This document shows, piece after piece, positions 1 to 64,000 of a stretch of 64,000 nt of DNA (its first letter is position 1; each line of letters begins with the position of its first letter). The position numbers and the translations under genes are program-made. The DNA lies in assembly GCA_014653815.1 (NCBI GenBank), contig JACWDZ010000001.1, forward strand, positions 62,001 to 126,000. The letters run 5' to 3'. A model generated the notes under the pieces. It was given only the letters and a program-made list of their open reading frames with translations. It was not told the origin of the DNA and did no database searches. Source of the stretch: Pelagibacterales bacterium SAG-MED29. GTDB taxonomy: Bacteria > Pseudomonadota > Alphaproteobacteria > Pelagibacterales > Pelagibacteraceae.

Positions 1-187
1 CAGAAAATATACTTATCGTTGTCTTACCATTGTCCTTGGAGGTATCTAAATTGGCTATACCCTCAAATCTTTTTGCGTAACCATCATTAATAGAAATAGG
101 CTTAATATCATCTGTAGTAATTAATTCTCCAAATTTAGCAAAATTCTCTTTAGTTATTTTTTTTGGAGTAATCGTAATTGTCATCAT
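1..187 (-). CDS. allA: Ureidoglycolate lyase (AllA family), N-terminal part only
   Basis: Ureidoglycolate lyase splits ureidoglycolate into glyoxylate and urea, the last carbon-releasing step of allantoin breakdown in the cytoplasm. The visible 62 residues begin MMTITITPKKIT and contain FGELITTDD and a NDGYAKRFEGIA stretch resembling the AllA N-terminus. The rest of the gene lies to the left of the window. The ATG at 187 overlaps the TGA stop of the allantoicase gene (ATGA), so the two are probably translationally coupled. A second in-frame ATG lies at 184. The allantoicase and PuuE neighbours support the call. Confidence is limited by the truncation. Confidence 0.78.
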   Translation of the reverse strand, partial: MMTITITPKKITKENFAKFGELITTDDIKPISINDGYAKRFEGIANLDTSKDNGKTTISIFS

Positions 188-1173
188 TTTATCTTTCCAA
201 ATACTCTAATTCTAGAAATACCTCCATCAGGAAATATATTTACTCTAAGATAATTAACTTTATTTTTCTTCATCAACTTATTTAAAAAATTATGTTTTTT
301 ATGAGCATGTAATTTTGATTTATTTAATAAAAGTTTCCAATTTTTTGATTTATTTATGATCTTATTAGCAGAAGATTTACCACCTACGTACGCAGCTTGA
401 ATAGAGCATTGGTCAGGGTAATTTCCTTTAAAGTGATGAGTGTCAATTTGTATTTTATCTATCTTAGCAGCAGCGGCACATTTAATAATTAACCAATCAA
501 AGTTTTTACCTCTACTTCTTCTTGTTTCCCATCCGTCACCCATATTTTTTCCTTGGCCAGGAGCCAAAACATTTTCAGCTCTACCAAAGTGTTCGTTATT
601 ACAAGCTATCGGTACCGAACCATTTAAAATAGAAGTTAAATTAATAGTCTTATTTCTAAATTTTTTATTTTCTAACTCTCCAAACAATCTTAATCTTGCG
701 ACACCACCATCTGGAAAAATGTTTAGTCTTACATGAGTAATAATTGAAGTCTTTTTAACGTTAAAAAAATGATGTCTATTTGGACCTGTAGATTTCTTAC
801 TTAATATATTAGTCCACTTTTGATTTTTATCAGGCTCGTTTTTTTTAGAAGAACAAACATCTAATGATACTTTACTTGGTTGGTTTCCATTAAAGTGAGA
901 AGTATCAATATTAACCTTATGTATTCTTCCGGGTTTACCTAATTTTAAAATTAGGTAATCATGACCAGATTTTCTTTTTCTTCTCGTTTCCCATCCATCC
1001 ATCCATTTACCATTTTTATCAAACACACCTTCCTTAAATATTGGAGGTGAAGGTTCTATAATTCTTTTAGCCGCTGCAAAGAAATCATCAGTTTTGTAAA
1101 CTACTTTTGTACCAAGTCTTGGTTGAGCAAGATCAATTAAGCCATTTAAAATGATATTTTTATTTTTTTTCAT
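184..1173 (-). CDS. alc: Allantoicase
   Basis: Allantoicase hydrolyses allantoate to ureidoglycolate and urea. The 329-residue protein shows the family's internal duplication: DGWETRRKR near residue 60 and DGWETRRSR near 213, SHFNGNQP near 93 and HHFKGNYP near 246, and FPDGGVARLRLFG near 154 echoed by FPDGGISRIRVFG near the C-terminus. Each half is a jelly-roll allantoicase repeat, and the length is normal for the family. It lies 3 bp after the puuE stop and overlaps allA by 4 bp, giving a tight puuE-alc-allA operon. No signal peptide is seen, so it should be cytoplasmic. Confidence 0.93.
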   Translation of the reverse strand: MKKNKNIILNGLIDLAQPRLGTKVVYKTDDFFAAAKRIIEPSPPIFKEGVFDKNGKWMDGWETRRKRKSGHDYLILKLGKPGRIHKVNIDTSHFNGNQPSKVSLDVCSSKKNEPDKNQKWTNILSKKSTGPNRHHFFNVKKTSIITHVRLNIFPDGGVARLRLFGELENKKFRNKTINLTSILNGSVPIACNNEHFGRAENVLAPGQGKNMGDGWETRRSRGKNFDWLIIKCAAAAKIDKIQIDTHHFKGNYPDQCSIQAAYVGGKSSANKIINKSKNWKLLLNKSKLHAHKKHNFLNKLMKKNKVNYLRVNIFPDGGISRIRVFGKIK

Positions 1174-1176
1174 TAT

Positions 1177-2082
1177 TTAAATATTTGAGTAATTCTTAAT
1201 CCAATGTTTAGCAATATCAATTCTCTTACATATCCAAACATCGTTATGTTTTAATACATAATCTAAAAATCTTTCTAAAGATTTTAATCTACCTGGTTTA
1301 CCAACAATTCTACAATGCAAACCTACTGACATCATTTTAGGATTAGTTTCACCTTCTTTATATAAAACATCAAAACTATCTTTTAAATAATTATAAAATT
1401 GCTCACCACTATTAAATCCTTGATTAGTTGCAAACCTCATATCGTTATTATCTAGAGTGTAAGGCACTATTAATTGTTTCTTATTATTTCTTTTTTCAAA
1501 ATAAGGAAGATCATCACTATAAGAGTCACTATCATAAATAAAACCACCCTCATTCATTACCAAGTCCCTTGTGTTTGGACTACATCTGCCTGTGTACCAA
1601 CCCAAAGGTCGTTGACCAAAAATTTTTTTAATAGTTTTAATTGCGAGATCCATATGTTTTTTTTCAACGGGCTTGCTAACGTTTTGATAATCAATCCATC
1701 TCCATCCATGGCAAGCAATTTCGTAATCCGCATTTTTTATTGCTTTGCAAACTTCAGGATTTCTTTCTAGGGCCATTGCAACACCAAAAATTGTCAATGG
1801 TATTTTCTTATTTTGAAACAGTTCGTGTATTCTCCAAAAACCCCTTTTAGAACCATATTCATAAAGAGACTCCATACTTATGTGTCGATCTTTAATTGGT
1901 TGAGCTCCAATTATTTCTGATAAAAAAGTTTCTGAATGTTTATCACCATGTAACACTGAATTTTCAGCACCTTCTTCATAATTTAATACAATTTGAAGGG
2001 CCAGTTTTGCATTATTAGGCCAAACAACTTTAATTTTGCTTGAACCATAACCAATCATGTCTCTTGGATATTTTTTAACCAT
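1177..2082 (-). CDS. puuE: Allantoinase PuuE (polysaccharide-deacetylase fold)
   Basis: PuuE is the allantoinase of the polysaccharide deacetylase (NodB) superfamily and is unrelated to classical amidohydrolase allantoinases. It opens allantoin to allantoate. The 301-residue protein carries the diagnostic NYEEGAENSVLHGD near residue 34, ACHGWRWIDYQ near 124 and GWYTGRCSPNTR near 161. It is the first gene of the leftward purine-catabolism operon. It is divergent from the glaH-like gene, with only 21 bp between the two start codons, so the promoters of both must sit close to or inside the opposing gene. Function is assigned by family resemblance and the alc/allA context. Confidence 0.9.
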   Translation of the reverse strand: MVKKYPRDMIGYGSSKIKVVWPNNAKLALQIVLNYEEGAENSVLHGDKHSETFLSEIIGAQPIKDRHISMESLYEYGSKRGFWRIHELFQNKKIPLTIFGVAMALERNPEVCKAIKNADYEIACHGWRWIDYQNVSKPVEKKHMDLAIKTIKKIFGQRPLGWYTGRCSPNTRDLVMNEGGFIYDSDSYSDDLPYFEKRNNKKQLIVPYTLDNNDMRFATNQGFNSGEQFYNYLKDSFDVLYKEGETNPKMMSVGLHCRIVGKPGRLKSLERFLDYVLKHNDVWICKRIDIAKHWIKNYSNI

Positions 2083-2103
2083 AACCTATTATACACATAA
2101 TTT

Positions 2104-3000
2104 ATGAGCTTTACTATTAATAGTCATGAGAAAACAAAAAGAGTCCAAGTTGTTAATATTAAGCATGAGGATTTGGATAGATTAGTTTTTCCATTCAAGA
2201 AACATACTATTACCTCTCTAGAGTACAAACCTTTCTCAAGATTTACCTTAGCAAAAAGTTTAGATGAGGTATTTGAAAATAAGTTAAGCAAAGTTTTATT
2301 AAAAATATTAAATGATAGAGACACAGGAACAATAATTATAGAAACAGAAATTAACAATAAAAAATTCGATAAAGATTTTCTTATTAAGCTCTCTACTGGA
2401 TTAGCTTATTTAGTAGGTAATCCGAACTTTGACTCGATGACCGGTAAATATTATGCAAGATTTTATGTTAAACATCAGGATGCTAGCGATTCATATTTAA
2501 GAAAAGCCTACACAAATTTGGATCTTCATACTGATGGCACTTATGTTAAAGAAAAAACAGACTGGCTTATTATGACTAAGATGGAAGAGCAGGGTGTGTC
2601 AGGTGGTGAAAGTGTTATTTTACATTTAGATGATTGGGAACATTTAGATGAACTAAGTAAAAATCCAGTAGGCCAACAAGATTTTGTATGGGGTTCTCCA
2701 AAGAGTAAAAATATTGAGTATAAAGTTAAGCATCCAATTTTTAAAAAAGATAATAATGGGAAACCAATAATTTCTTATATAGATCAATTTCCTGAACCTA
2801 AAAATATGGAACAGGGATTATTTTTACAAAGACTTTCAGATTGTTTGGAGGAAAGTAAAAATAAAATAGAGTTCCCCTTGCCCGTTGGCTCCACAATATT
2901 ATCAAATAATTATTTTTGGTTACATGGAAGAAAAATATTTAAAGAAAACACCAATTTGAGCAGAGAGTTATTGAGAATTAGAGGCACTTTTTTCAACTAA
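2104..3000 (+). CDS. glaH: CsiD/GlaH-type Fe(II)/2-oxoglutarate dioxygenase (glutarate 2-hydroxylase)
   Basis: Close in layout to E. coli CsiD/GlaH, which hydroxylates glutarate to L-2-hydroxyglutarate using Fe(II), O2 and 2-oxoglutarate. The 298 residues include a GYYARF-like block (TGKYYARFYVK near 113), the metal-binding HxD at H142/D144 (LHTDGTYV), LHLDDWEHLD near 173, YIDQF near 225, the distal iron ligand H274 (WLHGR) and a candidate 2-oxoglutarate-binding arginine near 291. No GlaO/LhgO oxidase is adjacent, unlike in enterobacteria. A TctCBA transporter follows directly on the same strand. The enzyme family is clear; the substrate glutarate is inferred from homology. Confidence 0.88.
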   Translation: MSFTINSHEKTKRVQVVNIKHEDLDRLVFPFKKHTITSLEYKPFSRFTLAKSLDEVFENKLSKVLLKILNDRDTGTIIIETEINNKKFDKDFLIKLSTGLAYLVGNPNFDSMTGKYYARFYVKHQDASDSYLRKAYTNLDLHTDGTYVKEKTDWLIMTKMEEQGVSGGESVILHLDDWEHLDELSKNPVGQQDFVWGSPKSKNIEYKVKHPIFKKDNNGKPIISYIDQFPEPKNMEQGLFLQRLSDCLEESKNKIEFPLPVGSTILSNNYFWLHGRKIFKENTNLSRELLRIRGTFFN

Positions 3001-3006
3001 GAACAG

Positions 3007-3035
3007 TTGACTCTGATCTCTCATTCATTTTTAAT
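3007..3035 (+). promoter_or_regulatory. Sigma70-like promoter for the tctCBA operon
   Basis: TTGACT (3007-3012) and TTTAAT (3030-3035) are separated by 17 bp, each one mismatch from the consensus hexamer. The predicted start of transcription near 3042 would give a leader of about 30 nt ending in an AGAGGA ribosome-binding site before the ATG at 3071. This suggests tctCBA has its own promoter instead of relying on read-through from the dioxygenase gene. Confidence 0.55.
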
Positions 3036-3070
3036 CAATAATTAATTAATTAACAACAGAGGAAAATAAT

Positions 3071-4051
3071 ATGTTTAATAATTTGAAAAAATTAATTAGC
3101 TTAGTTTTCGCAACTGTTCTTTTAACTTCAATCTCATCAACTAGTTTTGCAATCGATAAATTACATTTCATTATCGGTGGTGGTGCTGGAGGTGGTTGGG
3201 ATGGAACTGCTAGAGGAACTGGAGAAGCTTTAACTAAAGCTGGTTTTCTAAAAAGTGCTTCATTTGAAAATATGTCAGGTGGTGGTGGAGGAAAAGCTCT
3301 ATCTTACATAATTAATTCGAAGCCAGAAAATACTGTATTGGTTCAATCAACTCCTTTAGTATTAAGATCAATCACTAGACACAAAGGTTATGTAAAAGGT
3401 TCTGGTGTATTATCTTATAAAGATGTTAAACCAATCGCTGGTGTAATCGGTGATTACGGTGCAATCGCAGTTGCTAAAAATTCACCATATAAAAACTTTA
3501 AAGATGTAGTGGATGCTTACAAAGCAAATCCGAAGTCAATTAAAATGGCTGGCGGTTCTGTAAGAGGAAGCATGGACCATTTAATTGGTGCACTTGCATT
3601 TCAAGAAGCTGGTGCAAACCCTAACAACGTAGTGTATGTACCTTACGATGCTGGTGGTAAAGCTTTAGCTGGACTTTTATCAGGAGAAACTCAAATTCTT
3701 TCAACTGGTTTGGGAGAAGTAATGGGCGCTAGAGATCAAGTAAGAATTATTGGTATTACAGCTCCTAGCAGAGTAGGTGATGCTCCAGAAGTTCCAACTT
3801 TAAAAGAACAAGGATTTGATGTTCAGTTTGTTAACTGGAGAGGTTTCTTTGCTCCTAAGAGTATGCCAAGTGGAGACGTAAAGAAGATTGCAAAAATGTT
3901 AGGCGATGTTCAGAAAACTCCTGAATGGGAAACAGTTAGAAAAAGAAATGCTTGGGTTAATATTTATAATCCAGGAAGTAAATTCGATAGTTTCTTAAAA
4001 AAACAAACAAAAGAAATGACAAAGTTAATGAAAAAACTAGGGGTTATCTAG
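3071..4051 (+). CDS. tctC: Tripartite tricarboxylate transporter substrate-binding protein (TctC/Bug family)
   Basis: Periplasmic binding protein of a TTT-family uptake system. A Sec signal peptide with a hydrophobic core ends near residue 27 (TSFA). The mature part begins with IDKLHFIIGGGAGGGWDG, the Bug-family start that forms the ligand cavity. The rest follows the family pattern (AVAKNSPYKNFKDVV; GGKALAGLLSG; ITAPSRVGDAPEVPTLKEQG). At 326 residues the length is normal. It is first in a three-gene operon with tctB and tctA. Ligands of Bug proteins vary widely (citrate, dicarboxylates, aromatic acids); the upstream glutarate hydroxylase suggests a C5 dicarboxylate, which is inference. Confidence 0.93.
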   Translation: MFNNLKKLISLVFATVLLTSISSTSFAIDKLHFIIGGGAGGGWDGTARGTGEALTKAGFLKSASFENMSGGGGGKALSYIINSKPENTVLVQSTPLVLRSITRHKGYVKGSGVLSYKDVKPIAGVIGDYGAIAVAKNSPYKNFKDVVDAYKANPKSIKMAGGSVRGSMDHLIGALAFQEAGANPNNVVYVPYDAGGKALAGLLSGETQILSTGLGEVMGARDQVRIIGITAPSRVGDAPEVPTLKEQGFDVQFVNWRGFFAPKSMPSGDVKKIAKMLGDVQKTPEWETVRKRNAWVNIYNPGSKFDSFLKKQTKEMTKLMKKLGVI

Positions 4052-4074
4052 TTAATTAACTTATAGGAAGAGCA

Positions 4075-4545
4075 GTGAAAATAAATTCAGTTAAAATTAT
4101 TTCGCTGCTCTTCTTTGTTTTATCAGCCTTTTATTTATATACAGCACATCAAATACAAGTGTTTGCCTTCGACGAAGGTGCTCCTTTTAATGCTAAAACC
4201 TTTCCTATTTATTTAGGTTATGCTGGAATGTTTTTTTCTGGATTAAAACTAGTTCTACCAGATCAAAAAACTGTAAAGGTTGATGCCAGATATCTTGAAT
4301 TTAAAAAAACGATTCTTTTAGTCTTAGCAGTAATTTTTTATGGATTTACTATTCTTAAAGTTGGTTTCTTTTTGTCTACATCATTATTTTTGATTTTTTC
4401 TTATTATTTTTTAGGGGAAAGAAGATGGAAGTTAATTTTGATTTTTTCTTTTCCTTTTGTAGCAATATTTATGTATTTGCTTCATGGAGTATTACAAGTT
4501 TACCTTAGAGATCCGTTACTAAAATATATAGGAATTATGGGATGA
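4075..4545 (+). CDS. tctB: Tripartite tricarboxylate transporter small membrane subunit (TctB)
   Basis: Small integral membrane partner of TctA. The 156-residue protein begins at a GTG codon preceded by AGGAAGAGC. It has four hydrophobic segments (about residues 7-24, 45-62, 78-100 and 112-140) and a FDEGAPFNAKTFP loop similar to TctB proteins. It sits 23 bp after tctC and overlaps tctA by 4 bp (ATGA). Sequence conservation in this family is low, so the call relies on size, membrane pattern and the fixed tctC-tctB-tctA order. Confidence 0.88.
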   Translation: MKINSVKIISLLFFVLSAFYLYTAHQIQVFAFDEGAPFNAKTFPIYLGYAGMFFSGLKLVLPDQKTVKVDARYLEFKKTILLVLAVIFYGFTILKVGFFLSTSLFLIFSYYFLGERRWKLILIFSFPFVAIFMYLLHGVLQVYLRDPLLKYIGIMG

Positions 4546-6044
4546 TAGAAGGAATTTTAATTGGATTAAAAACTGCATTATCATTTCAAAATCTAATAAT
4601 GGTAATGATAGGTTGTTTCGCAGGAACTATTATTGGAATGCTTCCTGGTTTAGGACCAATGACCGCGATAGCTTTAATGATTCCAATCACCTATGGTTTT
4701 GATCCTGCTACCGGTCTAATCTTAATGGCAGGAGTTTACTATGGAGCAGTCTTTGGAGGTTCAACTTCATCTATTTTAATTAATGCACCTGGTGTTCCCG
4801 GAACCGTAGCTACTTCATTTGATGGCTATCCTATGGCTCAACAAGGAAAAGCTGGAAAAGCTCTAGCTATAGCTGCTTACAGTTCTTTTGCTGGTGGGAC
4901 CATTGCAGCAATATTTTTATTAATCGCTGCTCCAAGTTTATCCAAGGTAAGTTTATCTTTTAGATCTCCAGATTATTTTGGTTTAATGATACTAGGTTTA
5001 ACAGCAGTTGCTGCCTTTTCATCAAAAGGCAATTTTTTAAAAGCCATGATGATGTGCGTATTTGGATTAATGCTAGCATCAGTTGGGCAAGATACTTTAT
5101 CGGATATTCCAAGATTTACTTTTAATACTATGAATTTATCAGATGGTATTAGTTTCGTTTTAGTTGTAATGGCCACTTTTGCAATGAGTGAAGCTTTAAC
5201 AATTATTCTTAAGGGCAATGATCCTACAAAAGCAGCTAAACAAATTTCTTTAACAGAATTAGGATCTATAAAACTTGATAAGAATGAGACTAAAAAAATG
5301 GTTAAAACGATTCCAAGGTCTTCACTTCTAGGATTTATAGTAGGAGTTTTACCTGGCGCAGGAGCTACCATTGCATCTTTTTTAGCTTATGGAATGGAAA
5401 GAAATTTTGTAGATGAAGAAGAAAAACAAAAATTTGGAAAAGGTAGTGTTCAAGGACTTTCAGCACCTGAAACGGCAAATAACGCAGCTTGCTCAGGTGC
5501 ATTTGTTCCTTTATTAACTTTAGGAATACCAGGAAGTGGAACCACAGCAGTTATGCTGGGAGCCTTATTAGGTTTTGGTATTCAGCCCGGACCAAGACTT
5601 TATGAAACTAATCCTGAAATTTTTTGGTCAGTCATTATGTCTATGTATATAGGAATGGTAGTTTTACTAATACTCAACCTCCCTTTAATCCCATATATTG
5701 CAAGAATACTTGCTGTACCCAGAACTTTTTTAATACCAATGATTTTATTTTTTTCTGTTACAGGTATTTATTTAATGTCATTTAACAATTTTGATATTTT
5801 TTTAATGATCGGTATCGCAGTTATTGCAACTATTTTAAGACTTTATGATTTTCCAATGCCTCCACTTATTCTCGCTTTTGTTTTAGGAGGCTTAATGGAA
5901 GAGAATCTTCGAAGATCCCTTCTAATTAGCGATGGATCTTGGTCATTTTTATGGAATAGACCACTCACAGTTGTAATTATGATGGTTATTATATTGATAA
6001 TTATATGGCAAATATACTCAAGTTTTATAAGGAAAAAAGTGTGA
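4542..6044 (+). CDS. tctA: Tripartite tricarboxylate transporter large permease (TctA)
   Basis: The transport channel of the TTT system in the inner membrane. The 500-residue protein has about 11-12 hydrophobic segments. It carries the TctA hallmark motif GTIIGMLPGLGPMTAIALMIP near residue 29 and its second copy GFIVGVLPGAGATIASFLAYG near 264, reflecting the internal repeat. YGGSTSSILINAPG-like and APETANNAA segments are also family features. The length is typical. It is translationally coupled to tctB and ends the operon. Transport is driven by the ion gradient, with TctC delivering the ligand. Confidence 0.95.
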   Translation: MIEGILIGLKTALSFQNLIMVMIGCFAGTIIGMLPGLGPMTAIALMIPITYGFDPATGLILMAGVYYGAVFGGSTSSILINAPGVPGTVATSFDGYPMAQQGKAGKALAIAAYSSFAGGTIAAIFLLIAAPSLSKVSLSFRSPDYFGLMILGLTAVAAFSSKGNFLKAMMMCVFGLMLASVGQDTLSDIPRFTFNTMNLSDGISFVLVVMATFAMSEALTIILKGNDPTKAAKQISLTELGSIKLDKNETKKMVKTIPRSSLLGFIVGVLPGAGATIASFLAYGMERNFVDEEEKQKFGKGSVQGLSAPETANNAACSGAFVPLLTLGIPGSGTTAVMLGALLGFGIQPGPRLYETNPEIFWSVIMSMYIGMVVLLILNLPLIPYIARILAVPRTFLIPMILFFSVTGIYLMSFNNFDIFLMIGIAVIATILRLYDFPMPPLILAFVLGGLMEENLRRSLLISDGSWSFLWNRPLTVVIMMVIILIIIWQIYSSFIRKKV

Positions 6045-6173
6045 CATTTTTTCAACACTATAGAAAATAAGGATTTTATTACAGTTAATTTTAAATCATT
6101 TTTTAGTTATTTACTTAAAATAGTGCTAAGAGTCTCGGATAGTAAATATATATATTTAATAAAAAGGTTAAAA

Positions 6174-6842
6174 ATGAAAAAATTGATAACTATACTTTTC
6201 TTCACTCTTTACATGGGAGCGTCTCACGCTGAATTTAATTTTGGTGTATCTGGCGCACTTACTCAGATAGACGCTAGCGGTTCTGAGATTGAAGGCGGAG
6301 AAACAAATACTAAGAGCGTATCTAACGTTGTCGTTATTCCATCTCTTTTTGCAGAGTTTGGAGTTACGGACAGAATAACTATTGGTGTTGACTACGTACC
6401 AATGACAGCTGATGTGAGTGACAAAACATATACAAGAAATGATATTGAAACTTCTGTAACTGACACAGCTACAACTTCTTCTACATCAAGAAGTCAAAAA
6501 GCAAGTGCTGAATTATCAGATCATATGACTGTTTACGCAGACGTAATGATAAATGATGAAGTGTTTGTAAAATTTGGTGGTGTTCAAGTTGAACTAGAAA
6601 CTAAAGATAGTTTAGGTACTGGATCAAAATACGGTGATGAAACAGTTAATGGATATCTAATAGGTGTTGGAACTAAAAAAGACGTTGATTTTTTTGGTAA
6701 ATTCATAAAATTAGAAGTTATTTATACTGACTATGATGATATTTCTATAACATCTTCAGTAGCTAGAACTGGTGTTACGACAAATAACAAAATCACTGCT
6801 GATTTAGATACAACGCAATTTAAAGTATCGTACGCTTTTTAA
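6174..6842 (+). CDS. Outer-membrane beta-barrel protein of unknown role
   Basis: A predicted 222-residue protein with a signal peptide (MKKLITILFFTLYMG then ASHA) and alternating polar/hydrophobic strands after it. It ends in FKVSYAF, a terminal phenylalanine typical of BamA-inserted barrels. The open frame extends to 6123, but the ATG at 6174 gives a proper signal peptide and is preferred. The sequence is rich in Thr, Ser and Asp, with few Lys in the loops. It is probably a single-gene unit closed by the terminator at 6864. It resembles generic outer-membrane porin-like proteins; no ligand can be proposed. Confidence 0.75.
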   Translation: MKKLITILFFTLYMGASHAEFNFGVSGALTQIDASGSEIEGGETNTKSVSNVVVIPSLFAEFGVTDRITIGVDYVPMTADVSDKTYTRNDIETSVTDTATTSSTSRSQKASAELSDHMTVYADVMINDEVFVKFGGVQVELETKDSLGTGSKYGDETVNGYLIGVGTKKDVDFFGKFIKLEVIYTDYDDISITSSVARTGVTTNNKITADLDTTQFKVSYAF

Positions 6843-6863
6843 AGAAAAAATAATTTATAAAAA

Positions 6864-6896
6864 AAACCCACTTAAGTTTTAAGTGGGTTTTTTTTT
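6864..6896 (+). terminator. Intrinsic terminator after the barrel protein gene
   Basis: A perfect 12-bp stem (6864-6875 with 6879-6890; core CCCACTTAA/TTAAGTGGG) with a 3-nt loop is followed by six T residues. The left flank is A-rich, so the hairpin can also end leftward transcription from the doxX side. Confidence 0.9.
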
Positions 6897-6926
6897 GTCT
6901 AAATTTTTCTTCTTAAAATAAAAAAG

Positions 6927-7313
6927 TTATAATCTAACGTATTTCTTCTTTTTTTCTACTGACCATTCTTTTGGTCCGTGAGCAGCTATAAACAAGAAAC
7001 CCCCAGCTAAGGCAAAGTTTTTAAGAAAAGCAATTGTTTGCCCTTGATTATCAAAGTCTAAGTGAAAGATAATAGCAGTAGCTATACAGAATATTGCTAA
7101 TAGTATTGCCGATATTTGAGTTCGGTAGCCAATAATTATTAGAATAGGTAAAAGAATTTCTAAAACAATTGTCGGCCCTAATAAAAATCCAGGCACACCA
7201 AATCCTTCCATCCAAACAACAGTACCTGAATAATTAAAAATTTTATTGTATCCAGAAAATAAAAAAATTGTGGAAATAAAAACTCTTCCTATAAGATCCA
7301 TCAAATTGGCCAT
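6927..7313 (-). CDS. DoxX family membrane protein
   Basis: A 128-residue protein with four hydrophobic helices. It begins LMDLIGRVFISTIFLFSGYNKI, matching the DoxX N-terminus, and has GFGVPGFLLGPTIVLEILLPI and a central HLDFDNQGQTIAFLKNFALAGG segment. DoxX-family proteins are small quinone- or thiol-linked membrane proteins of varied and mostly unknown function, some tied to oxidative stress. It stands alone, convergent with the barrel gene and 50 bp upstream of the stop of the AbrB-type gene on the same strand. Confidence 0.85.
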   Translation of the reverse strand: MANLMDLIGRVFISTIFLFSGYNKIFNYSGTVVWMEGFGVPGFLLGPTIVLEILLPILIIIGYRTQISAILLAIFCIATAIIFHLDFDNQGQTIAFLKNFALAGGFLFIAAHGPKEWSVEKKKKYVRL

Positions 7314-7363
7314 ACGCCATATAACCCTATAGAGAAACCAGAGTCAAAGCCATATAGATTAAA

Positions 7364-8443
7364 TTAGGTTTTTTTTCCTATGATTTTTAACATCAATGGA
7401 ACTATAAACAATATCATTAATAATCTAATGATATGGTGAAAAGATACAAATTCTGGATCAAGATCAAAATAGATTGCGATAACCGCTACTTCATAAATTC
7501 CACCGGGACAGTAAGATAGAAGAAGAGTAAAGAAATTTTTATCAATAATTAAACTTGCAGCAAAAGCAGCCACTAAACCTAAGATAACTAGCAAAAATGT
7601 TGCAACAAAACTATGCAAAGCATTACGAGCTATTTCACCAAAAGTTTTATCAGCAAATCGACATCCAACCGAAGAACCCAGAATAAGCAAACAATAATCG
7701 ATAATATTTGGCGGCAATTGATAAGAAGCAATTTCTGAAATTTGTAAGAATCCACTAGCAAATAAAGTGCCAGACAATAAGGCAGCTGGAATTCTGAATT
7801 TATCAAAAATGATGATTAGTACAATTGAAGATATGATTAACAAAATTAAATGAAAAATATTTTGATTTTTGATTATTTCTTCAGTAATTTTGATGCTCTC
7901 AAAATCATAAAAACTATTCACAATAAATGGGAAAACAGTAATAATTATTATTAATCTAATCAGATGAGAAGTGGCTACTTGACTTAAGTCAGACTTTTCA
8001 TCTTCAGCTAGAATCATTAGAGGGCCTAAGGCGCCAGGCGCAGCAGAAAAAATTGAAGTTTTTTTATCATATTTAGAGAATATTTGGAGATATCTTGAAA
8101 CGATTAATACACTAACGATAATATAAACAAGCATTATCAGAGAAGTAAAAGCCCATTGATGTATTTGAGAAAACAAACTTTTATCAATATAATTACCTAT
8201 ATAAAGGCCCAATAAAATTAATGTTGCAGAAAGTACTAATTTAGGCATTTTAGTTTTTAAACCCATTAGCGAAGCAAGAGATGTAATCAGCATTGGGCCT
8301 AAAAACCAAGCAAGAGGAACATTAAAAAACTCAGCAACAATTGCACTAGGAATAGATATTATGATGACCAATGCAAATTCTTTGGAGAATATTAGTTTAA
8401 AATTTTCTTTATTAAAGGGTATAGCTTGGTTATTCTGCATCAT
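7364..8443 (-). CDS. AbrB family transporter-like membrane protein
   Basis: A 359-residue polytopic protein with about ten hydrophobic segments in two similar halves. Each half carries the family's glycine/proline-rich turn: AAPGALGPLMILAEDE near residue 133 and YCPGGIYEVAVIAIYFDLDPEFVSFHH near 310. This is the AbrB duplication family (often mislabelled ammonia monooxygenase), thought to be permeases with unknown substrates. Its start is only 2 bp from the divergent ProC-like gene at 8446, so promoters must overlap the coding regions. Product class is firm; transport substrate is unknown. Confidence 0.85.
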   Translation of the reverse strand: MMQNNQAIPFNKENFKLIFSKEFALVIIISIPSAIVAEFFNVPLAWFLGPMLITSLASLMGLKTKMPKLVLSATLILLGLYIGNYIDKSLFSQIHQWAFTSLIMLVYIIVSVLIVSRYLQIFSKYDKKTSIFSAAPGALGPLMILAEDEKSDLSQVATSHLIRLIIIITVFPFIVNSFYDFESIKITEEIIKNQNIFHLILLIISSIVLIIIFDKFRIPAALLSGTLFASGFLQISEIASYQLPPNIIDYCLLILGSSVGCRFADKTFGEIARNALHSFVATFLLVILGLVAAFAASLIIDKNFFTLLLSYCPGGIYEVAVIAIYFDLDPEFVSFHHIIRLLMILFIVPLMLKIIGKKT

Positions 8444-8445
8444 TC

Positions 8446-9216
8446 ATGATTTTAGGTTTTCTAGGAACGGGACGAATAGCATCTTCAGTTATTGAAGGTA
8501 TTTTTAAGTCCAAATTAAAAATCAAAAAAATTTATATCTCCCCTCGAAATAAAATAATAGCAAAAAAATTAAGCAAAAGATTTAAAAAAGTAACTATTTC
8601 AAGAAATAATCAACAATTAATTGATAAATCGAATTGGGTATTTTTGGCCGTCACACCAAAGGTTGGAGGTAAAATTTTGAAGAAACTTAATTTTAGAAAA
8701 AATCAAAAAATTGTAAGCTTTATTTCTACAATAGATTTAGCTCAACTGAAAAAAGTTATTGGTCAAAAAGTTAAGATAGTAAGAGCTATTCCGCTTCCCC
8801 CAATTTCAATTAGAAAAGGTCCAGTTCCAATCTGCCCTCCTGACAAACAGGTAAAAAGTTTTTTTAATCAATTAGGTACAACCGTTGAAATAAAAAATGA
8901 AAAATCGTCAATAAATTTCTGGGCAACCTCAGGGATGATGGCTCCGTTTTATGAATTATTAAAAGTATTATCTGGTTGGTTGGTTAAAAGAGGAATTAAA
9001 AAAAATGAAGCTCAAAAATATATTACTTCACTTTTTGCTGCATTATCAGAAGACTCAGCTATGAATTCAAAAAAAGATTTGAAATATTTAGTAAAAGATT
9101 CTCAAACACCTGGAGGATTAAACGAACAAGTTGTAAAACAATTAAAAAAAGATGGTTTTTATCGACATTTAGAAAAATCTTTAAATAGTATTCTTAAAAG
9201 GCTAAAAAAAGTATAA
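8446..9216 (+). CDS. Pyrroline-5-carboxylate reductase-like protein (ProC family)
   Basis: Resembles NAD(P)H-dependent pyrroline-5-carboxylate reductase, the last step of proline synthesis. The N-terminal Rossmann motif is GFLGTGRIASSVIEG at residues 4-18. VFLAVTPKVGGKIL near 66, VRAIPLPPISIRKGPVP near 112 and a C-terminal DSQTPGGLNEQ follow the ProC fold. It is 256 residues, a little shorter than canonical ProC (about 270), and the active-site loop TPGGLNEQ is present where TPGGTT is usual. It may be a paralogue acting on another cyclic imine. It lies 6 bp before livG, as if first gene of the Liv operon. Confidence 0.75.
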   Translation: MILGFLGTGRIASSVIEGIFKSKLKIKKIYISPRNKIIAKKLSKRFKKVTISRNNQQLIDKSNWVFLAVTPKVGGKILKKLNFRKNQKIVSFISTIDLAQLKKVIGQKVKIVRAIPLPPISIRKGPVPICPPDKQVKSFFNQLGTTVEIKNEKSSINFWATSGMMAPFYELLKVLSGWLVKRGIKKNEAQKYITSLFAALSEDSAMNSKKDLKYLVKDSQTPGGLNEQVVKQLKKDGFYRHLEKSLNSILKRLKKV

Positions 9217-9222
9217 TTTTCT

Positions 9223-10017
9223 ATGCAGTCAGATTCAAATATTCTGCAAGTTAACAACCTTTCTAAATTTTTTGGAGGATTAGCAGCGGTTTCAAATTGT
9301 TCTTTAAAAATTAAAAAAGGCTCAATTACAGGAATTATTGGACCTAATGGATCGGGTAAAACAACATTATTTAACTTGATTGCAGGCAATCTAGAGTCAT
9401 CTCAGGGCACAGTTTTATTTAATAATGAAGATATTACTAATATTCCCTCATACGAATTATTTTCAAAAGGTGTTTTAAGAACTTTTCAAATTGCACATGA
9501 ATTTACAAATCTAACTGTGCTAGAAAATTTAATGATGGTTCCAGGAAAGCAATCTGGTGAAAACTTACTTAATGCTTTGTTTAAACCAAGTATTGTTAAA
9601 AAAGAAGAGGCTAGAGTTAAGGAGAAAGCTTTAGAAGTAATTGATTTTTTAAATCTCAAACATCTTTCAAATGAACTTGCAGGAAATTTGTCTGGAGGTC
9701 AAAAAAAACTTTTAGAGCTTGGCAGAACTATGATGGTTGACGCTAAGTTGGTTTTATTAGATGAAGTTGGAGCAGGAGTTAACCGAACTCTATTAAAAGA
9801 TATAGGAAGCGCGATATTTAGACTTAATAAAGAAAAAGGATATACGTTTTGCATGATAGAGCATGATATGGAGTTTATTAGTCGATTGTGCAATCCAGTA
9901 ATTGTAATGGCAGAAGGCTCTGTTTTATTTGAAGGAACTTCTGATGAAGTTAAAAAGAACGAACAAGTTATAGAAAGTTATTTAGGAAGAGGGTCAAAAT
10001 TAAAGGATAAAAGTTAA
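9223..10017 (+). CDS. livG: Branched-chain amino acid-type ABC transporter ATP-binding protein LivG
   Basis: One of two ATPases of a HAAT-type ABC importer. The 264-residue protein shows the Walker A GPNGSGKTT near residue 38, the LivG-type Q-loop region LRTFQIAHEFTNLTVLENLM, the signature NLSGGQKKLLELGR near 155, Walker B KLVLLDEVGAGV and the H-loop IEHDMEF. The start ATG at 9223 directly follows the ProC-like gene. Its stop overlaps the livF start by one base (TAATG). With livF, livH and livM it forms a complete importer; the ligand may be branched-chain amino acids, but also other amides such as urea in this family. Confidence 0.93.
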   Translation: MQSDSNILQVNNLSKFFGGLAAVSNCSLKIKKGSITGIIGPNGSGKTTLFNLIAGNLESSQGTVLFNNEDITNIPSYELFSKGVLRTFQIAHEFTNLTVLENLMMVPGKQSGENLLNALFKPSIVKKEEARVKEKALEVIDFLNLKHLSNELAGNLSGGQKKLLELGRTMMVDAKLVLLDEVGAGVNRTLLKDIGSAIFRLNKEKGYTFCMIEHDMEFISRLCNPVIVMAEGSVLFEGTSDEVKKNEQVIESYLGRGSKLKDKS

Positions 10018-10724
10018 TGGCTTTTTTTGAAGGTATAAAAATGACAGGAGGTTATGGCAATGGCCCGGATATAATCTCATCCTGTTCAGTAAATGTTAAT
10101 CAAGGTGAAATAGTTTCAATACTTGGCCCAAATGGCGCGGGTAAATCTACAGCCATGAAGGCCATGCTGGGATTATTAAATCTTAAATCAGGTAAAGTTT
10201 TGATAAATGGTAAAGATATTTCACATTTGAATCCGCAAGATAGAGTTAAACAAGGAATAGCATTTGTTCCTCAAACTAGAAACGTATTCGCTGGATTAAG
10301 TGTTGAAGAAAATTTAGAGATGGGTGCTTTTTTAAGAGATGAAAGCCTTAAGAAAATTATTGATGAAATTTATGAGCTGTTTCCTATTTTAAAAGAAAAA
10401 AAATCTCAGCTAGTTGGAGAACTATCTGGAGGGCAAAGACAGCAAGTGGCATTAGGAAGAGCATTAATGATAAAACCATCAGTCTTAATGCTTGATGAAC
10501 CAACAGCTGGAGTTTCACCAATCGTTATGGATGAGTTGTTTGATCATATTATAAAAGTAAAAAAAACAAATGTAGCTATTTTGATGGTTGAACAAAATGC
10601 AAAACAAGCACTAAGTATATCAGACAGAGGCTATGTTTTGGTCACTGGAGCAAATAGATACTCTGGAACTGGAAAAGAACTATTGAACGATCCAAGAGTA
10701 AGAAGTTCTTTTTTAGGAGGTTAA
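10017..10724 (+). CDS. livF: Branched-chain amino acid-type ABC transporter ATP-binding protein LivF
   Basis: The second ATPase of the HAAT importer, 235 residues. It shows Walker A GPNGAGKST near residue 36, FVPQTRNVFAGLSVEENLEMG, the signature ELSGGQRQQVALGRALM near 138, Walker B VLMLDEPTAGVSP and H-loop VEQNAKQA, the LivF pattern. It is shorter than LivG, as expected. The start overlaps the livG stop by one base. The stop is 1 bp before livH, whose ribosome-binding site (AGGAGG) lies within the livF 3' end. Confidence 0.94.
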   Translation: MAFFEGIKMTGGYGNGPDIISSCSVNVNQGEIVSILGPNGAGKSTAMKAMLGLLNLKSGKVLINGKDISHLNPQDRVKQGIAFVPQTRNVFAGLSVEENLEMGAFLRDESLKKIIDEIYELFPILKEKKSQLVGELSGGQRQQVALGRALMIKPSVLMLDEPTAGVSPIVMDELFDHIIKVKKTNVAILMVEQNAKQALSISDRGYVLVTGANRYSGTGKELLNDPRVRSSFLGG

Positions 10725-10725
10725 T

Positions 10726-11736
10726 ATGGATTTTTTAAACGCAATAGTTTTACTTTTAAATTATTTATTTGTACCTGCATTATCTTATGGATCTCAGTTA
10801 GCATTAGGAGCTATTTTTGTTTCTTTAATTTATGGAATCTTGCGATTTGCATATTTTACTGCTGGCGACCTTATGTCGTTTGGTACCATGTTTACAATTT
10901 TATTTACATGGTACTTTCAATCTCTTGGAATTAATCTAGGTATTCTTCCCACGGCATTACTTGCTATTCCTTTTGGGATTATTATTACAATTTTATATGT
11001 TCTTATTAAGGATAAATTAGTTTTTAGTTATTATCGTACACAAAAAAGCCCTCCCGTAACTTTGGCAATGGTAAGCATAGGCACAATGTTTGTTACTCAA
11101 GCAATAGTAAGAATAGTTATTGGGCCATTTGATAGAAGATTTTTTGATGGAGAGAAGTTTATTTTAAAAGCAAATGAATTTAAAGAGATGACAGGTTTGA
11201 ATGAAGGATTAACAATCAAATCAACCCAAGTTATTACTTTGTTTATTACAATTATTGTTGTTTCTATATTATTTTGGTTTTTAAATAAAACAAAAACTGG
11301 AAAAAGTATGCGAGCTTATTCGGATAATGAAGATCTAGCACTTTTGTCTGGAATAGATCCTAAAAAAGTAGTTATGATTACTTGGTTAATAGCCGCAATT
11401 TTAGCGACGATTGGCGGAGCTCTTTATGGTTTAGATAAAAGCTTTAAACCATTTACTTACTTTAATAATATGCTTCCAATATTTGCAGCAGCAATCGTTG
11501 GAGGTATTGGAAATCCCTTTGGAGCTTTTTTGGGAGGATATGTTATTGCGTTTTCAGAAATACTTTTAACTTATGCTTACAAAAAATTCTTTGTTTATTT
11601 ACTTCCTGAAAGTTTAGAGCCTGATGGCTTATTACAATTATTGTCGACTGATTATAAATTTGCAGTATCTTTCTCAATTTTAGTAATAGTTTTATTATTT
11701 AGACCTTCAGGAATATTTAAAGGGAAAGTTTTATGA
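10726..11736 (+). CDS. livH: Branched-chain amino acid-type ABC transporter permease LivH
   Basis: First permease of the HAAT importer, 336 residues with about eight hydrophobic helices. Features are SQLALGAIFVSLIYGILRFAY-type N-terminal helices with the AGDLMSFG motif near 46, a MRAYSDNEDLALLSGIDPKKV cytoplasmic EAA-like loop near 194, and AAAIVGGIGNPFGAFLGG near 246, all normal for LivH. It overlaps livM by 4 bp (ATGA). A strong AGGAGG lies immediately before its start. Confidence 0.93.
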   Translation: MDFLNAIVLLLNYLFVPALSYGSQLALGAIFVSLIYGILRFAYFTAGDLMSFGTMFTILFTWYFQSLGINLGILPTALLAIPFGIIITILYVLIKDKLVFSYYRTQKSPPVTLAMVSIGTMFVTQAIVRIVIGPFDRRFFDGEKFILKANEFKEMTGLNEGLTIKSTQVITLFITIIVVSILFWFLNKTKTGKSMRAYSDNEDLALLSGIDPKKVVMITWLIAAILATIGGALYGLDKSFKPFTYFNNMLPIFAAAIVGGIGNPFGAFLGGYVIAFSEILLTYAYKKFFVYLLPESLEPDGLLQLLSTDYKFAVSFSILVIVLLFRPSGIFKGKVL

Positions 11737-13103
11737 GAAAAAATCTAGACATAATAAGCGCATACTCAATAATGTTAGGACTCATAATTTTGGTAGGATT
11801 TTTACAGTCTTGGAGCATGGCGTTATCAATTTTGTGCCTTTGTTTGATCTCTGCAGTAATGACTATGGGTGCCAACATTCAATGGGGATACGCAGGATTA
11901 ATCAATTTTGGAATAATGGGCTACACGGCTCTTGGAGGCTTAGCAGCAGTTTTGGTTTCGGTTCCTCCTGTTCGAGAAGCATGGCAGGTAGGAGGTTTTA
12001 ATATTATATTATGTGCCTTTTTGATTGCTTTCATGGTTTTTAGTATTCGTTTTATTATGAAAAAATACAATCAATCAAAAAAAAGAAGCTATGGAATTGC
12101 TTCTATTATAATAGTTGGGTTAATTCTTTTAAGATTAATATCTGCACCAGCTATAGAGTCAATCGAGTCCGTTAGTCCAGCTACTACTGGCTTTTTAGGA
12201 GGAATGGGTCTTCCAATATTATTTTCTTGGATAGCAGGAGCCTTTTTCGCTGGCGCTTTGGCATACATTATTGGAAAAATTGCTTTAGGACTTAGAGCAG
12301 ACTATCTGGCAATAGCGACACTACTTATATCAGAAATTGTTATTTCAGTAATTAAACATGAAGATTGGTTAGCTAGGGGTGTTAAAAACGTAATTGGCTT
12401 AAAAAGACCAGTTCCATATGAAGTGGATTTACAATCAAAGGAGTGGTTTATAAATTTAGTTGAGAAATTTAATCAAAGTGCATTAAATTTAATTAGCAAT
12501 ACTTTAGAAAGACAAGAGGTGGTAAAACAACTTGTCATCGAATCTTCAACGGTATTTGTAAAATTATGTTTTGCAGGACTTTTCACTGTTGTAGTAATAA
12601 TTCTTTTAATAATTACTCAAAAAGCACTTTATTCTCCTTGGGGAAGAATGATGAGAGCCATCAGAGATAATGAAGAAGCAGCAAATGCAATGGGAAAGAA
12701 TGTTGTTAAACAACACCTTTTAATTTTTGTTCTTGGTTCAGCTATTGTTGGTATAGCAGGTGCTATGATGGTCACTTATGATGGATTATTTACGCCAGGA
12801 AGTTATAGACCAATGAGGTATACATTTTTAATTTGGGTAATGGTTATTGTTGGTGGAAGTGGAAATAATTTTGGTGCAATTTTGGGAGGTTTTGCAGTTT
12901 GGTTTTTATGGGTCGAAGCCGCTCCCATCGCATTATTCTTAGTTAATTTTTTTACTAGCGGTTTAGAAGAAACTAATGCTTTTAGAGTTCATTTAGTTAA
13001 TAGCATTCCATACTTTAGATTTTTAATGATGGGAACTGGTTTGCTGTTAATTATGCGTTATAGACCAAAAGGAATTTTGCCAGAAAAAATAAAACACATA
13101 TAA
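11733..13103 (+). CDS. livM: Branched-chain amino acid-type ABC transporter permease LivM
   Basis: Second permease of the importer. At 456 residues it is longer than many LivM proteins (about 330-420) because of an extra hydrophobic/charged stretch around residues 90-160. Family features are INFGIMGYTALGGLAA near 60, LGLRADYLAIATLLISEI near 185, GRMMRAIRDNEEAANAMGKNV near 303 and VMVIVGGSGNNFGAILGG near 370. It ends with RYRPKGILPE, as usual for LivM. It is the last gene of the rightward proC-like/livGFHM group and faces the livJ-type gene across the terminator hairpin. Confidence 0.92.
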   Translation: MRKNLDIISAYSIMLGLIILVGFLQSWSMALSILCLCLISAVMTMGANIQWGYAGLINFGIMGYTALGGLAAVLVSVPPVREAWQVGGFNIILCAFLIAFMVFSIRFIMKKYNQSKKRSYGIASIIIVGLILLRLISAPAIESIESVSPATTGFLGGMGLPILFSWIAGAFFAGALAYIIGKIALGLRADYLAIATLLISEIVISVIKHEDWLARGVKNVIGLKRPVPYEVDLQSKEWFINLVEKFNQSALNLISNTLERQEVVKQLVIESSTVFVKLCFAGLFTVVVIILLIITQKALYSPWGRMMRAIRDNEEAANAMGKNVVKQHLLIFVLGSAIVGIAGAMMVTYDGLFTPGSYRPMRYTFLIWVMVIVGGSGNNFGAILGGFAVWFLWVEAAPIALFLVNFFTSGLEETNAFRVHLVNSIPYFRFLMMGTGLLLIMRYRPKGILPEKIKHI

Positions 13104-13135
13104 AAAAACCTCAGCAGTTTTCACTGCTGAGGTTT
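13102..13135 (-). terminator. Intrinsic terminator between livM and the Liv binding protein
   Basis: A perfect 13-bp stem (13106-13118 with 13123-13135; core CCTCAGCAGT/ACTGCTGAGG) with a TTTC loop. On the minus strand the hairpin is followed by seven T residues, giving a strong terminator for the leftward binding-protein gene. On the plus strand only three T residues follow, so it is weaker for livM. Confidence 0.88.
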
Positions 13136-13148
13136 ACAAGATTAAATC

Positions 13149-14330
13149 TTATCTTTGTTTTTTATTTTTAAATTTACCGCCTTTAATTTCTTTTTCTATG
13201 AAATTACCAACGTGTTCTCCAACATCTGTAAATTTAACTGCAGTAGCACCCTCGTAATCAATTGCTTTTCCTTTAGCTAAAAGGTTTAGACCTTTTTTAA
13301 GCTGACCAGGATAAATTTTAGTTCCAGGTGCATTAGCTACGGACATTACATTTTTGGCAATCGAACCTCGGTCTGCAGATCCACCAGCTTGCATCGCAAG
13401 AACTATTAAAGCTGCAGCATCATAAGACTCGCCAGTATATGGACCAGATGGATCAATTCCAGCTCCTTTAGCAACTTTTGCAAATACTCCTGCTCCTTTA
13501 CCTAAAGAACCTGGCAAAGAACCAAAAGATTTGTTCAAGCTTTTACCGAAAGTATCAGTAAGAGAGTCACCGATCATACCATCTGATAATATAAATGTAT
13601 CAAAGGCACCAGAGTCTAAAGAGCCTTGAATAATTCCTTTACCACCTTGGTCGAGGTATCCGATTACAGCAACCGCATCTCCACCAGCTGATGCTAAAGT
13701 AGAAACTTCTGCGCTATAGTCGGCTTTACCATCTTCGTGTGCCGATACAGTTGTAACTTTTATACCATGAGCTTTAACTGCTGCTGAATAAACATCAGCT
13801 AAACCTTTACCATAGTCGTTATTAGTGTATGTAACAGCAACACTTTTAACTCCTCTATCTTTTGTTATATCTGCAAGAATTTGTCCTCCTCGAGCATCCG
13901 ATGGAGCTGTACGGAAAAACAAACCTTTATCTTTTAAAGTTGTTAAACCAGGAGATGTTGCAGAAGGTGATATAATAGTAATTCCATTAGGAACCGCTAC
14001 GTTTGATGCGACCGCTCCAGTAACACCAGAACAATCAGCTCCCATAATCGCAACTATACCTTGAGAAACTAAACCTTCAGCAGCTGTTGTTGCTGCAGCC
14101 GAGTCAACACAAGTTGAGTCTGCTCTTAGAGGTTTAATTTTTTCTCCACCAAGTAATGAACCTGAGTCAGAAGCTTCTTTAAAAGCTAATTCCGCAGAAG
14201 CTGCCATCGCTGGAGTTAGAGATTCAATAGGACCTGTAAATCCTAAGATTATACCCATTTTAATTTCTGCAAATGCACTTGTTGTCAGGATAGACAAAGA
14301 CATGATTGCAGCAATAAATATTTTTTTCAT
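13149..14330 (-). CDS. livJ: ABC transporter substrate-binding protein, Leu/Ile/Val family (LivJ/K type)
   Basis: Periplasmic binding protein for the adjacent Liv importer. The 393-residue protein has a signal peptide ending near residue 22 (TSAFA) and a mature start IKMGIILGFTGPIESLTP typical of type I periplasmic binding proteins. GADCSGVTGAVASNVAVPNGI (near 97, where Ser/Thr contacts the ligand's alpha-amino acid moiety in this family), a RTAPSDARGGQIL block and YTNNDYGKGLADVY near 165 follow the family. Preceded by a good AGGAGT ribosome-binding site. It faces livM and is transcribed separately, which allows a higher dose of binding protein than permease. Confidence 0.9.
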   Translation of the reverse strand: MKKIFIAAIMSLSILTTSAFAEIKMGIILGFTGPIESLTPAMAASAELAFKEASDSGSLLGGEKIKPLRADSTCVDSAAATTAAEGLVSQGIVAIMGADCSGVTGAVASNVAVPNGITIISPSATSPGLTTLKDKGLFFRTAPSDARGGQILADITKDRGVKSVAVTYTNNDYGKGLADVYSAAVKAHGIKVTTVSAHEDGKADYSAEVSTLASAGGDAVAVIGYLDQGGKGIIQGSLDSGAFDTFILSDGMIGDSLTDTFGKSLNKSFGSLPGSLGKGAGVFAKVAKGAGIDPSGPYTGESYDAAALIVLAMQAGGSADRGSIAKNVMSVANAPGTKIYPGQLKKGLNLLAKGKAIDYEGATAVKFTDVGEHVGNFIEKEIKGGKFKNKKQR

Positions 14331-14500
14331 ATTACTCCTCTTATTTAGTATTTTTAATTTACAATAGTATTGACTTTTAAGACTTGTTTTTCAATGGCAA
14401 AATTTCTTTTTTTTGTCCTATAGACGTAAGTTTCGCAGCATTATTTATTGTTAAAAATAAAGAAAAAATATGTATATACGAGTATAAAAAAATAAAGATA

Positions 14501-14854
14501 ATGAATTTTAATATGAAAAAAGAAATTACATACGAAGACTACAGTAAAATCCAAATTGTAGTGGGAACGGTCTTAAAAGTATCTAAGAATGAAAAAGCTC
14601 GCAAACCTTCATTAGTAATAGAGGTTGATTTTGGCTCTGAGATTGGTGTTAGAAAATCATCAGCTCAAATTACTCATTATTATAATTCTGATAATTTAGT
14701 GGGCAAACAAGTTATTGGAGTTTGTAATTTTCCAAAAAAAAATATCGCAGGCATTGTTTCTGAAGTACTAATATTAGGAGCTATCGAGAAAGATGGAAAA
14801 GTTGTTTTGCTTCATCCGTCACAAAAAACTGAAAACGGTCTCGAGATAGCCTAG
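14501..14854 (+). CDS. CsaA-like tRNA-binding domain protein
   Basis: A small OB-fold protein of the CsaA/EMAP tRNA-binding family, reported in Bacillus to act as an export-related chaperone and to bind tRNA. The 117 residues align along their whole length with CsaA: IQIVVGTVLKV, EVDFGSEIGVRKSSAQIT near 53, LVGKQVIGVCNFPKKNIAG near 75 and SEVLILGAI near 95. The open frame runs up to 14384, but ATG 14501 (or 14513) gives the family length. The stop overlaps the GTG start of the next gene by one base. An earlier start would add an unrelated hydrophobic extension. Confidence 0.82.
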   Translation: MNFNMKKEITYEDYSKIQIVVGTVLKVSKNEKARKPSLVIEVDFGSEIGVRKSSAQITHYYNSDNLVGKQVIGVCNFPKKNIAGIVSEVLILGAIEKDGKVVLLHPSQKTENGLEIA

Positions 14855-15444
14855 TGTACGATCAATTCTTAGCGCTGATCTTATTTGGTATTGCTACAGC
14901 TTTTACACCAGGTCCAAATAATATCATGTCATCATACTCTGGATTTAATTTTGGTTTTAGAAAAACCATCCCTCTAATGTTAGGAGTTATCTTTGGGTGG
15001 ACAGCTATGTTGACGGTAATGGCTTCTGGACTAATCGTTGTCTTTCAAAAATATATATTTTTACAGAGTATAATAAAAATTTTGGGATCAATTTTTTTAA
15101 TTTACTTGGCTTATAAAATCACTTTTAGCTCAACGACTCATTCAAAAAATGTAAAAAAACCAGTTAACTTTTTTGATACATTTTTATTTCAATTTATTAA
15201 TCCAAAAGGAGTTATAGTGGCAATGATCACTGTTTCGACCTTTATCGATGTACAAAATAATTATTTAAGAGATGCATTGATTGTATTAACAGTCTATTTT
15301 TTTATGGCTGTTTTTAGTGTTAGTTCATGGTGTCTATTAGGAAAATATCTGAGAAATTTTGCCACAAATGAAAACTTTATTAAGAAATTCAACTATACTA
15401 TGTCTTTTTTGCTTATCGTTTGTGTTATTATGTTTTATGTATAG
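14854..15444 (+). CDS. LysE/RhtB family amino acid exporter
   Basis: An inner-membrane exporter of 196 residues with six hydrophobic segments. The N-terminal FGIATAFTPGPNNIMSSYSGFNFGFRK matches the LysE/RhtB signature TPGPNN, and the central FINPKGVIVAM is the second family motif. It starts at a GTG that overlaps the csaA-like stop. It ends 3 bp before acnA, so acnA may be co-transcribed with it. Family members export homoserine, threonine, lysine or cysteine; the substrate here cannot be told from sequence. Confidence 0.88.
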   Translation: MYDQFLALILFGIATAFTPGPNNIMSSYSGFNFGFRKTIPLMLGVIFGWTAMLTVMASGLIVVFQKYIFLQSIIKILGSIFLIYLAYKITFSSTTHSKNVKKPVNFFDTFLFQFINPKGVIVAMITVSTFIDVQNNYLRDALIVLTVYFFMAVFSVSSWCLLGKYLRNFATNENFIKKFNYTMSFLLIVCVIMFYV

Positions 15445-15447
15445 CGC

Positions 15448-18120
15448 ATGAAATTTAATAGTAAAAATTCTTTTAAATCACTACACACTATTTCATCTTC
15501 TGGAAAAGAGTATAAAATTTTCAATTTAAAAATTGCTGAAAAAAACGGTTTAGAAGGAGTGTCTAAACTACCAAAGTCACTAAAAGTTTTATTAGAAAAT
15601 CTTCTTAGATATGAGGATGAAATTACAGTAGATAAGAAACAAATTTTAGCTTTAAAAGAATGGCTTAAAAACAAAAAATCAAATACTGAAATAGCTTATA
15701 GACCTGCAAGAACTTTATTACAAGATTATACAGGCATTCCAGCTATCGCAGACCTTGCTGCGATGAGAGATGCTGTTAAAGAAAAAAATAAAGATCCAAA
15801 TAAAATCAATCCATTATCTACTGTTGATTTAGTAATTGATCACTCAGTTATGGTAGATGAATATGCATCTGGTAAATCATTTAATCAAAACGTTGAAAAA
15901 GAATTTTCTAGAAATGGAGAGAGATATGCGTTTCTTAAATGGGGCCAAAAAGCTTTTGATAATTTTAGAGTTGTTCCTCCAGGAACAGGTATTTGCCACC
16001 AAGTTAATTTAGAATATTTAGCTAAAGTAGTTTGGTCGTCCAAAAGTGGCAATGATTTATACGCTTACCCAGATACGTTAGTTGGAACAGATAGTCATAC
16101 AACCATGGTTAATGGTCTATCAGTTTTAGGATGGGGTGTAGGAGGAATAGAAGCAGAAGCCGCTATGTTAGGTCAACCTATATCAATGCTAATCCCAGAA
16201 GTTATTGGAGTAGAGATTAAAGGTAAATTGCTGGAAGGACTTACAGCTACAGATTTAGTTTTGGCTATAGTTGAAATGTTAAGAAAAAAAGGAGTTGTAG
16301 GAAAATTTGTAGAATTTTATGGAGAAGGTTTGAAAAACCTCACATTAGCTGATAGAGCGACGATTGCCAATATGGCTCCTGAGTATGGCGCAACATGTGG
16401 TTTCTTTCCAGTGGATGAAGAAACTTTAAAATATTTGAAACTTTCTGGTAGAGATAAAGAAACAATAGAACTTGTAGAAAAATATTCAAAAGAGCAAGGC
16501 CTGTGGGCAAGCGAAGGCATGGAATTTACTGACACTTTATCTTTAGATATTAGTAAAGTTGTGCCAAGTATTTCTGGACCTAAAAGACCCCAAGATAAAG
16601 TTTTATTAAATGAGTCCTCTAAAGAATTTGCAAAAGTTTATAAAGAAAACACGAAAAGAAATAAACCAGTTGAAACAAAAGTTTCAGGAACTAACTTTAA
16701 AGTCACTGATGGAGATATAGTTATAGCAGCCATTACTTCTTGCACTAACACCTCTAATCCAAGTGTAATGATCGGGGCAGGATTGCTTGCAAAAAAAGCC
16801 ATAGAAAGTGGTTTGAAAATTAAACCGTGGGTAAAAACTTCCTTAGCGCCTGGTTCAAAAGTTGTTACAGACTATTTAGAAAAAGCTGGATTGAATAAAT
16901 ATTTAGATGAACTTGGGTTTAACTTAGTTGGATATGGTTGTACAACATGTATTGGAAATTCTGGTCCTCTAAACAAGAATATTTCTGAAGCTATACATAA
17001 AGAAAATTTATATGCAGTTTCTGTTTTATCAGGGAATAGAAATTTTGAAGGCAGAATAAGTCCTGACGTTAAAGCTAACTATCTGGCTTCACCACCGCTC
17101 GTAGTAGCATTTGCGTTAGCGGGTAATATGAATTTTGATATGTATAAAAATTCTCTTGGCATAAATAAAGATGGTAAAGAAGTTTTTTTAAAAGATATTT
17201 GGCCAAGCAATAAAGAAATTGAAGACATAATGTTAAAATCAATTAATGCAGAGATGTTTATTAATCGTTATTCAAATGTTTCAGAAGGACCTAAAGAATG
17301 GAGAGCTATTAAAACAGTAGATAGTAGCATTTATAACTGGGAAGATAATTCTACGTATGTTAAAAAACCTCCTTTCTTTGATAATTTACCAGACCAACCA
17401 GAGGGATTTAAGCCAATCAAAGACGCAAGATTATTACTTTTATTAGCTGACTCAGTAACTACCGATCACATTTCTCCTGCAGGAAATATAAAAAAAGATA
17501 GTCCTACAGGTGATTATTTTATGAAAAACCAAGTTCAACAAAAAGACTTTAATTCATATGGGGCTAGAAGAGGAAATCATGAAGTAATGATGAGAGGTAC
17601 ATTTGGCAATATTAAAATTAGAAATGAAATGGCGCCAGGCACTGAAGGTGGTTTTACTACATTACAACCTGATGGAAAAGTTATGAGTGTTTATGATGCT
17701 GCAATTGAATATAAAAAAAGAGGTAACGATCTAGTTGTGATAGCAGGAAAAGAATATGGAACAGGTTCATCAAGAGACTGGGCAGCTAAAGGCACTAAAC
17801 TATTAGGCATAAAAGCTGTAATCGCTGAAAGCTTTGAGAGAATTCATAGATCAAACTTAATTGGAATGGGTGTTTTACCTCTCGAGTTTAAAGAAGGTTT
17901 TGATAGAAAAAAATTGAATATTTCTGGAGCAGAATTAATCACTGTGGTTGACATCGATAAAGGTGTTAAACCAAGAGATGAAGTGTCTTGTGAAATAAAA
18001 TATAAAGATGGAACAAGTAAAACTATAAAAGTACTTTGTAGAATTGATACTCAAAATGAAGTTGAGTATTATAAGAATGGTGGAATTTTACAGTACGTTC
18101 TTAGAAATATGTTAAATTAA
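15448..18120 (+). CDS. acnA: Aconitate hydratase A (AcnA/IRP1 type)
   Basis: Converts citrate to isocitrate through cis-aconitate in the TCA cycle. The 890-residue protein has the AcnA domain order: N-terminal domains with [13 protein letters not shown] and [12 protein letters not shown], three [4Fe-4S] ligands at C432 (ITSCTNTS), C498 and C501 (GCTTC), a linker, and a C-terminal swivel domain with [16 protein letters not shown] near 665 and [16 protein letters not shown] near 767. Length is standard. Its stop TAA overlaps the ATG of prpD by one base, so the two are coupled. This class can also hydrate 2-methylaconitate in some bacteria, which is relevant beside prpD. Confidence 0.96.
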
Positions 18121-19625
18121 TGAGAAATATAATTGTAAAAGTACATCCATCCAAATCTAATTTAAAAAAAAAAGATCAATTAGCCTGGAAAATAGCTGAG
18201 ATAGCATCCGATAAAGCAAAGATTAAAAAACATGTTGTTGAGATGGTTATTAATAGAATTATTGATAATGCTTCTGTTGCAATCGCATCATATAATAGAA
18301 AGCCAGTGATTTCAGCTCGAGAAATGGCATTAGCACATCCAAGAAAAAATGGAGCAAATGTTTTTGGTTTAAGTCCAAAAATAAAAGTTGATTGTGAATG
18401 GGCAGCTTGGGCTAATGGAACTGCTGTGAGAGAATTAGACTACCATGACACTTTTTTAGCTGCAGATTATAGCCACCCTGGAGATAATATACCTGCAATT
18501 TTAGCTGTTGCTCAACAAAAAAGATGTAATGGCATGGATCTTATAAAAGGAATTCTTACTGGTTATGAAGTTCAAGTTAATTTAGTTAAAGGCATTTGTT
18601 TACATGAACATAAAATTGATCACATAGCTCATTTAGGTCCAAGTGTTGCTGCTGGTCTTGGAAGTTTATTAAAACTCAATACTGAAACTATTTATCAATC
18701 TGTTCAACAAGCTCTTCACGTGACTGTTTCAACAAGACAATCAAGAAAAGGAGAAATTTCTAGCTGGAAAGCATTTGCTCCAGCTCATGCAGGTAAACTT
18801 GCAATAGAGTCAGTCGATAGATGTATGAGAGGCGAGGGTGCTCCCAGTCCAATTTATGAAGGGGAAGATAGTATTATTGCATATGTTTTATCAGGACCTG
18901 GAAAAAAATATAATGTTCCTCTTCCTAGAATTAACGAACCTAAAAAAGCAATTCTTGAAACTTACACTAAAGAACATTCAGCAGAGTACCAATCACAGGC
19001 ATTGATTGATTTAGCTAGAAGTTTAAATAAAAAAATTAAAAATTTATCTGATATTAAAGAAATTATAATAGAAACAAGTCATCACACTCATTACGTAATT
19101 GGAACGGGAGCAAACGATCCTCAAAAAATGGATCCATATGCTAGTCGAGAAACATTAGATCACTCAATAATGTATATATTTGCCGTGGCTTTAGAAGATG
19201 GCGCTTGGCATCATATAAAATCTTATACTCCTCAAAGAGCCAGAAGAAAAAGCACGGTTACACTTTGGCATAAAATAGCGACACGGGAGAATAAAAAATG
19301 GACTAAAAAATATCACGATAAAGATCCGAAAAAGAAATGTTTTGGTGGAAAAGTTATTATTAAAATGAAAAATGGCTCAACTATTTCTGAAGAAATTAAT
19401 GTTGCAGATGCTCATCCAGCAGGAAAAAGACCTTTTGAAAGAGAGCAATATATTGAAAAATTTAAAAATCTTACTGAAGGAATAATATCAGAGAAAGAGT
19501 CTAAAAGATTTATAAATCTTGTACAAAATTTAAGACAATTACATTCTAATAAACTTTTTGAACTTAATGTAGAAGTCTTGAAAAAGTTTCATAATAAAAA
19601 ATTTAAAAAATTTTCAATTTTTTAA
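18120..19625 (+). CDS. prpD: 2-methylcitrate dehydratase family protein (PrpD/MmgE)
   Basis: PrpD dehydrates 2-methylcitrate to 2-methylaconitate in the propionate methylcitrate cycle; the family also contains MmgE-type and other acid dehydratases. The 501-residue protein carries [16 protein letters not shown] near residue 100, the PrpD signature, followed by [21 protein letters not shown] and a [12 protein letters not shown] block near 218. Its length suits true PrpD. The start overlaps the acnA stop, tying it to aconitase. No prpB or prpC is in the window, so the pathway cannot be confirmed here. Confidence 0.88.
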
Positions 19626-20246
19626 TTATATACTAAATAAAAATTCGTACTTTTCGTTTATTGAAAGCACATCAAGGTTTACAAAACCACCTATGATTAG
19701 TTGGATGGCAATAATAAGAATTGCAACTAATCCTACATACCCTAACCATTGATGTTTCTTAATATAATCAGCAAAGTAACTTGCTAAAGTTGCAATAAGA
19801 AAAACAGATAACAATAAACCAACAACCATTAAATAATAATTGCCTTTAGCTGCACCAACAACTCCTATTACATTGTCAAAGCTTATTGCAATATCAGCAA
19901 CCAAAACTTTATAAACTCCATTAGAAAATGACTGAGTTTCATGTGATTTCATTTGAGGAGATTTTATTTTATTTTTACCAAAGAAATCTTGTCTTAAATT
20001 ATTGATAACCCAAAGTAGTAAAACTCCACCAATGATTTTTAGCCAAGCAAACTGAAACATAAAGTCTGCAGCAAAAGCAAATATAATTCTAAAAATAAAA
20101 GCTGCACCTACGCCCCAAGCTATAATTTTTTTTCTATTATCTGGAGCAAAATTTGCAGCTATTAAACCTATAATGATGGCATTATCTGCAGCCATAACTA
20201 TATCAATTAATAGTATTTGTATCGAAATGATTAATTGCTCTAACAT
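19626..20246 (-). CDS. TerC family integral membrane protein
   Basis: A 206-residue membrane protein with seven hydrophobic segments. The TerC family carries acidic residues within helices, seen here as IDIVMAADNAIIIGL near residue 14 and its repeat ADIAISFDNVIGVVGAAKG near 116. TerC proteins have been linked to tellurite resistance and, in other bacteria, to manganese export or metal loading of secreted proteins. It is convergent with prpD (their ends abut) and divergent from the MATE gene with 50 bp between starts. Family is firm; the specific role is unknown. Confidence 0.87.
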   Translation of the reverse strand: MLEQLIISIQILLIDIVMAADNAIIIGLIAANFAPDNRKKIIAWGVGAAFIFRIIFAFAADFMFQFAWLKIIGGVLLLWVINNLRQDFFGKNKIKSPQMKSHETQSFSNGVYKVLVADIAISFDNVIGVVGAAKGNYYLMVVGLLLSVFLIATLASYFADYIKKHQWLGYVGLVAILIIAIQLIIGGFVNLDVLSINEKYEFLFSI

Positions 20247-20296
20247 TATTTTATTTCATGTATATAATTTAATTAAAGAATATTAAAGAGTAAATA

Positions 20297-21622
20297 ATGA
20301 TTGCTAAAAACTATCCATCCAATATTTCAAAGAAACAAATACTTTTATTATCCATACCGGTTTTTTTCTCGAATTTAGCAATTCCTTTAACAGGCATAAT
20401 TGACACTGGTTTGATGGGTAATTTAGGACAAACTAAATTTTTAGCAGCAACTAGTATTGCTACTTCAGTTATGACTATGGTCGTCTGGAGTTTTGCTTTT
20501 TTCAGGATGGGAACTGTAGGAATAGTCGCTCAACTATATGGCAAAAGTGATTACAGAGAAATTGCGAAAACTTTATTAAGAAATTTTTTGATGGCTATGA
20601 TAATTGCAATAGTTATTATTTTATTTAAACCTTTTATTATAGATTTAACTGAAAATTTCTTTTCAACTTCAGTTGAAACCCAAGAGTTAATAAAAACCTA
20701 TGTATCTGTAAGAGTTCTTTCTATACCTGCAGAATTCATTATCTATATTTTAGTAGGCTTTTTCCTAGGCATTCAAAAAACCAACATATCAAGTTTACTT
20801 GTAATTATTTTGTCTGCTTTGAATATAATTTTTAGCTCTTTTTTTGTATTGTCCTTAAATTTAAACATTTTTGGTGTTGCTTTAGGAACTTTAATTGCGA
20901 GTTATATAACGGCAATTATTTTTTCTTTATTTACATACAAATTTATAATTAAGAAATTTCAAATAATTCCAACTTTTCAAAAATTAATTGTTTTTTCTAA
21001 ACTATTAAAATTGTTAACTATAAATTTTGATATATTTATAAGGACGACAGTCCTTACGTTTTCATTTCTTTGGGTTACATATCTTGGATCTAAGTTAGGT
21101 GAAGACTATTTAGCTGTTAATACTATTCTAATGCAGTTTATAATTTTAGCAGCTTTTTTTCTTGATGCCTATGCTTTTTCTACGGAAGGAATAGTAGGTT
21201 TTACTGTGGGTAAAAGAAATGAAAAATCTTTTTCATTAGTTGTAAAAAATTCAATACAATTAAGTTTTTTTACTGCATTGATTATCTCTATATTATATTT
21301 AATTTTTTTTAAGCAAATTATAAATATTATTACTGATATAGATATTCTTAGATTTATTGCTTATAAACACGCTATTTGGATTATTATTATACCCCCAGTT
21401 GCTTCATTTTGTTATCAGTTAGACGGTATTTTTATTGGAGCCTCTCAAACTAGAGATATGAGAAACGGAATGATGTTTTCAGTTGCTTGTTTTATAATTA
21501 TATCTATATATTCAACAAAATATTTTGGTAATCATGGTTTATGGTTTTCACTGCTTTTATTTACGGTGCTAAGATCCCTTACTTTAAGATATTTTTTAAA
21601 TAACATTTTAAAAAAATTTTAA
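20297..21622 (+). CDS. MATE family efflux transporter (DinF-like)
   Basis: A 441-residue membrane protein with twelve hydrophobic segments in two halves. The N-terminus shows IPVFFSNLAIPLTGIIDTGLMGNLG, the DinF-type MATE start, with SFAFFRMGTVGIVAQLYGK near 70. Transporters of this type use H+ or Na+ gradients to expel organic cations or oxidised metabolites. The neighbouring EamA gene starts immediately after the stop. The substrate is not predictable. Confidence 0.9.
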   Translation: MIAKNYPSNISKKQILLLSIPVFFSNLAIPLTGIIDTGLMGNLGQTKFLAATSIATSVMTMVVWSFAFFRMGTVGIVAQLYGKSDYREIAKTLLRNFLMAMIIAIVIILFKPFIIDLTENFFSTSVETQELIKTYVSVRVLSIPAEFIIYILVGFFLGIQKTNISSLLVIILSALNIIFSSFFVLSLNLNIFGVALGTLIASYITAIIFSLFTYKFIIKKFQIIPTFQKLIVFSKLLKLLTINFDIFIRTTVLTFSFLWVTYLGSKLGEDYLAVNTILMQFIILAAFFLDAYAFSTEGIVGFTVGKRNEKSFSLVVKNSIQLSFFTALIISILYLIFFKQIINIITDIDILRFIAYKHAIWIIIIPPVASFCYQLDGIFIGASQTRDMRNGMMFSVACFIIISIYSTKYFGNHGLWFSLLLFTVLRSLTLRYFLNNILKKF

Positions 21623-22489
21623 ATGAAATTTCTTTATAAAGTACCAGGCTATTCACTTCTTCTTTTTGGGGCTTTTTGCCTTAGCTGGGGAGGCTTTATT
21701 GTGAGATCATTTGAAACTACTGATGCTTGGGAAATTTTACTACTAAGATCATTTTTTTTCTTTTTAGGGGTCTCTGTGTTTTTATTATCTATGTATAAAC
21801 AAGATGCTTTTAGAACTATAAAAAAAGCTGGCTTAGCAGGATTACTAGGTGGTTTTGTAATGTCATTCAGCTTTATAGCTTTTGTATTTGCAATGATGAA
21901 TACCTCAGTAGCAAATGTTGTTTTTATCATTAGCACTCAAACAATGTTTTTGGCAATTTTTGGTTATTTTTATTTGAAAGAGAAAGTCTCGATTATTGGT
22001 TTGCTTTCAATAGTTTTAGCAATGATGGGAATTACCGTAATGATAGGAGACTCAATTTCTGGCGGCACTTTCTTTGGTAACTTAGTTGCTCTAACTATTC
22101 CAATAAGTTTTTCAATACTAGTTATGATCATAAGAAAAAATTCTAATTTAGATTTAGTACCAGCGATCTGGTATGCATCTATTTCTAGTGTATTGATTTC
22201 TTTTTTCATGGCTAACGATTTAAACTTTACAAGCAATGATATTCTTATGGGCTTTTTGTTAGGAGTACCTCAACTTACATTTGGTTTTGTTTGTATTACC
22301 ATCGGATCTAGAACAACTAAATCAGTCACTATCGGATTATTAATGCTCGTAGAAACAATTTGCGCACCTTTGTGGGTATGGTTATTTCTTAATGAGATAC
22401 CACCTTTGAGTGTGTTTATCGGAGGTACAATTATTATTTTTGCAATAATCATTAAAAGCTTTGATAGAAGCAAGTCTTTAGCGGCTTAA
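21623..22489 (+). CDS. EamA (DMT superfamily) transporter
   Basis: A 288-residue membrane protein with ten hydrophobic segments forming two EamA repeats. LLLFGAFCLSWGGFIVRSFE at the N-terminus, a conserved LRSFFFFLGV near 42, and FIISTQTMFLAIFGYFYLKEKVS near 100 are typical. The second repeat ends with LLMLVETICAPLWVWLFLNEIP near 240. It is the last gene before the glycine riboswitch, directly follows the MATE gene and probably shares its transcript. DMT proteins export or import small metabolites; the substrate is unknown. Confidence 0.9.
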   Translation: MKFLYKVPGYSLLLFGAFCLSWGGFIVRSFETTDAWEILLLRSFFFFLGVSVFLLSMYKQDAFRTIKKAGLAGLLGGFVMSFSFIAFVFAMMNTSVANVVFIISTQTMFLAIFGYFYLKEKVSIIGLLSIVLAMMGITVMIGDSISGGTFFGNLVALTIPISFSILVMIIRKNSNLDLVPAIWYASISSVLISFFMANDLNFTSNDILMGFLLGVPQLTFGFVCITIGSRTTKSVTIGLLMLVETICAPLWVWLFLNEIPPLSVFIGGTIIIFAIIIKSFDRSKSLAA

Positions 22490-22533
22490 TTATATTTGAC
22501 TTTTTATTTCATATAGAGGAGAATCTCTTTTGT

Positions 22534-22692
22534 AACGGGAGAGACTACTTTAATGTAGCGCCGAAGGAGCAACTACCCTAGAAACTCTCAGGCAAAAGGA
22601 CCGTTGCCGTAATAACTCTGGAAAGAAGGCGTAAGCCTCACCGAAGGATTAAATCTCTCAGGTACATGGACAGATAGGGTTAGTTTAGAGTT
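22534..22692 (+). promoter_or_regulatory. Tandem glycine riboswitch upstream of gcvT
   Basis: Two glycine aptamers lie in series. Aptamer 1 spans about 22534-22605: its P1 pairs AACGG (22534-22538) with CCGTT (22601-22605), and it contains GAGAG, GCCGAAGGAGCAA and CTCTCAGGCAAAAGGACCG, the hallmark glycine-riboswitch blocks. Aptamer 2 spans about 22614-22692: AACTCT (22614-22619) pairs with AGAGTT (22687-22692), with CACCGAAGGAT and CTCTCAGGTACATGGACAGA inside. The second P1 ends 3 nt before the gcvT start codon. Glycine binding is expected to set expression of gcvTHP; there is no obvious terminator hairpin, so control is likely at translation. Confidence 0.95.
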
Positions 22693-22695
22693 ATT

Positions 22696-23790
22696 ATGGA
22701 AGTACAAAAAACAGCTTTATACAATATTCATAAAAACCTTGGAGCAAAATTTGTTCCTTTTGCAGGGTATGAAATGCCAATTCAGTATAAAGACGGGATT
22801 GTAAAAGAGCATATCTCTACAAGAACTTATGCTGGGTTTTTTGATGTTTCTCATATGGGACAATTCTTCTTAGAAGGAGACGAAACATTATCAGAAGCCT
22901 TAGAAAAAATTATTCCTGCAGATTTAAAATCTTTAAAAATAAATCATTCAAAATACTCTTTTTTACTTAATAATAATGGAGGAATAATTGATGATTTAAT
23001 TGTAACAAAAACTGAAAAAGGATTTTCTATAATCTTGAATGCGGCTTGTAAAGAAAATGATATTAAGCAAATTTTAAAATTTTTAGGAAATAATCATAAG
23101 CATCTTTTAAATAATGATTTATCTTTAATAGCTTTACAAGGACCTAAGTCAGTAGAAATATTGGAAAAATTGATACCTGGTGTTTCTAATTTAAAATTTA
23201 TGACTGGCAACAACTTTGATTTTGATAATGATAATTTATATATAACAAGATCAGGATATACAGGAGAAGATGGTTTTGAAATTTCTATCTCAAATCAAAA
23301 AGTAGAAAAACTAATTAACTTTTTAATTTTAAATGAAGTCAAACCTATAGGTTTAGGTGCTAGAGATACATTAAGATTAGAGGCAGGTCTTTGTTTGTAT
23401 GGGCATGAGCTCAACGAAAAAATCAATCCTATAGAAGCAAATTTAAAATGGGCCATTGCAAAAAAAAGAAAAGATATTGGCGGTTTTAATGGATGGGATA
23501 AGATTAAAAACCTATTAACTACTGGAAGTGAGAAAATTAGAGTGGGTATTAAGCCCGAGGGCAAAGTTATAGCTAGGGAAAATACGAAAATATTTTCAAC
23601 TGACGATAATGAGATAGGTCTCGTTACAAGTGGGACCTTTGGTCCTAGCGTAAATGCACCAGTAGCAATGGGTTACGTTAAATCAAATTTTGCTAAAGTT
23701 GGAACACCGATAAAGCTAGAAGTAAGAGGAAAAAAATATGGAGGTAAAGTTTCAGAGCTTCCATTTTATAAAAAAAGTTATGTTAAATAA
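22696..23790 (+). CDS. gcvT: Glycine cleavage system T protein (aminomethyltransferase)
   Basis: Transfers the aminomethyl carbon from the H protein to tetrahydrofolate, releasing ammonia and giving 5,10-methylene-THF. The 364-residue protein has the GcvT N-terminus ([16 protein letters not shown] near 16), FFDVSHMGQ near 48, the folate-binding [12 protein letters not shown] near 182 and the C-terminal [16 protein letters not shown] near 314. Length is standard. It is the first gene of gcvT-gcvH-gcvP and lies directly under the tandem glycine riboswitch. Confidence 0.96.
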
Positions 23791-23804
23791 ACAAGAAGGT
23801 AAAA

Positions 23805-24185
23805 ATGAGTGAAAAAAAATTTTCTAAGAAACACGAATGGGTTTCATTAGAGGGAGATGTAGCTACAGTTGGTATCACTAAACATGCTACTGAATTGCTT
23901 GGAGATATAGTTTTTGCAGAAGTACCAGATGCAGGAAAATCTGTAGAAAAAGAAGGGCAAGCAGCTGTTGTTGAGTCAACTAAAGCAGCTAGTGATGTTT
24001 ATTCACCTATCTCTGGAGAGATTACCGAGGGCAATAAAACTATAGTAGACGACCCAAGCAGTATTAACAAAGATCCAGAGGGAGCGAGTTGGTTTTTTAA
24101 ATTAAAGATTAAAGACAAAGGAGAATTTGATTCTTTAATGTCAAAAGAAGAATATGAAAAATTTTGTAAGGATAACCCAAATTAA
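23805..24185 (+). CDS. gcvH: Glycine cleavage system H protein (lipoyl carrier)
   Basis: Carries the aminomethyl group on a lipoyl arm between P and T proteins. The 126-residue protein has [18 protein letters not shown] near residue 8, [11 protein letters not shown] and the lipoylation site [14 protein letters not shown] with modified Lys60. It ends with the standard acidic C-terminal helix. It lies 14 bp after gcvT with an AGAAGG ribosome-binding site, and its stop directly abuts gcvP. Confidence 0.96.
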
Positions 24186-27053
24186 ATGATAAACGATACT
24201 TCAGAAGAATTTATTAATAGACATATTGGTCCCTCAAAAGAGGATCAATTAAAAATGTTAGATTATATTGGCAACAATTCTTTAAAGCAGTTAATAAAAG
24301 ATACTGTTCCAGAAAATATATTGCTAAAAAATGAATTAAATATGGCCCACTCACTTTCTGAAGATGAAGCTTTAAAAAAACTTAAATTGATTGCCCAAAA
24401 AAATAAAACTTATAGAAATTTTATTGGTATGGGTTACTACAATTGTTTCACTCCCCATGTCATTCTAAGAAATTTATTAGAAAATCCTGGATGGTATACT
24501 TCATATACTCCTTATCAGCCTGAAGTTGCTCAAGGCAGACTAGAAATGTTATTAAATTTTCAACAGCTGGTCATGGATTTTACTGGTATGGATATCGCAA
24601 ATGCTTCTTTATTAGATGAGGCAACAGCTGCTGCAGAAGCGGTTAGTTTAGCACAAAGAGTATCTAAAAATAATTCAAAAAAAGTTTATGTTTCTGAAAA
24701 ATGTAATCCTCAAGTTATTGATTTGATAAAAACTAGAATAGAGCCCTTTGGACTAGAGATTCTAATTGGCAATCAAAGTGAATTCATTAAAAATATAGAT
24801 GGAGATTTAATTTGTGGAGTTTTAGCTTATCCAGATACTCTTGGAGAAATCGTAGACCCTAGTGAAGCAATAAGCTTAATAAGAAAAAAAGGAGGAAAAG
24901 CTATAGTAGTTTGCGATCTTCTTTCTTTAGCAAAATTAAAAACACCTGCAGAACTCGGAGCTGATATTGCAGTAGGTAGTGCTCAGAGGTTTGGAGTTCC
25001 CATGGGTTATGGCGGACCTCACGCTGCTTTCTTTGCCACAAAAGAAAATTTGAAAAGATCAATGCCTGGAAGAATTATAGGTGTGTCCGTAGATAAATTT
25101 GGCAAAAAAGCTTACAGACTTTCTCTTCAAACACGGGAACAACACATCAGAAGAGATAAGGCAACTAGTAATATCTGCACCGCGCAAGCTCTATTGGCTA
25201 TAGTTTCTGCTGCATATGCAATTTATCATGGTCCTGCTGGAATTTTAAATATTGCTAGCAGAACTTCTAAATTGGCAAAATTATTTGCTAACAATATAAA
25301 AGAAGGAGGTTTTGAGCTCCACTCAAATAATTTTTTTGATACTATAACGATCAAAACTAATCAGAAAACTAAAGAAATTTATAAAAAGGCAATTACTGAA
25401 AAAGTTAATTTAAGGAAAGTAGACGACAATACTTTATCAGTAGCTTTTGATGAATCGAAAAGAATTGATCACGTAAACTTACTTTTAAAAATTTTTGGAA
25501 TTAACAAAGAATTAAAAGATATAGAAGATGTTAAGCTGGATAATCTTCCAAAAAATCTTTTAAGAACATCAAAATATTTATCTCATCCGGTATTTAACAA
25601 GTATCACTCTGAAACAGAAATGATGAGATATTTAAAAAGATTAGAAGATAGTGACATCGCACTAAATAGATCAATGATTCCTTTAGGATCGTGCACTATG
25701 AAATTAAATTCAACAGCTGAAATGATCCCAATATCATGGAAAGAATTCTCTCTTCCTCACCCTTATGTTCCTGTCGAACAAATGAAAGGATATACAACAT
25801 TGTTCAATGATTTAGAAAAAGATCTAAAAGAAATCACGGGATTTGATGCAGTATCTTTACAACCTAATTCTGGAGCACAAGGGGAATATGCTGGTCTTAT
25901 GACAATAAGAGCATTTCATAGGAACAACAATGAAGCTAACAGAAATGTTTGTTTAATACCTAACTCAGCACATGGAACAAATCCTGCAAGCGCTCAAATG
26001 TCAGGTATGAAAGTTGTGGTGGTTAATTGTGATGATAACGGAAATATTGATTTTGAGGATTTAAAAAATAAATCTGAAAAATATTCAAAAGATTTAGCTG
26101 CATTAATGGTCACTTATCCTTCTACACATGGAGTATTTGAAGAAAAAATATCTGAAATTTGTGAAGTTATACATTCTAATGGAGGTCAGGTTTATATGGA
26201 TGGAGCAAATTTAAATGCTTTAGTAGGAATTGCAAAACCAGGACAATTTGGACCTGACGTATGCCATATTAATTTACACAAAACTTTTTGCATCCCACAT
26301 GGAGGAGGAGGCCCAGGTATGGGACCAATTGCTTGCGCAAAACATCTTGAAGACTTTCTACCAACACATCAACATCTGAGAAATTTAAACTCAGATAAGG
26401 GAATGGGTTCTGTTTCTGCTTCACCATGGGGAAGCGCAAGTATTCTAGTCATCTCGTGGATGTATATAAAAATGATGGGAGCTAAAGGATTAAAACTGGC
26501 TTCAGAAATATCTATTCTAAATGCTAACTATATTTCAAAAAAATTGTCAGAAAAATATAAAATTTTGTATACTGGAAAAAATGGCCATGTTGCACATGAA
26601 TGCATTATTGACATAAGGCCTATTAAAGAAAAAATAGGTATTACAGAAGAGGACATTGCTAAAAGATTGGTAGACTATGGATACCATGCTCCGACAATGT
26701 CTTGGCCGGTTGCAGGAACTATTATGATAGAACCAACAGAGAGTGAAAATTTAGAGGAAATAGATAGATTTTGTAATGCTTTATTAAGCATAAAAGATGA
26801 AATAGATAAAATTGAGACAGGGAAATTTGAAAATAAGGATAATCCAATAATTAATGCACCTCATACATATTTAGAATTATCCTCAGATGAATGGAATCAT
26901 TCATATTCAAGAGCTGAGGCTGCTTTTCCTAAAACCTATTTAAAAGAGTATAAATATTGGGCCCCTGTGGCTAGAGTGGACAATGTTTATGGAGACAGAA
27001 ACCTTGTATGTTCTTGTCCATCTATGGATGAGTATAAAGATGCAGCTGCTTAA
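24186..27053 (+). CDS. gcvP: Glycine dehydrogenase (decarboxylating), single-chain P protein
   Basis: The PLP-dependent decarboxylase of the glycine cleavage system. At 955 residues it is the fused form (both halves on one chain). The start shows EFINRHIGPSKEDQLKML, the conserved N-terminus. GMGYYNCFTPHVILRN and TPYQPEVAQGRLE lie in the first 120 residues. The PLP lysine is K699 in NLHKTFCIPHGGGGPGMGP. LNRSMIPLGSCTMKLNS near 495 is another strong family block. The start codon immediately follows the gcvH stop. The protein ends in a cysteine-containing VCSCPS segment as usual. Confidence 0.97.
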   Translation: MINDTSEEFINRHIGPSKEDQLKMLDYIGNNSLKQLIKDTVPENILLKNELNMAHSLSEDEALKKLKLIAQKNKTYRNFIGMGYYNCFTPHVILRNLLENPGWYTSYTPYQPEVAQGRLEMLLNFQQLVMDFTGMDIANASLLDEATAAAEAVSLAQRVSKNNSKKVYVSEKCNPQVIDLIKTRIEPFGLEILIGNQSEFIKNIDGDLICGVLAYPDTLGEIVDPSEAISLIRKKGGKAIVVCDLLSLAKLKTPAELGADIAVGSAQRFGVPMGYGGPHAAFFATKENLKRSMPGRIIGVSVDKFGKKAYRLSLQTREQHIRRDKATSNICTAQALLAIVSAAYAIYHGPAGILNIASRTSKLAKLFANNIKEGGFELHSNNFFDTITIKTNQKTKEIYKKAITEKVNLRKVDDNTLSVAFDESKRIDHVNLLLKIFGINKELKDIEDVKLDNLPKNLLRTSKYLSHPVFNKYHSETEMMRYLKRLEDSDIALNRSMIPLGSCTMKLNSTAEMIPISWKEFSLPHPYVPVEQMKGYTTLFNDLEKDLKEITGFDAVSLQPNSGAQGEYAGLMTIRAFHRNNNEANRNVCLIPNSAHGTNPASAQMSGMKVVVVNCDDNGNIDFEDLKNKSEKYSKDLAALMVTYPSTHGVFEEKISEICEVIHSNGGQVYMDGANLNALVGIAKPGQFGPDVCHINLHKTFCIPHGGGGPGMGPIACAKHLEDFLPTHQHLRNLNSDKGMGSVSASPWGSASILVISWMYIKMMGAKGLKLASEISILNANYISKKLSEKYKILYTGKNGHVAHECIIDIRPIKEKIGITEEDIAKRLVDYGYHAPTMSWPVAGTIMIEPTESENLEEIDRFCNALLSIKDEIDKIETGKFENKDNPIINAPHTYLELSSDEWNHSYSRAEAAFPKTYLKEYKYWAPVARVDNVYGDRNLVCSCPSMDEYKDAAA

Positions 27054-27056
27054 ATA

Positions 27057-28283
27057 ATGAAAATAGCAGTCATTGGATCAGGAATTTCTGGTTTATCCGC
27101 AGCTTATTACCTATCAAAAAAATTTAAAGTAGATCTGTTCGAGCAAGAAGATTATTTTGGAGGTCATTCTTGCACCTATGATATTAAAAAAGAAGAAAAA
27201 ACTATTCCAGTAGACTTAGGTTTTATTGTATTTAATGAATTAACTTATCCTAATTTACTTAATTTTTTTAAGGAATTAGAAGTTCCTTTTGAAAAAAGCG
27301 ATATGTCATTTTCTGTTTCCATACGAGGAAGCAATATAGAGTATGGTGGTCGCGGGCTCAAAGCTCTTTTTGCAAATAAATCAAATATATTTAATCTTAA
27401 TTTTTTAAAAATGATAGCAGAAATTATCTCATTTTATAAAAGCGCCCCTTCTTTAATTAAAAATAACTTAGATGGGGTAACACTTGGTAGTTATTTAGAT
27501 AAATCAAATTTTTCAAAATATCTTGTTGAATATCACATTATTCCTATGGTAGCTGCAATATGGTCTATGCCTTTTTCTAAGACTAGAGATATGCCCCTAA
27601 AACTTTTTTTAAATTTTTTTATTAATCATGGTTTATTTAAACTCAAGAATAGACCACAATGGTACACAGTTACAGGCAGAAGCAGAACTTATGTAAAAAA
27701 AGTCTTAGAAAAAATAAGTGGAGAAATTTTTAAGAATTATAAAGTAAATAGCATTAACCGAAATGAAAATAATGTGAGGATAAAAATTGGGGATGATTAT
27801 TTAGATTATGATCACGTAGTTCTAGCTTCACATGCTGATCAAAGTTTAAAAATGTTAGATAATCCGACTGAAGAAGAACAAAGGATTTTAAGTAAATTTA
27901 AATATGTATCTAACGAAGCAATTTTACATTCAGACGAAAGATTTATGCCAAAAAAAAAATTAGCTTGGTCTAGCTGGAATTCTATATCTAATGGCAGCCA
28001 GACATGTGTAACTTATTGGCTAAATAATTTACAAAATTTAAACTATGACCAAAATTTTTTTTTAACTCTGAACCCTATTAGTGAAATAAACAAAAAAAAT
28101 ATAATTAAAAATATAAATTTTACTCATCCTTATTTTAATTCAGAAACATTAAAATATCAAAAATCTTTACATTCACTTCAAGGAAAAAAAAGAACTTGGT
28201 TTTGTGGAAGTTATTTTAGTTATGGATTTCATGAAGATGGAATAAAATCAGCTATAAATTTAATAGAAAATTTTAAAATTTAA
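27057..28283 (+). CDS. FAD-dependent amine oxidase-like oxidoreductase
   Basis: A 408-residue flavoprotein of the amine-oxidase/phytoene-desaturase superfamily. The N-terminus VIGSGISGLSAAYYLS (residues 4-19) is a dinucleotide-binding GxGxxG motif, followed by FEQEDYFGGHSCTYD and VDLGFIVFNELTYPN. The C-terminus has a second FAD-contact segment, GSYFSYGFHEDGIKSA. It is joined by one-base overlap to a DUF1365 gene and then a CFA-type methylase, the set that in other alphaproteobacteria is induced by singlet oxygen and linked to modified fatty acids. It starts 3 bp after gcvP but is unlikely to be functionally tied to it. Confidence 0.85.
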   Translation: MKIAVIGSGISGLSAAYYLSKKFKVDLFEQEDYFGGHSCTYDIKKEEKTIPVDLGFIVFNELTYPNLLNFFKELEVPFEKSDMSFSVSIRGSNIEYGGRGLKALFANKSNIFNLNFLKMIAEIISFYKSAPSLIKNNLDGVTLGSYLDKSNFSKYLVEYHIIPMVAAIWSMPFSKTRDMPLKLFLNFFINHGLFKLKNRPQWYTVTGRSRTYVKKVLEKISGEIFKNYKVNSINRNENNVRIKIGDDYLDYDHVVLASHADQSLKMLDNPTEEEQRILSKFKYVSNEAILHSDERFMPKKKLAWSSWNSISNGSQTCVTYWLNNLQNLNYDQNFFLTLNPISEINKKNIIKNINFTHPYFNSETLKYQKSLHSLQGKKRTWFCGSYFSYGFHEDGIKSAINLIENFKI

Positions 28284-29050
28284 TGAACTCATGTATTTAC
28301 AATGGAGTTGTAACACACACAAGGTTTAAGCCAGTTAAGCATTTTTTAAAATATAAAACTTTTTCTTTTTATATAGACCTAGATGAAATTAAAAAATTAG
28401 ATAATGATAATCCAATTTTTTCTTACAATAGATTTAACATTTTTAGTTTTTACGATAAAGATCATGGTGATAGAGACGGAAAAGCTCTAAAAGTTTGGGT
28501 ATTAGATAATTTAAAAAAATTTAATATCAATGAAAATATTAACAAAATCAAATTACTTTGCTATCCAAGAATTTTTGGTTACGTTTTTAATCCGTTAAGT
28601 GTTTTTTATTGTTATGAAGACAATTCATTAAAAGCAATTTTTTATGAGGTTAAAAATACTTTTAACGAACAACACACATATATTTTTAAAGTTAAAGACA
28701 ATAAGATAGAACAAAAATGTAAAAAAAAATTTTATGTTTCTCCATTTATGGATATGGATACTTATTACAATTTTAAATTATTGAGTCCGAATGAAAAATT
28801 GTCTGTTTCAATTAAACAAACTGATAAAGAAGATGTCGTATTAACTGCAGTTCAAACAGGCACAAGAAAAGAATTTACTTTTAAACAATTAATTATAAAT
28901 TTTTTTAAATATCCACTAATGTCTATTAAGATAATAAGTGCGATACATTTTGAAGCATTACTATTGTGGAAAAAAGGAGCAATATATAGAAAAAGAAATA
29001 AAAAAATTAAAAACAATTTGAGTTACGAAAATATTGATGACCCTATTTAA
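28283..29050 (+). CDS. DUF1365 family protein
   Basis: A 255-residue protein of the DUF1365 family, whose members sit between an FAD oxidoreductase and a cyclopropane-fatty-acid-type methylase. Features are IYNGVVTHTRFKPVKHFLKYKTF at the N-terminus, LCYPRIFGYVFNPLSVFYCY near 92, and a VSPFMDMDTYYNF block near 152, all typical. Its biochemical role is not established; a role in lipid modification is inferred from context. The start overlaps the preceding stop by one base and its 3' end overlaps the following start by 14 bp. Confidence 0.87.
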   Translation: MNSCIYNGVVTHTRFKPVKHFLKYKTFSFYIDLDEIKKLDNDNPIFSYNRFNIFSFYDKDHGDRDGKALKVWVLDNLKKFNINENINKIKLLCYPRIFGYVFNPLSVFYCYEDNSLKAIFYEVKNTFNEQHTYIFKVKDNKIEQKCKKKFYVSPFMDMDTYYNFKLLSPNEKLSVSIKQTDKEDVVLTAVQTGTRKEFTFKQLIINFFKYPLMSIKIISAIHFEALLLWKKGAIYRKRNKKIKNNLSYENIDDPI

Positions 29051-30227
29051 AATTTCAGAAAAATTTGTTCTCAACAAATTGAGATCCATTAAAAAGGGCA
29101 ACCTAAAGCTAGTAAATTATGATGGGCAAGTTTATCATTTTGGAGATCTAAAAGATTCTTTTAGCGCAGATATTAAAATAATTAATCCTAATTTTTATTT
29201 AAACATTATTTTAGGAGGAAGTTCTGCTTTAGGAGAGGCTCATATGAATAAAGATTTTTATTCAAATAATTTAACAAATTTGATTGAGCTTACAGCAAAA
29301 AATATTAAACTTATTCATTCATTTTCAGGAAGTGTAAGACTACAAGCAATAAAAAATATTTTAAAAAGAATTTTTGCATCGAATACAAAATCAAATAGTT
29401 TAAAATATATTTCTAAACATTATGATCTTGGAAATGAGTTTTTTTCTAATTGGTTGGATAAAACTCTAACTTATTCAAGCGCGATATACGAGAATGATGA
29501 TGATGATTTAGAAACTGCTCAGAAAAATAAGTATCAAAAGTTAATTGATTTACTTCACATCAAAGATGGAAATAAAATTTTAGAAATTGGATGTGGTTGG
29601 GGTGGATTTTCAGAATATTTAGCAAAAAAACGAGATGTTATGATTGACTGTATTACAATTTCTAAAAAACAATATGAGTATACAAAGAGAAGAATATTTA
29701 AAAATAATTTAAATAATAAAGTTAATGTTATGTTTTTAGACTATAGAGACTTAAAAGATAGATATGACAATATAGCATCAATAGAAATGATAGAAGCTGT
29801 AGGAGAAAAATATTTAGATCAATATTTTAAGACAATCAAAAATTCTCTTAAATCTAATGGGTATGCAGCTATTCAAGGGATTACAATAAGTGATAATTTA
29901 TTTGATCGTTACAGGATAGAGGAAGATTTTATTCAAAAATATATTTTTCCTGGAGGTTTCCTGCCCTCTTTGGGGCAAATTAAAGAATTGGCTGAAAAAA
30001 ACCAATTAGGATTAGAAAAGATCAACTCTTATTCAGATGATTATGCAAAAACTCTTCTAACTTGGAAAAATAATTTTTTTAAAACATGGGACAATATTTC
30101 TCCTCTAGGTTTTGATGAATATTTTAAAAGAATGTGGGAATTTTATTTATGTTATTGTGAAGCAGGATTTAAAGCGAAAAATATAGACTTGATTCAATTT
30201 TCTATGTCTAATAGACAAACGACATGA
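29037..30227 (+). CDS. Cyclopropane-fatty-acid synthase-type SAM methyltransferase
   Basis: A 396-residue SAM-dependent methyltransferase of the CFA synthase/mycolic acid methylase family, acting on unsaturated acyl chains of membrane lipids. The N-terminal domain is followed by ISKHYDLGNEFFSNWLDKTLTYS near 120, the conserved CFAS lipid-site segment, and SAM motif I LEIGCGWGGFSEYLA near 182. IEMIEAVGEKYLDQYF near 246 and QKYIFPGGFLPS near 300 complete the family pattern. A TTG one codon upstream (29034) is possible, but the ATG at 29037 is preferred. Whether it makes cyclopropane or methylated (furan-precursor) acids is not decidable here. Confidence 0.9.
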   Translation: MTLFKISEKFVLNKLRSIKKGNLKLVNYDGQVYHFGDLKDSFSADIKIINPNFYLNIILGGSSALGEAHMNKDFYSNNLTNLIELTAKNIKLIHSFSGSVRLQAIKNILKRIFASNTKSNSLKYISKHYDLGNEFFSNWLDKTLTYSSAIYENDDDDLETAQKNKYQKLIDLLHIKDGNKILEIGCGWGGFSEYLAKKRDVMIDCITISKKQYEYTKRRIFKNNLNNKVNVMFLDYRDLKDRYDNIASIEMIEAVGEKYLDQYFKTIKNSLKSNGYAAIQGITISDNLFDRYRIEEDFIQKYIFPGGFLPSLGQIKELAEKNQLGLEKINSYSDDYAKTLLTWKNNFFKTWDNISPLGFDEYFKRMWEFYLCYCEAGFKAKNIDLIQFSMSNRQTT

Positions 30228-30748
30228 AAAAAGTATTTATTTTAACATTAATTTTTTTTTTAACTGGATGTTCAAGCAGTATGAAACCAACAGATTTTAA
30301 AGATCAAAAGCCAAGACTGATTATTGAGGATTATTTATCAGGTAATGTTAAGGCCTGGGGTATTCTTCAAAATCGTTCGGGTAAAGTCACAAGACAATTT
30401 TCTGCAGATTTAGAAGGTAAGTGGAATGGAAAACAATTAATTCTTGATGAAAAATTTAATTGGTCAGACGGTGAAGTTCAAACCAGACAATGGAAGATTA
30501 ACAAAATAGATGAACATAATTATGAAGGAACTGCAGGAGATGTGGTTGGAACTGCGAAAGGGTTTTCTTATGGACCAGCATTTAAGTTTGAATATGTTCT
30601 ATTAGTCCCGGTAAAAGGAAAAGAAATTAAAATTACTTTTGATGACTGGATTTTTAAACAAGATGAAAGGGTTGCTATTAATAGAGCAACTATGACAAAG
30701 TTTGGAATCAAAGTTGCTGAACTCACTGTAATGTTTGTGAAAGATTAA
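30224..30748 (+). CDS. DUF3833 family lipoprotein
   Basis: A 174-residue predicted lipoprotein: a short signal peptide ends in the lipobox LTGC at residue 15, followed by SSSMKPTDF. The rest matches DUF3833: IEDYLSGNVKAWGILQNRSGKVTRQF near 33, FNWSDGEVQTRQWKI and a DDWIFKQDERVAINRA block near 143. Members always cluster with the FAD/DUF1365/CFA genes, as here. It overlaps the methylase gene by 4 bp (ATGA) and converges on an SDR gene whose 3' end overlaps it by 4 bp. No biochemical function is known. Confidence 0.85.
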   Translation: MKKVFILTLIFFLTGCSSSMKPTDFKDQKPRLIIEDYLSGNVKAWGILQNRSGKVTRQFSADLEGKWNGKQLILDEKFNWSDGEVQTRQWKINKIDEHNYEGTAGDVVGTAKGFSYGPAFKFEYVLLVPVKGKEIKITFDDWIFKQDERVAINRATMTKFGIKVAELTVMFVKD

Positions 30749-31497
30749 CGTTTATACAGTTTGTAAATCAAAAATAAATAAATTTTATAAGGCAATATTC
30801 TCAAAAATTTTAAAATTAAGGTTAATTGCTTAGGAAAGTGAATTTCAAAAGAGTTAGATTTAGTAAGACCGTCATATATCTTTTTAGCAGCAAATTCCAC
30901 AGACCTTAAAAATGGCATAGGGAAATCATTCTTATCTGTTAAAGGTGTTTTTATAAACCCAGGAGAAATAACTGAAACTCTTATGTTATATTTTTTAAAA
31001 TCAAAATAGATACTTTCAGCAAAATTATTTAAAGCTGCTTTGGAAGGGCCGTAACCACTTGAATTAGGCAATCCTCTGTACCCAGCTATAGATGAAACAA
31101 TTGAAATATGTCCATTTTTTTTATCTTTAAAATACTTTTCAACTGATTTGACGCAATTTAAAACACCAAAATAATTTACATCCATAATAAATTTACTTTG
31201 TTTAATATCGATCTCTTTTTCTTTTTTGGGATCGTAAGTTCCACTACAAAAGATACAAAGATCGATTTGTGTAAACTCAGATATAATTTTTTGAAATGTA
31301 ATTTTACAATTTTCTTCATCTACTACATCTAAAGGAAAAGAAGAAATATTAGGATCTTTAGCCATTTGATCTAGAATTTCTTTTCTTCGAGCTGATACTG
31401 CAACTTGCCAACCTTCTTTAGCAAATTTTTCAGCAACTGCTTTACCTATTCCACTGCTTGCTCCAGTAACCCATATTTTTTTATGATTTTTGGACAT
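30745..31497 (-). CDS. Short-chain dehydrogenase/reductase
   Basis: A 250-residue SDR. The cofactor motif TGASSGIGKAVAEKFA is at residues 8-23, the catalytic serine lies in SIVSSIAGYRG near 133, and YGPSK supplies the catalytic Tyr/Lys near 147-151. Substrate specificity is not evident. It is convergent with the DUF3833 gene and divergent from tspO with a 21 bp gap. SDR genes often form part of the singlet-oxygen-responsive FAD/DUF1365/CFA cluster, which fits its place here. Confidence 0.88.
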   Translation of the reverse strand: MSKNHKKIWVTGASSGIGKAVAEKFAKEGWQVAVSARRKEILDQMAKDPNISSFPLDVVDEENCKITFQKIISEFTQIDLCIFCSGTYDPKKEKEIDIKQSKFIMDVNYFGVLNCVKSVEKYFKDKKNGHISIVSSIAGYRGLPNSSGYGPSKAALNNFAESIYFDFKKYNIRVSVISPGFIKTPLTDKNDFPMPFLRSVEFAAKKIYDGLTKSNSFEIHFPKQLTLILKFLRILPYKIYLFLIYKLYKR

Positions 31498-31518
31498 AAA
31501 TTAGTTATATATTAATAT

Positions 31519-31983
31519 ATGACTAAGAATAAATACTTATCTCTATTCTTAATACTTTTAATTACATTTATAGCTTCGACAATAGGAAGTTTTACCACAG
31601 CTTCCTTCAAAGAGCCCTGGTATTCTGAAATTATATTACCAAGTTTTAATCCACCGAGCTGGGTATTTGCTCCTGTTTGGACAACGCTATATATCATGAT
31701 GGCAGTCGCAATTTGGAAAATTTGGATAAATTCATTCGATTTAAAGATATTAAAAATTTATTTTGTTCATTTATTTTTTAATGGTACCTGGAGTATTGTT
31801 TTTTTTGGATTTCATCAAATTGGATTAGCTTTGATTAACTTAATTATTATTTTAATCTTTATTATTTTGCTTATGAAAAATTATTTTAACAGAGATAAAA
31901 TTAGTTTCTATTTAATGATACCTTATCTGCTGTGGTCAAGTTATGCATTGATACTTAATAGTTCGATATTTATATTAAATTAA
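31519..31983 (+). CDS. tspO: TspO/MBR family tryptophan-rich sensory protein
   Basis: A 154-residue membrane protein with five helices, homologous to the mitochondrial benzodiazepine receptor. Typical motifs are ASFKEPWYSEIILPSFNPPSWVFAPVWTTLY (residues 28-58, in which the aromatic residues line the porphyrin/ligand pocket), then FNGTWSIVFFGFHQIGLAL near 89 and MIPYLLWSSYALILN near 134. TspO binds tetrapyrroles and in alphaproteobacteria modulates responses to light and oxygen. Its position within a block of light-damage genes agrees. It converges on the HPP gene with a 4 bp overlap. Confidence 0.93.
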   Translation: MTKNKYLSLFLILLITFIASTIGSFTTASFKEPWYSEIILPSFNPPSWVFAPVWTTLYIMMAVAIWKIWINSFDLKILKIYFVHLFFNGTWSIVFFGFHQIGLALINLIIILIFIILLMKNYFNRDKISFYLMIPYLLWSSYALILNSSIFILN

Positions 31984-32450
31984 AACAACCTTTTTGGGTA
32001 TTTTCTTTTTAAAATAATCTTATTAATTAGAATAGATGATAGAATTATAACTATAGTTCCTGCAATGACTGGAAACAAAATATAATCAAAGGACAAGTCC
32101 ATAAATAAAGCAACTAGAGGATTCGAAGCCGCAGGAGGATGCATTACTTTAAAATAAACCATTAATATTACTGCGACTCCAACTGATAAACCTAGAGAGT
32201 AAAAAGAGAGTCCGATTGTCTCGTTAAATATAATCCCAACAATTATGGAAATAAGATGCCCAAAAAATATATTCTTAGGTTGTGCAGTTTCGAGATCATA
32301 AAGAACAAATACGAGAAATACTGTAGCTCCAAACGAAAACATCAACCACACTCCTGCAGAAGTCTCTAGAGTAAAAAAGCCTAGAATACTTATAACTATA
32401 GCTGCTGATATTCCTGAAACAATTGGTTCTAAATTTTTTCTTATTTTCAT
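31980..32450 (-). CDS. HPP family membrane protein
   Basis: A 156-residue protein with four hydrophobic helices of the HPP family, named for its His-Pro-Pro motif, seen here as KVMHPPAASNPLVALF near residue 102. Members in cyanobacteria and plants have been linked to nitrite transport in chloroplasts; the bacterial function is not settled. The gene stands alone, convergent with tspO and divergent from the Yip1-type gene 33 bp away. Confidence 0.85.
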   Translation of the reverse strand: MKIRKNLEPIVSGISAAIVISILGFFTLETSAGVWLMFSFGATVFLVFVLYDLETAQPKNIFFGHLISIIVGIIFNETIGLSFYSLGLSVGVAVILMVYFKVMHPPAASNPLVALFMDLSFDYILFPVIAGTIVIILSSILINKIILKRKYPKRLF

Positions 32451-32483
32451 ATATATTTTTTCTCCAATTAAGTTATATACATT

Positions 32484-33020
32484 TTGAAGGATAAAAAAAT
32501 GATTTCTACTTTTCTTAATAGAGTATTTAGAGCAATAAAGATTGATATCGATCTTTATGAAGAAGTAGAAAAAGATAAATCAGCTACTCTTCAAGCTGGA
32601 GTAGTCGTAGTTCTCTCTAGTTTAGCTGCGGGGGTGGGAGCTTTACAACTAGGTGCATCTAATTTTGTATTAGCTCCAGTCTTATCTTTATTGAGTTGGT
32701 ATGTTTGGGCTTATGTAATTTATTTTGTTGGAGTAAAATTATTTGCTGGCCCAAAAACTAAAAGTAATCACGGTGAATTATTGAGAACAATCGGTTTTTC
32801 TAGTGCTCCAGGTTTAATTAGAGTTTTCGGAGTTACTCCTGATTTAATGACAGTAACTTTTATAGGTTCAGCATTTTGGATGTTAGCTTGTATGGTAGTA
32901 GCAGTTAAATCAGCTCTAGACTATGACAGCATGTGGAAAGCTCTAGGAGTTGTAATTGTTGCATGGTTATTTCAAGCTTTCTTTTTATTTTTAGTGATTG
33001 TTCTTTTTAGAGGAATTTAG
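32484..33020 (+). CDS. Yip1 domain membrane protein
   Basis: A 178-residue membrane protein with about five hydrophobic helices and a hydrophilic N-terminal 30 residues. ATLQAGVVVVLSSLAAGVGAL near residue 35 and LLRTIGFSSAPGLIRVFG near 103 fit the bacterial Yip1/YIF1 domain family. The role is unknown. Its 3' end overlaps by 4 bp with that of a short gene on the opposite strand (33017-33148). Confidence 0.75.
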   Translation: MKDKKMISTFLNRVFRAIKIDIDLYEEVEKDKSATLQAGVVVVLSSLAAGVGALQLGASNFVLAPVLSLLSWYVWAYVIYFVGVKLFAGPKTKSNHGELLRTIGFSSAPGLIRVFGVTPDLMTVTFIGSAFWMLACMVVAVKSALDYDSMWKALGVVIVAWLFQAFFLFLVIVLFRGI

Positions 33021-33148
33021 ACAGGGAAAATTGTTTTAGATAATTTACAACTGTTACAAACCTTATATCCAGTAATAATTAAATTTGAACTTACACTTTC
33101 ATCTTCTTTTGAGCATTCTTCACAAATATTGTCTGGCAAATCTTCCAT
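33017..33148 (-). CDS. Small CxxC-CxxC zinc-ribbon-like protein, 43 residues
   Basis: A very short frame that I translated by hand. The product contains ICEECSK and YKVCNSCK, that is C9/C12 and C31/C34 separated by 18 residues, the layout of a treble-clef or zinc-ribbon metal site. The N-terminus is acidic (MEDLPDN). It fills the gap between the Yip1 gene and msrA, and its stop overlaps the Yip1 stop region. The reading frame stays open upstream of the ATG, so a slightly earlier start (TTG at 33157) is possible. Coding status is inferred from the paired cysteines. Confidence 0.5.
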   Translation of the reverse strand: MEDLPDNICEECSKEDESVSSNLIITGYKVCNSCKLSKTIFPV

Positions 33149-33199
33149 GTAGGACAAGATACACCTTTTAATATTTGAAATCTATCTTAGAATCTAAAG

Positions 33200-33823
33200 A
33201 TGAAAAAAATCATTTTATGCTTATTAGTCTGTAAAACTTTATTGTTTAGCTACAATCAATTAATCGCAGGAGAGTTGAAAGTAACGAATAATAATTTAAA
33301 GGCAAATTCCAATTATAAAAAAGTCTATTTTGCTGGAGGATGTTTTTGGTGTATGGAAGAATCCTTTGATAAAAAAAAAGGTATTATTCAATCTATCTCG
33401 GGATATTCTGGTGGACACTTAAAAAATCCTACTTATAAAGAGGTAATTTATAAAGACACAGGTCACGTAGAAACTATTGAAATTACTTATGACCCTAAAA
33501 TGACATCCTATAAAAAACTTTTGGAAGTTTTTTGGAAAAATATTGATCCTTTTGATAAATATGGCCAATTTTGCGATAAAGGAAAAAGTTATAGATCAGT
33601 TATTTTTTATAAGAATAATAGTCAGAAAAAAATTATTCAAAAATCCATTGCTGAAATAGAGCAAAGATTTAATTCTAAAGTAGTTACCTTATTGTGGAAA
33701 TTTGATAGATTTTATCAAGCAGAGGATTATCATCAAGATTATTATCAAAAAAATTTTTTAAGATATCTAGCTTACAAAAAAGCTTGTCAGAGAGAAGAGG
33801 TATTAAATAAAATATGGAATTAA
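33200..33823 (+). CDS. msrA: Peptide methionine sulfoxide reductase MsrA, exported
   Basis: Reduces methionine-S-sulfoxide in oxidised proteins. The catalytic motif GGCFWCMEE has its nucleophile at C48, and the family blocks GYSGGHLKNPTY near 75, GHVETIEITYDP near 93 and FWKNIDPFDKYGQFCDKGKSYRS near 115 follow. The 207-residue chain starts with a hydrophobic signal-like segment of about 24 residues, which suggests a periplasmic location instead of the usual cytosolic one. It overlaps the next gene by 10 bp. Confidence 0.94.
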   Translation: MKKIILCLLVCKTLLFSYNQLIAGELKVTNNNLKANSNYKKVYFAGGCFWCMEESFDKKKGIIQSISGYSGGHLKNPTYKEVIYKDTGHVETIEITYDPKMTSYKKLLEVFWKNIDPFDKYGQFCDKGKSYRSVIFYKNNSQKKIIQKSIAEIEQRFNSKVVTLLWKFDRFYQAEDYHQDYYQKNFLRYLAYKKACQREEVLNKIWN

Positions 33824-34269
33824 AAAAAATTATATTATTTTTTATACTTATATTCTATTTTGGCCCACTTAATGCAGAACTAATTAAACCAAGTAATAAA
33901 CTTGATCCATATGATGTAGTTAAAATTCAACTTAAAGCACTTAAGAATAATAACGAAAAAGATCAAGGTATAAGACAAACATGGCTTTTTGCTCATCCTG
34001 ATAATAAAAAAGTTACTGGTCCTTATGAGCGATTTAGAATTATGATTTATGGCCAGCAATATAAATATCTTATCAACCATTCTTCACACAAGATCAATCT
34101 AATATCAAATACTTCTAAATCTTATATATATAGAATTGAGATTCTAACGAATGATAAAAAGTTATTTTTTTATGAGTGGCAAGTTGAAAAAGGTAGTGAC
34201 TTAGATTGTAAAAACTGCTGGTTCACATCTGCAGTGTCATTACCAACAGATCAAGGAAACACAATTTGA
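33814..34269 (+). CDS. DUF4864-type exported protein
   Basis: A 151-residue protein with a signal peptide (ILFFILIFYFGPLNA, cleavage near residue 22). The mature part begins LIKPSNKLDPYDVVKIQLKALKNN and includes IRQTWLFAHPDNKKVTGPYERFRIMI near 58, resembling DUF4864 proteins found across alphaproteobacteria and in plants. No catalytic residues are known. Start ATG overlaps the msrA 3' end and the stop overlaps the next start, so it is co-translated with msrA. Confidence 0.72.
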   Translation: MELKKIILFFILIFYFGPLNAELIKPSNKLDPYDVVKIQLKALKNNNEKDQGIRQTWLFAHPDNKKVTGPYERFRIMIYGQQYKYLINHSSHKINLISNTSKSYIYRIEILTNDKKLFFYEWQVEKGSDLDCKNCWFTSAVSLPTDQGNTI

Positions 34270-34466
34270 AACGACCTCCTTTTATTTATCGATACTTAAT
34301 TGTTGGGTGTATTCTAGTATTTCCACCAATTCTAAGTTCGCATTATGGCTCTATATACTTAGGTAAAGAAAATGGGGTGCTTCTTGGTTTTTCTGTTGGA
34401 ATAATTTGTGTAACTTTTGCATGTTGGAAATTATATATCGATGATTGGAGGGATGACGAAGATTAA
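34266..34466 (+). CDS. Small two-helix membrane protein, 66 residues
   Basis: A hypothetical protein starting at a TTG that overlaps the preceding TGA stop (TTGA). It has two hydrophobic helices (about residues 9-25 and 35-53) with a positively charged N-terminus (KRPPFIYR) and an acidic tail WRDDED. The stop overlaps the start of the photolyase-like gene by one base. The size and tight coupling suggest a real gene of the msrA-photolyase transcript. No family is recognised with certainty. Confidence 0.6.
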   Translation: MKRPPFIYRYLIVGCILVFPPILSSHYGSIYLGKENGVLLGFSVGIICVTFACWKLYIDDWRDDED

Positions 34467-35605
34467 TGGAGTTTGTAACCTCTAGATCAGAAGCTTTAGA
34501 TAAACTTAATAAATTTATAGAAAGCGATATTTCAAATTATAACATTAAAAGAAATTTTGACTTTGGTGTAAATAATAGAAATAATGTTTCTTGCTTATCT
34601 CCTTATATAGCTCATAGATTAATAACTGAATATGAAACTGTAAAACTTGTTTTAAAAAAATATCCTTTTAAAAAAATAGATAAGTTTATTCAAGAAATAT
34701 TTTGGAGAATTTACTGGAAAGGTTGGCTTGAACTAAGACCAAAAGTTTGTTCTGACTTTATAGAAGACCTAAAGTCAATTAAAGAAGACAAAAATTATTT
34801 TAAAGCAGTAAATGCTGAAACAGAAATTGAATGTTTTAATGACTGGGTAAAAGAACTAAAAAATTTTAATTATCTTCATAATCATACTAGAATGTTGTTT
34901 GCAAGTATTTGGATATTTTCATTAGGGTTGCCTTGGCAAAAAGGAGCAGAATTTTTTATGAAGCACTTATATGATGGAGATGCAGCTTCTAATACTTTAA
35001 GTTGGAGATGGGTTGCGGGAATACAAACCAAAGGTAAAAATTACTTAGCCCAGTCTTGGAATATAAGTAAGTTTACAAATAACAAGTATAAAAATGTAAG
35101 GCTTAATGAGACTGCCTTACCAATTATAGATAAAAGAGAATATAAAATATCTCCTATTCAAATTAGGAAGAACGAAGATTTAAACGATCATTTAATTATA
35201 TTTGAAAATGAAATGTTTGTTGATTTTCTTGAATATAAAAAATATAAAAAAATTTACTTTGTTTTGTTGGAGAATGAAAATAGATCAATAAAACTATCTA
35301 CAAAAGTAATAGATTTTAAAAAAAAAATTATCTCATCCCAACTAAATGAAATCAGATATGAAGCCGAACTATTGGACGGAAATGCTTTCACAAACTTTAC
35401 TAAAACCTCTAATTCATTTGATGTTATGTATCCTTCTATCGGTGAAAATTTTTTATTTTTAAAAAGATTAATAAAAAAAAATAATCTAAATATAAATTTT
35501 ATTTCACGAAAAGAGGATGAATTTTGCTGGAAATTCTCAAATAAAGGTTATTTTAATTTTAAGTCAAATATACCAATAATATTATCAACTTTTAAATTGA
35601 ATTAG
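34466..35605 (+). CDS. FAD-binding domain protein related to cryptochrome/photolyase, lacking the antenna domain
   Basis: A 379-residue protein whose residues about 1-215 match the C-terminal FAD-binding helical domain of DNA photolyase/cryptochrome: SCLSPYIAHRLITEYE near 39, FIQEIFWRIYWKGWLE near 74, FNYLHNHTRMLFASIW near 132 and DAASNTLSWRWVAGIQTKGKNYLA near 170. The N-terminal photolyase alpha/beta domain that holds the antenna pigment is missing. The C-terminal 165 residues are unlike photolyase and may form a separate domain. It is followed by the convergent DUF2256 gene, a known photolyase-associated family. Its role (repair, sensing or other) is unknown. Confidence 0.8.
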   Translation: MEFVTSRSEALDKLNKFIESDISNYNIKRNFDFGVNNRNNVSCLSPYIAHRLITEYETVKLVLKKYPFKKIDKFIQEIFWRIYWKGWLELRPKVCSDFIEDLKSIKEDKNYFKAVNAETEIECFNDWVKELKNFNYLHNHTRMLFASIWIFSLGLPWQKGAEFFMKHLYDGDAASNTLSWRWVAGIQTKGKNYLAQSWNISKFTNNKYKNVRLNETALPIIDKREYKISPIQIRKNEDLNDHLIIFENEMFVDFLEYKKYKKIYFVLLENENRSIKLSTKVIDFKKKIISSQLNEIRYEAELLDGNAFTNFTKTSNSFDVMYPSIGENFLFLKRLIKKNNLNINFISRKEDEFCWKFSNKGYFNFKSNIPIILSTFKLN

Positions 35606-35729
35606 ATCTAGAGCATTTTTTTGAGCAATATTTTACTTTTTCCCAATTTAGTCTCCATTTTTTTCTCCATGTAAAAGTTTTGCTACAAATTGTACAAGTC
35701 TTTTTTGGTAAATTATTTTTTTTCATCAT
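35592..35729 (-). CDS. DUF2256 family zinc-finger protein, 45 residues
   Basis: A short frame translated by hand. It contains KTCTICSKTFTWRKKWRLNW and YCSKKC, with C12/C15 and C35/C39 forming a probable zinc site. The TWRKKW core and cysteine spacing are diagnostic of DUF2256, a family frequently found beside cryptochrome/photolyase genes. The ATG at 729 lies within the end of the DCC gene (17 bp overlap) and the stop lies inside the opposite photolyase-like gene (14 bp overlap), so it is read as the last gene of the leftward phr-DCC unit. Function is unknown. Confidence 0.85.
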   Translation of the reverse strand: MMKKNNLPKKTCTICSKTFTWRKKWRLNWEKVKYCSKKCSRSNSI

Positions 35730-36072
35730 TCAGCAAATGTTTATTTTTTACAAAGAGAAAATAAGCTGCAATTTCATAAAAAATATTCAATAAAAAAAAT
35801 AAAGGTTTTATTTTAAAAATTTTATACAAAAAATTATATTTAGGTACATTTTTCCAAATTATTAAAAAAGACTCTGCTCCATCAATTACTTTTCCATCTT
35901 GTATAACATGCATTCTTCGTAAAAGTTCTTTATATGATTTTGATGTTATCTTTTGAGCTTCATCATTATTAGTAACATCTATCCATTCAATATTTTTCTC
36001 ACTGTGTTTTTTGTAATGGTTAATTTCTGCTCTACAGATATTACATGAGTTATTAAAAAAAATTTTAACCAT
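35713..36072 (-). CDS. DCC family thiol-disulfide oxidoreductase (DUF393)
   Basis: A 119-residue protein with IFFNNSCNICRAEINHYKK at residues 4-22, where the CxxC of the DCC/DUF393 family is C10-N-I-C13. It continues with WIDVTNNDEAQ, MHVIQDGKVIDGAESFLIIW near 64 and a hydrophobic C-terminal segment (LFFLLNIFYEIAAYFLFV). The family has a thioredoxin-like fold and is presumed redox-active. It overlaps the start of the photolyase gene upstream by 8 bp and the DUF2256 gene downstream. Confidence 0.85.
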   Translation of the reverse strand: MVKIFFNNSCNICRAEINHYKKHSEKNIEWIDVTNNDEAQKITSKSYKELLRRMHVIQDGKVIDGAESFLIIWKNVPKYNFLYKIFKIKPLFFLLNIFYEIAAYFLFVKNKHLLNDEKK

Positions 36073-37546
36073 TAGTATTTTCTTTTATAAAATTATTTGC
36101 AGCTTTAAAAATTCTTGTTTTTCTCTCTTTATTCATTTTTTCAGAAATTCTTACCATCATTGCAAGTCTAGGATTTTTTATGAAGAATTTTTTATGTCTG
36201 TCTATAAATTTCCAATATAAGCCGTCCATCACATCACACCAAGGTCCCTTTTTAAAATGCATCATTTTTTGAAAATAACTTGATCCACAAATGTATGGTT
36301 TAGTAGCAAAAATTCCTCCATCACTAAATAAACCCATCCCATAAACATTTGGCATCATTACCCAGTCAGATGAGTCTACAAACATTTCCATAAACCATTT
36401 GTAAACTTGTTTTGGGTGTATCTCACATAAGTTCATAATATTTGCTAGTATCATTAGTCTTTCTATATGATGAGACCAACCATAGTCCTTAGCATTGATA
36501 ATTGCATGATCTAAAGGATCTAATCCGGTATTCCCATCATACCAACTTTTTTTCATTTTTCTTTTATGATTAAAAAAATTAGTTTTTTCTAATCGTTGAT
36601 CATAGTTTTGGTAAATACCCCTCATAAACTCTCTCCAACCAATTATCTGTCTGATATAGCCTTCTAAAGAATTTATAGGTATCTTATTTTCAATTCTCCT
36701 TAACCTTTCTATTATTTCTTCAGGCGTAATTAAACCTAAGTTAATTAGTGGACTTAGTGCACTATGAAAAACGGTATTAGATTTATCTGTTACTGCATCT
36801 TCGTAGTCTCCAAAGAGTTTTATTCTTTCTTTTAAAAATTCATCTAACCATTTATTCGAGTCTTTTCTTGTTGTGGGGAACCAAAAGTTATCTGTACTTC
36901 CTGGATGATTCTTAAAATTAGTGTTTATGAACTTTTTAAGAATAGCAGTGTCTTTTGTTTCTTTTACTTTAGAAATTTCAGGAATTTTAATAGTATTAGG
37001 AAGTTTTTTTCTATTTTCCTCATCAAAGCTCCATTTATTACCTTTTGGAGTTCCATTTTTATTCATTAATAAATTTATTTTGGTTCTAACAATTTTATAG
37101 AAATTAGCCATGAAAGGACGTTTATTATTTGAAAGATAGTTTTTAAACTCTTGTCTTTCCATTAAAAACATTGGAGATTTTAATTGATTAATTTTTAGTG
37201 AATTCTTTTTTCCTAAGTTTAATATTATTTTTTCAAAAAATTTGTCTTCAATTTCAAAAAAAGTAATCTCTTTTATTTTTTTTTCTTTAATAGTTTTTTC
37301 TAATTTTTTTTCATAAGATAGTTTAAAATCTTTATTCACATCTTTATATATTACATTGAAATTTTTTGATTTAAGTTCATCTTTGAATGATCTCATTGAA
37401 GATAAAAATAAAAGTATCTTTAACTTATGGTGTTTTTCAAATGTGCATAGACCATGATCTTCTGACATGAAAAAAAGATGATCTTTATAGTTTGATAAAT
37501 ATTTTGGATGAAACAACTGGTTCCCTAAAATTATAAATAGCTTCAT
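36065..37546 (-). CDS. Photolyase of the Fe-S cluster (PhrB/COG3046) lineage
   Basis: A 493-residue photolyase-family protein resembling bacterial 6-4 photolyases of the FeS-BCP group. Family blocks are FIILGNQLFHPKYL at the N-terminus, FWFPTTRKDSNKWLDEFLKERIKLFGDYEDA near 221, LINLGLITPEEII near 267, GYIRQIIGWREFMRG near 296 and HHIERLMILANIMNLCEIHP near 359. Cysteines near the expected cluster site are C373, C420 and C437, but the usual CxxC pair of this family is not visible, so cluster binding is uncertain. It is the first gene of the leftward phr-DCC-DUF2256 group and diverges from the SDR at 37632. Confidence 0.88.
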   Translation of the reverse strand: MKLFIILGNQLFHPKYLSNYKDHLFFMSEDHGLCTFEKHHKLKILLFLSSMRSFKDELKSKNFNVIYKDVNKDFKLSYEKKLEKTIKEKKIKEITFFEIEDKFFEKIILNLGKKNSLKINQLKSPMFLMERQEFKNYLSNNKRPFMANFYKIVRTKINLLMNKNGTPKGNKWSFDEENRKKLPNTIKIPEISKVKETKDTAILKKFINTNFKNHPGSTDNFWFPTTRKDSNKWLDEFLKERIKLFGDYEDAVTDKSNTVFHSALSPLINLGLITPEEIIERLRRIENKIPINSLEGYIRQIIGWREFMRGIYQNYDQRLEKTNFFNHKRKMKKSWYDGNTGLDPLDHAIINAKDYGWSHHIERLMILANIMNLCEIHPKQVYKWFMEMFVDSSDWVMMPNVYGMGLFSDGGIFATKPYICGSSYFQKMMHFKKGPWCDVMDGLYWKFIDRHKKFFIKNPRLAMMVRISEKMNKERKTRIFKAANNFIKENTNG

Positions 37547-37631
37547 GCGAGCTAAATTATAGGATTTTAAATAGAAATAAACGCGTCATTATTTGCCTAT
37601 TTATTTAAAATAATAGTGATAAAAAGCCAAT

Positions 37632-38342
37632 ATGAAAAAATTAATATTAGGAGCAACGGGATCTATTGGATCAGCTTTAGCAAGGAATATAGTGTCTGAT
37701 GGAGGAGAAGTGCATTTAGTCGGCAGAGACAAAACAAGCTTATCTAAAATTGCTTCAGAACTAAACTCAACTTTTACGAGTTGTGACGTGTTAGAAGAAA
37801 ACTTTGCAGAAAAAATTTTTAATGATTTAGGCGATACACCCATCAATGGGTTAGCGTATTGTGTTGGTTCAATAGACTTGAAACCTATTAAATTAACGAA
37901 AAAAAGTGACTATATGCAATCTTTTAATTTAAATTTAATTTCTGCAACAGAAATTATTAGACGATCAACAGATAGCCTTAAACAAAACAGAGGTTCAATT
38001 GTTTTATTTTCTACAGTTGCTGTTAAAAAAGGGTTTACTAATCACAGTATAGTTTCATCTGCAAAAGGGGCTATCGAAGGTCTAACGGTTTCTTTAGCAG
38101 CAGAACTTGCACCTAACATTAGAGTTAATTGTATTGCTCCAAGTTTAACAAAATCAAAAATATCAAATTTCATTTTAAAAAATGAAAAAATGTCTGAAAG
38201 CATTGCAAAAATGCATCCACTTAAAAGATTAGGTGAAGGAAGCGACTCTTCTGCAGTTGCAAATTTCTTATTAAGTAATAATAGTTCATGGATAACGGGG
38301 CAAATATTAGGAGTGGATGGGGGAAGATCATCTTTAACTTAA
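37632..38342 (+). CDS. SDR-fold protein with a substituted catalytic tyrosine
   Basis: A 236-residue short-chain dehydrogenase/reductase fold protein. It has the cofactor motif GATGSIGSALA (residues 7-17), NADP-type GRDKTSLSK, catalytic-position Ser127 in LFSTVA, and Lys145 in SSAKGAIEGL, but V141 occupies the place where the catalytic Tyr of YxxxK should be. The C-terminus ITGQILGVDGGRSSLT is the usual SDR end. It may use another residue, be a binding protein or catalyse an atypical reaction. It may be co-transcribed with the TPR gene 2 bp downstream. Confidence 0.82.
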   Translation: MKKLILGATGSIGSALARNIVSDGGEVHLVGRDKTSLSKIASELNSTFTSCDVLEENFAEKIFNDLGDTPINGLAYCVGSIDLKPIKLTKKSDYMQSFNLNLISATEIIRRSTDSLKQNRGSIVLFSTVAVKKGFTNHSIVSSAKGAIEGLTVSLAAELAPNIRVNCIAPSLTKSKISNFILKNEKMSESIAKMHPLKRLGEGSDSSAVANFLLSNNSSWITGQILGVDGGRSSLT

Positions 38343-38344
38343 TT

Positions 38345-38851
38345 ATGAAAAAAATATTAATTTTAATTTTCAGTATTCTTATAAGCACTAATTTGATGGC
38401 TGCAGGAGGAGATGGTGGTAGCAGTAGCAGTAGCAGCGGCAACGGAGACTCTAAAGTATCTTTATATGATGATGCAGTAAAGTTAGTTAAAAGAGCTGGA
38501 AAATTAGAGAAAAAAGAAAAGACTGAAAAAGCAAAAAAACTTTATTCTCAAGCATTTAAAAAATTAGAGAAAGCTTATAAGTCGGATAAGAAAAATCCAG
38601 ATGTATTAAATTACATGGGATTTACTTCAAGAAAAACTGGAAATTTTGAAAAGGCAGAGGAATTTTATTTAAAAGGCTTAAGTATAAAACCAGATCATAA
38701 CGGAATAAACGAGTATCTTGGAGAACTTTATGTTCAAACAAACCGTATTGATAAAGCTAATGAGAGATTAGAAGTTTTAAAGGGCTGCAATTGTGAAGAA
38801 TATGGTGAGCTTGAGTTAATAATTAAAACTCGAGGTACAAAAGTTTATTAA
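38345..38851 (+). CDS. Exported TPR-repeat protein
   Basis: A 168-residue protein with a signal peptide ending near residue 19 (NLMA) and a low-complexity GGDGGSSSSSSGNGD linker. It then has a charged helix rich in Lys/Glu and two to three tetratricopeptide-like repeats (PDVLNYMGFTSRKTGNFEKAEEFYLKGL; NGINEYLGELYVQTNRIDKANERLE). Such proteins act as scaffolds in the periplasm. The ATG at 38345 gives the signal peptide; the longer open frame from 38288 runs through the SDR end. A C-terminal CNCEEYGELE segment adds two cysteines. No specific role is proposed. Confidence 0.75.
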   Translation: MKKILILIFSILISTNLMAAGGDGGSSSSSSGNGDSKVSLYDDAVKLVKRAGKLEKKEKTEKAKKLYSQAFKKLEKAYKSDKKNPDVLNYMGFTSRKTGNFEKAEEFYLKGLSIKPDHNGINEYLGELYVQTNRIDKANERLEVLKGCNCEEYGELELIIKTRGTKVY

Positions 38852-39231
38852 GATAAATCTACTGCAAATTTTTTCAGTTTTTCGATTGGTATAAGTTCTA
38901 AAGTCTTTATGTTTGTTTTTTTTAAAAAGATTGAACAGGCCGCATCTTCTTCAATAGCTCTTGCATACCAGGTAGCACAAACACACCAGCAATCACCATC
39001 TTTTAATCCTGGAAAACCAAATTCTGGATGAGGAGTTATCAAATCGTTACCTACTTCTTTTGACCAAATTAAAAATTTATCCGTAACTTTAGCGCAAACT
39101 GTGTGAAAACCTCTATCATTTTTATCAGTGTTACAACATCCATCTCTCAACCACCCAGTAAGCGGATCATTAGAACACAATTCTAAAGGTTCACCAAAAA
39201 CATTTTTTTGAACTTTATTGTTCATCTGCAT
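38848..39231 (-). CDS. DUF2237 family protein
   Basis: A 127-residue protein matching DUF2237 throughout: NVFGEPLELCSNDPLTGWLRDGCCNT at residues 9-34, HTVCAKVTDKFL, and PGLKDGDCWCVCATWYARA near 77, with several conserved cysteines that could bind a metal. It lies 5 bp downstream of hisI on the same strand. The family is widespread in bacteria and plants, with no settled function. Confidence 0.85.
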   Translation of the reverse strand: MQMNNKVQKNVFGEPLELCSNDPLTGWLRDGCCNTDKNDRGFHTVCAKVTDKFLIWSKEVGNDLITPHPEFGFPGLKDGDCWCVCATWYARAIEEDAACSIFLKKTNIKTLELIPIEKLKKFAVDLS

Positions 39232-39236
39232 TATAT

Positions 39237-39704
39237 TTATACTTTTGTTGGATTTGGTTGTCCTTTATAAACCTTTTCCGGATCAAACTTTTTTTCTTTT
39301 TCTTTAAACTCTAATTTAATTTCTTCAGTGTTATCTATTGGACCCAAAGGTATTGATCTATAAAAACATGACTTATAACCCACATGACAACTAGCACCAT
39401 TTCCAATATCAACAGACATCCACAGAGCATCCTGGTCATCATCAATTCTTAAATCAATAACCTTTTGAGTAAAACCACTTGTTTTTCCTTTATGCCATAA
39501 AGCTTTTCTCGATCTACTCCAATAGTGTGCTTCTTTGGTTTCTATTGTTTTCTTTAAAGCTTCACTATTCATAAAGCCATGCATCAACAATTCACCAGAG
39601 CTACTATCGGTAGTCGTAACTGGAATAAGTCCATTATTATCAAACTTTGGTGAGAGAAATTTTCCCTCTTCTATCTCAAAAACACTCTCTCTTTTTTTAA
39701 ACAT
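39237..39704 (-). CDS. hisI: Phosphoribosyl-AMP cyclohydrolase
   Basis: HisI opens the adenine ring of phosphoribosyl-AMP in histidine synthesis. The 155-residue protein has LLMHGFMNSEALKKT near 39, HYWSRSRKALWHKGKTSG near 60 and DALWMSVDIGNGASCHVGYKSCFYR near 91 with the zinc and magnesium ligands. It lacks a fused HisE domain, as is common in alphaproteobacteria. The ATG at 39704 gives the family's usual N-terminus; the open frame runs on to 39746. It is divergent from folE, an arrangement seen in many alphaproteobacteria. Confidence 0.93.
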   Translation of the reverse strand: MFKKRESVFEIEEGKFLSPKFDNNGLIPVTTTDSSSGELLMHGFMNSEALKKTIETKEAHYWSRSRKALWHKGKTSGFTQKVIDLRIDDDQDALWMSVDIGNGASCHVGYKSCFYRSIPLGPIDNTEEIKLEFKEKEKKFDPEKVYKGQPNPTKV

Positions 39705-39755
39705 GGGCGTAAAATAGTGAAAAAAAGACAAAATAGCAATTTGCATTAATGAAAT

Positions 39756-40388
39756 ATGTCCTATAAAAATGAGCGCTATATGAAATTAGTTAAAGACATT
39801 GATAAGACTGGCTCAAAAAAACCTGAAGTATCTGACAAACAGGCGGAAGATGCTTTTAAAACAATATTAAGATGGATTGGAGAAGATCCGACTAGAGAGG
39901 GTCTGTTAGAAACTCCAAAAAGAGTTGTAAATGCATTTAAGGAATACTTCAAAGGCTATCATCAAGATGCAAGTGCAGAATTAGTGAAAACCTTTGGAGA
40001 TGTGGAGGGCTACGATGATATGGTTGTAGAAAAGAATATAACTTTAGAAAGTCATTGTGAACATCATATGGCTCCTATTATTGGTGTGGCACATGTTGCC
40101 TATATTCCAAATCAAAAAGTAGTAGGTCTAAGCAAACTTGCAAGAACTGTAGAAGTTTTTTCTAAAAGACTACAAACACAAGAAAGACTTACTATGCAGA
40201 TAGCTAAAACTTTAATGACTTCACTTGACGCTAAAGGAGTTGCTGTAACTATTGATGCTGCTCATCAATGCATGACTATGAGAGGTATTAAAAAAGAAAG
40301 AGCTACTACAGTAACAAATTATTATCTAGGCACCTTCAAAGAAGATCTTGGACATCAAAATAGATATTTGAGATATATAGCAAAATAA
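39756..40388 (+). CDS. folE: GTP cyclohydrolase I
   Basis: Converts GTP to 7,8-dihydroneopterin triphosphate, the first step of folate synthesis. The 210 residues include WIGEDPTREGLLETPKRV near 41, ITLESHCEHHMAPIIGVAHVAYIPN near 92 with the zinc-binding Cys/His set, VGLSKLARTVEVFSKRLQTQERLT near 118 and HQCMTMRGIKK near 165, all hallmark FolE-I blocks. An alternative start is the ATG at 39780. Together with the CADD protein further right it bears on folate supply, but the two are far apart. Directly followed by the AcuI-type gene. Confidence 0.96.
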   Translation: MSYKNERYMKLVKDIDKTGSKKPEVSDKQAEDAFKTILRWIGEDPTREGLLETPKRVVNAFKEYFKGYHQDASAELVKTFGDVEGYDDMVVEKNITLESHCEHHMAPIIGVAHVAYIPNQKVVGLSKLARTVEVFSKRLQTQERLTMQIAKTLMTSLDAKGVAVTIDAAHQCMTMRGIKKERATTVTNYYLGTFKEDLGHQNRYLRYIAK

Positions 40389-41390
40389 ATGTCTGAAAAA
40401 TTCAAAGCAGTTGTAATTGATAATCAAAATGAAAAATTTACCAGAGAAATAAAAGAAATAAATAAAATAGATTTAAAAGATGGAAATGTCTTAGTTAAGG
40501 TAGATTACTCTAGCTTAAATTATAAAGATGCTCTAATTTTGAATAATGGTGGAAAAATTGTAAGAAAATTTCCATTTGTACCAGGAATTGATTTTTCTGG
40601 TAAAGTTGTAGAAAGTGAAGACAGTAAATTTAAAAAAGATGACAATGTTATTTTAACAGGGTTTAGAGTAGGTGAGGCTTACTTCGGAGGTTTTTCTGAA
40701 TATGCAAAAGTTGACTCAAATTTTTTAATAAAAACTCCAAAAGATTTAGACAATCATAAAGCCATGATGTTAGGCACAGCAGGTTTCACTTCTTTACTTT
40801 GTGCGTTTGCTGTAAAAGCAAAAGAAGAATTGTTAATGGGAGAGAAGGTAAAAGATGTACTTGTTACTGGAGCCACAGGTGGAGTAGGAAGTATAGCTGT
40901 TATGGTTCTATCAAAAATGGGTTATGATGTTCACGCAGTTACCGGGAAAAAAGATAAAAGTGATTATCTTAAAGATCTCGGTGCGAAAAATATCATCGAC
41001 AGAAATGAATTTGAAGGCGAAAGCAAATTATTAGAAAAAGGTACCTGGGATGGAGTAGTCGATACAGTTGGTGGAGCTGCTCTAACAAAAATTTTTGCTC
41101 AAACTAAACCAGGTGGAATTGTAGCAGCCTGTGGTAATGCCGGTGGAATTAAGATTAATACTACTGTAATGCCTTTTATTATTAGGGGAGTGAAACTTTG
41201 GGGAATCGATTCTTCAGGCTCTTCAATTAGAAGAAGAGAATTCATTTGGAATGAAGCTTCAAAACTTATTGATTTTACTAAACTTAAAGCATTAACAAAA
41301 GAACTGTCATTTAATGAACTTTTAGATACTTATCCTAAATTATTAAAAGGTGAGTATTTTGGAAGAGCTATAGTAAACCCTAATAAATAA
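40389..41390 (+). CDS. acuI: AcuI/YhdH-type acrylyl-CoA reductase (MDR family)
   Basis: A medium-chain dehydrogenase/reductase without the zinc-ligand pattern of alcohol dehydrogenases, matching YhdH/AcuI, which reduces acryloyl-CoA to propionyl-CoA with NADPH. The 333 residues include VDYSSLNYKDALILNNGGKI near 38, FVPGIDFSGKVV near 62, AMMLGTAGFTSLLCAFA near 117, the Rossmann motif VTGATGGVGSIAVMVL near 153 and TTVMPFIIRGVKLWGIDS near 264. SAR11 relies on DMSP, whose breakdown makes acrylate derivatives, so this may be a detoxifying step. It starts directly at the end of folE. Confidence 0.85.
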   Translation: MSEKFKAVVIDNQNEKFTREIKEINKIDLKDGNVLVKVDYSSLNYKDALILNNGGKIVRKFPFVPGIDFSGKVVESEDSKFKKDDNVILTGFRVGEAYFGGFSEYAKVDSNFLIKTPKDLDNHKAMMLGTAGFTSLLCAFAVKAKEELLMGEKVKDVLVTGATGGVGSIAVMVLSKMGYDVHAVTGKKDKSDYLKDLGAKNIIDRNEFEGESKLLEKGTWDGVVDTVGGAALTKIFAQTKPGGIVAACGNAGGIKINTTVMPFIIRGVKLWGIDSSGSSIRRREFIWNEASKLIDFTKLKALTKELSFNELLDTYPKLLKGEYFGRAIVNPNK

Positions 41391-41408
41391 TCTATAATTT
41401 AACTTTCT

Positions 41409-42299
41409 ATGGATTGGGACAAATTAAAAATTTTTCATACAGTAGCGGAAGCTTCAAGTTTTACAAAAGCATCAACGATACTTAATTTAAGTCAGTCAGC
41501 TATTAGTAGACAAATTCAAGCATTAGAAAGTGACTTAAACGTTAAACTTTTTGAACGTCACGCAAGAGGCTTAGTACTCACAGAAAATGGTGAATATCTT
41601 TTTAATTCTGCTCACGAAGTCATTTCTAAATTAAAAGATGTAGAATCAAATTTAAGTGGACATAAAGATAAATTAAGTGGAAAACTTACAGTAACTACAG
41701 TCGTAAGTTTTGGCACTACTTGGCTTACACCTCGAATAAAAGAATTTATGGACATTAATCCAGAAATGGAAATAGAATTAATATTTGATGACAAAGAACT
41801 TGATTTAGCTACGCGTCAAGCTGATGTAGCAATTAGAATGAGAAGACCTAAACAATTAAATTTAATTCAAAAAAAATTTGTTGATTTCAATTATCATATA
41901 TATGGTTCAAATGAATATTTAGAAAAGAATGGTTATCCAAAATCTTTAAAAGATCTTGATAAACATAAATTTATTACTTATGGAAAAGGAGCACCCTCTC
42001 CAGTTTATAATCCAGATTGGGTGTTAACAGTAGGAGCAAAGGATGGAAAAAAAAGAAAATCTTTAATGAAAGTAAATAGCGTCTATGGTTTGTTATTAGC
42101 TGTACAAAGTGGAGTTGGTTTAGCTGCTTTACCTGATTATATTGCACATAACAAACGTGGTATTACAAAAGTTTTGCCAAACGAACCAGGTAAACCAACT
42201 GAAACACACTTTGTTTATCCTGCTTCTTTGAAAAATAATGCCAGATTAGTTGCTTTTAGAAATTTTTTATTTAGCAAGGTAAATCAATGGAAATTTTAA
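41409..42299 (+). CDS. LysR family transcriptional regulator
   Basis: A 296-residue regulator with the N-terminal winged helix-turn-helix typical of LysR: LKIFHTVAEASSFTKASTILNLSQSAISRQIQALESDLNVKLFERHARG within residues 6-54. The effector domain follows from about 90 (LTVTTVVSFGTTWLTPRIKEF). Its gene order (acuI upstream, rseP downstream) gives no clear target. The 3' end overlaps the rseP start by 13 bp. Confidence 0.92.
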   Translation: MDWDKLKIFHTVAEASSFTKASTILNLSQSAISRQIQALESDLNVKLFERHARGLVLTENGEYLFNSAHEVISKLKDVESNLSGHKDKLSGKLTVTTVVSFGTTWLTPRIKEFMDINPEMEIELIFDDKELDLATRQADVAIRMRRPKQLNLIQKKFVDFNYHIYGSNEYLEKNGYPKSLKDLDKHKFITYGKGAPSPVYNPDWVLTVGAKDGKKRKSLMKVNSVYGLLLAVQSGVGLAALPDYIAHNKRGITKVLPNEPGKPTETHFVYPASLKNNARLVAFRNFLFSKVNQWKF

Positions 42300-43402
42300 G
42301 TTTTATAATTCCTTTTATAATTTTGTTAACAGTAGTCGTATTTATTCATGAATATGGACATTATTATTTTGCTAAAAGATATGGGGTAGGGGTTACAGAT
42401 TTTTCTATTGGTTTTGGCAAAGAACTTTTTGGTTTTAATGATAAATCAGGCACAAGATGGAAATTTTGTGCAATTCCTTTAGGAGGATATGTAAAGTTTT
42501 TTGGTGATCGAAATGTTTTTAGTCAAGCCGAACAAGAACAATTATTAAAAAAATATAACAAAGAAGATCAAGACAAGCTTTTTGTTACAAAGCCTTTATA
42601 CCAAAGGTCTTTAGTAGTTGCAGCAGGGCCATTAGCAAACTTTGTTTTAGCTATTTTAATTTTTTCATTCATTTATATGTTTGCTGGAAAAGATTTTACT
42701 CCTGCTCAAATACAAGAAGTTCAAAAAGATGGTCCAGCTTACTCTTCTGGAATAAAAAGTGGTGATGTAATTTTGTCGATAAACAATAAAAAAGTAAGCA
42801 GCATAATGGATGTTTCAACTTATATAAATACATCAACAAAAGAAAATATTGATATTAAAGTTTTAAGAAATAATGATGAAATTATTTTAAAAGTACAACC
42901 TAAAGTAATTAAAAGCGAAGACTCCCTTGGAAATAAAGTAAATAAAAAAATAATAGGAATTAAAATATCGCCTCTTAATAATGAATTTAATAGAGAAAAG
43001 TTGGGACCAGCAACCGCTTTATTTTACGCTGTAAAAGAAACATGGTTTGTTACACGCACTTCTCTAGATTTTATTATCTCTATGTTTAAAGGGAAAGGTG
43101 ACACCACACAGTTAGGTGGTCCAATTAAAATTGCAAAAATTACAGGCCAAGTTGCTCAACACGGTTTTATAGCCTTTTTAAGCGTTATGGCTTACATCTC
43201 GATTAGTCTTGGTTTTATTAATCTTTTTCCAATTCCAATGTTAGATGGTGGGCATTTAATGTTTTACGCATTTGAAAAGATTTTAGGACGTCCTTTAACA
43301 CAAAGAACTCAAGAGGGTTTTTTTCGAATCGGGTTATTTTTGCTAATTTCCTTGATGTTTTTCACAACATTTAACGATCTTAAAGATTTGGGTTTATTTT
43401 AA
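42287..43402 (+). CDS. rseP: RseP site-2 intramembrane metalloprotease (M50)
   Basis: Membrane zinc protease that cuts anti-sigma factors or signal peptides inside the bilayer. The 371 residues have the zinc motif HEYGH (H21, E22, H25) in the first helix, a central PDZ domain (about 125-200, with GIKSGDVILSINNKKV), and the C-terminal LFPIPMLDGGHLMFYA with the third metal ligand. It lies at the end of lysR. It is unusual that it is not in the usual dxr-cdsA-bamA cluster in this window. Confidence 0.94.
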   Translation: MEILSFIIPFIILLTVVVFIHEYGHYYFAKRYGVGVTDFSIGFGKELFGFNDKSGTRWKFCAIPLGGYVKFFGDRNVFSQAEQEQLLKKYNKEDQDKLFVTKPLYQRSLVVAAGPLANFVLAILIFSFIYMFAGKDFTPAQIQEVQKDGPAYSSGIKSGDVILSINNKKVSSIMDVSTYINTSTKENIDIKVLRNNDEIILKVQPKVIKSEDSLGNKVNKKIIGIKISPLNNEFNREKLGPATALFYAVKETWFVTRTSLDFIISMFKGKGDTTQLGGPIKIAKITGQVAQHGFIAFLSVMAYISISLGFINLFPIPMLDGGHLMFYAFEKILGRPLTQRTQEGFFRIGLFLLISLMFFTTFNDLKDLGLF

Positions 43403-43459
43403 GCCATTTTTTTTCTTCTAAAAACTCAATAAAATCAACACTTTTTTAAGCACAATATA

Positions 43460-43486
43460 TAGTGTTAACATTTACGTGAAACACTA
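43460..43486. repeat. Inverted repeat upstream of hup
   Basis: TAGTGTT (43460-43466) and AACACTA (43480-43486) are perfect 7-bp complements separated by 13 bp, giving a 27-bp inverted repeat 65 bp ahead of the HU start codon. It could be a protein operator or an RNA hairpin in the rseP 3' region. It is AT-rich, so chance is not excluded. Confidence 0.4.
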
Positions 43487-43550
43487 ACAAAAACATTGAT
43501 TTTATTGGTTTTTTTTGCAGATTAGAAAGTAATCAAAAAAGGGGCATAAA

Positions 43551-43826
43551 ATGAATAAAAAACAACTAGTAGCGAAAATATCGTCAACTTTGGGTCAAAG
43601 TAAAGCAGATGCTGAAAGAACTTTCGATTCAATAACGACTATTATTTTAGATGCTTTGAAAAATGACGATACTGTTAAAATAGCTGGTTTTGGTACTTAT
43701 AAAGTAGCAAAAAGAAAAGCTAGAGTGGGAAGAAATCCAAGAACAGGAGAGTCCATTCAGATTTCTGCATCTCAAAAAGTTAAGTTTTTACCAGCTAAAA
43801 GCTTAAAAGAAATGTTTAACAAATAA
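43551..43826 (+). CDS. hup: HU family DNA-binding protein
   Basis: A 91-residue nucleoid protein that bends DNA. NKKQLVAKISSTLGQSKADAERTFDSI at the N-terminus forms the dimer helices, and VKIAGFGTYKVAKRKARVGRNPRTGESIQI covers the conserved beta arm with the RNPRTG tip. The C-terminus is LPAKSLKEMFNK. It is preceded by a clear AGGGGC ribosome-binding site. It is a single gene with its own upstream region and a following hairpin. Confidence 0.96.
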   Translation: MNKKQLVAKISSTLGQSKADAERTFDSITTIILDALKNDDTVKIAGFGTYKVAKRKARVGRNPRTGESIQISASQKVKFLPAKSLKEMFNK

Positions 43827-43836
43827 ACGTATTATT

Positions 43837-43868
43837 TAGCCCTTATTTAGAAAATCAAATAAGGGCTA
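43837..43868 (+). terminator. Hairpin after hup, no T-tract
   Basis: A perfect 12-bp stem, TAGCCCTTATTT (43837-43848) with AAATAAGGGCTA (43857-43868), and an 8-nt loop. No run of T follows on either strand, so it is not a classical intrinsic terminator; it may protect the hup mRNA 3' end or act as a weak terminator. Confidence 0.6.
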
Positions 43869-43966
43869 TACTACTTGCAAAAACTGCATAGCTAAATTTA
43901 GCATAAATCAGTTCTTAAATATCATCAAATCTCTATAACAAAACTTAAATTAACAAGGGAGTTTTT

Positions 43967-45259
43967 ATGAAAAAATACTTAGGATACTTTTTTGCTGGAA
44001 CAGCCATTTATTTTGGCTTTGCTGGTTTAGGTTATGCCGAGACCACAGTGTCAGCAGAAGTACAATATATATTTAATACCCTATTATTTTTAATGTCAGG
44101 TTTCTTAGTCATGTGGATGGCTGCAGGTTTTGCAATGTTAGAGTCTGGTTTGGTAACATCAAAAAGTGTATCTGCAATCTGTGCTAAAAATATAGGTTTA
44201 TACTCAATAGCTGGAGTAATGTTTTGGTTAGTGGGTTACAATTTAGCTTACGGTATACCAGAAGGTGGATACATTGGTACGTTTACTCCATGGAGTGATG
44301 CATCATCTGTAGACACTGGTTACTCAGATGGATCAGATTGGTTTTTCCAAATGGTTTTCTGTGCAACAACAATGTCAATTGTATCTGGAACATTAGCTGA
44401 AAGAATCAAAATTTGGCCGTTCTTCTTGTTTGCCGCAATTTTAACTGGAATAATTTATCCTATATCAATGGGATGGCAGTGGGGTGGTGGATGGTTATCC
44501 GTTGCCGGTTTTTCTGACTTTGCTGGTTCAACTTTAGTACATGCTGCTGGTGGCGCTGCCGCTTTAGCAGGTGCAATTGTGCTTGGAGCAAGATCTGGAA
44601 GATTTACTTCTGGTGGCGGAGTAAAAGCCATGACACCTTTTGCGGCTTCATCAATTCCTTTAGCAACTCTTGGGGTGTTTATACTTTGGATGGGTTGGTT
44701 TGGATTTAATGGCGGTTCACAGCTTGCAGCAGGAACATTAGAAGATGTTTCATCTGTAGCTACGATCTACATTAATACAAACTTAGCTGCTGGCGGTGGA
44801 GTTATAACTGCTGCACTAATATCAAGATTGATTGGTGGCAAAACTGATGTAATTATGATGCTTAACGGAGCAATTGCTGGTTTAGTTGCAATAACAGCTG
44901 AACCGTTAACTCCTAGCCCTTTAGCTGCAATATTTATTGGAGCAATAGGTGGATTAGCAATGTACTTCTCTACAAAATTTCTGTTCAAAATGAAAATAGA
45001 TGATGTAGTAGGTGCCATCCCAGCACACTTAGTAGCTGGAGTATGGGGTACATTAGCAGTGCCATTAACAAATGGAGACGTTTCTTTTGGAGCACAATTC
45101 TTAGGAACTATCTCAGTAGTGGTATTCGTATTCGTAGTCTCGTTTATTGTTTTCCAAATTATTAAAAATACAGTTGGACTAAGAATAAGCAAAGAGGCAG
45201 AAAAACTTGGAACTGACAAAGCAGAAGTTGGTGTAATAGCTTACGGTATAAGAGACTAA
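43967..45259 (+). CDS. amt: Ammonium transporter (Amt family)
   Basis: A 430-residue ammonium channel. It has a signal-like first helix ending in YAETTVSAEVQYIFN, then eleven hydrophobic helices. Family blocks are WMAAGFAMLESGLVTSKS near 45, FFQMVFCATTMSIVSGTLAERIKIWPFF near 126, DFAGSTLVHAAGGAAALAGA near 184 and GVWGTLAVPLTNGD near 358. AmtB's key histidines are represented in the HAAGG and PAHLVAGVWG segments. No glnK is adjacent in this window. AGGGAG precedes the ATG. Confidence 0.95.
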   Translation: MKKYLGYFFAGTAIYFGFAGLGYAETTVSAEVQYIFNTLLFLMSGFLVMWMAAGFAMLESGLVTSKSVSAICAKNIGLYSIAGVMFWLVGYNLAYGIPEGGYIGTFTPWSDASSVDTGYSDGSDWFFQMVFCATTMSIVSGTLAERIKIWPFFLFAAILTGIIYPISMGWQWGGGWLSVAGFSDFAGSTLVHAAGGAAALAGAIVLGARSGRFTSGGGVKAMTPFAASSIPLATLGVFILWMGWFGFNGGSQLAAGTLEDVSSVATIYINTNLAAGGGVITAALISRLIGGKTDVIMMLNGAIAGLVAITAEPLTPSPLAAIFIGAIGGLAMYFSTKFLFKMKIDDVVGAIPAHLVAGVWGTLAVPLTNGDVSFGAQFLGTISVVVFVFVVSFIVFQIIKNTVGLRISKEAEKLGTDKAEVGVIAYGIRD

Positions 45260-45337
45260 AAGCTTATCGAATCTCCTTCCCTCGTTTTAGAAGAAGATTA
45301 AGTAATTTCCTTCTCCCTCTATGGTTGGAAATAAATT

Positions 45338-45364
45338 AAAGCCCGAGAAATCGGGCTTTTTTTT
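45338..45364 (+). terminator. Intrinsic terminator of amt
   Basis: A 9-bp stem, AAAGCCCGA (45338-45346) with TCGGGCTTT (45351-45359), closed by a GAAA tetraloop and followed by T residues. The T-run lies just before the stop of the convergent hypothetical gene at 45363. Confidence 0.92.
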
Positions 45365-45935
45365 ATTTTAACTCAGCGCTAATAATTTTTCCAGAGCAAC
45401 TAATATTTTTCTCATTTTTGGGATGGATAATTTCAATTTTAATAATTGTATTTTCAGTTATAAGTTTTTTTAGATTTTTATCTAAAGAAGATATGTTTAA
45501 AATTTTATCATTAATTATGTTTGATAAATTCTCCTCATAAACAGAATAATTTAAAGATTGTTTTAAAAAAGAATATCCATATTTTTTTACAAAAACTTTA
45601 TTTCTGATAATATTGCAGTCTGATAGTTTTGGGTAATAGCGCTTATTAGTGTATCTTTTTTTGTCCATTATTCCTCGAATTGATAGTTCTATTATATTGT
45701 CTTGATTTATCTTTACATCGTATTTAATTTCTTGATACATTATTCCAAACATTCCTCCACCTTGAAAAACACTAGATAAATTATCCTTTAAAAATAGATC
45801 ATACTTAAGAATTATAAAGTCTTTTAATGGAATAAATTTATTATCAAGATTAATTTCTTGTGCTTTAGAGTAATCGATTTTGCAAATAAAAATAAAGCAT
45901 ATAATACAAAAAAAGTTTTTAATTTTTATTATCAT
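45363..45935 (-). CDS. Exported hypothetical protein
   Basis: A 190-residue protein that I do not recognise. The ATG at 45935 gives a signal peptide (MIIKIKNFFCIICFIFICK, cleavage near KAQ at about 26). An earlier start at 45974 would add an unrelated stretch. The mature part is Lys/Ile/Asn-rich with SVFQGGGMFGIMYQEIKYDV near 60, PKLSDCNIIRN near 103 and a C-terminal beta-like SCSGKIISAELK. The start lies 17 bp inside the end of the upstream glycosyltransferase-like gene, so the two are coupled. No domain is assigned. Confidence 0.6.
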   Translation of the reverse strand: MIIKIKNFFCIICFIFICKIDYSKAQEINLDNKFIPLKDFIILKYDLFLKDNLSSVFQGGGMFGIMYQEIKYDVKINQDNIIELSIRGIMDKKRYTNKRYYPKLSDCNIIRNKVFVKKYGYSFLKQSLNYSVYEENLSNIINDKILNISSLDKNLKKLITENTIIKIEIIHPKNEKNISCSGKIISAELK

Positions 45936-46908
45936 CCCAAATCTTTTTAAAGTCTGTATTCGGAGATAAACCAAATACTGAATTTATATTTGTACAATGA
46001 ATACTCAGTGAAGGAATAGGTGAAAAGCATCTTTCTTTTTCATAAATTTTATGTAAATTTTTTTCAAATGGATTGCTCTCATTTGTAGCCATATCAATTA
46101 GTGTTTCAAAATGTTTTTCTATCATTTTTTTACTTGTCATAAAAGTAAGGAGAGATTCTTTTACAGTTCTCCAATGAATGTTCTCGCCTATTAAAATGTT
46201 TGAATTGTCTGTTTTCTTATAAAGATAAGGGTAATCAGCGGATAGTATAAATATTTCATCTTTAAAAATTGAGCAGAATTTTTCATAAGCGAACAGCATT
46301 TCCGCAAGTGACTCAGTTTTATGAATATAATCATCTTCAACGAAATAAATTAAGTCGGTACATTTTTTTGCATGATAAAATGAACGTCGGATAGATGCCA
46401 TGGTAGAAGACATATTGTTTTGAGAATCTTTAATATTTTCTACTGGAATATGTTGTGCCTCAAAACCTTCATCAGATATTTTAGATAAAATCTTATTTAT
46501 ATCAGAACCTGGTGAATTAACGTCAATGATAGTAAATTTTATCTTAATTTCTTTAAATTTTTTTTTCAAATCCTTTGTTGATTTAGTTAATGAATTGATT
46601 GTTCTGAATGTATACTCAGATTTATCTTCTTCAAAAATTCTTTTTTTATTCTGAGAGACTAATTGGACACCTGTGCAAGTTTTGACTATTATATCTAAAG
46701 CATTAACTTTTCGAGTAATTGATATTCCATCAGTACCCAAAGAAATAGATTTATTTCCAGGAACGCTAATGATATCTCCATATTTTTTGTTTGATACTGG
46801 AAATTCAAGAGTGCTTTGATCAATTAATTCATATCCAAATATACGACAAATCTTGATTAAAATTTTCTTTATAAAGTTTGTTTTTTTTATGCTTTTAATT
46901 TCCCTCAT
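45919..46908 (-). CDS. GT-A-like glycosyltransferase candidate
   Basis: A 329-residue protein (start taken at the ATG 46908, MREIKSIKK; the open frame runs to 46968). The central part (about residues 85-230) resembles GT-A glycosyltransferases: LDIIVKTCTGVQLV near 70, IKIKFTIIDVNSPGSDINKIL near 120 and an acidic triad-like FVEDDYIHKTESLAEMLFAYEKF near 188, where VEDD could be the DxD metal site. SALIPSLSIHCTNIN-like C-terminal segments are weakly conserved. It is divergent from the rhodanese gene with about 19 bp between starts. Family assignment is tentative; sugar and acceptor are unknown. Confidence 0.5.
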   Translation of the reverse strand: MREIKSIKKTNFIKKILIKICRIFGYELIDQSTLEFPVSNKKYGDIISVPGNKSISLGTDGISITRKVNALDIIVKTCTGVQLVSQNKKRIFEEDKSEYTFRTINSLTKSTKDLKKKFKEIKIKFTIIDVNSPGSDINKILSKISDEGFEAQHIPVENIKDSQNNMSSTMASIRRSFYHAKKCTDLIYFVEDDYIHKTESLAEMLFAYEKFCSIFKDEIFILSADYPYLYKKTDNSNILIGENIHWRTVKESLLTFMTSKKMIEKHFETLIDMATNESNPFEKNLHKIYEKERCFSPIPSLSIHCTNINSVFGLSPNTDFKKIWDDNKN

Positions 46909-46927
46909 TGATATATATTTTAATATC

Positions 46928-47326
46928 ATGAATATTAAATCTTCCAAAGAACTTGTTGATAAAGCCAATGAGTCAATAAAAGTTATGTCTCCTGAGCAAG
47001 TTAAAAATGCTTATGATAAAGGTGAAGTAACTTTGATAGATGTAAGAGATATTAGAGAATTATGGAACGAAGGAACTATTAAAGATTCAATTCATATACC
47101 AAGAGGAATGTTAGAGTTTTGGCTTGATCCTCAAAGTTCTTATTATCAGGAAAAAAAGATAGGAGATATAAAAAATATAGTTTTATTTTGTGCTTTAGGA
47201 TTTAGGTCTGCGCTCGCAACAAAAGCTTTAAAAGAAATGGGATTTGATAATGTTGCAAATGCTGATGGAGGTTTTGACTCACTTAAAAAAGTAGGCCTAC
47301 CAATTATCACAAAAGAAAAAAAATAA
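46928..47326 (+). CDS. Rhodanese-like domain protein
   Basis: A 132-residue rhodanese domain, start at ATG 46928 (the open frame extends back to 46853). MSPEQVKNAYDKGEVTLIDVRDIRELWNEGTI near residue 19 is the typical start of a single-domain rhodanese, HIPRGMLEFW follows, and the active-site loop is LFCALGFRSALATKAL with the persulfide-bearing cysteine. It may transfer sulfur or detoxify cyanide/sulfide-type reagents; the partner is unknown. It converges on the DsbA-type gene. Confidence 0.88.
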   Translation: MNIKSSKELVDKANESIKVMSPEQVKNAYDKGEVTLIDVRDIRELWNEGTIKDSIHIPRGMLEFWLDPQSSYYQEKKIGDIKNIVLFCALGFRSALATKALKEMGFDNVANADGGFDSLKKVGLPIITKEKK

Positions 47327-47327
47327 A

Positions 47328-47915
47328 TTATTTACAGGCCTCATTCAAAGCAAATTCTATTCTGTCTTGTCCCCAAAAAATTTTATTATTTGCGACAAAG
47401 CTTGGTGCTCCAAAAATTCCTTTTTCATAAGCTTCATTAGTTCTTTTTCTTAAAGATTCTTTTATAGAGGATGAGGCGGATCTAAGTAAAAAAGTTTTTG
47501 GATTAACACTTAAATTTTTAAGAATTTTTTGAATAATATTTTCGTCATTCATATTCAAACCATCCTGCCAAATTGCATTAAATATACTATCAATATAATA
47601 ATTTTTATAATTATCTTCTTCAGCAACAAAAACACCTCTCATGAGATTCAAACTTCTTATAGGAAAATAAGAATTAAATTTAAATTTTATATTATTTTTT
47701 TCAGCAATCAACTTGCAATCACGGATCATATGTTTTGCTTTAGCTGGAATAAAGGCCGGAGCTTTAATTCCATGCAAATTATGAAGGCCACCCAATAAAA
47801 TGGGTTTATACTTAATTTTAATCGAATTTTTTTTTTCTATTTTGATTATCTCTTTATGAGCCAAAAAAGAATATGGGCTGATAAAGTCGAAATAGAAATC
47901 AAAAGATTTAATCAT
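47328..47915 (-). CDS. 2-hydroxychromene-2-carboxylate isomerase-like DsbA-family protein
   Basis: A 195-residue kappa-class GST/DsbA-fold protein. The N-terminus FDFYFDFISPYSFLAHKEI replaces the CxxC of DsbA by SPYS, as in 2-hydroxychromene-2-carboxylate isomerases. PILLGGLHNLHGIKAPAFIPAK near 37 and KGIFGAPSFVANNKIFWGQDRIEF near 162 are family blocks. Such enzymes use glutathione as cofactor. The ATG at 47915 overlaps the stop of the ABA4-like gene by 8 bp. The physiological substrate is unlikely to be naphthalene-derived; a general isomerase or oxidoreductase role is probable. Confidence 0.82.
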   Translation of the reverse strand: MIKSFDFYFDFISPYSFLAHKEIIKIEKKNSIKIKYKPILLGGLHNLHGIKAPAFIPAKAKHMIRDCKLIAEKNNIKFKFNSYFPIRSLNLMRGVFVAEEDNYKNYYIDSIFNAIWQDGLNMNDENIIQKILKNLSVNPKTFLLRSASSSIKESLRKRTNEAYEKGIFGAPSFVANNKIFWGQDRIEFALNEACK

Positions 47916-48378
47916 TGAAATTAATTTTTTTAGCGAAAAAAATTCTAACAAACCAATAAATCAACAAACCAACTGGACCTGTAAAATAAGTTAAGACTAA
48001 TGAAATTACTACAAAAAATCTAGGAACCATGTATCTCTGCGAGTCTCTTGAAATCCAAGCTCCTAAAAATAAACTTATTGCTAAAAAATGAAGCCAGAAT
48101 ATTAAGAGAAAAGACTCACTAGAAAACATCGAGTAGAGATCTTCTAATCCTCTGTATAACTCAAAACTATCTAAAATATTTCCTTCTAAAAAAATATCGT
48201 ACGCAACAAAGCCATAGGCACTCGCTAAAAGCAAAGGAGCGATAATAGATTGTACAAAAAAATTGGTTATGCCATGATTTGGTGAGATTATTAACAACAG
48301 CCAAAATGGAATAACGCCCCAATTAGCTATTAAATAAATATTCTCATAACTCAATATATCCAGAAGATTATTTATCAT
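47908..48378 (-). CDS. ABA4-like (DUF4281) membrane protein
   Basis: A 156-residue membrane protein with four hydrophobic helices of the ABA4 family. ANWGVIPFWLLLIISPNHG near 19 and AISLFLGAWISRDSQRYMVPRFFVVISLVLTYFTGPVGLLIYW near 103 are conserved. In plants ABA4 takes part in xanthophyll (neoxanthin) synthesis; the bacterial role is unknown. It is divergent from recX. Confidence 0.75.
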   Translation of the reverse strand: MINNLLDILSYENIYLIANWGVIPFWLLLIISPNHGITNFFVQSIIAPLLLASAYGFVAYDIFLEGNILDSFELYRGLEDLYSMFSSESFLLIFWLHFLAISLFLGAWISRDSQRYMVPRFFVVISLVLTYFTGPVGLLIYWFVRIFFAKKINFND

Positions 48379-48404
48379 GAAAAATAATATAGTATATTAA
48401 CTTA

Positions 48405-48965
48405 ATGAATCCCACATCAAATAAAAGTGATTTTGAAGACCTTACTACTAGCCTCAAAGATTTAGCTTATTCTTATTTGGAAAAATACAGTCCTTCAAAA
48501 CAGCAATTGAAAGTTTATTTATTAAAGAAATATCTAACTAAAATTAAAGGAACTAAATCCAAAAAAGAGGTCTCATCAATTATTGATGAGGTTATTAAAA
48601 ATCTTGAAAAAAATAGAATTATAAATGACGAACTTTATTCAGACTCTAAAGCTAGAATGTTTTTAAGACGAGGTTATTCTTTAAATAAAATTAATCAATC
48701 TTTAAGAAACAAAGGTATAGATAGTAAATATATAAAGCAAAGTATTGATAAAATTAAAGAAGATCAAATTGAACCAGATTTTGTTTCTGCATTAAAGTTG
48801 TGCAAAAGAAGAAGAATTGGACCGCTAAGACCAGAAGCTAATAGAGAATTATTTTATAAAAAAGATATGGGAATACTTGCGAGAGGCGGCTTTAGTTTTG
48901 ATTTGTCAAAAAGAGTTTTAAATCTTGATGTTGGTGAATTTAATAAACTACTCAAGATTGTTTAA
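48405..48965 (+). CDS. recX: RecX-like regulatory protein
   Basis: A 186-residue helical protein with SLKDLAYSYLEKYSPSKQQLKVYLLKKYL near residue 16 (helix-turn pattern of RecX), EKNRIINDELYSDSKARMFLRRGYSLNKINQSLRNKGID near 68, and a third repeat in the C-terminal third. RecX binds RecA filaments and limits recombination. Sequence conservation of RecX is low, so the call rests on length and the three-helix repeat pattern. recA itself is not in the window. It overlaps the convergent short gene 48948-49091 by 18 bp. Confidence 0.78.
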   Translation: MNPTSNKSDFEDLTTSLKDLAYSYLEKYSPSKQQLKVYLLKKYLTKIKGTKSKKEVSSIIDEVIKNLEKNRIINDELYSDSKARMFLRRGYSLNKINQSLRNKGIDSKYIKQSIDKIKEDQIEPDFVSALKLCKRRRIGPLRPEANRELFYKKDMGILARGGFSFDLSKRVLNLDVGEFNKLLKIV

Positions 48966-49091
48966 TTTTTTTTTCTTTTCATCTTCCAGTAATTGATCTA
49001 ATTTTCTCTTAAGCAGATTTCTTACAATAATAAAAAAAAGTACTCCTAAGAAAGTAACAGATATTATTATTGTTAATATTGTTTTAAGCAT
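48948..49091 (-). CDS. Small single-helix membrane protein, 47 residues
   Basis: A very short frame translated by hand: one hydrophobic helix (about residues 4-23, ILTIIISVTFLGVLFFIIV) followed by a basic/acidic amphipathic tail (RNLLKRKLDQLLEDEKKKK). The ATG at 49091 overlaps the cysQ stop by 8 bp, so it would be translationally coupled to cysQ; its 3' end runs into recX on the other strand. No family is recognised. The helix-plus-charged-tail design and coupling favour a real gene, but the evidence is modest. Confidence 0.45.
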   Translation of the reverse strand: MLKTILTIIISVTFLGVLFFIIVRNLLKRKLDQLLEDEKKKKLNNLE

Positions 49092-49863
49092 CTAATACTT
49101 CATTACGTTTAATAATCAAGCTTAAGTTTTTATAATCACTTTTTCCATATCTAAAAGGCTGGTTATCTAAAGTTGTAATTATAGCCCCAGCACTTTCTGC
49201 AATAGCATGGCCAGCAGCATAATCCCATTCATAAGCTCTTTCTTTTGCAGCATAAAAATCAAATTCTCCGGTGGCAATAACGCAGAATTTATAGGAACTA
49301 TGCATTGGAGTAAAAGATTCTACCCTATGTTTTTTTAATACATCTAAAATTAAAGGAGCTGGTTTTTCGGCCCCACTAACAGCAAAAATTTTTCCTTTAG
49401 TAGTTTTTTTCTTACAATCCAGTTTAATAGTTTTATTTCCTTCAATCATAAAAGAATTATTTTTTCCATAAGAATAAAACAATCTATTTTTTTTTGGTGC
49501 TCCCAGCAATCCCACAGTTGGAACATAGTTTAATACTAAAGCTGCATTAATTGTATATTCGTCTTTACCAGCTATATACTCTTTAGTCCCATCGATTGGA
49601 TCAATAAGCCAAAAAGTCTTTAGAGTATTCTTTTTTTTTAAATCTACTGTTTCTTCAGAAATGATAGGAATATTTGGCGTCAAATTTTTGATTTTTTCAG
49701 TAATCATTTTATTAACTTCTAAATCTCCATTGGTTACTGGAGAATTATCAGGTTTTGTAATTATCTTTAACCCTTGCTCTTGAATTTCTATAGATTTTTT
49801 CCCTGCTAACTCTGTAGTTTTTATTAAGTTTTTAGCAATATCTTCTAGTTCATTATTGTTCAT
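49084..49863 (-). CDS. cysQ: 3'(2'),5'-bisphosphate nucleotidase (CysQ)
   Basis: An inositol-monophosphatase-fold enzyme that removes the 3'-phosphate of PAP/PAPS and keeps sulfur assimilation running. The 259 residues show KPDNSPVTNGDLEVNKMI near 36, FWLIDPIDGTKEYIAGKDEYTINAALV near 86 with the metal-binding DPIDGT, and AYEWDYAAGHAIAESAGAII near 214, all CysQ blocks. The start is at the ATG 49863; mnmA lies divergently 61 bp away. The enzyme may also act on other phosphorylated small molecules. Confidence 0.92.
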   Translation of the reverse strand: MNNNELEDIAKNLIKTTELAGKKSIEIQEQGLKIITKPDNSPVTNGDLEVNKMITEKIKNLTPNIPIISEETVDLKKKNTLKTFWLIDPIDGTKEYIAGKDEYTINAALVLNYVPTVGLLGAPKKNRLFYSYGKNNSFMIEGNKTIKLDCKKKTTKGKIFAVSGAEKPAPLILDVLKKHRVESFTPMHSSYKFCVIATGEFDFYAAKERAYEWDYAAGHAIAESAGAIITTLDNQPFRYGKSDYKNLSLIIKRNEVLDA

Positions 49864-49924
49864 TATTAATTTTCTTTTGCTTTACATTATGGAAAATCTC
49901 GTCTTTTTATAATATATACTCTTC

Positions 49925-51055
49925 ATGATCAACTCACTAGGTATAAAAAAAACACCTAAAGACACCAAAGTTGTTGTTGCAATGTCAGGGGGTGTGGACT
50001 CTTCGGTTGTTGCTGCACTAATGCAAAAAGAAGGTTACGATGTAACTGGAATTACTTTAAAACTGTATGATGATACAAAATCATCTAATGAAGGAAGACA
50101 ATGTTGCGCTGGTCAAGATATTTTAGACGCTAAAAGAGTATCAGAAAAACTTAATATAAAGCATGAAATTTTATTTTATCAGAAAAAATTTAAATCTGAG
50201 GTTATCAATTCCTTTATAGACAGTTATGTCGCCGGAGAAACACCTATTCCATGTGTACAATGTAACCAAACGGTCAAATTTAGAGATCTATTTAAATATG
50301 CTAAAGATTTAAAAGCAGACGCATTAGTTACAGGTCACTATGTTTCTAGAATTCAAAACAATGGACATGCAAACATGTATAGAGCGAAAGATCAAAATCG
50401 TGATCAAAGCTATTTTTTATTTAGCACGTCGCAAGAACAACTTGATTATCTTAGGTTTCCTCTAGGAGAAATTGATAAGTCAGAAACTAGGTTGATAGCT
50501 CAAAAGTTAAAATTAAATGTTGCAAACAAACCCGACAGCCAAGACATTTGTTTTGTTCCAAATGGAGATTACAGCTCGGTTATTAGAAAATTTAGACCTG
50601 AGTCTTTTAAATCAGGAAAAATATTGGATATTACTGGTAAACAATTAGGAGAACACGAAGGAATAATAAATTACACAATTGGTCAAAGAAAAGGGATTAA
50701 AATATCAAATGACAAACCTTTATATGTTGTAAATATAGATGCGAATAATAATACAATAATAGTAGGAACCAAAGAGCTCTTAGAGATTAAAGAAATTAAA
50801 TTAAGAGATTTAAATCTTTTAGGAAATGAAAAAGATTTTGAAAATTTGATCAATATAAAAGTTAGATCTACAGGAAAATTGCTTAAAGCAAAAATAGTTA
50901 TTTCAGATAGGTATGCAAAAGTTAAAATATTAGATAGTGAAACCGGCATTTCACCTGGGCAAGCTTGTGTTTTTTATTCTAAAGATGATTTTGGGGATAA
51001 AGTGCTTGGAGGTGGCTGGATTGATAAGACATATAACAGAAACTTATCCACTTAG
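49925..51055 (+). CDS. mnmA: tRNA-specific 2-thiouridylase MnmA
   Basis: Thiolates uridine-34 of tRNA for Lys, Glu and Gln. The 376-residue protein has the PP-loop [18 protein letters not shown] near 17, [11 protein letters not shown] near 55 with the first catalytic cysteine, [13 protein letters not shown] near 100, DQSYFLFS near 164 and [15 protein letters not shown] near 196 with the second catalytic cysteine. The C-terminal OB-like domain ends [17 protein letters not shown]. Length is standard. The structured-RNA candidate lies 70 bp downstream. Confidence 0.96.
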
Positions 51056-51124
51056 TTAACATCTAGTTTTAAAACACGCACAAGGTGATACCACTATTTT
51101 TTAAATGTGATTTAATTAAATTAA

Positions 51125-51302
51125 TTAAGAGGCAACTCTTAACTGGCCATTTAGGGAAAAACCGAGAGGTTCAAGCTTAAAGGGCAGAAAACAGGAGACA
51201 GCAGTACTAAACATCTCCTGTGATAGTGACGAAGGTAGTACTTCAACAGCGTCACAAAATTTAAAGGTTCGGTAGGGAAACCTACTGAATCTTTGATTTT
51301 TT
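51125..51302 (+). ncRNA. Candidate structured RNA with loop-loop pseudoknot and intrinsic terminator
   Basis: Five stems are visible by eye. H1: TTAAGAG (51125-51131) and CTCTTAA (51136-51142) with a GCAA tetraloop. H2: 51143-51155 with 51176-51187, continued past a GAAA/CAAG internal loop by AACC-GAGA-GGTT (51160-51171). H3: CAGGAGA (51192-51198) with TCTCCTG (51214-51220). H4: GTGACG (51226-51231) with CGTCAC (51250-51255). The H3 loop AGTACTA (51203-51209) is exactly complementary to TAGTACT in the H4 loop (51236-51242), suggesting a kissing interaction. H5 is a terminator: 14-bp stem 51263-51276 with 51281-51294, GAAA loop, then TTT-rich sequence to 51302. Family not recognised; it is neither RNase P, SRP RNA, tmRNA nor a known riboswitch as far as I can see. 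Confidence 0.7.
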
Positions 51303-52002
51303 ATAGGGTTCTTCTCCAGAAAAATCTTGAAAGTAAATAGAAAGATATAACCCCAACAAAGTAGTTCCATTCCAATGCATGTTTGAAATGAGTGTTACCT
51401 TTTGTAATTAAAACAGGAAGACTTAAAACTCCTACTAACGCAAGGATACTTACCAAAATAATTTTTAAGACTAGAACTTTTTTATTTACTAATTTTTCTA
51501 ACTTAAGTTTAAGTTTATAAAAATGGTAAACTAAAATTCCTTGAGCAATTATCTCAAATATAATAAATAATAAAAGTATCACTCTTCTAAAAAGCTTATA
51601 AATTTGAATGTCAAATTTTACACCAAGCAATATAGAGTGAATTACTAAAAAAATTGCAGATAAAATTCCAAATGTTTTAAATTTATAATTAAAATTTGAT
51701 GAATTAAGATTGTTTACTAGTTGATTATTGTTTTTCCAATAAATAAACAAAAAAACGGCAGTTAAAAACATTGAGGGTTTAAACACCAAATATTGAGGGA
51801 ATGTTCTCGAAGCTCTGCTTATCGACAAGCTGCCATCAAGGTAGGGAATAGAAAACCCCGATCTTCCAATTTGATCAACTGAGAAAATAGTGTTTTCAAG
51901 AATTCCAGGATTTTGTGAAATTATTAAACACAAATTTATTGCTAGCAATGGAATAAGAAAAATCCATAAACTCAATTTCCTTATTTGAGCTATTTCTTTC
52001 AT
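51301..52002 (-). CDS. Hypothetical multi-pass membrane protein
   Basis: A 233-residue protein with about six hydrophobic helices. The N-terminus is IRKLSLWIFLIPLLAINLCLI, with a loop FSVDQIGRSGFSIPYLDGSLSISRASRTFPQYLVFKPSMFL carrying charged and aromatic residues, and a C-terminal HFKHALEWNYFVGVISFYLLSRFFWRRTL. The layout (Arg/Pro-rich first loop, HALEWNYF near the last helix) faintly recalls Frag1/DRAM-type proteins, but I do not assign a family. Its stop lies at the terminator of the structured RNA. It is followed on its left by no other gene on that strand. Confidence 0.65.
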   Translation of the reverse strand: MKEIAQIRKLSLWIFLIPLLAINLCLIISQNPGILENTIFSVDQIGRSGFSIPYLDGSLSISRASRTFPQYLVFKPSMFLTAVFLFIYWKNNNQLVNNLNSSNFNYKFKTFGILSAIFLVIHSILLGVKFDIQIYKLFRRVILLLFIIFEIIAQGILVYHFYKLKLKLEKLVNKKVLVLKIILVSILALVGVLSLPVLITKGNTHFKHALEWNYFVGVISFYLLSRFFWRRTL

Positions 52003-52017
52003 AGATATAAATATTGA

Positions 52018-52101
52018 TTATTTTCTCTTATTTCTTTTTCTAGCTCTTCTTTTTTTAGAGCCAATTTTCCTACGTCCTCTATGTTTTTTGGGATAACCCA
52101 T
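52018..52101 (-). CDS. Very basic 27-residue protein, ribosomal bTHX-like
   Basis: A tiny frame translated by hand: MGYPKKHRGRRKIG followed by SKKRRARKRNKRK, with 17 Arg/Lys and no acidic residue. A near-perfect GGAGG ribosome-binding site lies 7 bp before its ATG, unusually strong for this genome. The length (27) and the M-G start with R-R-K-I at positions 10-13 resemble the small ribosomal protein bTHX (MG...TRRGKI), and the Arg/Lys-rich tail also recalls the short AURKAIP1/COX24-like proteins. A ribosome- or RNA-binding role is inferred from composition; the family assignment is tentative. Confidence 0.6.
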   Translation of the reverse strand: MGYPKKHRGRRKIGSKKRRARKRNKRK

Positions 52102-52166
52102 ATTTTTGCCTCCTTTTATATATTTTGTTGTATAAAATTTATGTAAGTTCCAATTATACTTATTTT

Positions 52167-53357
52167 ATGAAAAAGTCTATAAGCACATTTTTAAAACATC
52201 CTACCAAAGATAATGCTAATAGATCAGCAAACCCTCCTGTAACAAGAGCATCCACTATACTTTTTAACTCGATGCAGGAACTTTTGCAGCATGAAAAAAA
52301 GATTAAGGATAATAAGAAAATTAGTTATTACAGCTATGGAAGATATGGAAGTTCAACAACAATAGAACTAGAAAATATACTTAAAGAATTGGAACAAGCT
52401 TATCATGTTTTTCTAACTGGAACTGGCTTTGGTGGTGTTGCGCTTGCAATTATGAGCTTATGTAGACCTGGTGATGAAATTTTAGTTTCAGATAATGTTT
52501 ATGGGCCAACTAAGGAAATATCAGAAGAACTTGTAAAAGAATTTAATATAAACGCTAAATTTTATGATCCTGACAGATTTGAAGACTTAAAAGACAAAAT
52601 TACCAAAAAAACTAAAATGATAATAGTAGAAAATCCTGGAAGTAATACTTTTGAATTTCAGGATCTATCTAAAATTGTAAGTCTAGCTAAAAGAAAAAAT
52701 ATTTTAACTTTTCTTGATAATACTTGGGGAACACCATTATATTTAAAGCCTCTTAAACTTGGGTTTGATTTATCTTTCACCTCAGCTACAAAATACTATT
52801 CTGGGCACTCTGATGCAATGGGAGGATCATTAGCAGTAAATAAAAAAGTTTTTAAAAAAGTAATGTTTTTTTATAAATTATCAGGTTATAGAATGTCAGC
52901 GGATGAAGCGTATCTAATTATCAGAGGTTTAAGAACTTTAGATGTAAGACTTCAAAAGCATTATGAAAATACCAAGATAGTTATTAATTTTTTAAAGAAA
53001 CAAAAAAAGATAAAAGAAATTCTTTATCCTTATAGGCCCTCATCTAAAAATTATAAATTGTGGAAAAAATATTATTCAGGAGCCAACGGTCTATTCTCTA
53101 TTGTAATCAAAAGTAGAAAAAAAACTTCTGTAATTAAATTTGTTAATTCTCTGCGATTATTTGGAATTGGTTACAGCTGGGGCGGTTTTGAAAGTCTAGT
53201 ACTTTTTCAAGACCTAAGAACTAACACTAAATATACTCAAACCAGACGATACTTTAGATTCGCTAAAGATGAATATATTGTTAGACTTCATATAGGGCTT
53301 GAGGATCCAATAGACTTGATAGAAGATTTAAAAAAATCTTTAAAACATATTAAATAA
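52167..53357 (+). CDS. metC: Cystathionine beta-lyase-like PLP enzyme (Cys/Met metabolism family)
   Basis: A 396-residue PLP enzyme of the Cys/Met metabolism family. SANPPVTRASTILFNSMQEL near residue 20 and SYYSYGRYGSSTTIELENIL near 54 match cystathionine beta-lyase, the fold-type I aldolase core has YGPTKEISEELVK near 113 and IIVENPGSNTFEFQDL near 154, and the PLP lysine is K209 in FTSATKYYSGHSDAMGG. The start is at the ATG 52167 (the open frame extends to 52125). It is followed directly by an MFS gene. It could cleave cystathionine or another C-S substrate. Confidence 0.88.
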   Translation: MKKSISTFLKHPTKDNANRSANPPVTRASTILFNSMQELLQHEKKIKDNKKISYYSYGRYGSSTTIELENILKELEQAYHVFLTGTGFGGVALAIMSLCRPGDEILVSDNVYGPTKEISEELVKEFNINAKFYDPDRFEDLKDKITKKTKMIIVENPGSNTFEFQDLSKIVSLAKRKNILTFLDNTWGTPLYLKPLKLGFDLSFTSATKYYSGHSDAMGGSLAVNKKVFKKVMFFYKLSGYRMSADEAYLIIRGLRTLDVRLQKHYENTKIVINFLKKQKKIKEILYPYRPSSKNYKLWKKYYSGANGLFSIVIKSRKKTSVIKFVNSLRLFGIGYSWGGFESLVLFQDLRTNTKYTQTRRYFRFAKDEYIVRLHIGLEDPIDLIEDLKKSLKHIK

Positions 53358-54577
53358 TGTCAGAAAAATTTATTAAAAATAGACTAACTCTTATTGTTTT
53401 AGTTTCTGCCTGTTTAGTAATTCTTATTTCTATGGGATTAAGGCAGACCTTTGGCTTATTTTTTCAAGTTTTCGAGGAAAATTTGGGTGTTACTAGAACT
53501 GAATTTGGATTGGCGATTGGAATTCAGATGATTTTTTGGGGAATGTTTGCTCCAATATTTGGATTATTAGCAGATAAGTTTGGGGGCAATAAAGCTGTTC
53601 TTGTAGGTTTTTTAATATTTGGTATTGGTATATACACATTATATTCTGGACCCAATACAGGAATTTTTTTTCAAATTAGTCTAGGTGTTTTGATTGGAAT
53701 TGCTCTTGGGGCTACAGCAATGAGCGTTCCAGTTTCAGAAGTTGGGAAACATTTTTCCAATGAAAAAAGAACTCTTGCCACTGGTATTGTCACAGCAGCA
53801 GCTTCAGTGGGTTATTTTTTAGCTCCACTATTTACAAAATATAGTCTTGGAAACGCTGGTTGGGAGCTAACTTTGAAATATTTTATGTATTTTATTTTGT
53901 TTGGACTTATTGCTTCATTGTTTCTTTTACCTAAAAAACAAGAACCTATCTTACAGACTAAAAAAAATCAGAATTTTATAGAGGCTTTAAGAGAAGCATT
54001 TTCTCATAGAGGTTATATTTTATTACTTGGTGGTTTTTTTGTTTGTGGTTTCCAAATAACTTTAGTTGGAACTCACATCCCAGGATATATGCAAGATAGA
54101 GGACTTGTCGGATGGCCAGCAACTATAATTTTAGCTCTTATTGGTTTATTTAATATAGTCGGGACTCTAGGTATGGGCTATCTTGGTACAAAATATAGTA
54201 AAAAAATTTTATTAAGCTTACTATATACATTCAGAGCGGTAATAATTGCTATTTTCATATTTTCTCCTCCATCTTTAGGCATGTCAATTTTCTTTGGAAT
54301 TACTTTTGGTATTCTTTGGCTTTCAACCGTGCCTCCAACAAACGGAATTGTTGCTCAGATATTTGGAACCAAATATTTAAGTTCATTGTTTGGAATTGTA
54401 TTTTTGAGTCATCAAGTCGGCTCATTTTTGGGAGCTTTCTTGGGTGGTTACTTTTATGATCTATATGGGTCCTATGATTATGCCTGGTATTTAGCAATTG
54501 CATTATCAGGATTTGCTGCTTTAGTTCACCTTCCTATAGATGAAAGGCCAATTGTCAGATCCCCGATAACATCTTGA
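53357..54577 (+). CDS. MFS permease, monocarboxylate/OFA-like
   Basis: A 406-residue MFS protein with twelve hydrophobic helices. MGLRQTFGLFFQVFEENLGVTRTEFGLAIG at residues 30-57 and FAPIFGLLADKFGGNKAVLVG near 68 (motif A-type loop) suggest the MCT/OFA subgroup that carries monocarboxylates or related acids. A cytoplasmic linker of about 20 residues separates the two six-helix bundles (PKKQEPILQTKKNQN). It overlaps the metC-like gene by one base and may export or import its product. Substrate is unknown. Confidence 0.88.
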   Translation: MSEKFIKNRLTLIVLVSACLVILISMGLRQTFGLFFQVFEENLGVTRTEFGLAIGIQMIFWGMFAPIFGLLADKFGGNKAVLVGFLIFGIGIYTLYSGPNTGIFFQISLGVLIGIALGATAMSVPVSEVGKHFSNEKRTLATGIVTAAASVGYFLAPLFTKYSLGNAGWELTLKYFMYFILFGLIASLFLLPKKQEPILQTKKNQNFIEALREAFSHRGYILLLGGFFVCGFQITLVGTHIPGYMQDRGLVGWPATIILALIGLFNIVGTLGMGYLGTKYSKKILLSLLYTFRAVIIAIFIFSPPSLGMSIFFGITFGILWLSTVPPTNGIVAQIFGTKYLSSLFGIVFLSHQVGSFLGAFLGGYFYDLYGSYDYAWYLAIALSGFAALVHLPIDERPIVRSPITS

Positions 54578-54714
54578 CTGTTTATAACTCAATTGAAAGT
54601 TGAAGTATGAGTCCGAAGATGAATCAAAACTGAATCAAAAGGTGAACATTTGTCATCATCTTGAAAGGAACTGTGGATAAGCATGCTTTTTTTGTTTTAA
54701 AAAAACAAGTTATT

Positions 54715-54738
54715 TTAATATTGTCCAACCAATATTAA
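54715..54738. promoter_or_regulatory. Perfect 9-bp inverted repeat before the CADD gene
   Basis: TTAATATTG (54715-54723), a 6-bp centre TCCAAC, then CAATATTAA (54730-54738), which are exact complements. It ends 13 bp before the CADD ATG at 54752, just ahead of the AAAGGAGC ribosome-binding site. The size and symmetry suit a dimeric repressor operator (GntR-like TTGTC...CAA core is faintly present), or a hairpin that affects translation. Confidence 0.55.
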
Positions 54739-54751
54739 CAAAGGAGCAAAA

Positions 54752-55423
54752 ATGTTTTCAAAAGAATTAGGCGAAAAGCTAGATCAATATCATTTATTAA
54801 AACATCCATTTTACCAAGTTTTTTGGAATGAAGGTAAATTGACAAGAGAAATTATTAAAGATTATGCTGAGCAATATTACCAACACGTAAAAGCATTTCC
54901 TAGATATATAAGTGCTACTCATTCGATATGTGAAGACATCGAAAAAAGAAAAATTCTTTTAGAGAATCTACAGGATGAAGAAAATAAAGATGGAGATCAT
55001 CCAAAATTATGGAAAAATTTTGCAAAAGCAATGGGAGCAGACGAAAACAAAATTGAAGATGTAAAACCTGAGTCTTTCACTAAAGAAATGATAGCTAATT
55101 TTTTTACTCAAGCCAGATCATCTTATGCTGAAGGATTAGCTTCTTTATACACTTATGAGAGACAAATTCCTGAAATAGCAGAAACAAAAATTCAAGGACT
55201 TAAAAAATTTTATGGAGTTAATTCCAAAGAAGGTCTTGAATTTTTTGAAGCCCATAAATCTGCAGATGTAGTTCATAGAGCTGAATGTGAAAAGCTTTTA
55301 GATGGATTATCTAAAGAAGAACAAGAAAAAGCAGAAAAAGCTTCTTTACTGACAGCAAAATTTCTTTGGAATTTTCTAAGTGGAATGACAGCTAAACATA
55401 AGCTTGAACAAGTAGCTGCTTAA
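54752..55423 (+). CDS. CADD/PqqC-like di-iron protein, probable p-aminobenzoate synthesis
   Basis: A 223-residue helical protein of the TenA/PqqC fold, closest in motif order to the Chlamydia CADD family, which makes p-aminobenzoate for folate. Y21 in KHPFYQVFW matches the CADD tyrosine reported as its own substrate. Metal-ligand positions fit: E76/E77 in LQDEENKDGDH, H83, and H168/D172 in EAHKSAD. YYQHVKAFPRYISATHS near 42 and ASLYTYERQIPEIAETKIQGL near 130 are further family blocks. It has its own upstream region with an operator-like palindrome. The pABA role is by family analogy. Confidence 0.85.
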   Translation: MFSKELGEKLDQYHLLKHPFYQVFWNEGKLTREIIKDYAEQYYQHVKAFPRYISATHSICEDIEKRKILLENLQDEENKDGDHPKLWKNFAKAMGADENKIEDVKPESFTKEMIANFFTQARSSYAEGLASLYTYERQIPEIAETKIQGLKKFYGVNSKEGLEFFEAHKSADVVHRAECEKLLDGLSKEEQEKAEKASLLTAKFLWNFLSGMTAKHKLEQVAA

Positions 55424-55445
55424 AGTTATTTCACTCTAACTATTA

Positions 55446-55826
55446 ATGAAGAACGATAATCACGTTTGGGATAATAAACTCCCTACGGCTCAAATGCTTG
55501 GTCGTTGGCAGCCTTGGCATGCAGGACACCAAAAACTTTTTGAAGAAATATTAAAAAAAACTGGTCAAGTTAATATTATGGTTCGTGATGTTAAAGGAGT
55601 TGATGATAATCCTTTTGATTTTGAAACAGTAAAAAAAAATATCTTCGAAGCATTGAAAGATTACAAAAATAGAGTTCAAGTTACTTTAGTTCCAAATATT
55701 ACTAACATTTGTTATGGGAGAGGCGTAGGTTATAAAATAGAAGAAATTGTTCTTGATGAAAAAACACAACAAATTTCAGCAACCAAGATAAGAGAACAGA
55801 TGAGAAAAGACGGAAAACTCAAATAG
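55446..55826 (+). CDS. Minimal HIGH-motif nucleotidyltransferase
   Basis: A 126-residue protein with the class I nucleotidyltransferase fold. MLGRWQPWHAGHQKLFEEI (17-35) carries the HxGH motif as WHAGH, and ISATKIREQMRKDG (110-123) matches the second signature ISxTxxR that contacts phosphate in PPAT, NMNAT and ATP sulfurylase. It is shorter than most members (150-250), so only the catalytic core is present. It sits between the CADD gene and aprMBA. The substrate is unknown; its nearest catalogued relatives are cytidylyl- or adenylyltransferase-like proteins. Confidence 0.75.
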   Translation: MKNDNHVWDNKLPTAQMLGRWQPWHAGHQKLFEEILKKTGQVNIMVRDVKGVDDNPFDFETVKKNIFEALKDYKNRVQVTLVPNITNICYGRGVGYKIEEIVLDEKTQQISATKIREQMRKDGKLK

Positions 55827-55843
55827 ATGCGAGCCGTTCTCAC

Positions 55844-55872
55844 TTGACCTGCCATTGAGTCAAATATATAAA
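55844..55872 (+). promoter_or_regulatory. Sigma70-like promoter of the apr operon
   Basis: TTGACC (55844-55849) and TATAAA (55867-55872) are separated by exactly 17 bp. An inverted repeat TTGAC/GTCAA (55844-55848, 55859-55863) overlaps the -35 box and spacer, a good place for a repressor. The expected leader is about 25 nt and ends in GAGGGA ahead of the aprM ATG at 55904. Confidence 0.65.
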
Positions 55873-55903
55873 ATATTCAAATTCGAGGGAGATAATTACA
55901 TTA

Positions 55904-56704
55904 ATGATTTATAACAATCCATTTTCGGAATTATCAGATTTTGTATCACCTATTGCAATGCAAGGATTTGTTATTGCTATGGTAGGATTGGTTATTCTTG
56001 GAACCTTGTTAGATATAATTCATAAAAAAAATGTAAAATATTTTTTTGAAAACGCAAAGAAAGCAAAAAAAAACGCAAAAATTCAACTTACAACAAGTCA
56101 AAAAACTTCAGTCATTTTAAAAACAGTTGCGTCTGATATTGCAACCACTTCAGAGCTAGGAAGAGGCAAAAGAAGAGCAGCTCATCTTCTTGGTATGTAC
56201 GGCACTATTTTATTTTGGATTGGATCAGTAATAATGATCTTTTGTTATACAAATCCATCTTCAGAGACACCATCTTTTTGGCCAATCATTTGGCATCTTG
56301 GTGCATTAATGACTGTCATAGGTGGAGGGTGGTTTTGGTTTTTTTTAAGAGTAGATGTTTATTCAGAAGCACAACCCTGGTATAGAATTATTAAAGCAGA
56401 TTTATTTGTATTGGCATTGGTTGCTTCTTCTTTAACTGGACTAATATGGTCTTATCTTCAATCTTTAAATTTAAATGATAGATGGGATGATAAAGTTTTT
56501 TTAGTTTTATTTATTGTATCAAACTTAGTTTTATTTGGAGGAGTATACTGGTCAAAATTTGCTCATATGTTTTACAAGCCAGGTGCAGCTATTCAAAAAA
56601 ACTTAGCGGAAGCAGACGGCTCTAGAGACAATTTGCCACCACCAGCTGATGCACCAGAGCAGTTTGGATTAGGTATAAAGAGAGAAGAACCGAAGCATTA
56701 TTAA
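55904..56704 (+). CDS. aprM: AprM, membrane anchor of adenylylsulfate reductase
   Basis: A 266-residue membrane protein with about five hydrophobic helices (about 20-37, 96-114, 128-148, 161-185 and 198-216), matching the QmoC/AprM-type anchor that links AprBA to the quinone pool. A basic cytoplasmic loop (KKNAKIQLTTSQKTSVILKT) lies near 58, and RRAAHLLGMYGTILFWIGS near 85 carries a conserved His. It is the first gene of the apr operon, preceded by the 55844 promoter. The call is supported by aprB and aprA directly after it. Confidence 0.88.
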   Translation: MIYNNPFSELSDFVSPIAMQGFVIAMVGLVILGTLLDIIHKKNVKYFFENAKKAKKNAKIQLTTSQKTSVILKTVASDIATTSELGRGKRRAAHLLGMYGTILFWIGSVIMIFCYTNPSSETPSFWPIIWHLGALMTVIGGGWFWFFLRVDVYSEAQPWYRIIKADLFVLALVASSLTGLIWSYLQSLNLNDRWDDKVFLVLFIVSNLVLFGGVYWSKFAHMFYKPGAAIQKNLAEADGSRDNLPPPADAPEQFGLGIKREEPKHY

Positions 56705-56744
56705 AAAATTTATGATAAAAAATTTAAAGGAAAAAAAATAAATT

Positions 56745-57215
56745 ATGTCAACTTTTGTATACATGACTCGTTGTGATGGCTGTGGGCATTGCGTAGATAT
56801 TTGTCCTTCTGACATAATGCATATTGATGAAACTATTCGAAGAGCAAAGAATATAGAGCCTAATTTTTGTTGGGAATGTTATTCTTGTGTTAAAGCTTGT
56901 CCAAATCACGCTATAGATGTTAGGGGTTATGCAGATTTTGCTCCAATGGGACACAGTGTAAGAGTTAGAAGAGAAGAGGAAAAAGGAACTATATCTTGGA
57001 AAATAAAATTTAGAAATGGAACAGAAAAGGATTTCGTGTCTCCTATTACTACAAAACCTTGGGGAAAATTTATTCCAAAACTTGCTGAAGGCGATACACC
57101 AAATCAAGGAGAAATAAAGTCTCAAATTTTATACAGAGAGCCAGAAAATTTAAATACAAAAAAAGAACTTCCAACCGTTAGCAAAGAATCTTTCAAAAAG
57201 GGAGTTTATTATTAA
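56745..57215 (+). CDS. aprB: Adenylylsulfate reductase beta subunit AprB
   Basis: The iron-sulfur subunit of APS reductase. The 156-residue protein starts with two ferredoxin-like [4Fe-4S] sites: CDGCGHCVDICP at residues 9-20 and CWECYSCVKACP at 42-53. The C-terminal tail (FVSPITTKPWGKFIPKLAEG) wraps around AprA in this family. It overlaps the aprA start by one base and lies 40 bp after aprM. In SAR11 AprBA is thought to run in the sulfite-oxidising direction (sulfite to APS), but the direction cannot be read from sequence. Confidence 0.95.
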   Translation: MSTFVYMTRCDGCGHCVDICPSDIMHIDETIRRAKNIEPNFCWECYSCVKACPNHAIDVRGYADFAPMGHSVRVRREEEKGTISWKIKFRNGTEKDFVSPITTKPWGKFIPKLAEGDTPNQGEIKSQILYREPENLNTKKELPTVSKESFKKGVYY

Positions 57216-59074
57216 TGGCTAAAATAAAAACACACATAGTAGAAAGTGATATTCTTATTGTTGGTGGAGGTATGGCAGGAACAGGAGCTACTTTTGAAGC
57301 CAGACATTGGGGTAGAGACTTAAAAATAGTTTGTGTAGAAAAAGCTAACATTGATCGTAGTGGTGCAGTAGCCCAAGGACTTTATGCAATTAACTGTTAC
57401 ATGGGAATGCAGTGGGATGAAAATCAACCTGAAGACCATGTTCGTTATGCAAGAAATGATTTAATGGGAATGGTGAGAGAAGATTTAGGTTATGACATGG
57501 CTCGTCATGTTGATTCCACAGTACATATGTTTGACGAGTGGGGCTTGCCAATGATGAAAAATGAAAAAACAGGAAGATACTTAAGAGAAGGTAAATGGCA
57601 GATTATGATTCATGGTGAAAGTTATAAGCCTATAGTTGCAGAAGCTGCTAGAAAATCTGCTGATAAGATTTACAATCGAATAATGATAACTCATTTATTG
57701 ATGGATAATGAAAAAGAAAACAGAATTGGTGGAGCAGTTGGATTTAATATGAGAACAGGAGATTATTATGTTTTTAAAGCTAAAACTGTAATAGTAGCTG
57801 CTGGTGGAGCCTCACATATTTTTAAACCTAGAGCAGTTGGTGAAGGAATGGGTAGAACTTGGTACGCTCCATGGAGCAACGGATCTGCTTACGCACTTCC
57901 TATAGCTGTTGGTGCAAAGATGACTCAAATGGAAAATAGAATTGTTTTATGCAGATTTAAAGACGGTTATGGTCCGGTAGGAGCTTACTTTTTACATCTA
58001 AAAACTTATACGCAAAATGCGAATGGTGAGAATTATGAAAAGAAATGGTACGATGATACTAAAAAAATGGTTGGTGAATATATAGATCATCACCCAACAC
58101 CAACTTGTTTGCGTAATCACGCATTTATACAAGAAGTAATGGCAGGCGGTGGTCCAATTCATATGGTTACAAAAGAAGCATTCCAAGATCCACATTTAGA
58201 AACTGTTGGTTGGGAAAATTTCTTAGGAATGACCGTAGGTCAAGCAGTGGTTTGGGCTTCACAAAATATAGATCCAAAGTATACAAACCCAGAATTAACT
58301 ACATCCGAACCTTATGTAATGGGATCTCATGCAACTTGTTCAGGAGCATGGGTAAGTGGCCCAGAAGATCTTTCTCCACCAGAATATTTCTGGGGTTATA
58401 ATAGAATGTTAACTGTCGAAGGTCTTTTTGGTGCAGGAGATACAGTAGGTGGAAGTGCTCACAAATTTTCATCAGGTTCATTCACTGAAGGACGCTTAGC
58501 CGCTAAAGCTGCCGTTAAATATATTGAAGATAAAAAAGCTGAAGGCATAAAAGTAGATTCAAAACAATATGAAGATCTTAAAGAAGTAATTTATAAACCT
58601 TTAGAGAATTATACGGTTGGGAGAAATGAAATAACTGGCGGAACTGTATCTCCAAGCTATATTTCTCCAATACAAGGACTTCAAAGACTTCAAAGAATAA
58701 TGGATGAATACGTTGGTGGTATAGCAACTAATTACATGACCAATGAAAATATGCTTAATAGAGGTTTAGAGCTTCTTAAATGGCTAGAAGAAGATTTAGA
58801 AAATGTTGGAGCCGAGGATTATCACCAATTAATGAGAGCTTGGGAATTAAAACACAGAACTATTACTTCTCAATGTGTAACTGAACATACAAAATTTAGA
58901 GAAGAAACACGTTGGCCAGGATATTATTATAGAGGGGATCATTTAAAACTTGATGATGAAAATTGGCATTGCTTAACAGTTTCAAGAAGAGATCCTAAAA
59001 CTAAAAAGTTCACTATGGAAAAAGTTCCTGTTTATCACATTGTAGACGACAAAAAGGAAAAGAAAGCTTCATAA
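57215..59074 (+). CDS. aprA: Adenylylsulfate reductase alpha subunit AprA
   Basis: The FAD-containing catalytic subunit of APS reductase, 619 residues. The N-terminal dinucleotide-binding motif is ILIVGGGMAGTGATFEARHWG near 13, followed by DRSGAVAQGLYAINCYMG near 48, AAGGASHIFKPRAVGEGMGRTWYAPWSNG near 194, MTQMENRIVLCRFKDGYGPVGAYFLHL near 236 and SHATCSGAWVSGPEDL near 372, all AprA blocks. It is close to the SAR11-type, oxidative lineage in length and motifs. The following hypothetical gene starts 6 bp after its stop. Expected co-substrate is AMP (plus sulfite) or APS. Confidence 0.96.
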   Translation: MAKIKTHIVESDILIVGGGMAGTGATFEARHWGRDLKIVCVEKANIDRSGAVAQGLYAINCYMGMQWDENQPEDHVRYARNDLMGMVREDLGYDMARHVDSTVHMFDEWGLPMMKNEKTGRYLREGKWQIMIHGESYKPIVAEAARKSADKIYNRIMITHLLMDNEKENRIGGAVGFNMRTGDYYVFKAKTVIVAAGGASHIFKPRAVGEGMGRTWYAPWSNGSAYALPIAVGAKMTQMENRIVLCRFKDGYGPVGAYFLHLKTYTQNANGENYEKKWYDDTKKMVGEYIDHHPTPTCLRNHAFIQEVMAGGGPIHMVTKEAFQDPHLETVGWENFLGMTVGQAVVWASQNIDPKYTNPELTTSEPYVMGSHATCSGAWVSGPEDLSPPEYFWGYNRMLTVEGLFGAGDTVGGSAHKFSSGSFTEGRLAAKAAVKYIEDKKAEGIKVDSKQYEDLKEVIYKPLENYTVGRNEITGGTVSPSYISPIQGLQRLQRIMDEYVGGIATNYMTNENMLNRGLELLKWLEEDLENVGAEDYHQLMRAWELKHRTITSQCVTEHTKFREETRWPGYYYRGDHLKLDDENWHCLTVSRRDPKTKKFTMEKVPVYHIVDDKKEKKAS

Positions 59075-59080
59075 ATTTTA

Positions 59081-59431
59081 ATGAAGTTTCTTGAAAAATC
59101 CGATAACGAGATTAAAGAAATAGCCCAACCCATTTGGGATAATCTAGTAAAAACCTCAAATATTAAAGACTATGGTGGCTTTACCAGAGATTTTTCATCT
59201 CAAATGCTTTACGGGGCAAATGAGGTAGAGCTAGGAAAACAATGGGCTAATAATAAATTACTAACTAGCCTTTCAGAAAAACAGGATTTTATTGGCTGTA
59301 TAAGACGAGCACAATACGTGACTGTTCTTTATAAACAAACTAGTAATACTATGCCTGGAGAGTTTCTTGGACGATTAGTTCTAGGAGTCGAAGATGGGGC
59401 AGTGAAAATATTTGGAGCAACTATCTACTAG
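59081..59431 (+). CDS. Hypothetical protein linked to apr
   Basis: A 116-residue soluble protein that I do not recognise. It starts 6 bp after aprA with no own promoter evident, so it is likely co-transcribed. Features: a charged N-terminal helix, KQWANNKLLTSLSEKQDFIGCIRRAQYVTVLYKQTSNTMPGEFLGRLVL spanning the middle and a C-terminal EDGAVKIFGATIY. There is one cysteine (CIRRAQ). Context suggests a role in the apr pathway, for instance assembly or regulation, but no domain supports it. Confidence 0.6.
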   Translation: MKFLEKSDNEIKEIAQPIWDNLVKTSNIKDYGGFTRDFSSQMLYGANEVELGKQWANNKLLTSLSEKQDFIGCIRRAQYVTVLYKQTSNTMPGEFLGRLVLGVEDGAVKIFGATIY

Positions 59432-59493
59432 GTGCGTCAAGTTGTCAAAATATAATTTTTTGAAAAATTATATTCTTGTGTTACACCAAATTA

Positions 59494-59628
59494 ATGTTCG
59501 CTGTTAATTTAAATCAAAAATTTAAAACTAAACTATCAAGCTTCTTAAATATAAAATTATTTCTTCAAATTGGTTTATTTGCATTTTGGGCTTTGATTCT
59601 TGCTGGTACCTTCATTAAGTTTTTTTAA
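59494..59628 (+). CDS. Small single-helix membrane protein, 44 residues
   Basis: Short frame translated by hand. It has a basic N-terminus (MFAVNLNQKFKTK) and one hydrophobic helix (LFLQIGLFAFWALILAGTF), ending IKFF. It lies alone in a 276-bp gap between the apr-linked gene and the TSUP gene, with an AT-rich hairpin (59450-59473) before it. No strong ribosome-binding site is seen. Its position next to the sulfite module suggests a membrane partner, which is inference. It may instead be non-coding sequence by chance. Confidence 0.42.
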   Translation: MFAVNLNQKFKTKLSSFLNIKLFLQIGLFAFWALILAGTFIKFF

Positions 59629-59707
59629 CTTAATATTCTCAAAAAAACTAAATTTTTAAGGCTTTTCTATTCATTGACATAGTTATATTAGAGGCATACT
59701 TAGGGGT

Positions 59708-60841
59708 ATGCTTGAAATTTATCTACCTATAGCACAAGTTAAAGTAGATATTTTTTTACTTCTTTTTTTAAGTTTTTCAGTAGGAGTTTTATCTGGATTG
59801 TTTGGAGTTGGTGGAGGGTTTTTAATGACTCCGTTTCTTATATTTATGGGAATCCCCCCAGTTTACGCAGTACCTAATGAAGTGAATAATATTTTAGCTA
59901 CCTCTGTATCAGGTTCTCTAACTCACTGGTTTAAAAATACATTAGATTACAAGATGGGATTATTGATAGTAAGCGGAGGCATTATTGGAACACTCTTAGG
60001 AATAACTACATTTACATATTTTTCAGAAATTGGAAAAATTAGTTTAATTATCTCTTTATTATATATGTATTTATTAGCAATAGTAGGAACTTTAATGATT
60101 ATCGAAGGAGTTAAAGAAGTTGATCAAGCTAGAAAAAAAATAATTATTAAAAAAAAATTGCATGAACATAATTGGTTTCAAGGACTTCCGTTCAGAACTC
60201 GCTTTCCTAAATCAAAATTATACGAAAGTGCATTAACACCTATTTTTCTAGGTTTAGTAGTAGGGTTTGTTGCTGCAATGATGGGAATAGGCGGAGCATT
60301 TCTTATGGTTCCGGCTATGATTTATATAGTTGGAATGCCTGTTAAATTTATACCAGGTACATCTTTATTTGTTACAATTTTTATTAGTGCAATTGTGACT
60401 ATACTTCATGCGTTTAATTATGGATCGATTGATTTAACTTTAGTTGTACCACTAATACTAGGATCAATTTTAGGCGTTCAGTTAGGACAAAAGATAGGTC
60501 AATACTTAGACAGCTCTCATTTAAAAACGTTATTTGCATTACTATTATGTGCAGTAGCTATTGCAATCGCTTATGACTCTTTCTTCAGAGATAAAACAAA
60601 TGAAATTGTTAACAATCAAGTAGTAAGTAGTAATTTAAATATTTTTGCAGAATTTACATTAAGATTTTCGAATGAGTCTCCGCTATTATATGGAGCCTTC
60701 GCAATAATTTTAGCTATAACGTTAGGAGCTTTAGCTGCCTGGATGAGAAAATTCATGAGCCCAATAGTTAAAAAATTATTAAGTGAATTTAGAGATAAGA
60801 ATAAAACCAAGAAAGAAGAAGTAAAATTCCCAGAGAAATAA
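59708..60841 (+). CDS. TSUP family (TauE/SafE) permease, probable sulfite/organosulfur exporter
   Basis: A 377-residue membrane protein with about nine hydrophobic helices in two repeats. The TSUP signature GLFGVGGGFLMTPFLIFMGIPP near residue 33 is repeated as GFVAAMMGIGGAFLMVPAMIYIVG near 177. The fusion of both repeats with a longer central loop (QARKKIIIKKKLHEH) and the 8-10 helix pattern are normal. TauE-type members export sulfite from sulfonate breakdown in several bacteria. Here it lies between aprMBA and suyAB, which supports a sulfite role. The exact ligand is unproven. Confidence 0.87.
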   Translation: MLEIYLPIAQVKVDIFLLLFLSFSVGVLSGLFGVGGGFLMTPFLIFMGIPPVYAVPNEVNNILATSVSGSLTHWFKNTLDYKMGLLIVSGGIIGTLLGITTFTYFSEIGKISLIISLLYMYLLAIVGTLMIIEGVKEVDQARKKIIIKKKLHEHNWFQGLPFRTRFPKSKLYESALTPIFLGLVVGFVAAMMGIGGAFLMVPAMIYIVGMPVKFIPGTSLFVTIFISAIVTILHAFNYGSIDLTLVVPLILGSILGVQLGQKIGQYLDSSHLKTLFALLLCAVAIAIAYDSFFRDKTNEIVNNQVVSSNLNIFAEFTLRFSNESPLLYGAFAIILAITLGALAAWMRKFMSPIVKKLLSEFRDKNKTKKEEVKFPEK

Positions 60842-60846
60842 AATTT

Positions 60847-62013
60847 TTAAGCACTTCTATAAAGTTTTGTCATTACAAATTCTTTATGACCTAATGCTTC
60901 GGCACAAGTAAGTCTACCATTGGCAACTCTTAATGTTTCTTTGATCAATTCATCTCCTGCTTGAGATAAATTCATTTCTCTAGACAAAATTTTTGAAACA
61001 TCACAGTCGACATGTTCCTTCATTAATTTTGCAGTTAAAGGATTTGCAGTAAGTTTAACAACTGGCTCAATTGGGTTTCCAATTATATTTCCTTGTCCTG
61101 TAGGAAATAAATGAATATTAAAACCACCAGCAGCTTGTAGAGTCACACATTCTGCTGCAGCTGAAGAAGTATCCATAAAATATAAACCTTTTCCTTTTTT
61201 TGGTTCTTCAGCGGGTTCAAGTACATCAATAAACTTTAAGTTACCAATCTTTTGAAAGTTTCCAAAAGCTTTTTCCTCTATTGTAGTTAATCCACCAGCA
61301 ATATTTCCAGCAGTAGGCTGACTTTCAGAAAGATCATCAGTTGCTTCTTTTAAAATAAAATCATTATAGGAAGTCCAAGTTTTCATGAACTTATCTTTTG
61401 CTTCTTGAGTTGCTCCTCTAGCAGCGCATACTGTTTCTGCTCCAGTTAACTCAGATGTTTCTCCAAAACATAAATGAACTCCAAAAGGTTCCAATTTTTC
61501 CATTAGATTACCTACAGTAGGATTTGATGCTAATCCGGAAGTAGTATCTGACTCACCACATTTAACCGAAATCCATAAGTCACTTAAAGGGCATTCTTCT
61601 CTTTGTTTTTCTGAAGCCCATTGAGAAAATTCTTGAGCTTTTTTAGATGCTTTCATAATTGTACCAATGTCTCCAGTCCTTTCGATATGAAAACCTTCTA
61701 CAGGCTTACCTGTTTTTGCTATTTCATCTACTATTCTTTTAGTCCATTTAGGCTCAATACCAATAACTATTACTGCAGCTACATTTGGATTTTTCCCAGT
61801 TCCTATCATTGTTCTAAAATGTAATTCGAGATCAGCTCCAAATTGTAATCTTCCGTATGAGTGAGGCAAGGCAATTGTTCCTTTAATATTATTTGCTACA
61901 GCTTCTGCACAAGCATTTGAAATATCATCAACAGGAAGAATGATTACATGATTTCTAGTACCAGCTCTTCCATTTTCTCTTTTATAACCTAAAAAACTTT
62001 TTGGAATTTCCAT
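60847..62013 (-). CDS. suyB: Sulfolactate sulfo-lyase large subunit SuyB (UxaA family)
   Basis: SuyB with SuyA splits (2R)-sulfolactate to pyruvate and sulfite. The 388-residue protein belongs to the altronate/galactarate dehydratase C-terminal family: [24 protein letters not shown] at residues 6-29, [20 protein letters not shown] near 46, [23 protein letters not shown] near 149 and [24 protein letters not shown] near 295. Cysteines for an iron-sulfur centre are present. The closest reading is SuyB because suyA, xsc and the sulfite genes flank it; sugar-acid dehydratase is the alternative. It lies 4 bp downstream of suyA. Confidence 0.83.
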
Positions 62014-62017
62014 TAAA

Positions 62018-62305
62018 TTACCATTTCTTAGTTTTTACATTATGAACATGAACATGATCACCTTTTTTTATTGATTTAACAACTTTACCAATGTCATGAC
62101 CATATTTTAATATCGTATCACCCTCTTTTAGATCTTTAAGGGCGATTTTATGACCCAAAGGAATTTCATTTGTTGAGCTGACTTTGATTGTTTTGTCATT
62201 TTCCATTATCCAAGCGCTACAATCTTGGCCTTTTTTGGTTTTTTCTATCACGACAACTCCAACGTTATCTTTTTCGTCGTGAATAATAAGGTCTGGCTGT
62301 GACAT
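62018..62305 (-). CDS. suyA: Sulfolactate sulfo-lyase small subunit SuyA (SAF domain)
   Basis: The small subunit of the SuyAB lyase, 95 residues, matching the SAF-domain half of UxaA-type dehydratases. [32 protein letters not shown] is the beta-rich start, [45 protein letters not shown] the core with the conserved GHDIG and HVHNV. Length is that of SuyA. It is divergent from xsc with 73 bp between starts; the shared region presumably holds promoters for both directions. The role is inferred from pairing with SuyB and Xsc. Confidence 0.83.
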
Positions 62306-62378
62306 AAAATATTTAATGGATATAGACTAAATTTTGATATATTTAAAGTATGTTTTAAATTTTTTTTAAAGGATTTCT

Positions 62379-64000
62379 ATGGCAAAAATGACAACAGAAG
62401 AAGCTTTTGTAAAAGTTCTACAAATGCATGGTATTGAACATGCTTTTGGTATTATCGGATCAGCTTTTATGCCTATCTCTGATATTTTTCCTGATGCAGG
62501 AATCACATTTTGGGATGTTGCTCATGAAACTAATGGCGGATTAATCGCCGATGGATATACTCGAGCAACAGGAAAGATGTCTATGGTAATCGCACAAAAT
62601 GGCCCTGGCATTACCGGATTAGTTACGCCAATCAAAACAGCTTACTGGAATCACACTCCATTACTTTTAGTAACTCCTCAAGCTGCAAATAAAACAATGG
62701 GACAAGGTGGATTTCAAGAAGTAGAACAGATGAATTTATTTAAAGATATGGTTTGTTATCAAGAAGAAGTGAGAGATCCGTCTAGAATGGCTGAAGTATT
62801 AAATCGTGTTATTGAAAAAGCAATTAGAGGATCTGCCCCGGCACAAATTAACGTACCAAGAGATTATTGGACTCAAGTTATAGATATAGATCTACCTCCA
62901 ATTGTTAGATTAGAAAGGCAAGCAGGGGGAGCAGAAGCTATTGATAAAGCAGCAAAATTATTATCTGATGCAAAATTCCCTGTTATTTTATCTGGAGCTG
63001 GAGTTGTTATTGGCGGAGCAATTGATGATTGTGTGAAATTAGCCGAAAAATTAGATTCACCAGTATGTTCTGGCTACCAACACAATGATAGTTTTCCAGG
63101 AAGCCATCCTTTAGCAGTTGGACCTTTAGGATATAATGGCTCCAAAGCAGGAATGGAATTAATATCAAAGGCGGATGTAGTTTTAGCTCTAGGAACCAGA
63201 TTAAATCCTTTTTCTACTTTACCTGGATATGGAATTGATTATTGGCCCAAGAATGCAAAAATAATTCAAGTTGATATGAATTCTGATAGAATTGGCTTAA
63301 CAAAAAAAGTAACAGTTGGTATTTGTGGAGATTCAAAACTAGTAGCTCAACAGTTATTAAGTAAACTTTCTTCAAAAGCGGGTGATACAGATAGAAAGAA
63401 AAGAAAAGATTTAATCCATCAGACTAAATCAGCTTGGTTACAAAAATTATCAAGTCTAGACCATGAGGATGATGATCCGGGTACAGTCTGGAATAAAGAA
63501 GCGAGAGAAAGAGATAAAGATAGAATGTCACCAAGACAAGCCTGGAGAGCTATACAAGCTGGAATGCCTAACGATGTAATTATATCAAGTGATATTGGAA
63601 ACAATTGTGCAATAGGGAATGCATACCCTACATTTGAAAAAGGTAGAAAATATCTAGCACCTGGTTTATTTGGCCCTTGTGGTTATGGGTTTCCATCAAT
63701 ACTTGGAGCAAAAATTGGCTGTCCAGATACTCCTGTTATAGGTTTTGCTGGTGACGGAGCTTTTGGAATTAGCATGAATGAAATGAGCTCGTGCGCTCGA
63801 AAAGAGTGGCCAGCTATATCAATGGTAATTTTTAGAAATTATCAATGGGGAGCAGAAAAAAGAAATTCTATATTATGGTTTGATGATAATTTTATTGGAA
63901 CAGAATTAGATCCAGAATTAAGTTATTCTAAAGTAGCTAACGCTTGTGGTTTAAAGGGTGTTACCGTTAAAACTATGGAAGAAACTACAAAAGCAATAAA
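62379..64000 (+). CDS. xsc: Sulfoacetaldehyde acetyltransferase Xsc (partial, C-terminus off the window)
   Basis: A TPP enzyme that turns sulfoacetaldehyde and phosphate into acetyl phosphate and sulfite. The visible 540 codons of a family length of about 590 start at ATG 62379 after an AAAGGA ribosome-binding site. The N-terminal VLQMHGIEHAFGIIGSAFMPISDIFPDAGITFWDVAHETNGGLIADGYTRATGK carries the TPP glutamate, and VIGFAGDGAFGISMNEMSSCARKEWP near 453 holds the TPP-Mg motif. PQAANKTMGQGGFQEVEQ near 104 is typical of Xsc. The reading frame is open to the end. Sequence to the right is needed for the last about 50 residues. Confidence 0.94.
   Translation, partial: MAKMTTEEAFVKVLQMHGIEHAFGIIGSAFMPISDIFPDAGITFWDVAHETNGGLIADGYTRATGKMSMVIAQNGPGITGLVTPIKTAYWNHTPLLLVTPQAANKTMGQGGFQEVEQMNLFKDMVCYQEEVRDPSRMAEVLNRVIEKAIRGSAPAQINVPRDYWTQVIDIDLPPIVRLERQAGGAEAIDKAAKLLSDAKFPVILSGAGVVIGGAIDDCVKLAEKLDSPVCSGYQHNDSFPGSHPLAVGPLGYNGSKAGMELISKADVVLALGTRLNPFSTLPGYGIDYWPKNAKIIQVDMNSDRIGLTKKVTVGICGDSKLVAQQLLSKLSSKAGDTDRKKRKDLIHQTKSAWLQKLSSLDHEDDDPGTVWNKEARERDKDRMSPRQAWRAIQAGMPNDVIISSDIGNNCAIGNAYPTFEKGRKYLAPGLFGPCGYGFPSILGAKIGCPDTPVIGFAGDGAFGISMNEMSSCARKEWPAISMVIFRNYQWGAEKRNSILWFDDNFIGTELDPELSYSKVANACGLKGVTVKTMEETTKAI

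Follow-up and report, generated by a model that had tools for sequence, protein, structure and literature searches.

What kind of RNA, if any, is encoded by the roughly 180 nucleotides that lie between mnmA and a convergent gene in DNA of Pelagibacterales bacterium SAG-MED29, and what might it do? The original prediction, made from the letters of a 64,000-nucleotide stretch (the window), described an uncatalogued structured RNA with kissing loops, followed by its own terminator. Our analysis leads us to conclude that the locus is a real gene for the small folded IMES-2 RNA of SAR11 (Pelagibacteraceae). The IMES-2 family is already catalogued; to this the comparison of relatives reported here adds support, at the level of sequence, for a covarying helix between the loops of H3 and H4.

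Identity, fold and conservation of the window RNA

The window was searched against Rfam with cmscan, and positions 51118-51257 of the plus strand matched RF02035, IMES-2, at 137.5 bits (E 1.8e-35) against a gathering score of 54.7. The match is full-length (model positions 1-141 of 141), the same H1-H4 structure is kept, and the host is of the SAR11 type, in line with the marine SAR11-type hosts of the family. The original prediction had itself named a confident match to a known Rfam family as the outcome that would speak against novelty; such a match was found, and the description "uncatalogued" is therefore rejected. Our own covariance model, R1, gave the window copy 139.6 bits, with the window sequence among those from which R1 was built. 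Several other families that appeared in a permissive Rfam scan (STnc380, MIR9486, sn1185 and the Na+ riboswitch) each scored below their own gathering score and were set aside as chance. GOLLD, HEARO and IMES RNAs were reportedly described together in one 2009 paper. A search of the open-licence literature, which does not include that source, with the subjects IMES, SAR11, Pelagibacter and marine structured RNA returned no paper on IMES-2 function. The lone mention of IMES-2 encountered there belonged to a squid genome paper, and the word IMES had zero occurrences in the excerpts of PMC2704228, PMC2864571, PMC5069720 and PMC8131839.

The proposed stems H1-H4 were confirmed in sequence and fold at the predicted positions (Table 1). 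The 178-nt interval folded with an energy of -64.9 kcal/mol, compared with a mean of -35.7 (SD 3.6) for shuffled versions (z -8.06), and 0 of 200 shuffles were as good, which bears out the claim that stems of this quality are unlikely by chance. The Rfam model differs from what is described here: AGTACT is present in both kissing loops of the window and AGCGC in the consensus; the cmscan structure line shows no kissing helix, although such a line may not carry pseudoknots; and the upstream element, the terminator and the gene context all lie outside the model.

Table 1. Positions of the IMES-2 gene, its structural elements and its neighbours in the window.
Feature	Position	Strand	Evidence or remark
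mnmA, upstream neighbour outside the RNA gene	49925..51055	+	NCBIfam NF001138, 422 bits
Upstream motif, conserved (CACGCACAAGGTGATAC here, commonly CAACnAnnAAGTGATAC in the family), perhaps bound by an activator	51075..51091	+	upstream alignment
Extended -10-like element TGTGATTTAAT	51106..51116	+	conserved in g1 rows, looser elsewhere
IMES-2 RNA core (RF02035)	51118..51257	+	cmscan 137.5 bits, model 1-141
H1, perfect 7-bp stem, GCAA loop	51125..51142	+	fold; 100% of cells paired, double changes in 4/7 pairs
H2, long stem, GAAA/CAAG internal loop, GAGA-capped tip	51143..51187	+	fold; two helices, 94.1% and 91.4% of cells paired
H3 stem-loop	51191..51221	+	fold; helices 4 and 5, double changes in 8/8 pairs
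Kissing 7-mer AGTACTA, H3 loop	51203..51209	+	sequence, covariation
H4 stem-loop	51226..51255	+	fold; 88.4% of cells paired
Kissing 7-mer TAGTACT, H4 loop	51236..51242	+	sequence, covariation
Intrinsic terminator: hairpin 51261-51296 (16 bp, GAAA-capped), then TTTTTT	51261..51302	+	scan; z -6.5
Convergent gene, hydrophobic, likely membrane protein	51301..52002	-	stop codon meets terminator T run

At least 201 copies of the RNA were located, 81 in the genome set and at least 120 in a scan of named records; because these rows come partly from the same genomes, row counts are not genome counts, and two copies (L092 and L130) are cut by the end of their locus. A count of 160 distinct cores is too high, since 120 of the copies were given ends at a fixed length; over the first 128 nt, and with L080 and L119 omitted, 150 are distinct. 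The main alignment, A1, comprised 70 copies at less than 95.5% identity, chosen after L080, L119 and incompletely flanked rows had been set aside. In A1, 93.8% of the 3137 pair cells form standard pairs and 32 of the 45 pairs have been altered at both positions, so that the compensatory changes sought among SAR11 relatives are present and the stems are kept. None of 500 shuffles reached any of five covariation measures, sliding the pair partners lowered pairing to 32.6-41.6%, and RNAalifold, run unaided, returned 35 pairs, 27 of them with double changes. The fit is poorer at two places in H4: the listed pair of columns 124/142 is formed in 0/70 rows, and pair 125/141 is A-A in three rows, those of the window clade. 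In 67 of the 70 rows the H1 loop reads GCAA or GCGA, the remaining three (genus g5) being shifted in the alignment; another alignment places GUAA and GCAA at this loop in two of them. At the tip of H2 we found GAGA in 62 rows, GCAA in 4 and a shortened form in 4. Both tips are thus of the GNRA type except in g5 and g11. An open reading frame across the family was present in 0/70 rows in each sense frame and 1/70 in each antisense frame, and a coding region was rejected on the ground that no frame is conserved; the 81-residue antisense frame at 51125-51370 is mechanical.

The loop-loop helix between H3 and H4

The exactly complementary 7-mers on which the kissing-loop proposal was based are present, and a Watson-Crick match of at least seven between the two window loops arose in 61 of 20,000 loop shuffles. 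The energy model assigned about -6.1 kcal/mol to the window kiss duplex. For H4 alone it preferred a GAAG/CUUC hairpin overlapping the kissing 7-mer (-7.0 kcal/mol, versus -5.5 for the open form), and this hairpin rivals the kiss in the window's own clade.

Covariation in relatives backs the pairing. The six core kiss pairs form in 95.2% of cells of A1, three of them with double changes. A seven-pair helix modelled on the window copy is paired in 83.4% of cells (3.9-50.2% when slid) and has 17 cells with a double change, where shuffles have 2.4. In this test, restricted to the kiss, two of the five measures fell within the shuffle range, namely the number of double-changed pairs (3, a value reached in 74 of 500 shuffles) and the number of pair types (5; 326 of 500). 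When the double changes were placed on a tree built from the RNA outside the kissing columns, they amounted to 1 + 3 + 3, about seven events; the tree is midpoint-rooted, so the direction of the oldest change is uncertain. At least five contiguous Watson-Crick pairs are available in 60/70 sequences (67/70 when G-U is counted), and fewer than five in the other 10, with only three in L070; the kiss is weak in one clade. The longest matches were GCGCTA/TAGCGC (44 sequences), CGCT/AGCG (9), AGTACTA/TAGTACT (3, the window included), AGCACT/AGTGCT (3), TCGCT/AGCGA (3), GCGCT/AGCGC (2), CGCTA/TAGCG (2), and TAGCACT/AGTGCTA, GTGCTA/TAGCAC, TAGTACTA/TAGTACTA and AGC/GCT (once each). These results support an H3-H4 loop-loop helix that covaries across the family.

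The same loops raise the question of whether the RNA pairs with itself or with a second copy. In one alternative, IMES-2 would be a homodimer or oligomer in which the palindromic H3 loop, or H3 together with the H4 of another molecule, kisses intermolecularly. A palindrome of at least 6 nt is found in 52/70 H3 loops, 37 of them with 8 nt (TAGCGCTA or TAGTACTA), and two lineages have exchanged the central GCGC for GTAC in one piece. According to excerpts of PMC12286853, palindrome switching of this kind was taken as a sign of symmetric intermolecular kissing in OLE and GOLLD. OLE, ROOL and GOLLD share with IMES-2 covarying loop-loop helices in which palindromes switch; they are large RNAs with measured multimers (same excerpts), whereas IMES-2 is about 180 nt long and is known here from its sequence. 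Against the intermolecular form, the H3 palindrome is absent in 18/70 sequences, H4 has a palindrome of at least 6 nt in only 5/70 (L070 included), and 17/70 have no more than four self-complementary Watson-Crick pairs in either loop. Five of these 17 (L064, L077, L078, L079 and L081, from g12, g11 and g5) have lost the palindrome and retain H3-H4 complementarity of 6-7 bp, which indicates that the pairing held in common is that of H3 with H4; in the remaining twelve, 4-5 such pairs are present. We consider the homodimer unlikely, if worth keeping in view. The H3-H4 kiss probably forms within one molecule; taken by themselves, the sequences fit pairing within or between molecules.

Gene boundaries, neighbours and host range

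The region upstream of the RNA was aligned for 101 loci, left from 158 once near-identical ones had been removed, and 60 rows were inspected. The motif CAACnAnnAAGTGATAC is altered in g11 and g5, to forms such as GGAGATACC and GCGATACC, and some 14-16 nt past it stands a TnTGnTnTAAT element, well defined in g1 and less so in other genera. A sigma-70 scan of the window gene returned zero promoter pairs. The idea that the upstream motif marks a general promoter class was dropped: it is not enriched elsewhere in 14 SAR11 genomes (112 matches versus 105 for the reversed control, one mismatch allowed), and three more perfect matches (in G068, G070 and G061) had no RNA-like continuation by eye. The promoter would thus appear to be of the extended -10 type, aided by an activator. 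On the basis of the position of the -10-like element, we place the putative transcription start near 51122-51125; the gene begins slightly upstream of the predicted interval, the Rfam model starting at 51118.

Downstream of the core, a hairpin of -10 kcal/mol or better was found in 157/157 loci, a count made with no shuffled control over fully flanked loci other than L080 and L119. At least five T within 10 bases past the fitted stem were seen in only 63/157, and fitted stems sometimes absorb the T run. For the window, the predicted GAAA-capped terminator hairpin and its T run are present, with a stem that measures 16 bp by the scan rather than 14. Many g1 copies (e.g., L001 and L003) have a terminator hairpin without a clean T run, and what comes next is the convergent gene's 3' end; in such copies the hairpin may serve both strands. 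The upstream motif, the downstream hairpin and neighbours that differ among genera agree with the proposed layout of a stand-alone RNA. The other origin that had been suggested, from the 3'-UTR of mnmA, is unlikely as a general rule: the RNA has its own upstream motif and -10-like element, and rows of g6, g5 and g11 do not follow mnmA. IMES-2 is probably transcribed separately, as an RNA of about 180 nt.

Genomic context was compared by genus for 81 rows with a known genus. The arrangement of the window, mnmA upstream and a convergent gene downstream, recurs in g1 (27/28 rows), g9 (3/3) and g12 (1/1), and a convergent gene follows in 63 of the 67 rows that have mnmA upstream; the window copy of this gene had no Pfam or NCBIfam match. 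In g5 the RNA lies between SNase and convergent SRAP genes (3/3 rows), and the g11 row has a divergent SelO gene upstream and a same-strand gene 203 nt downstream. In g6, ogt follows on the same strand in 38/45 rows, 36 of these 38 having a recombinase, a small ORF or a DUF2938 gene upstream. Across all copies (at least 201), 103 have ogt on the same strand just downstream; the 38 of known genus among them are all g6.

Three genomes (G082, G062 and G075), read by eye, have the recombinase, the small ORF and ogt together without IMES-2. Comparison of an occupied site with L168 showed an extra block of about the whole gene, from promoter to terminator, with noisy alignment inside; in the comparison with L120 the intervening stretch was too different to be read cleanly. 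In the listed part of a recombinase tree, carriers and non-carriers are mixed, and G082 stands 0.013 substitutions per site from the carrier L120; the outgroup, L251, was labelled a non-carrier but belongs to G061, which carries IMES-2 at another site. A mobile integrase cassette was rejected: all 10 g6 genomes searched have a single copy of the recombinase and nine of these genomes lack IMES-2, so that it does not simply carry the RNA. Since IMES-2 in g6 is one gene beside a variable region, loss and transfer are indistinguishable. The recombinase is a Xer-like tyrosine recombinase, seen at L058, L074 and L240-L251 (g6, g7 and g5; e.g., L074:207-1175), that scores 70.2 bits with NCBIfam XerD, far below the cut-off of 329.6. 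The conserved palindrome ATTACTATTGATAACAATTAATTATCATTAGTAAT adjoins it, the core pattern occurring in 101 of the at least 201 IMES-2 rows and in 11/11 further loci, and 12 of 13 genomes have one match to this recombinase. Recombinase and palindrome look like a one-recombinase Xer/dif system, with dif beside its own gene and at the edge of a variable-gene region.

Order-wide, 200 of 397 genomes have an IMES-2 match, in 6 of 13 genera, all within the window's own family, which is taken as Pelagibacteraceae; among the matches listed, records are named Pelagibacteraceae, Pelagibacter or Pelagibacterales. A scan of relatives matched 26/37 g1 genomes and 0/24 of another family, and a class-wide sample matched 2/289, both in the window's family; these large scans used stricter filters, by which weak matches are lost. 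By the order-wide scan, 42 of 51 g1 genomes carry IMES-2. Among the nine that do not, seven have no mnmA match, one has a 29-residue match of 18.7 bits, and in the ninth (G316) the mnmA match ends 2 bases before the contig end. Lacking a usable mnmA locus, these look like gaps at the locus, and IMES-2 is likely universal in g1, a statement that draws on the mnmA status of these nine; the scan of relatives has eight further g1 genomes with no IMES-2 match. Eight g1 genomes that are 82-94% complete (G021, G036, G212, G242, G014, G334, G400 and G413) have no good mnmA match, which suggests either that their assemblies have a gap in common here or that the locus is truly deleted. In g6, IMES-2 is truly patchy.

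Divergent copies were sought in 17 match-less genomes at E up to 10; in all 17 nothing exceeded the cut-off, and five gave weak matches (best E 0.062). R1 found no IMES-2 in 11/11 match-less genomes of the window's family, in a search that recovered its three positive controls and scored 124 first-look candidates per genome. Another family, represented by 12 genomes, gave two 26-nt R1 matches (E 0.31) in 2 of them, and these were set down to chance. A phage origin was likewise rejected: there was no match in 50,697 phage records, pattern scans of IMG/VR gave 0 and 8 hits, and R1 applied to these 8 found a single stretch at E up to 1 (13.4 bits, E 0.019), and this lay away from the pattern site.

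Proposed role and alternatives

With a probability of roughly 0.55, we read IMES-2 as a trans-acting folded RNA with its own transcript, locked by the H3-H4 kiss and recognised by a protein. The reading starts from what was observed, that is, the family, the fold, the covariation of the kiss, the downstream hairpin, the upstream element, the absence of a frame and the changes of neighbour; from these we infer transcription, a kiss in cis, protein recognition and regulation. The RNA would be transcribed alone as about 180 nt, and its H3-H4 kiss would pack the two 3' hairpins together. A conserved surface, made up of the GNRA loops of H1 and H2, the H2 internal loop and the CAGAAAG linker, would be recognised by a protein that the RNA may sequester, scaffold or regulate in trans. 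That IMES-2 is missing from close relatives suggests a conditional rather than a housekeeping role. IMES-2 is an orphan RNA of SAR11, whose cells are among the commonest in the sea. It gains here a testable shape with a covarying loop-loop helix, together with probable gene limits, a host range for the genomes sampled, close relatives with and without it between the same neighbours, and a host in which the usual partners of small RNAs were not detected.

Those partners bear on the next alternative, an antisense small RNA whose exposed loops pair with mRNAs and for which the H3-H4 kiss is the off state. The loop 6-mers are highly conserved, and the competing H4 hairpin of the window clade overlaps the kissing 7-mer, so that the loops could switch. 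However, the loops covary with each other, which would not be expected if they mainly paired with conserved targets, and no Hfq was found in 13/13 SAR11 genomes (controls 5/14; the window's own genome is 80% complete). CsrA, the partner that a CsrB-type titrating RNA would need, was also not found (0/13; controls 3/14), and the two results together argue against a classic Hfq or CsrA mechanism. One-contig SAR11 genomes are among those with no match to Hfq, CsrA or 6S. An antisense role in general is doubtful; one that depends on Hfq is unlikely, as is a riboswitch acting on a neighbouring gene.

A bolder proposal, which we hold to be distinctly improbable, is that IMES-2 self-associates by way of the similar and often palindromic kissing sequences in its H3 and H4 loops: a monomer with the H3-H4 kiss in cis would interchange with H3-H3' or H3-H4' dimers or chains, and the assembly would be a SAR11-specific global regulator or storage device. 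If true, it would act in bacteria in which Hfq, CsrA and 6S were not detected.

6S RNA is a stand-alone structured RNA of similar length to IMES-2, and the latter might be its functional stand-in in SAR11, binding RNA polymerase. The Rfam 6S model (RF00013) had no match in 17/17 SAR11 genomes at E up to 1 (controls 6/14) and was absent from the gathering-level scan of the window, and some IMES RNAs were said in the 2009 paper to be very abundant. Yet 6S has another fold, a long rod with a central bubble, neither of which is part of the covariation-supported fold of IMES-2, and genomes free of IMES-2 likewise lack a 6S match, as do those with it. We regard such a substitution as very unlikely. 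That leaves the trans-acting, protein-recognised RNA to be set against a leader, either riboswitch or attenuator, that would control the next gene in cis, which is the least credible: the g6 terminator stands right before the ogt start codon, and this same-strand gene and that of g11 leave room for a cis role there, but the conserved same-strand downstream gene of a riboswitch is missing, the convergent orientation at mnmA and g5 loci leaves nothing to regulate, and G082, G062 and G075 have ogt without the RNA.

A glycine riboswitch at 22526-22613, the sole further gathering-level Rfam match in the 64-kb window, is located upstream of a gcvT-like gene at 22696 (a name read from the sequence) and is ordinary for SAR11.
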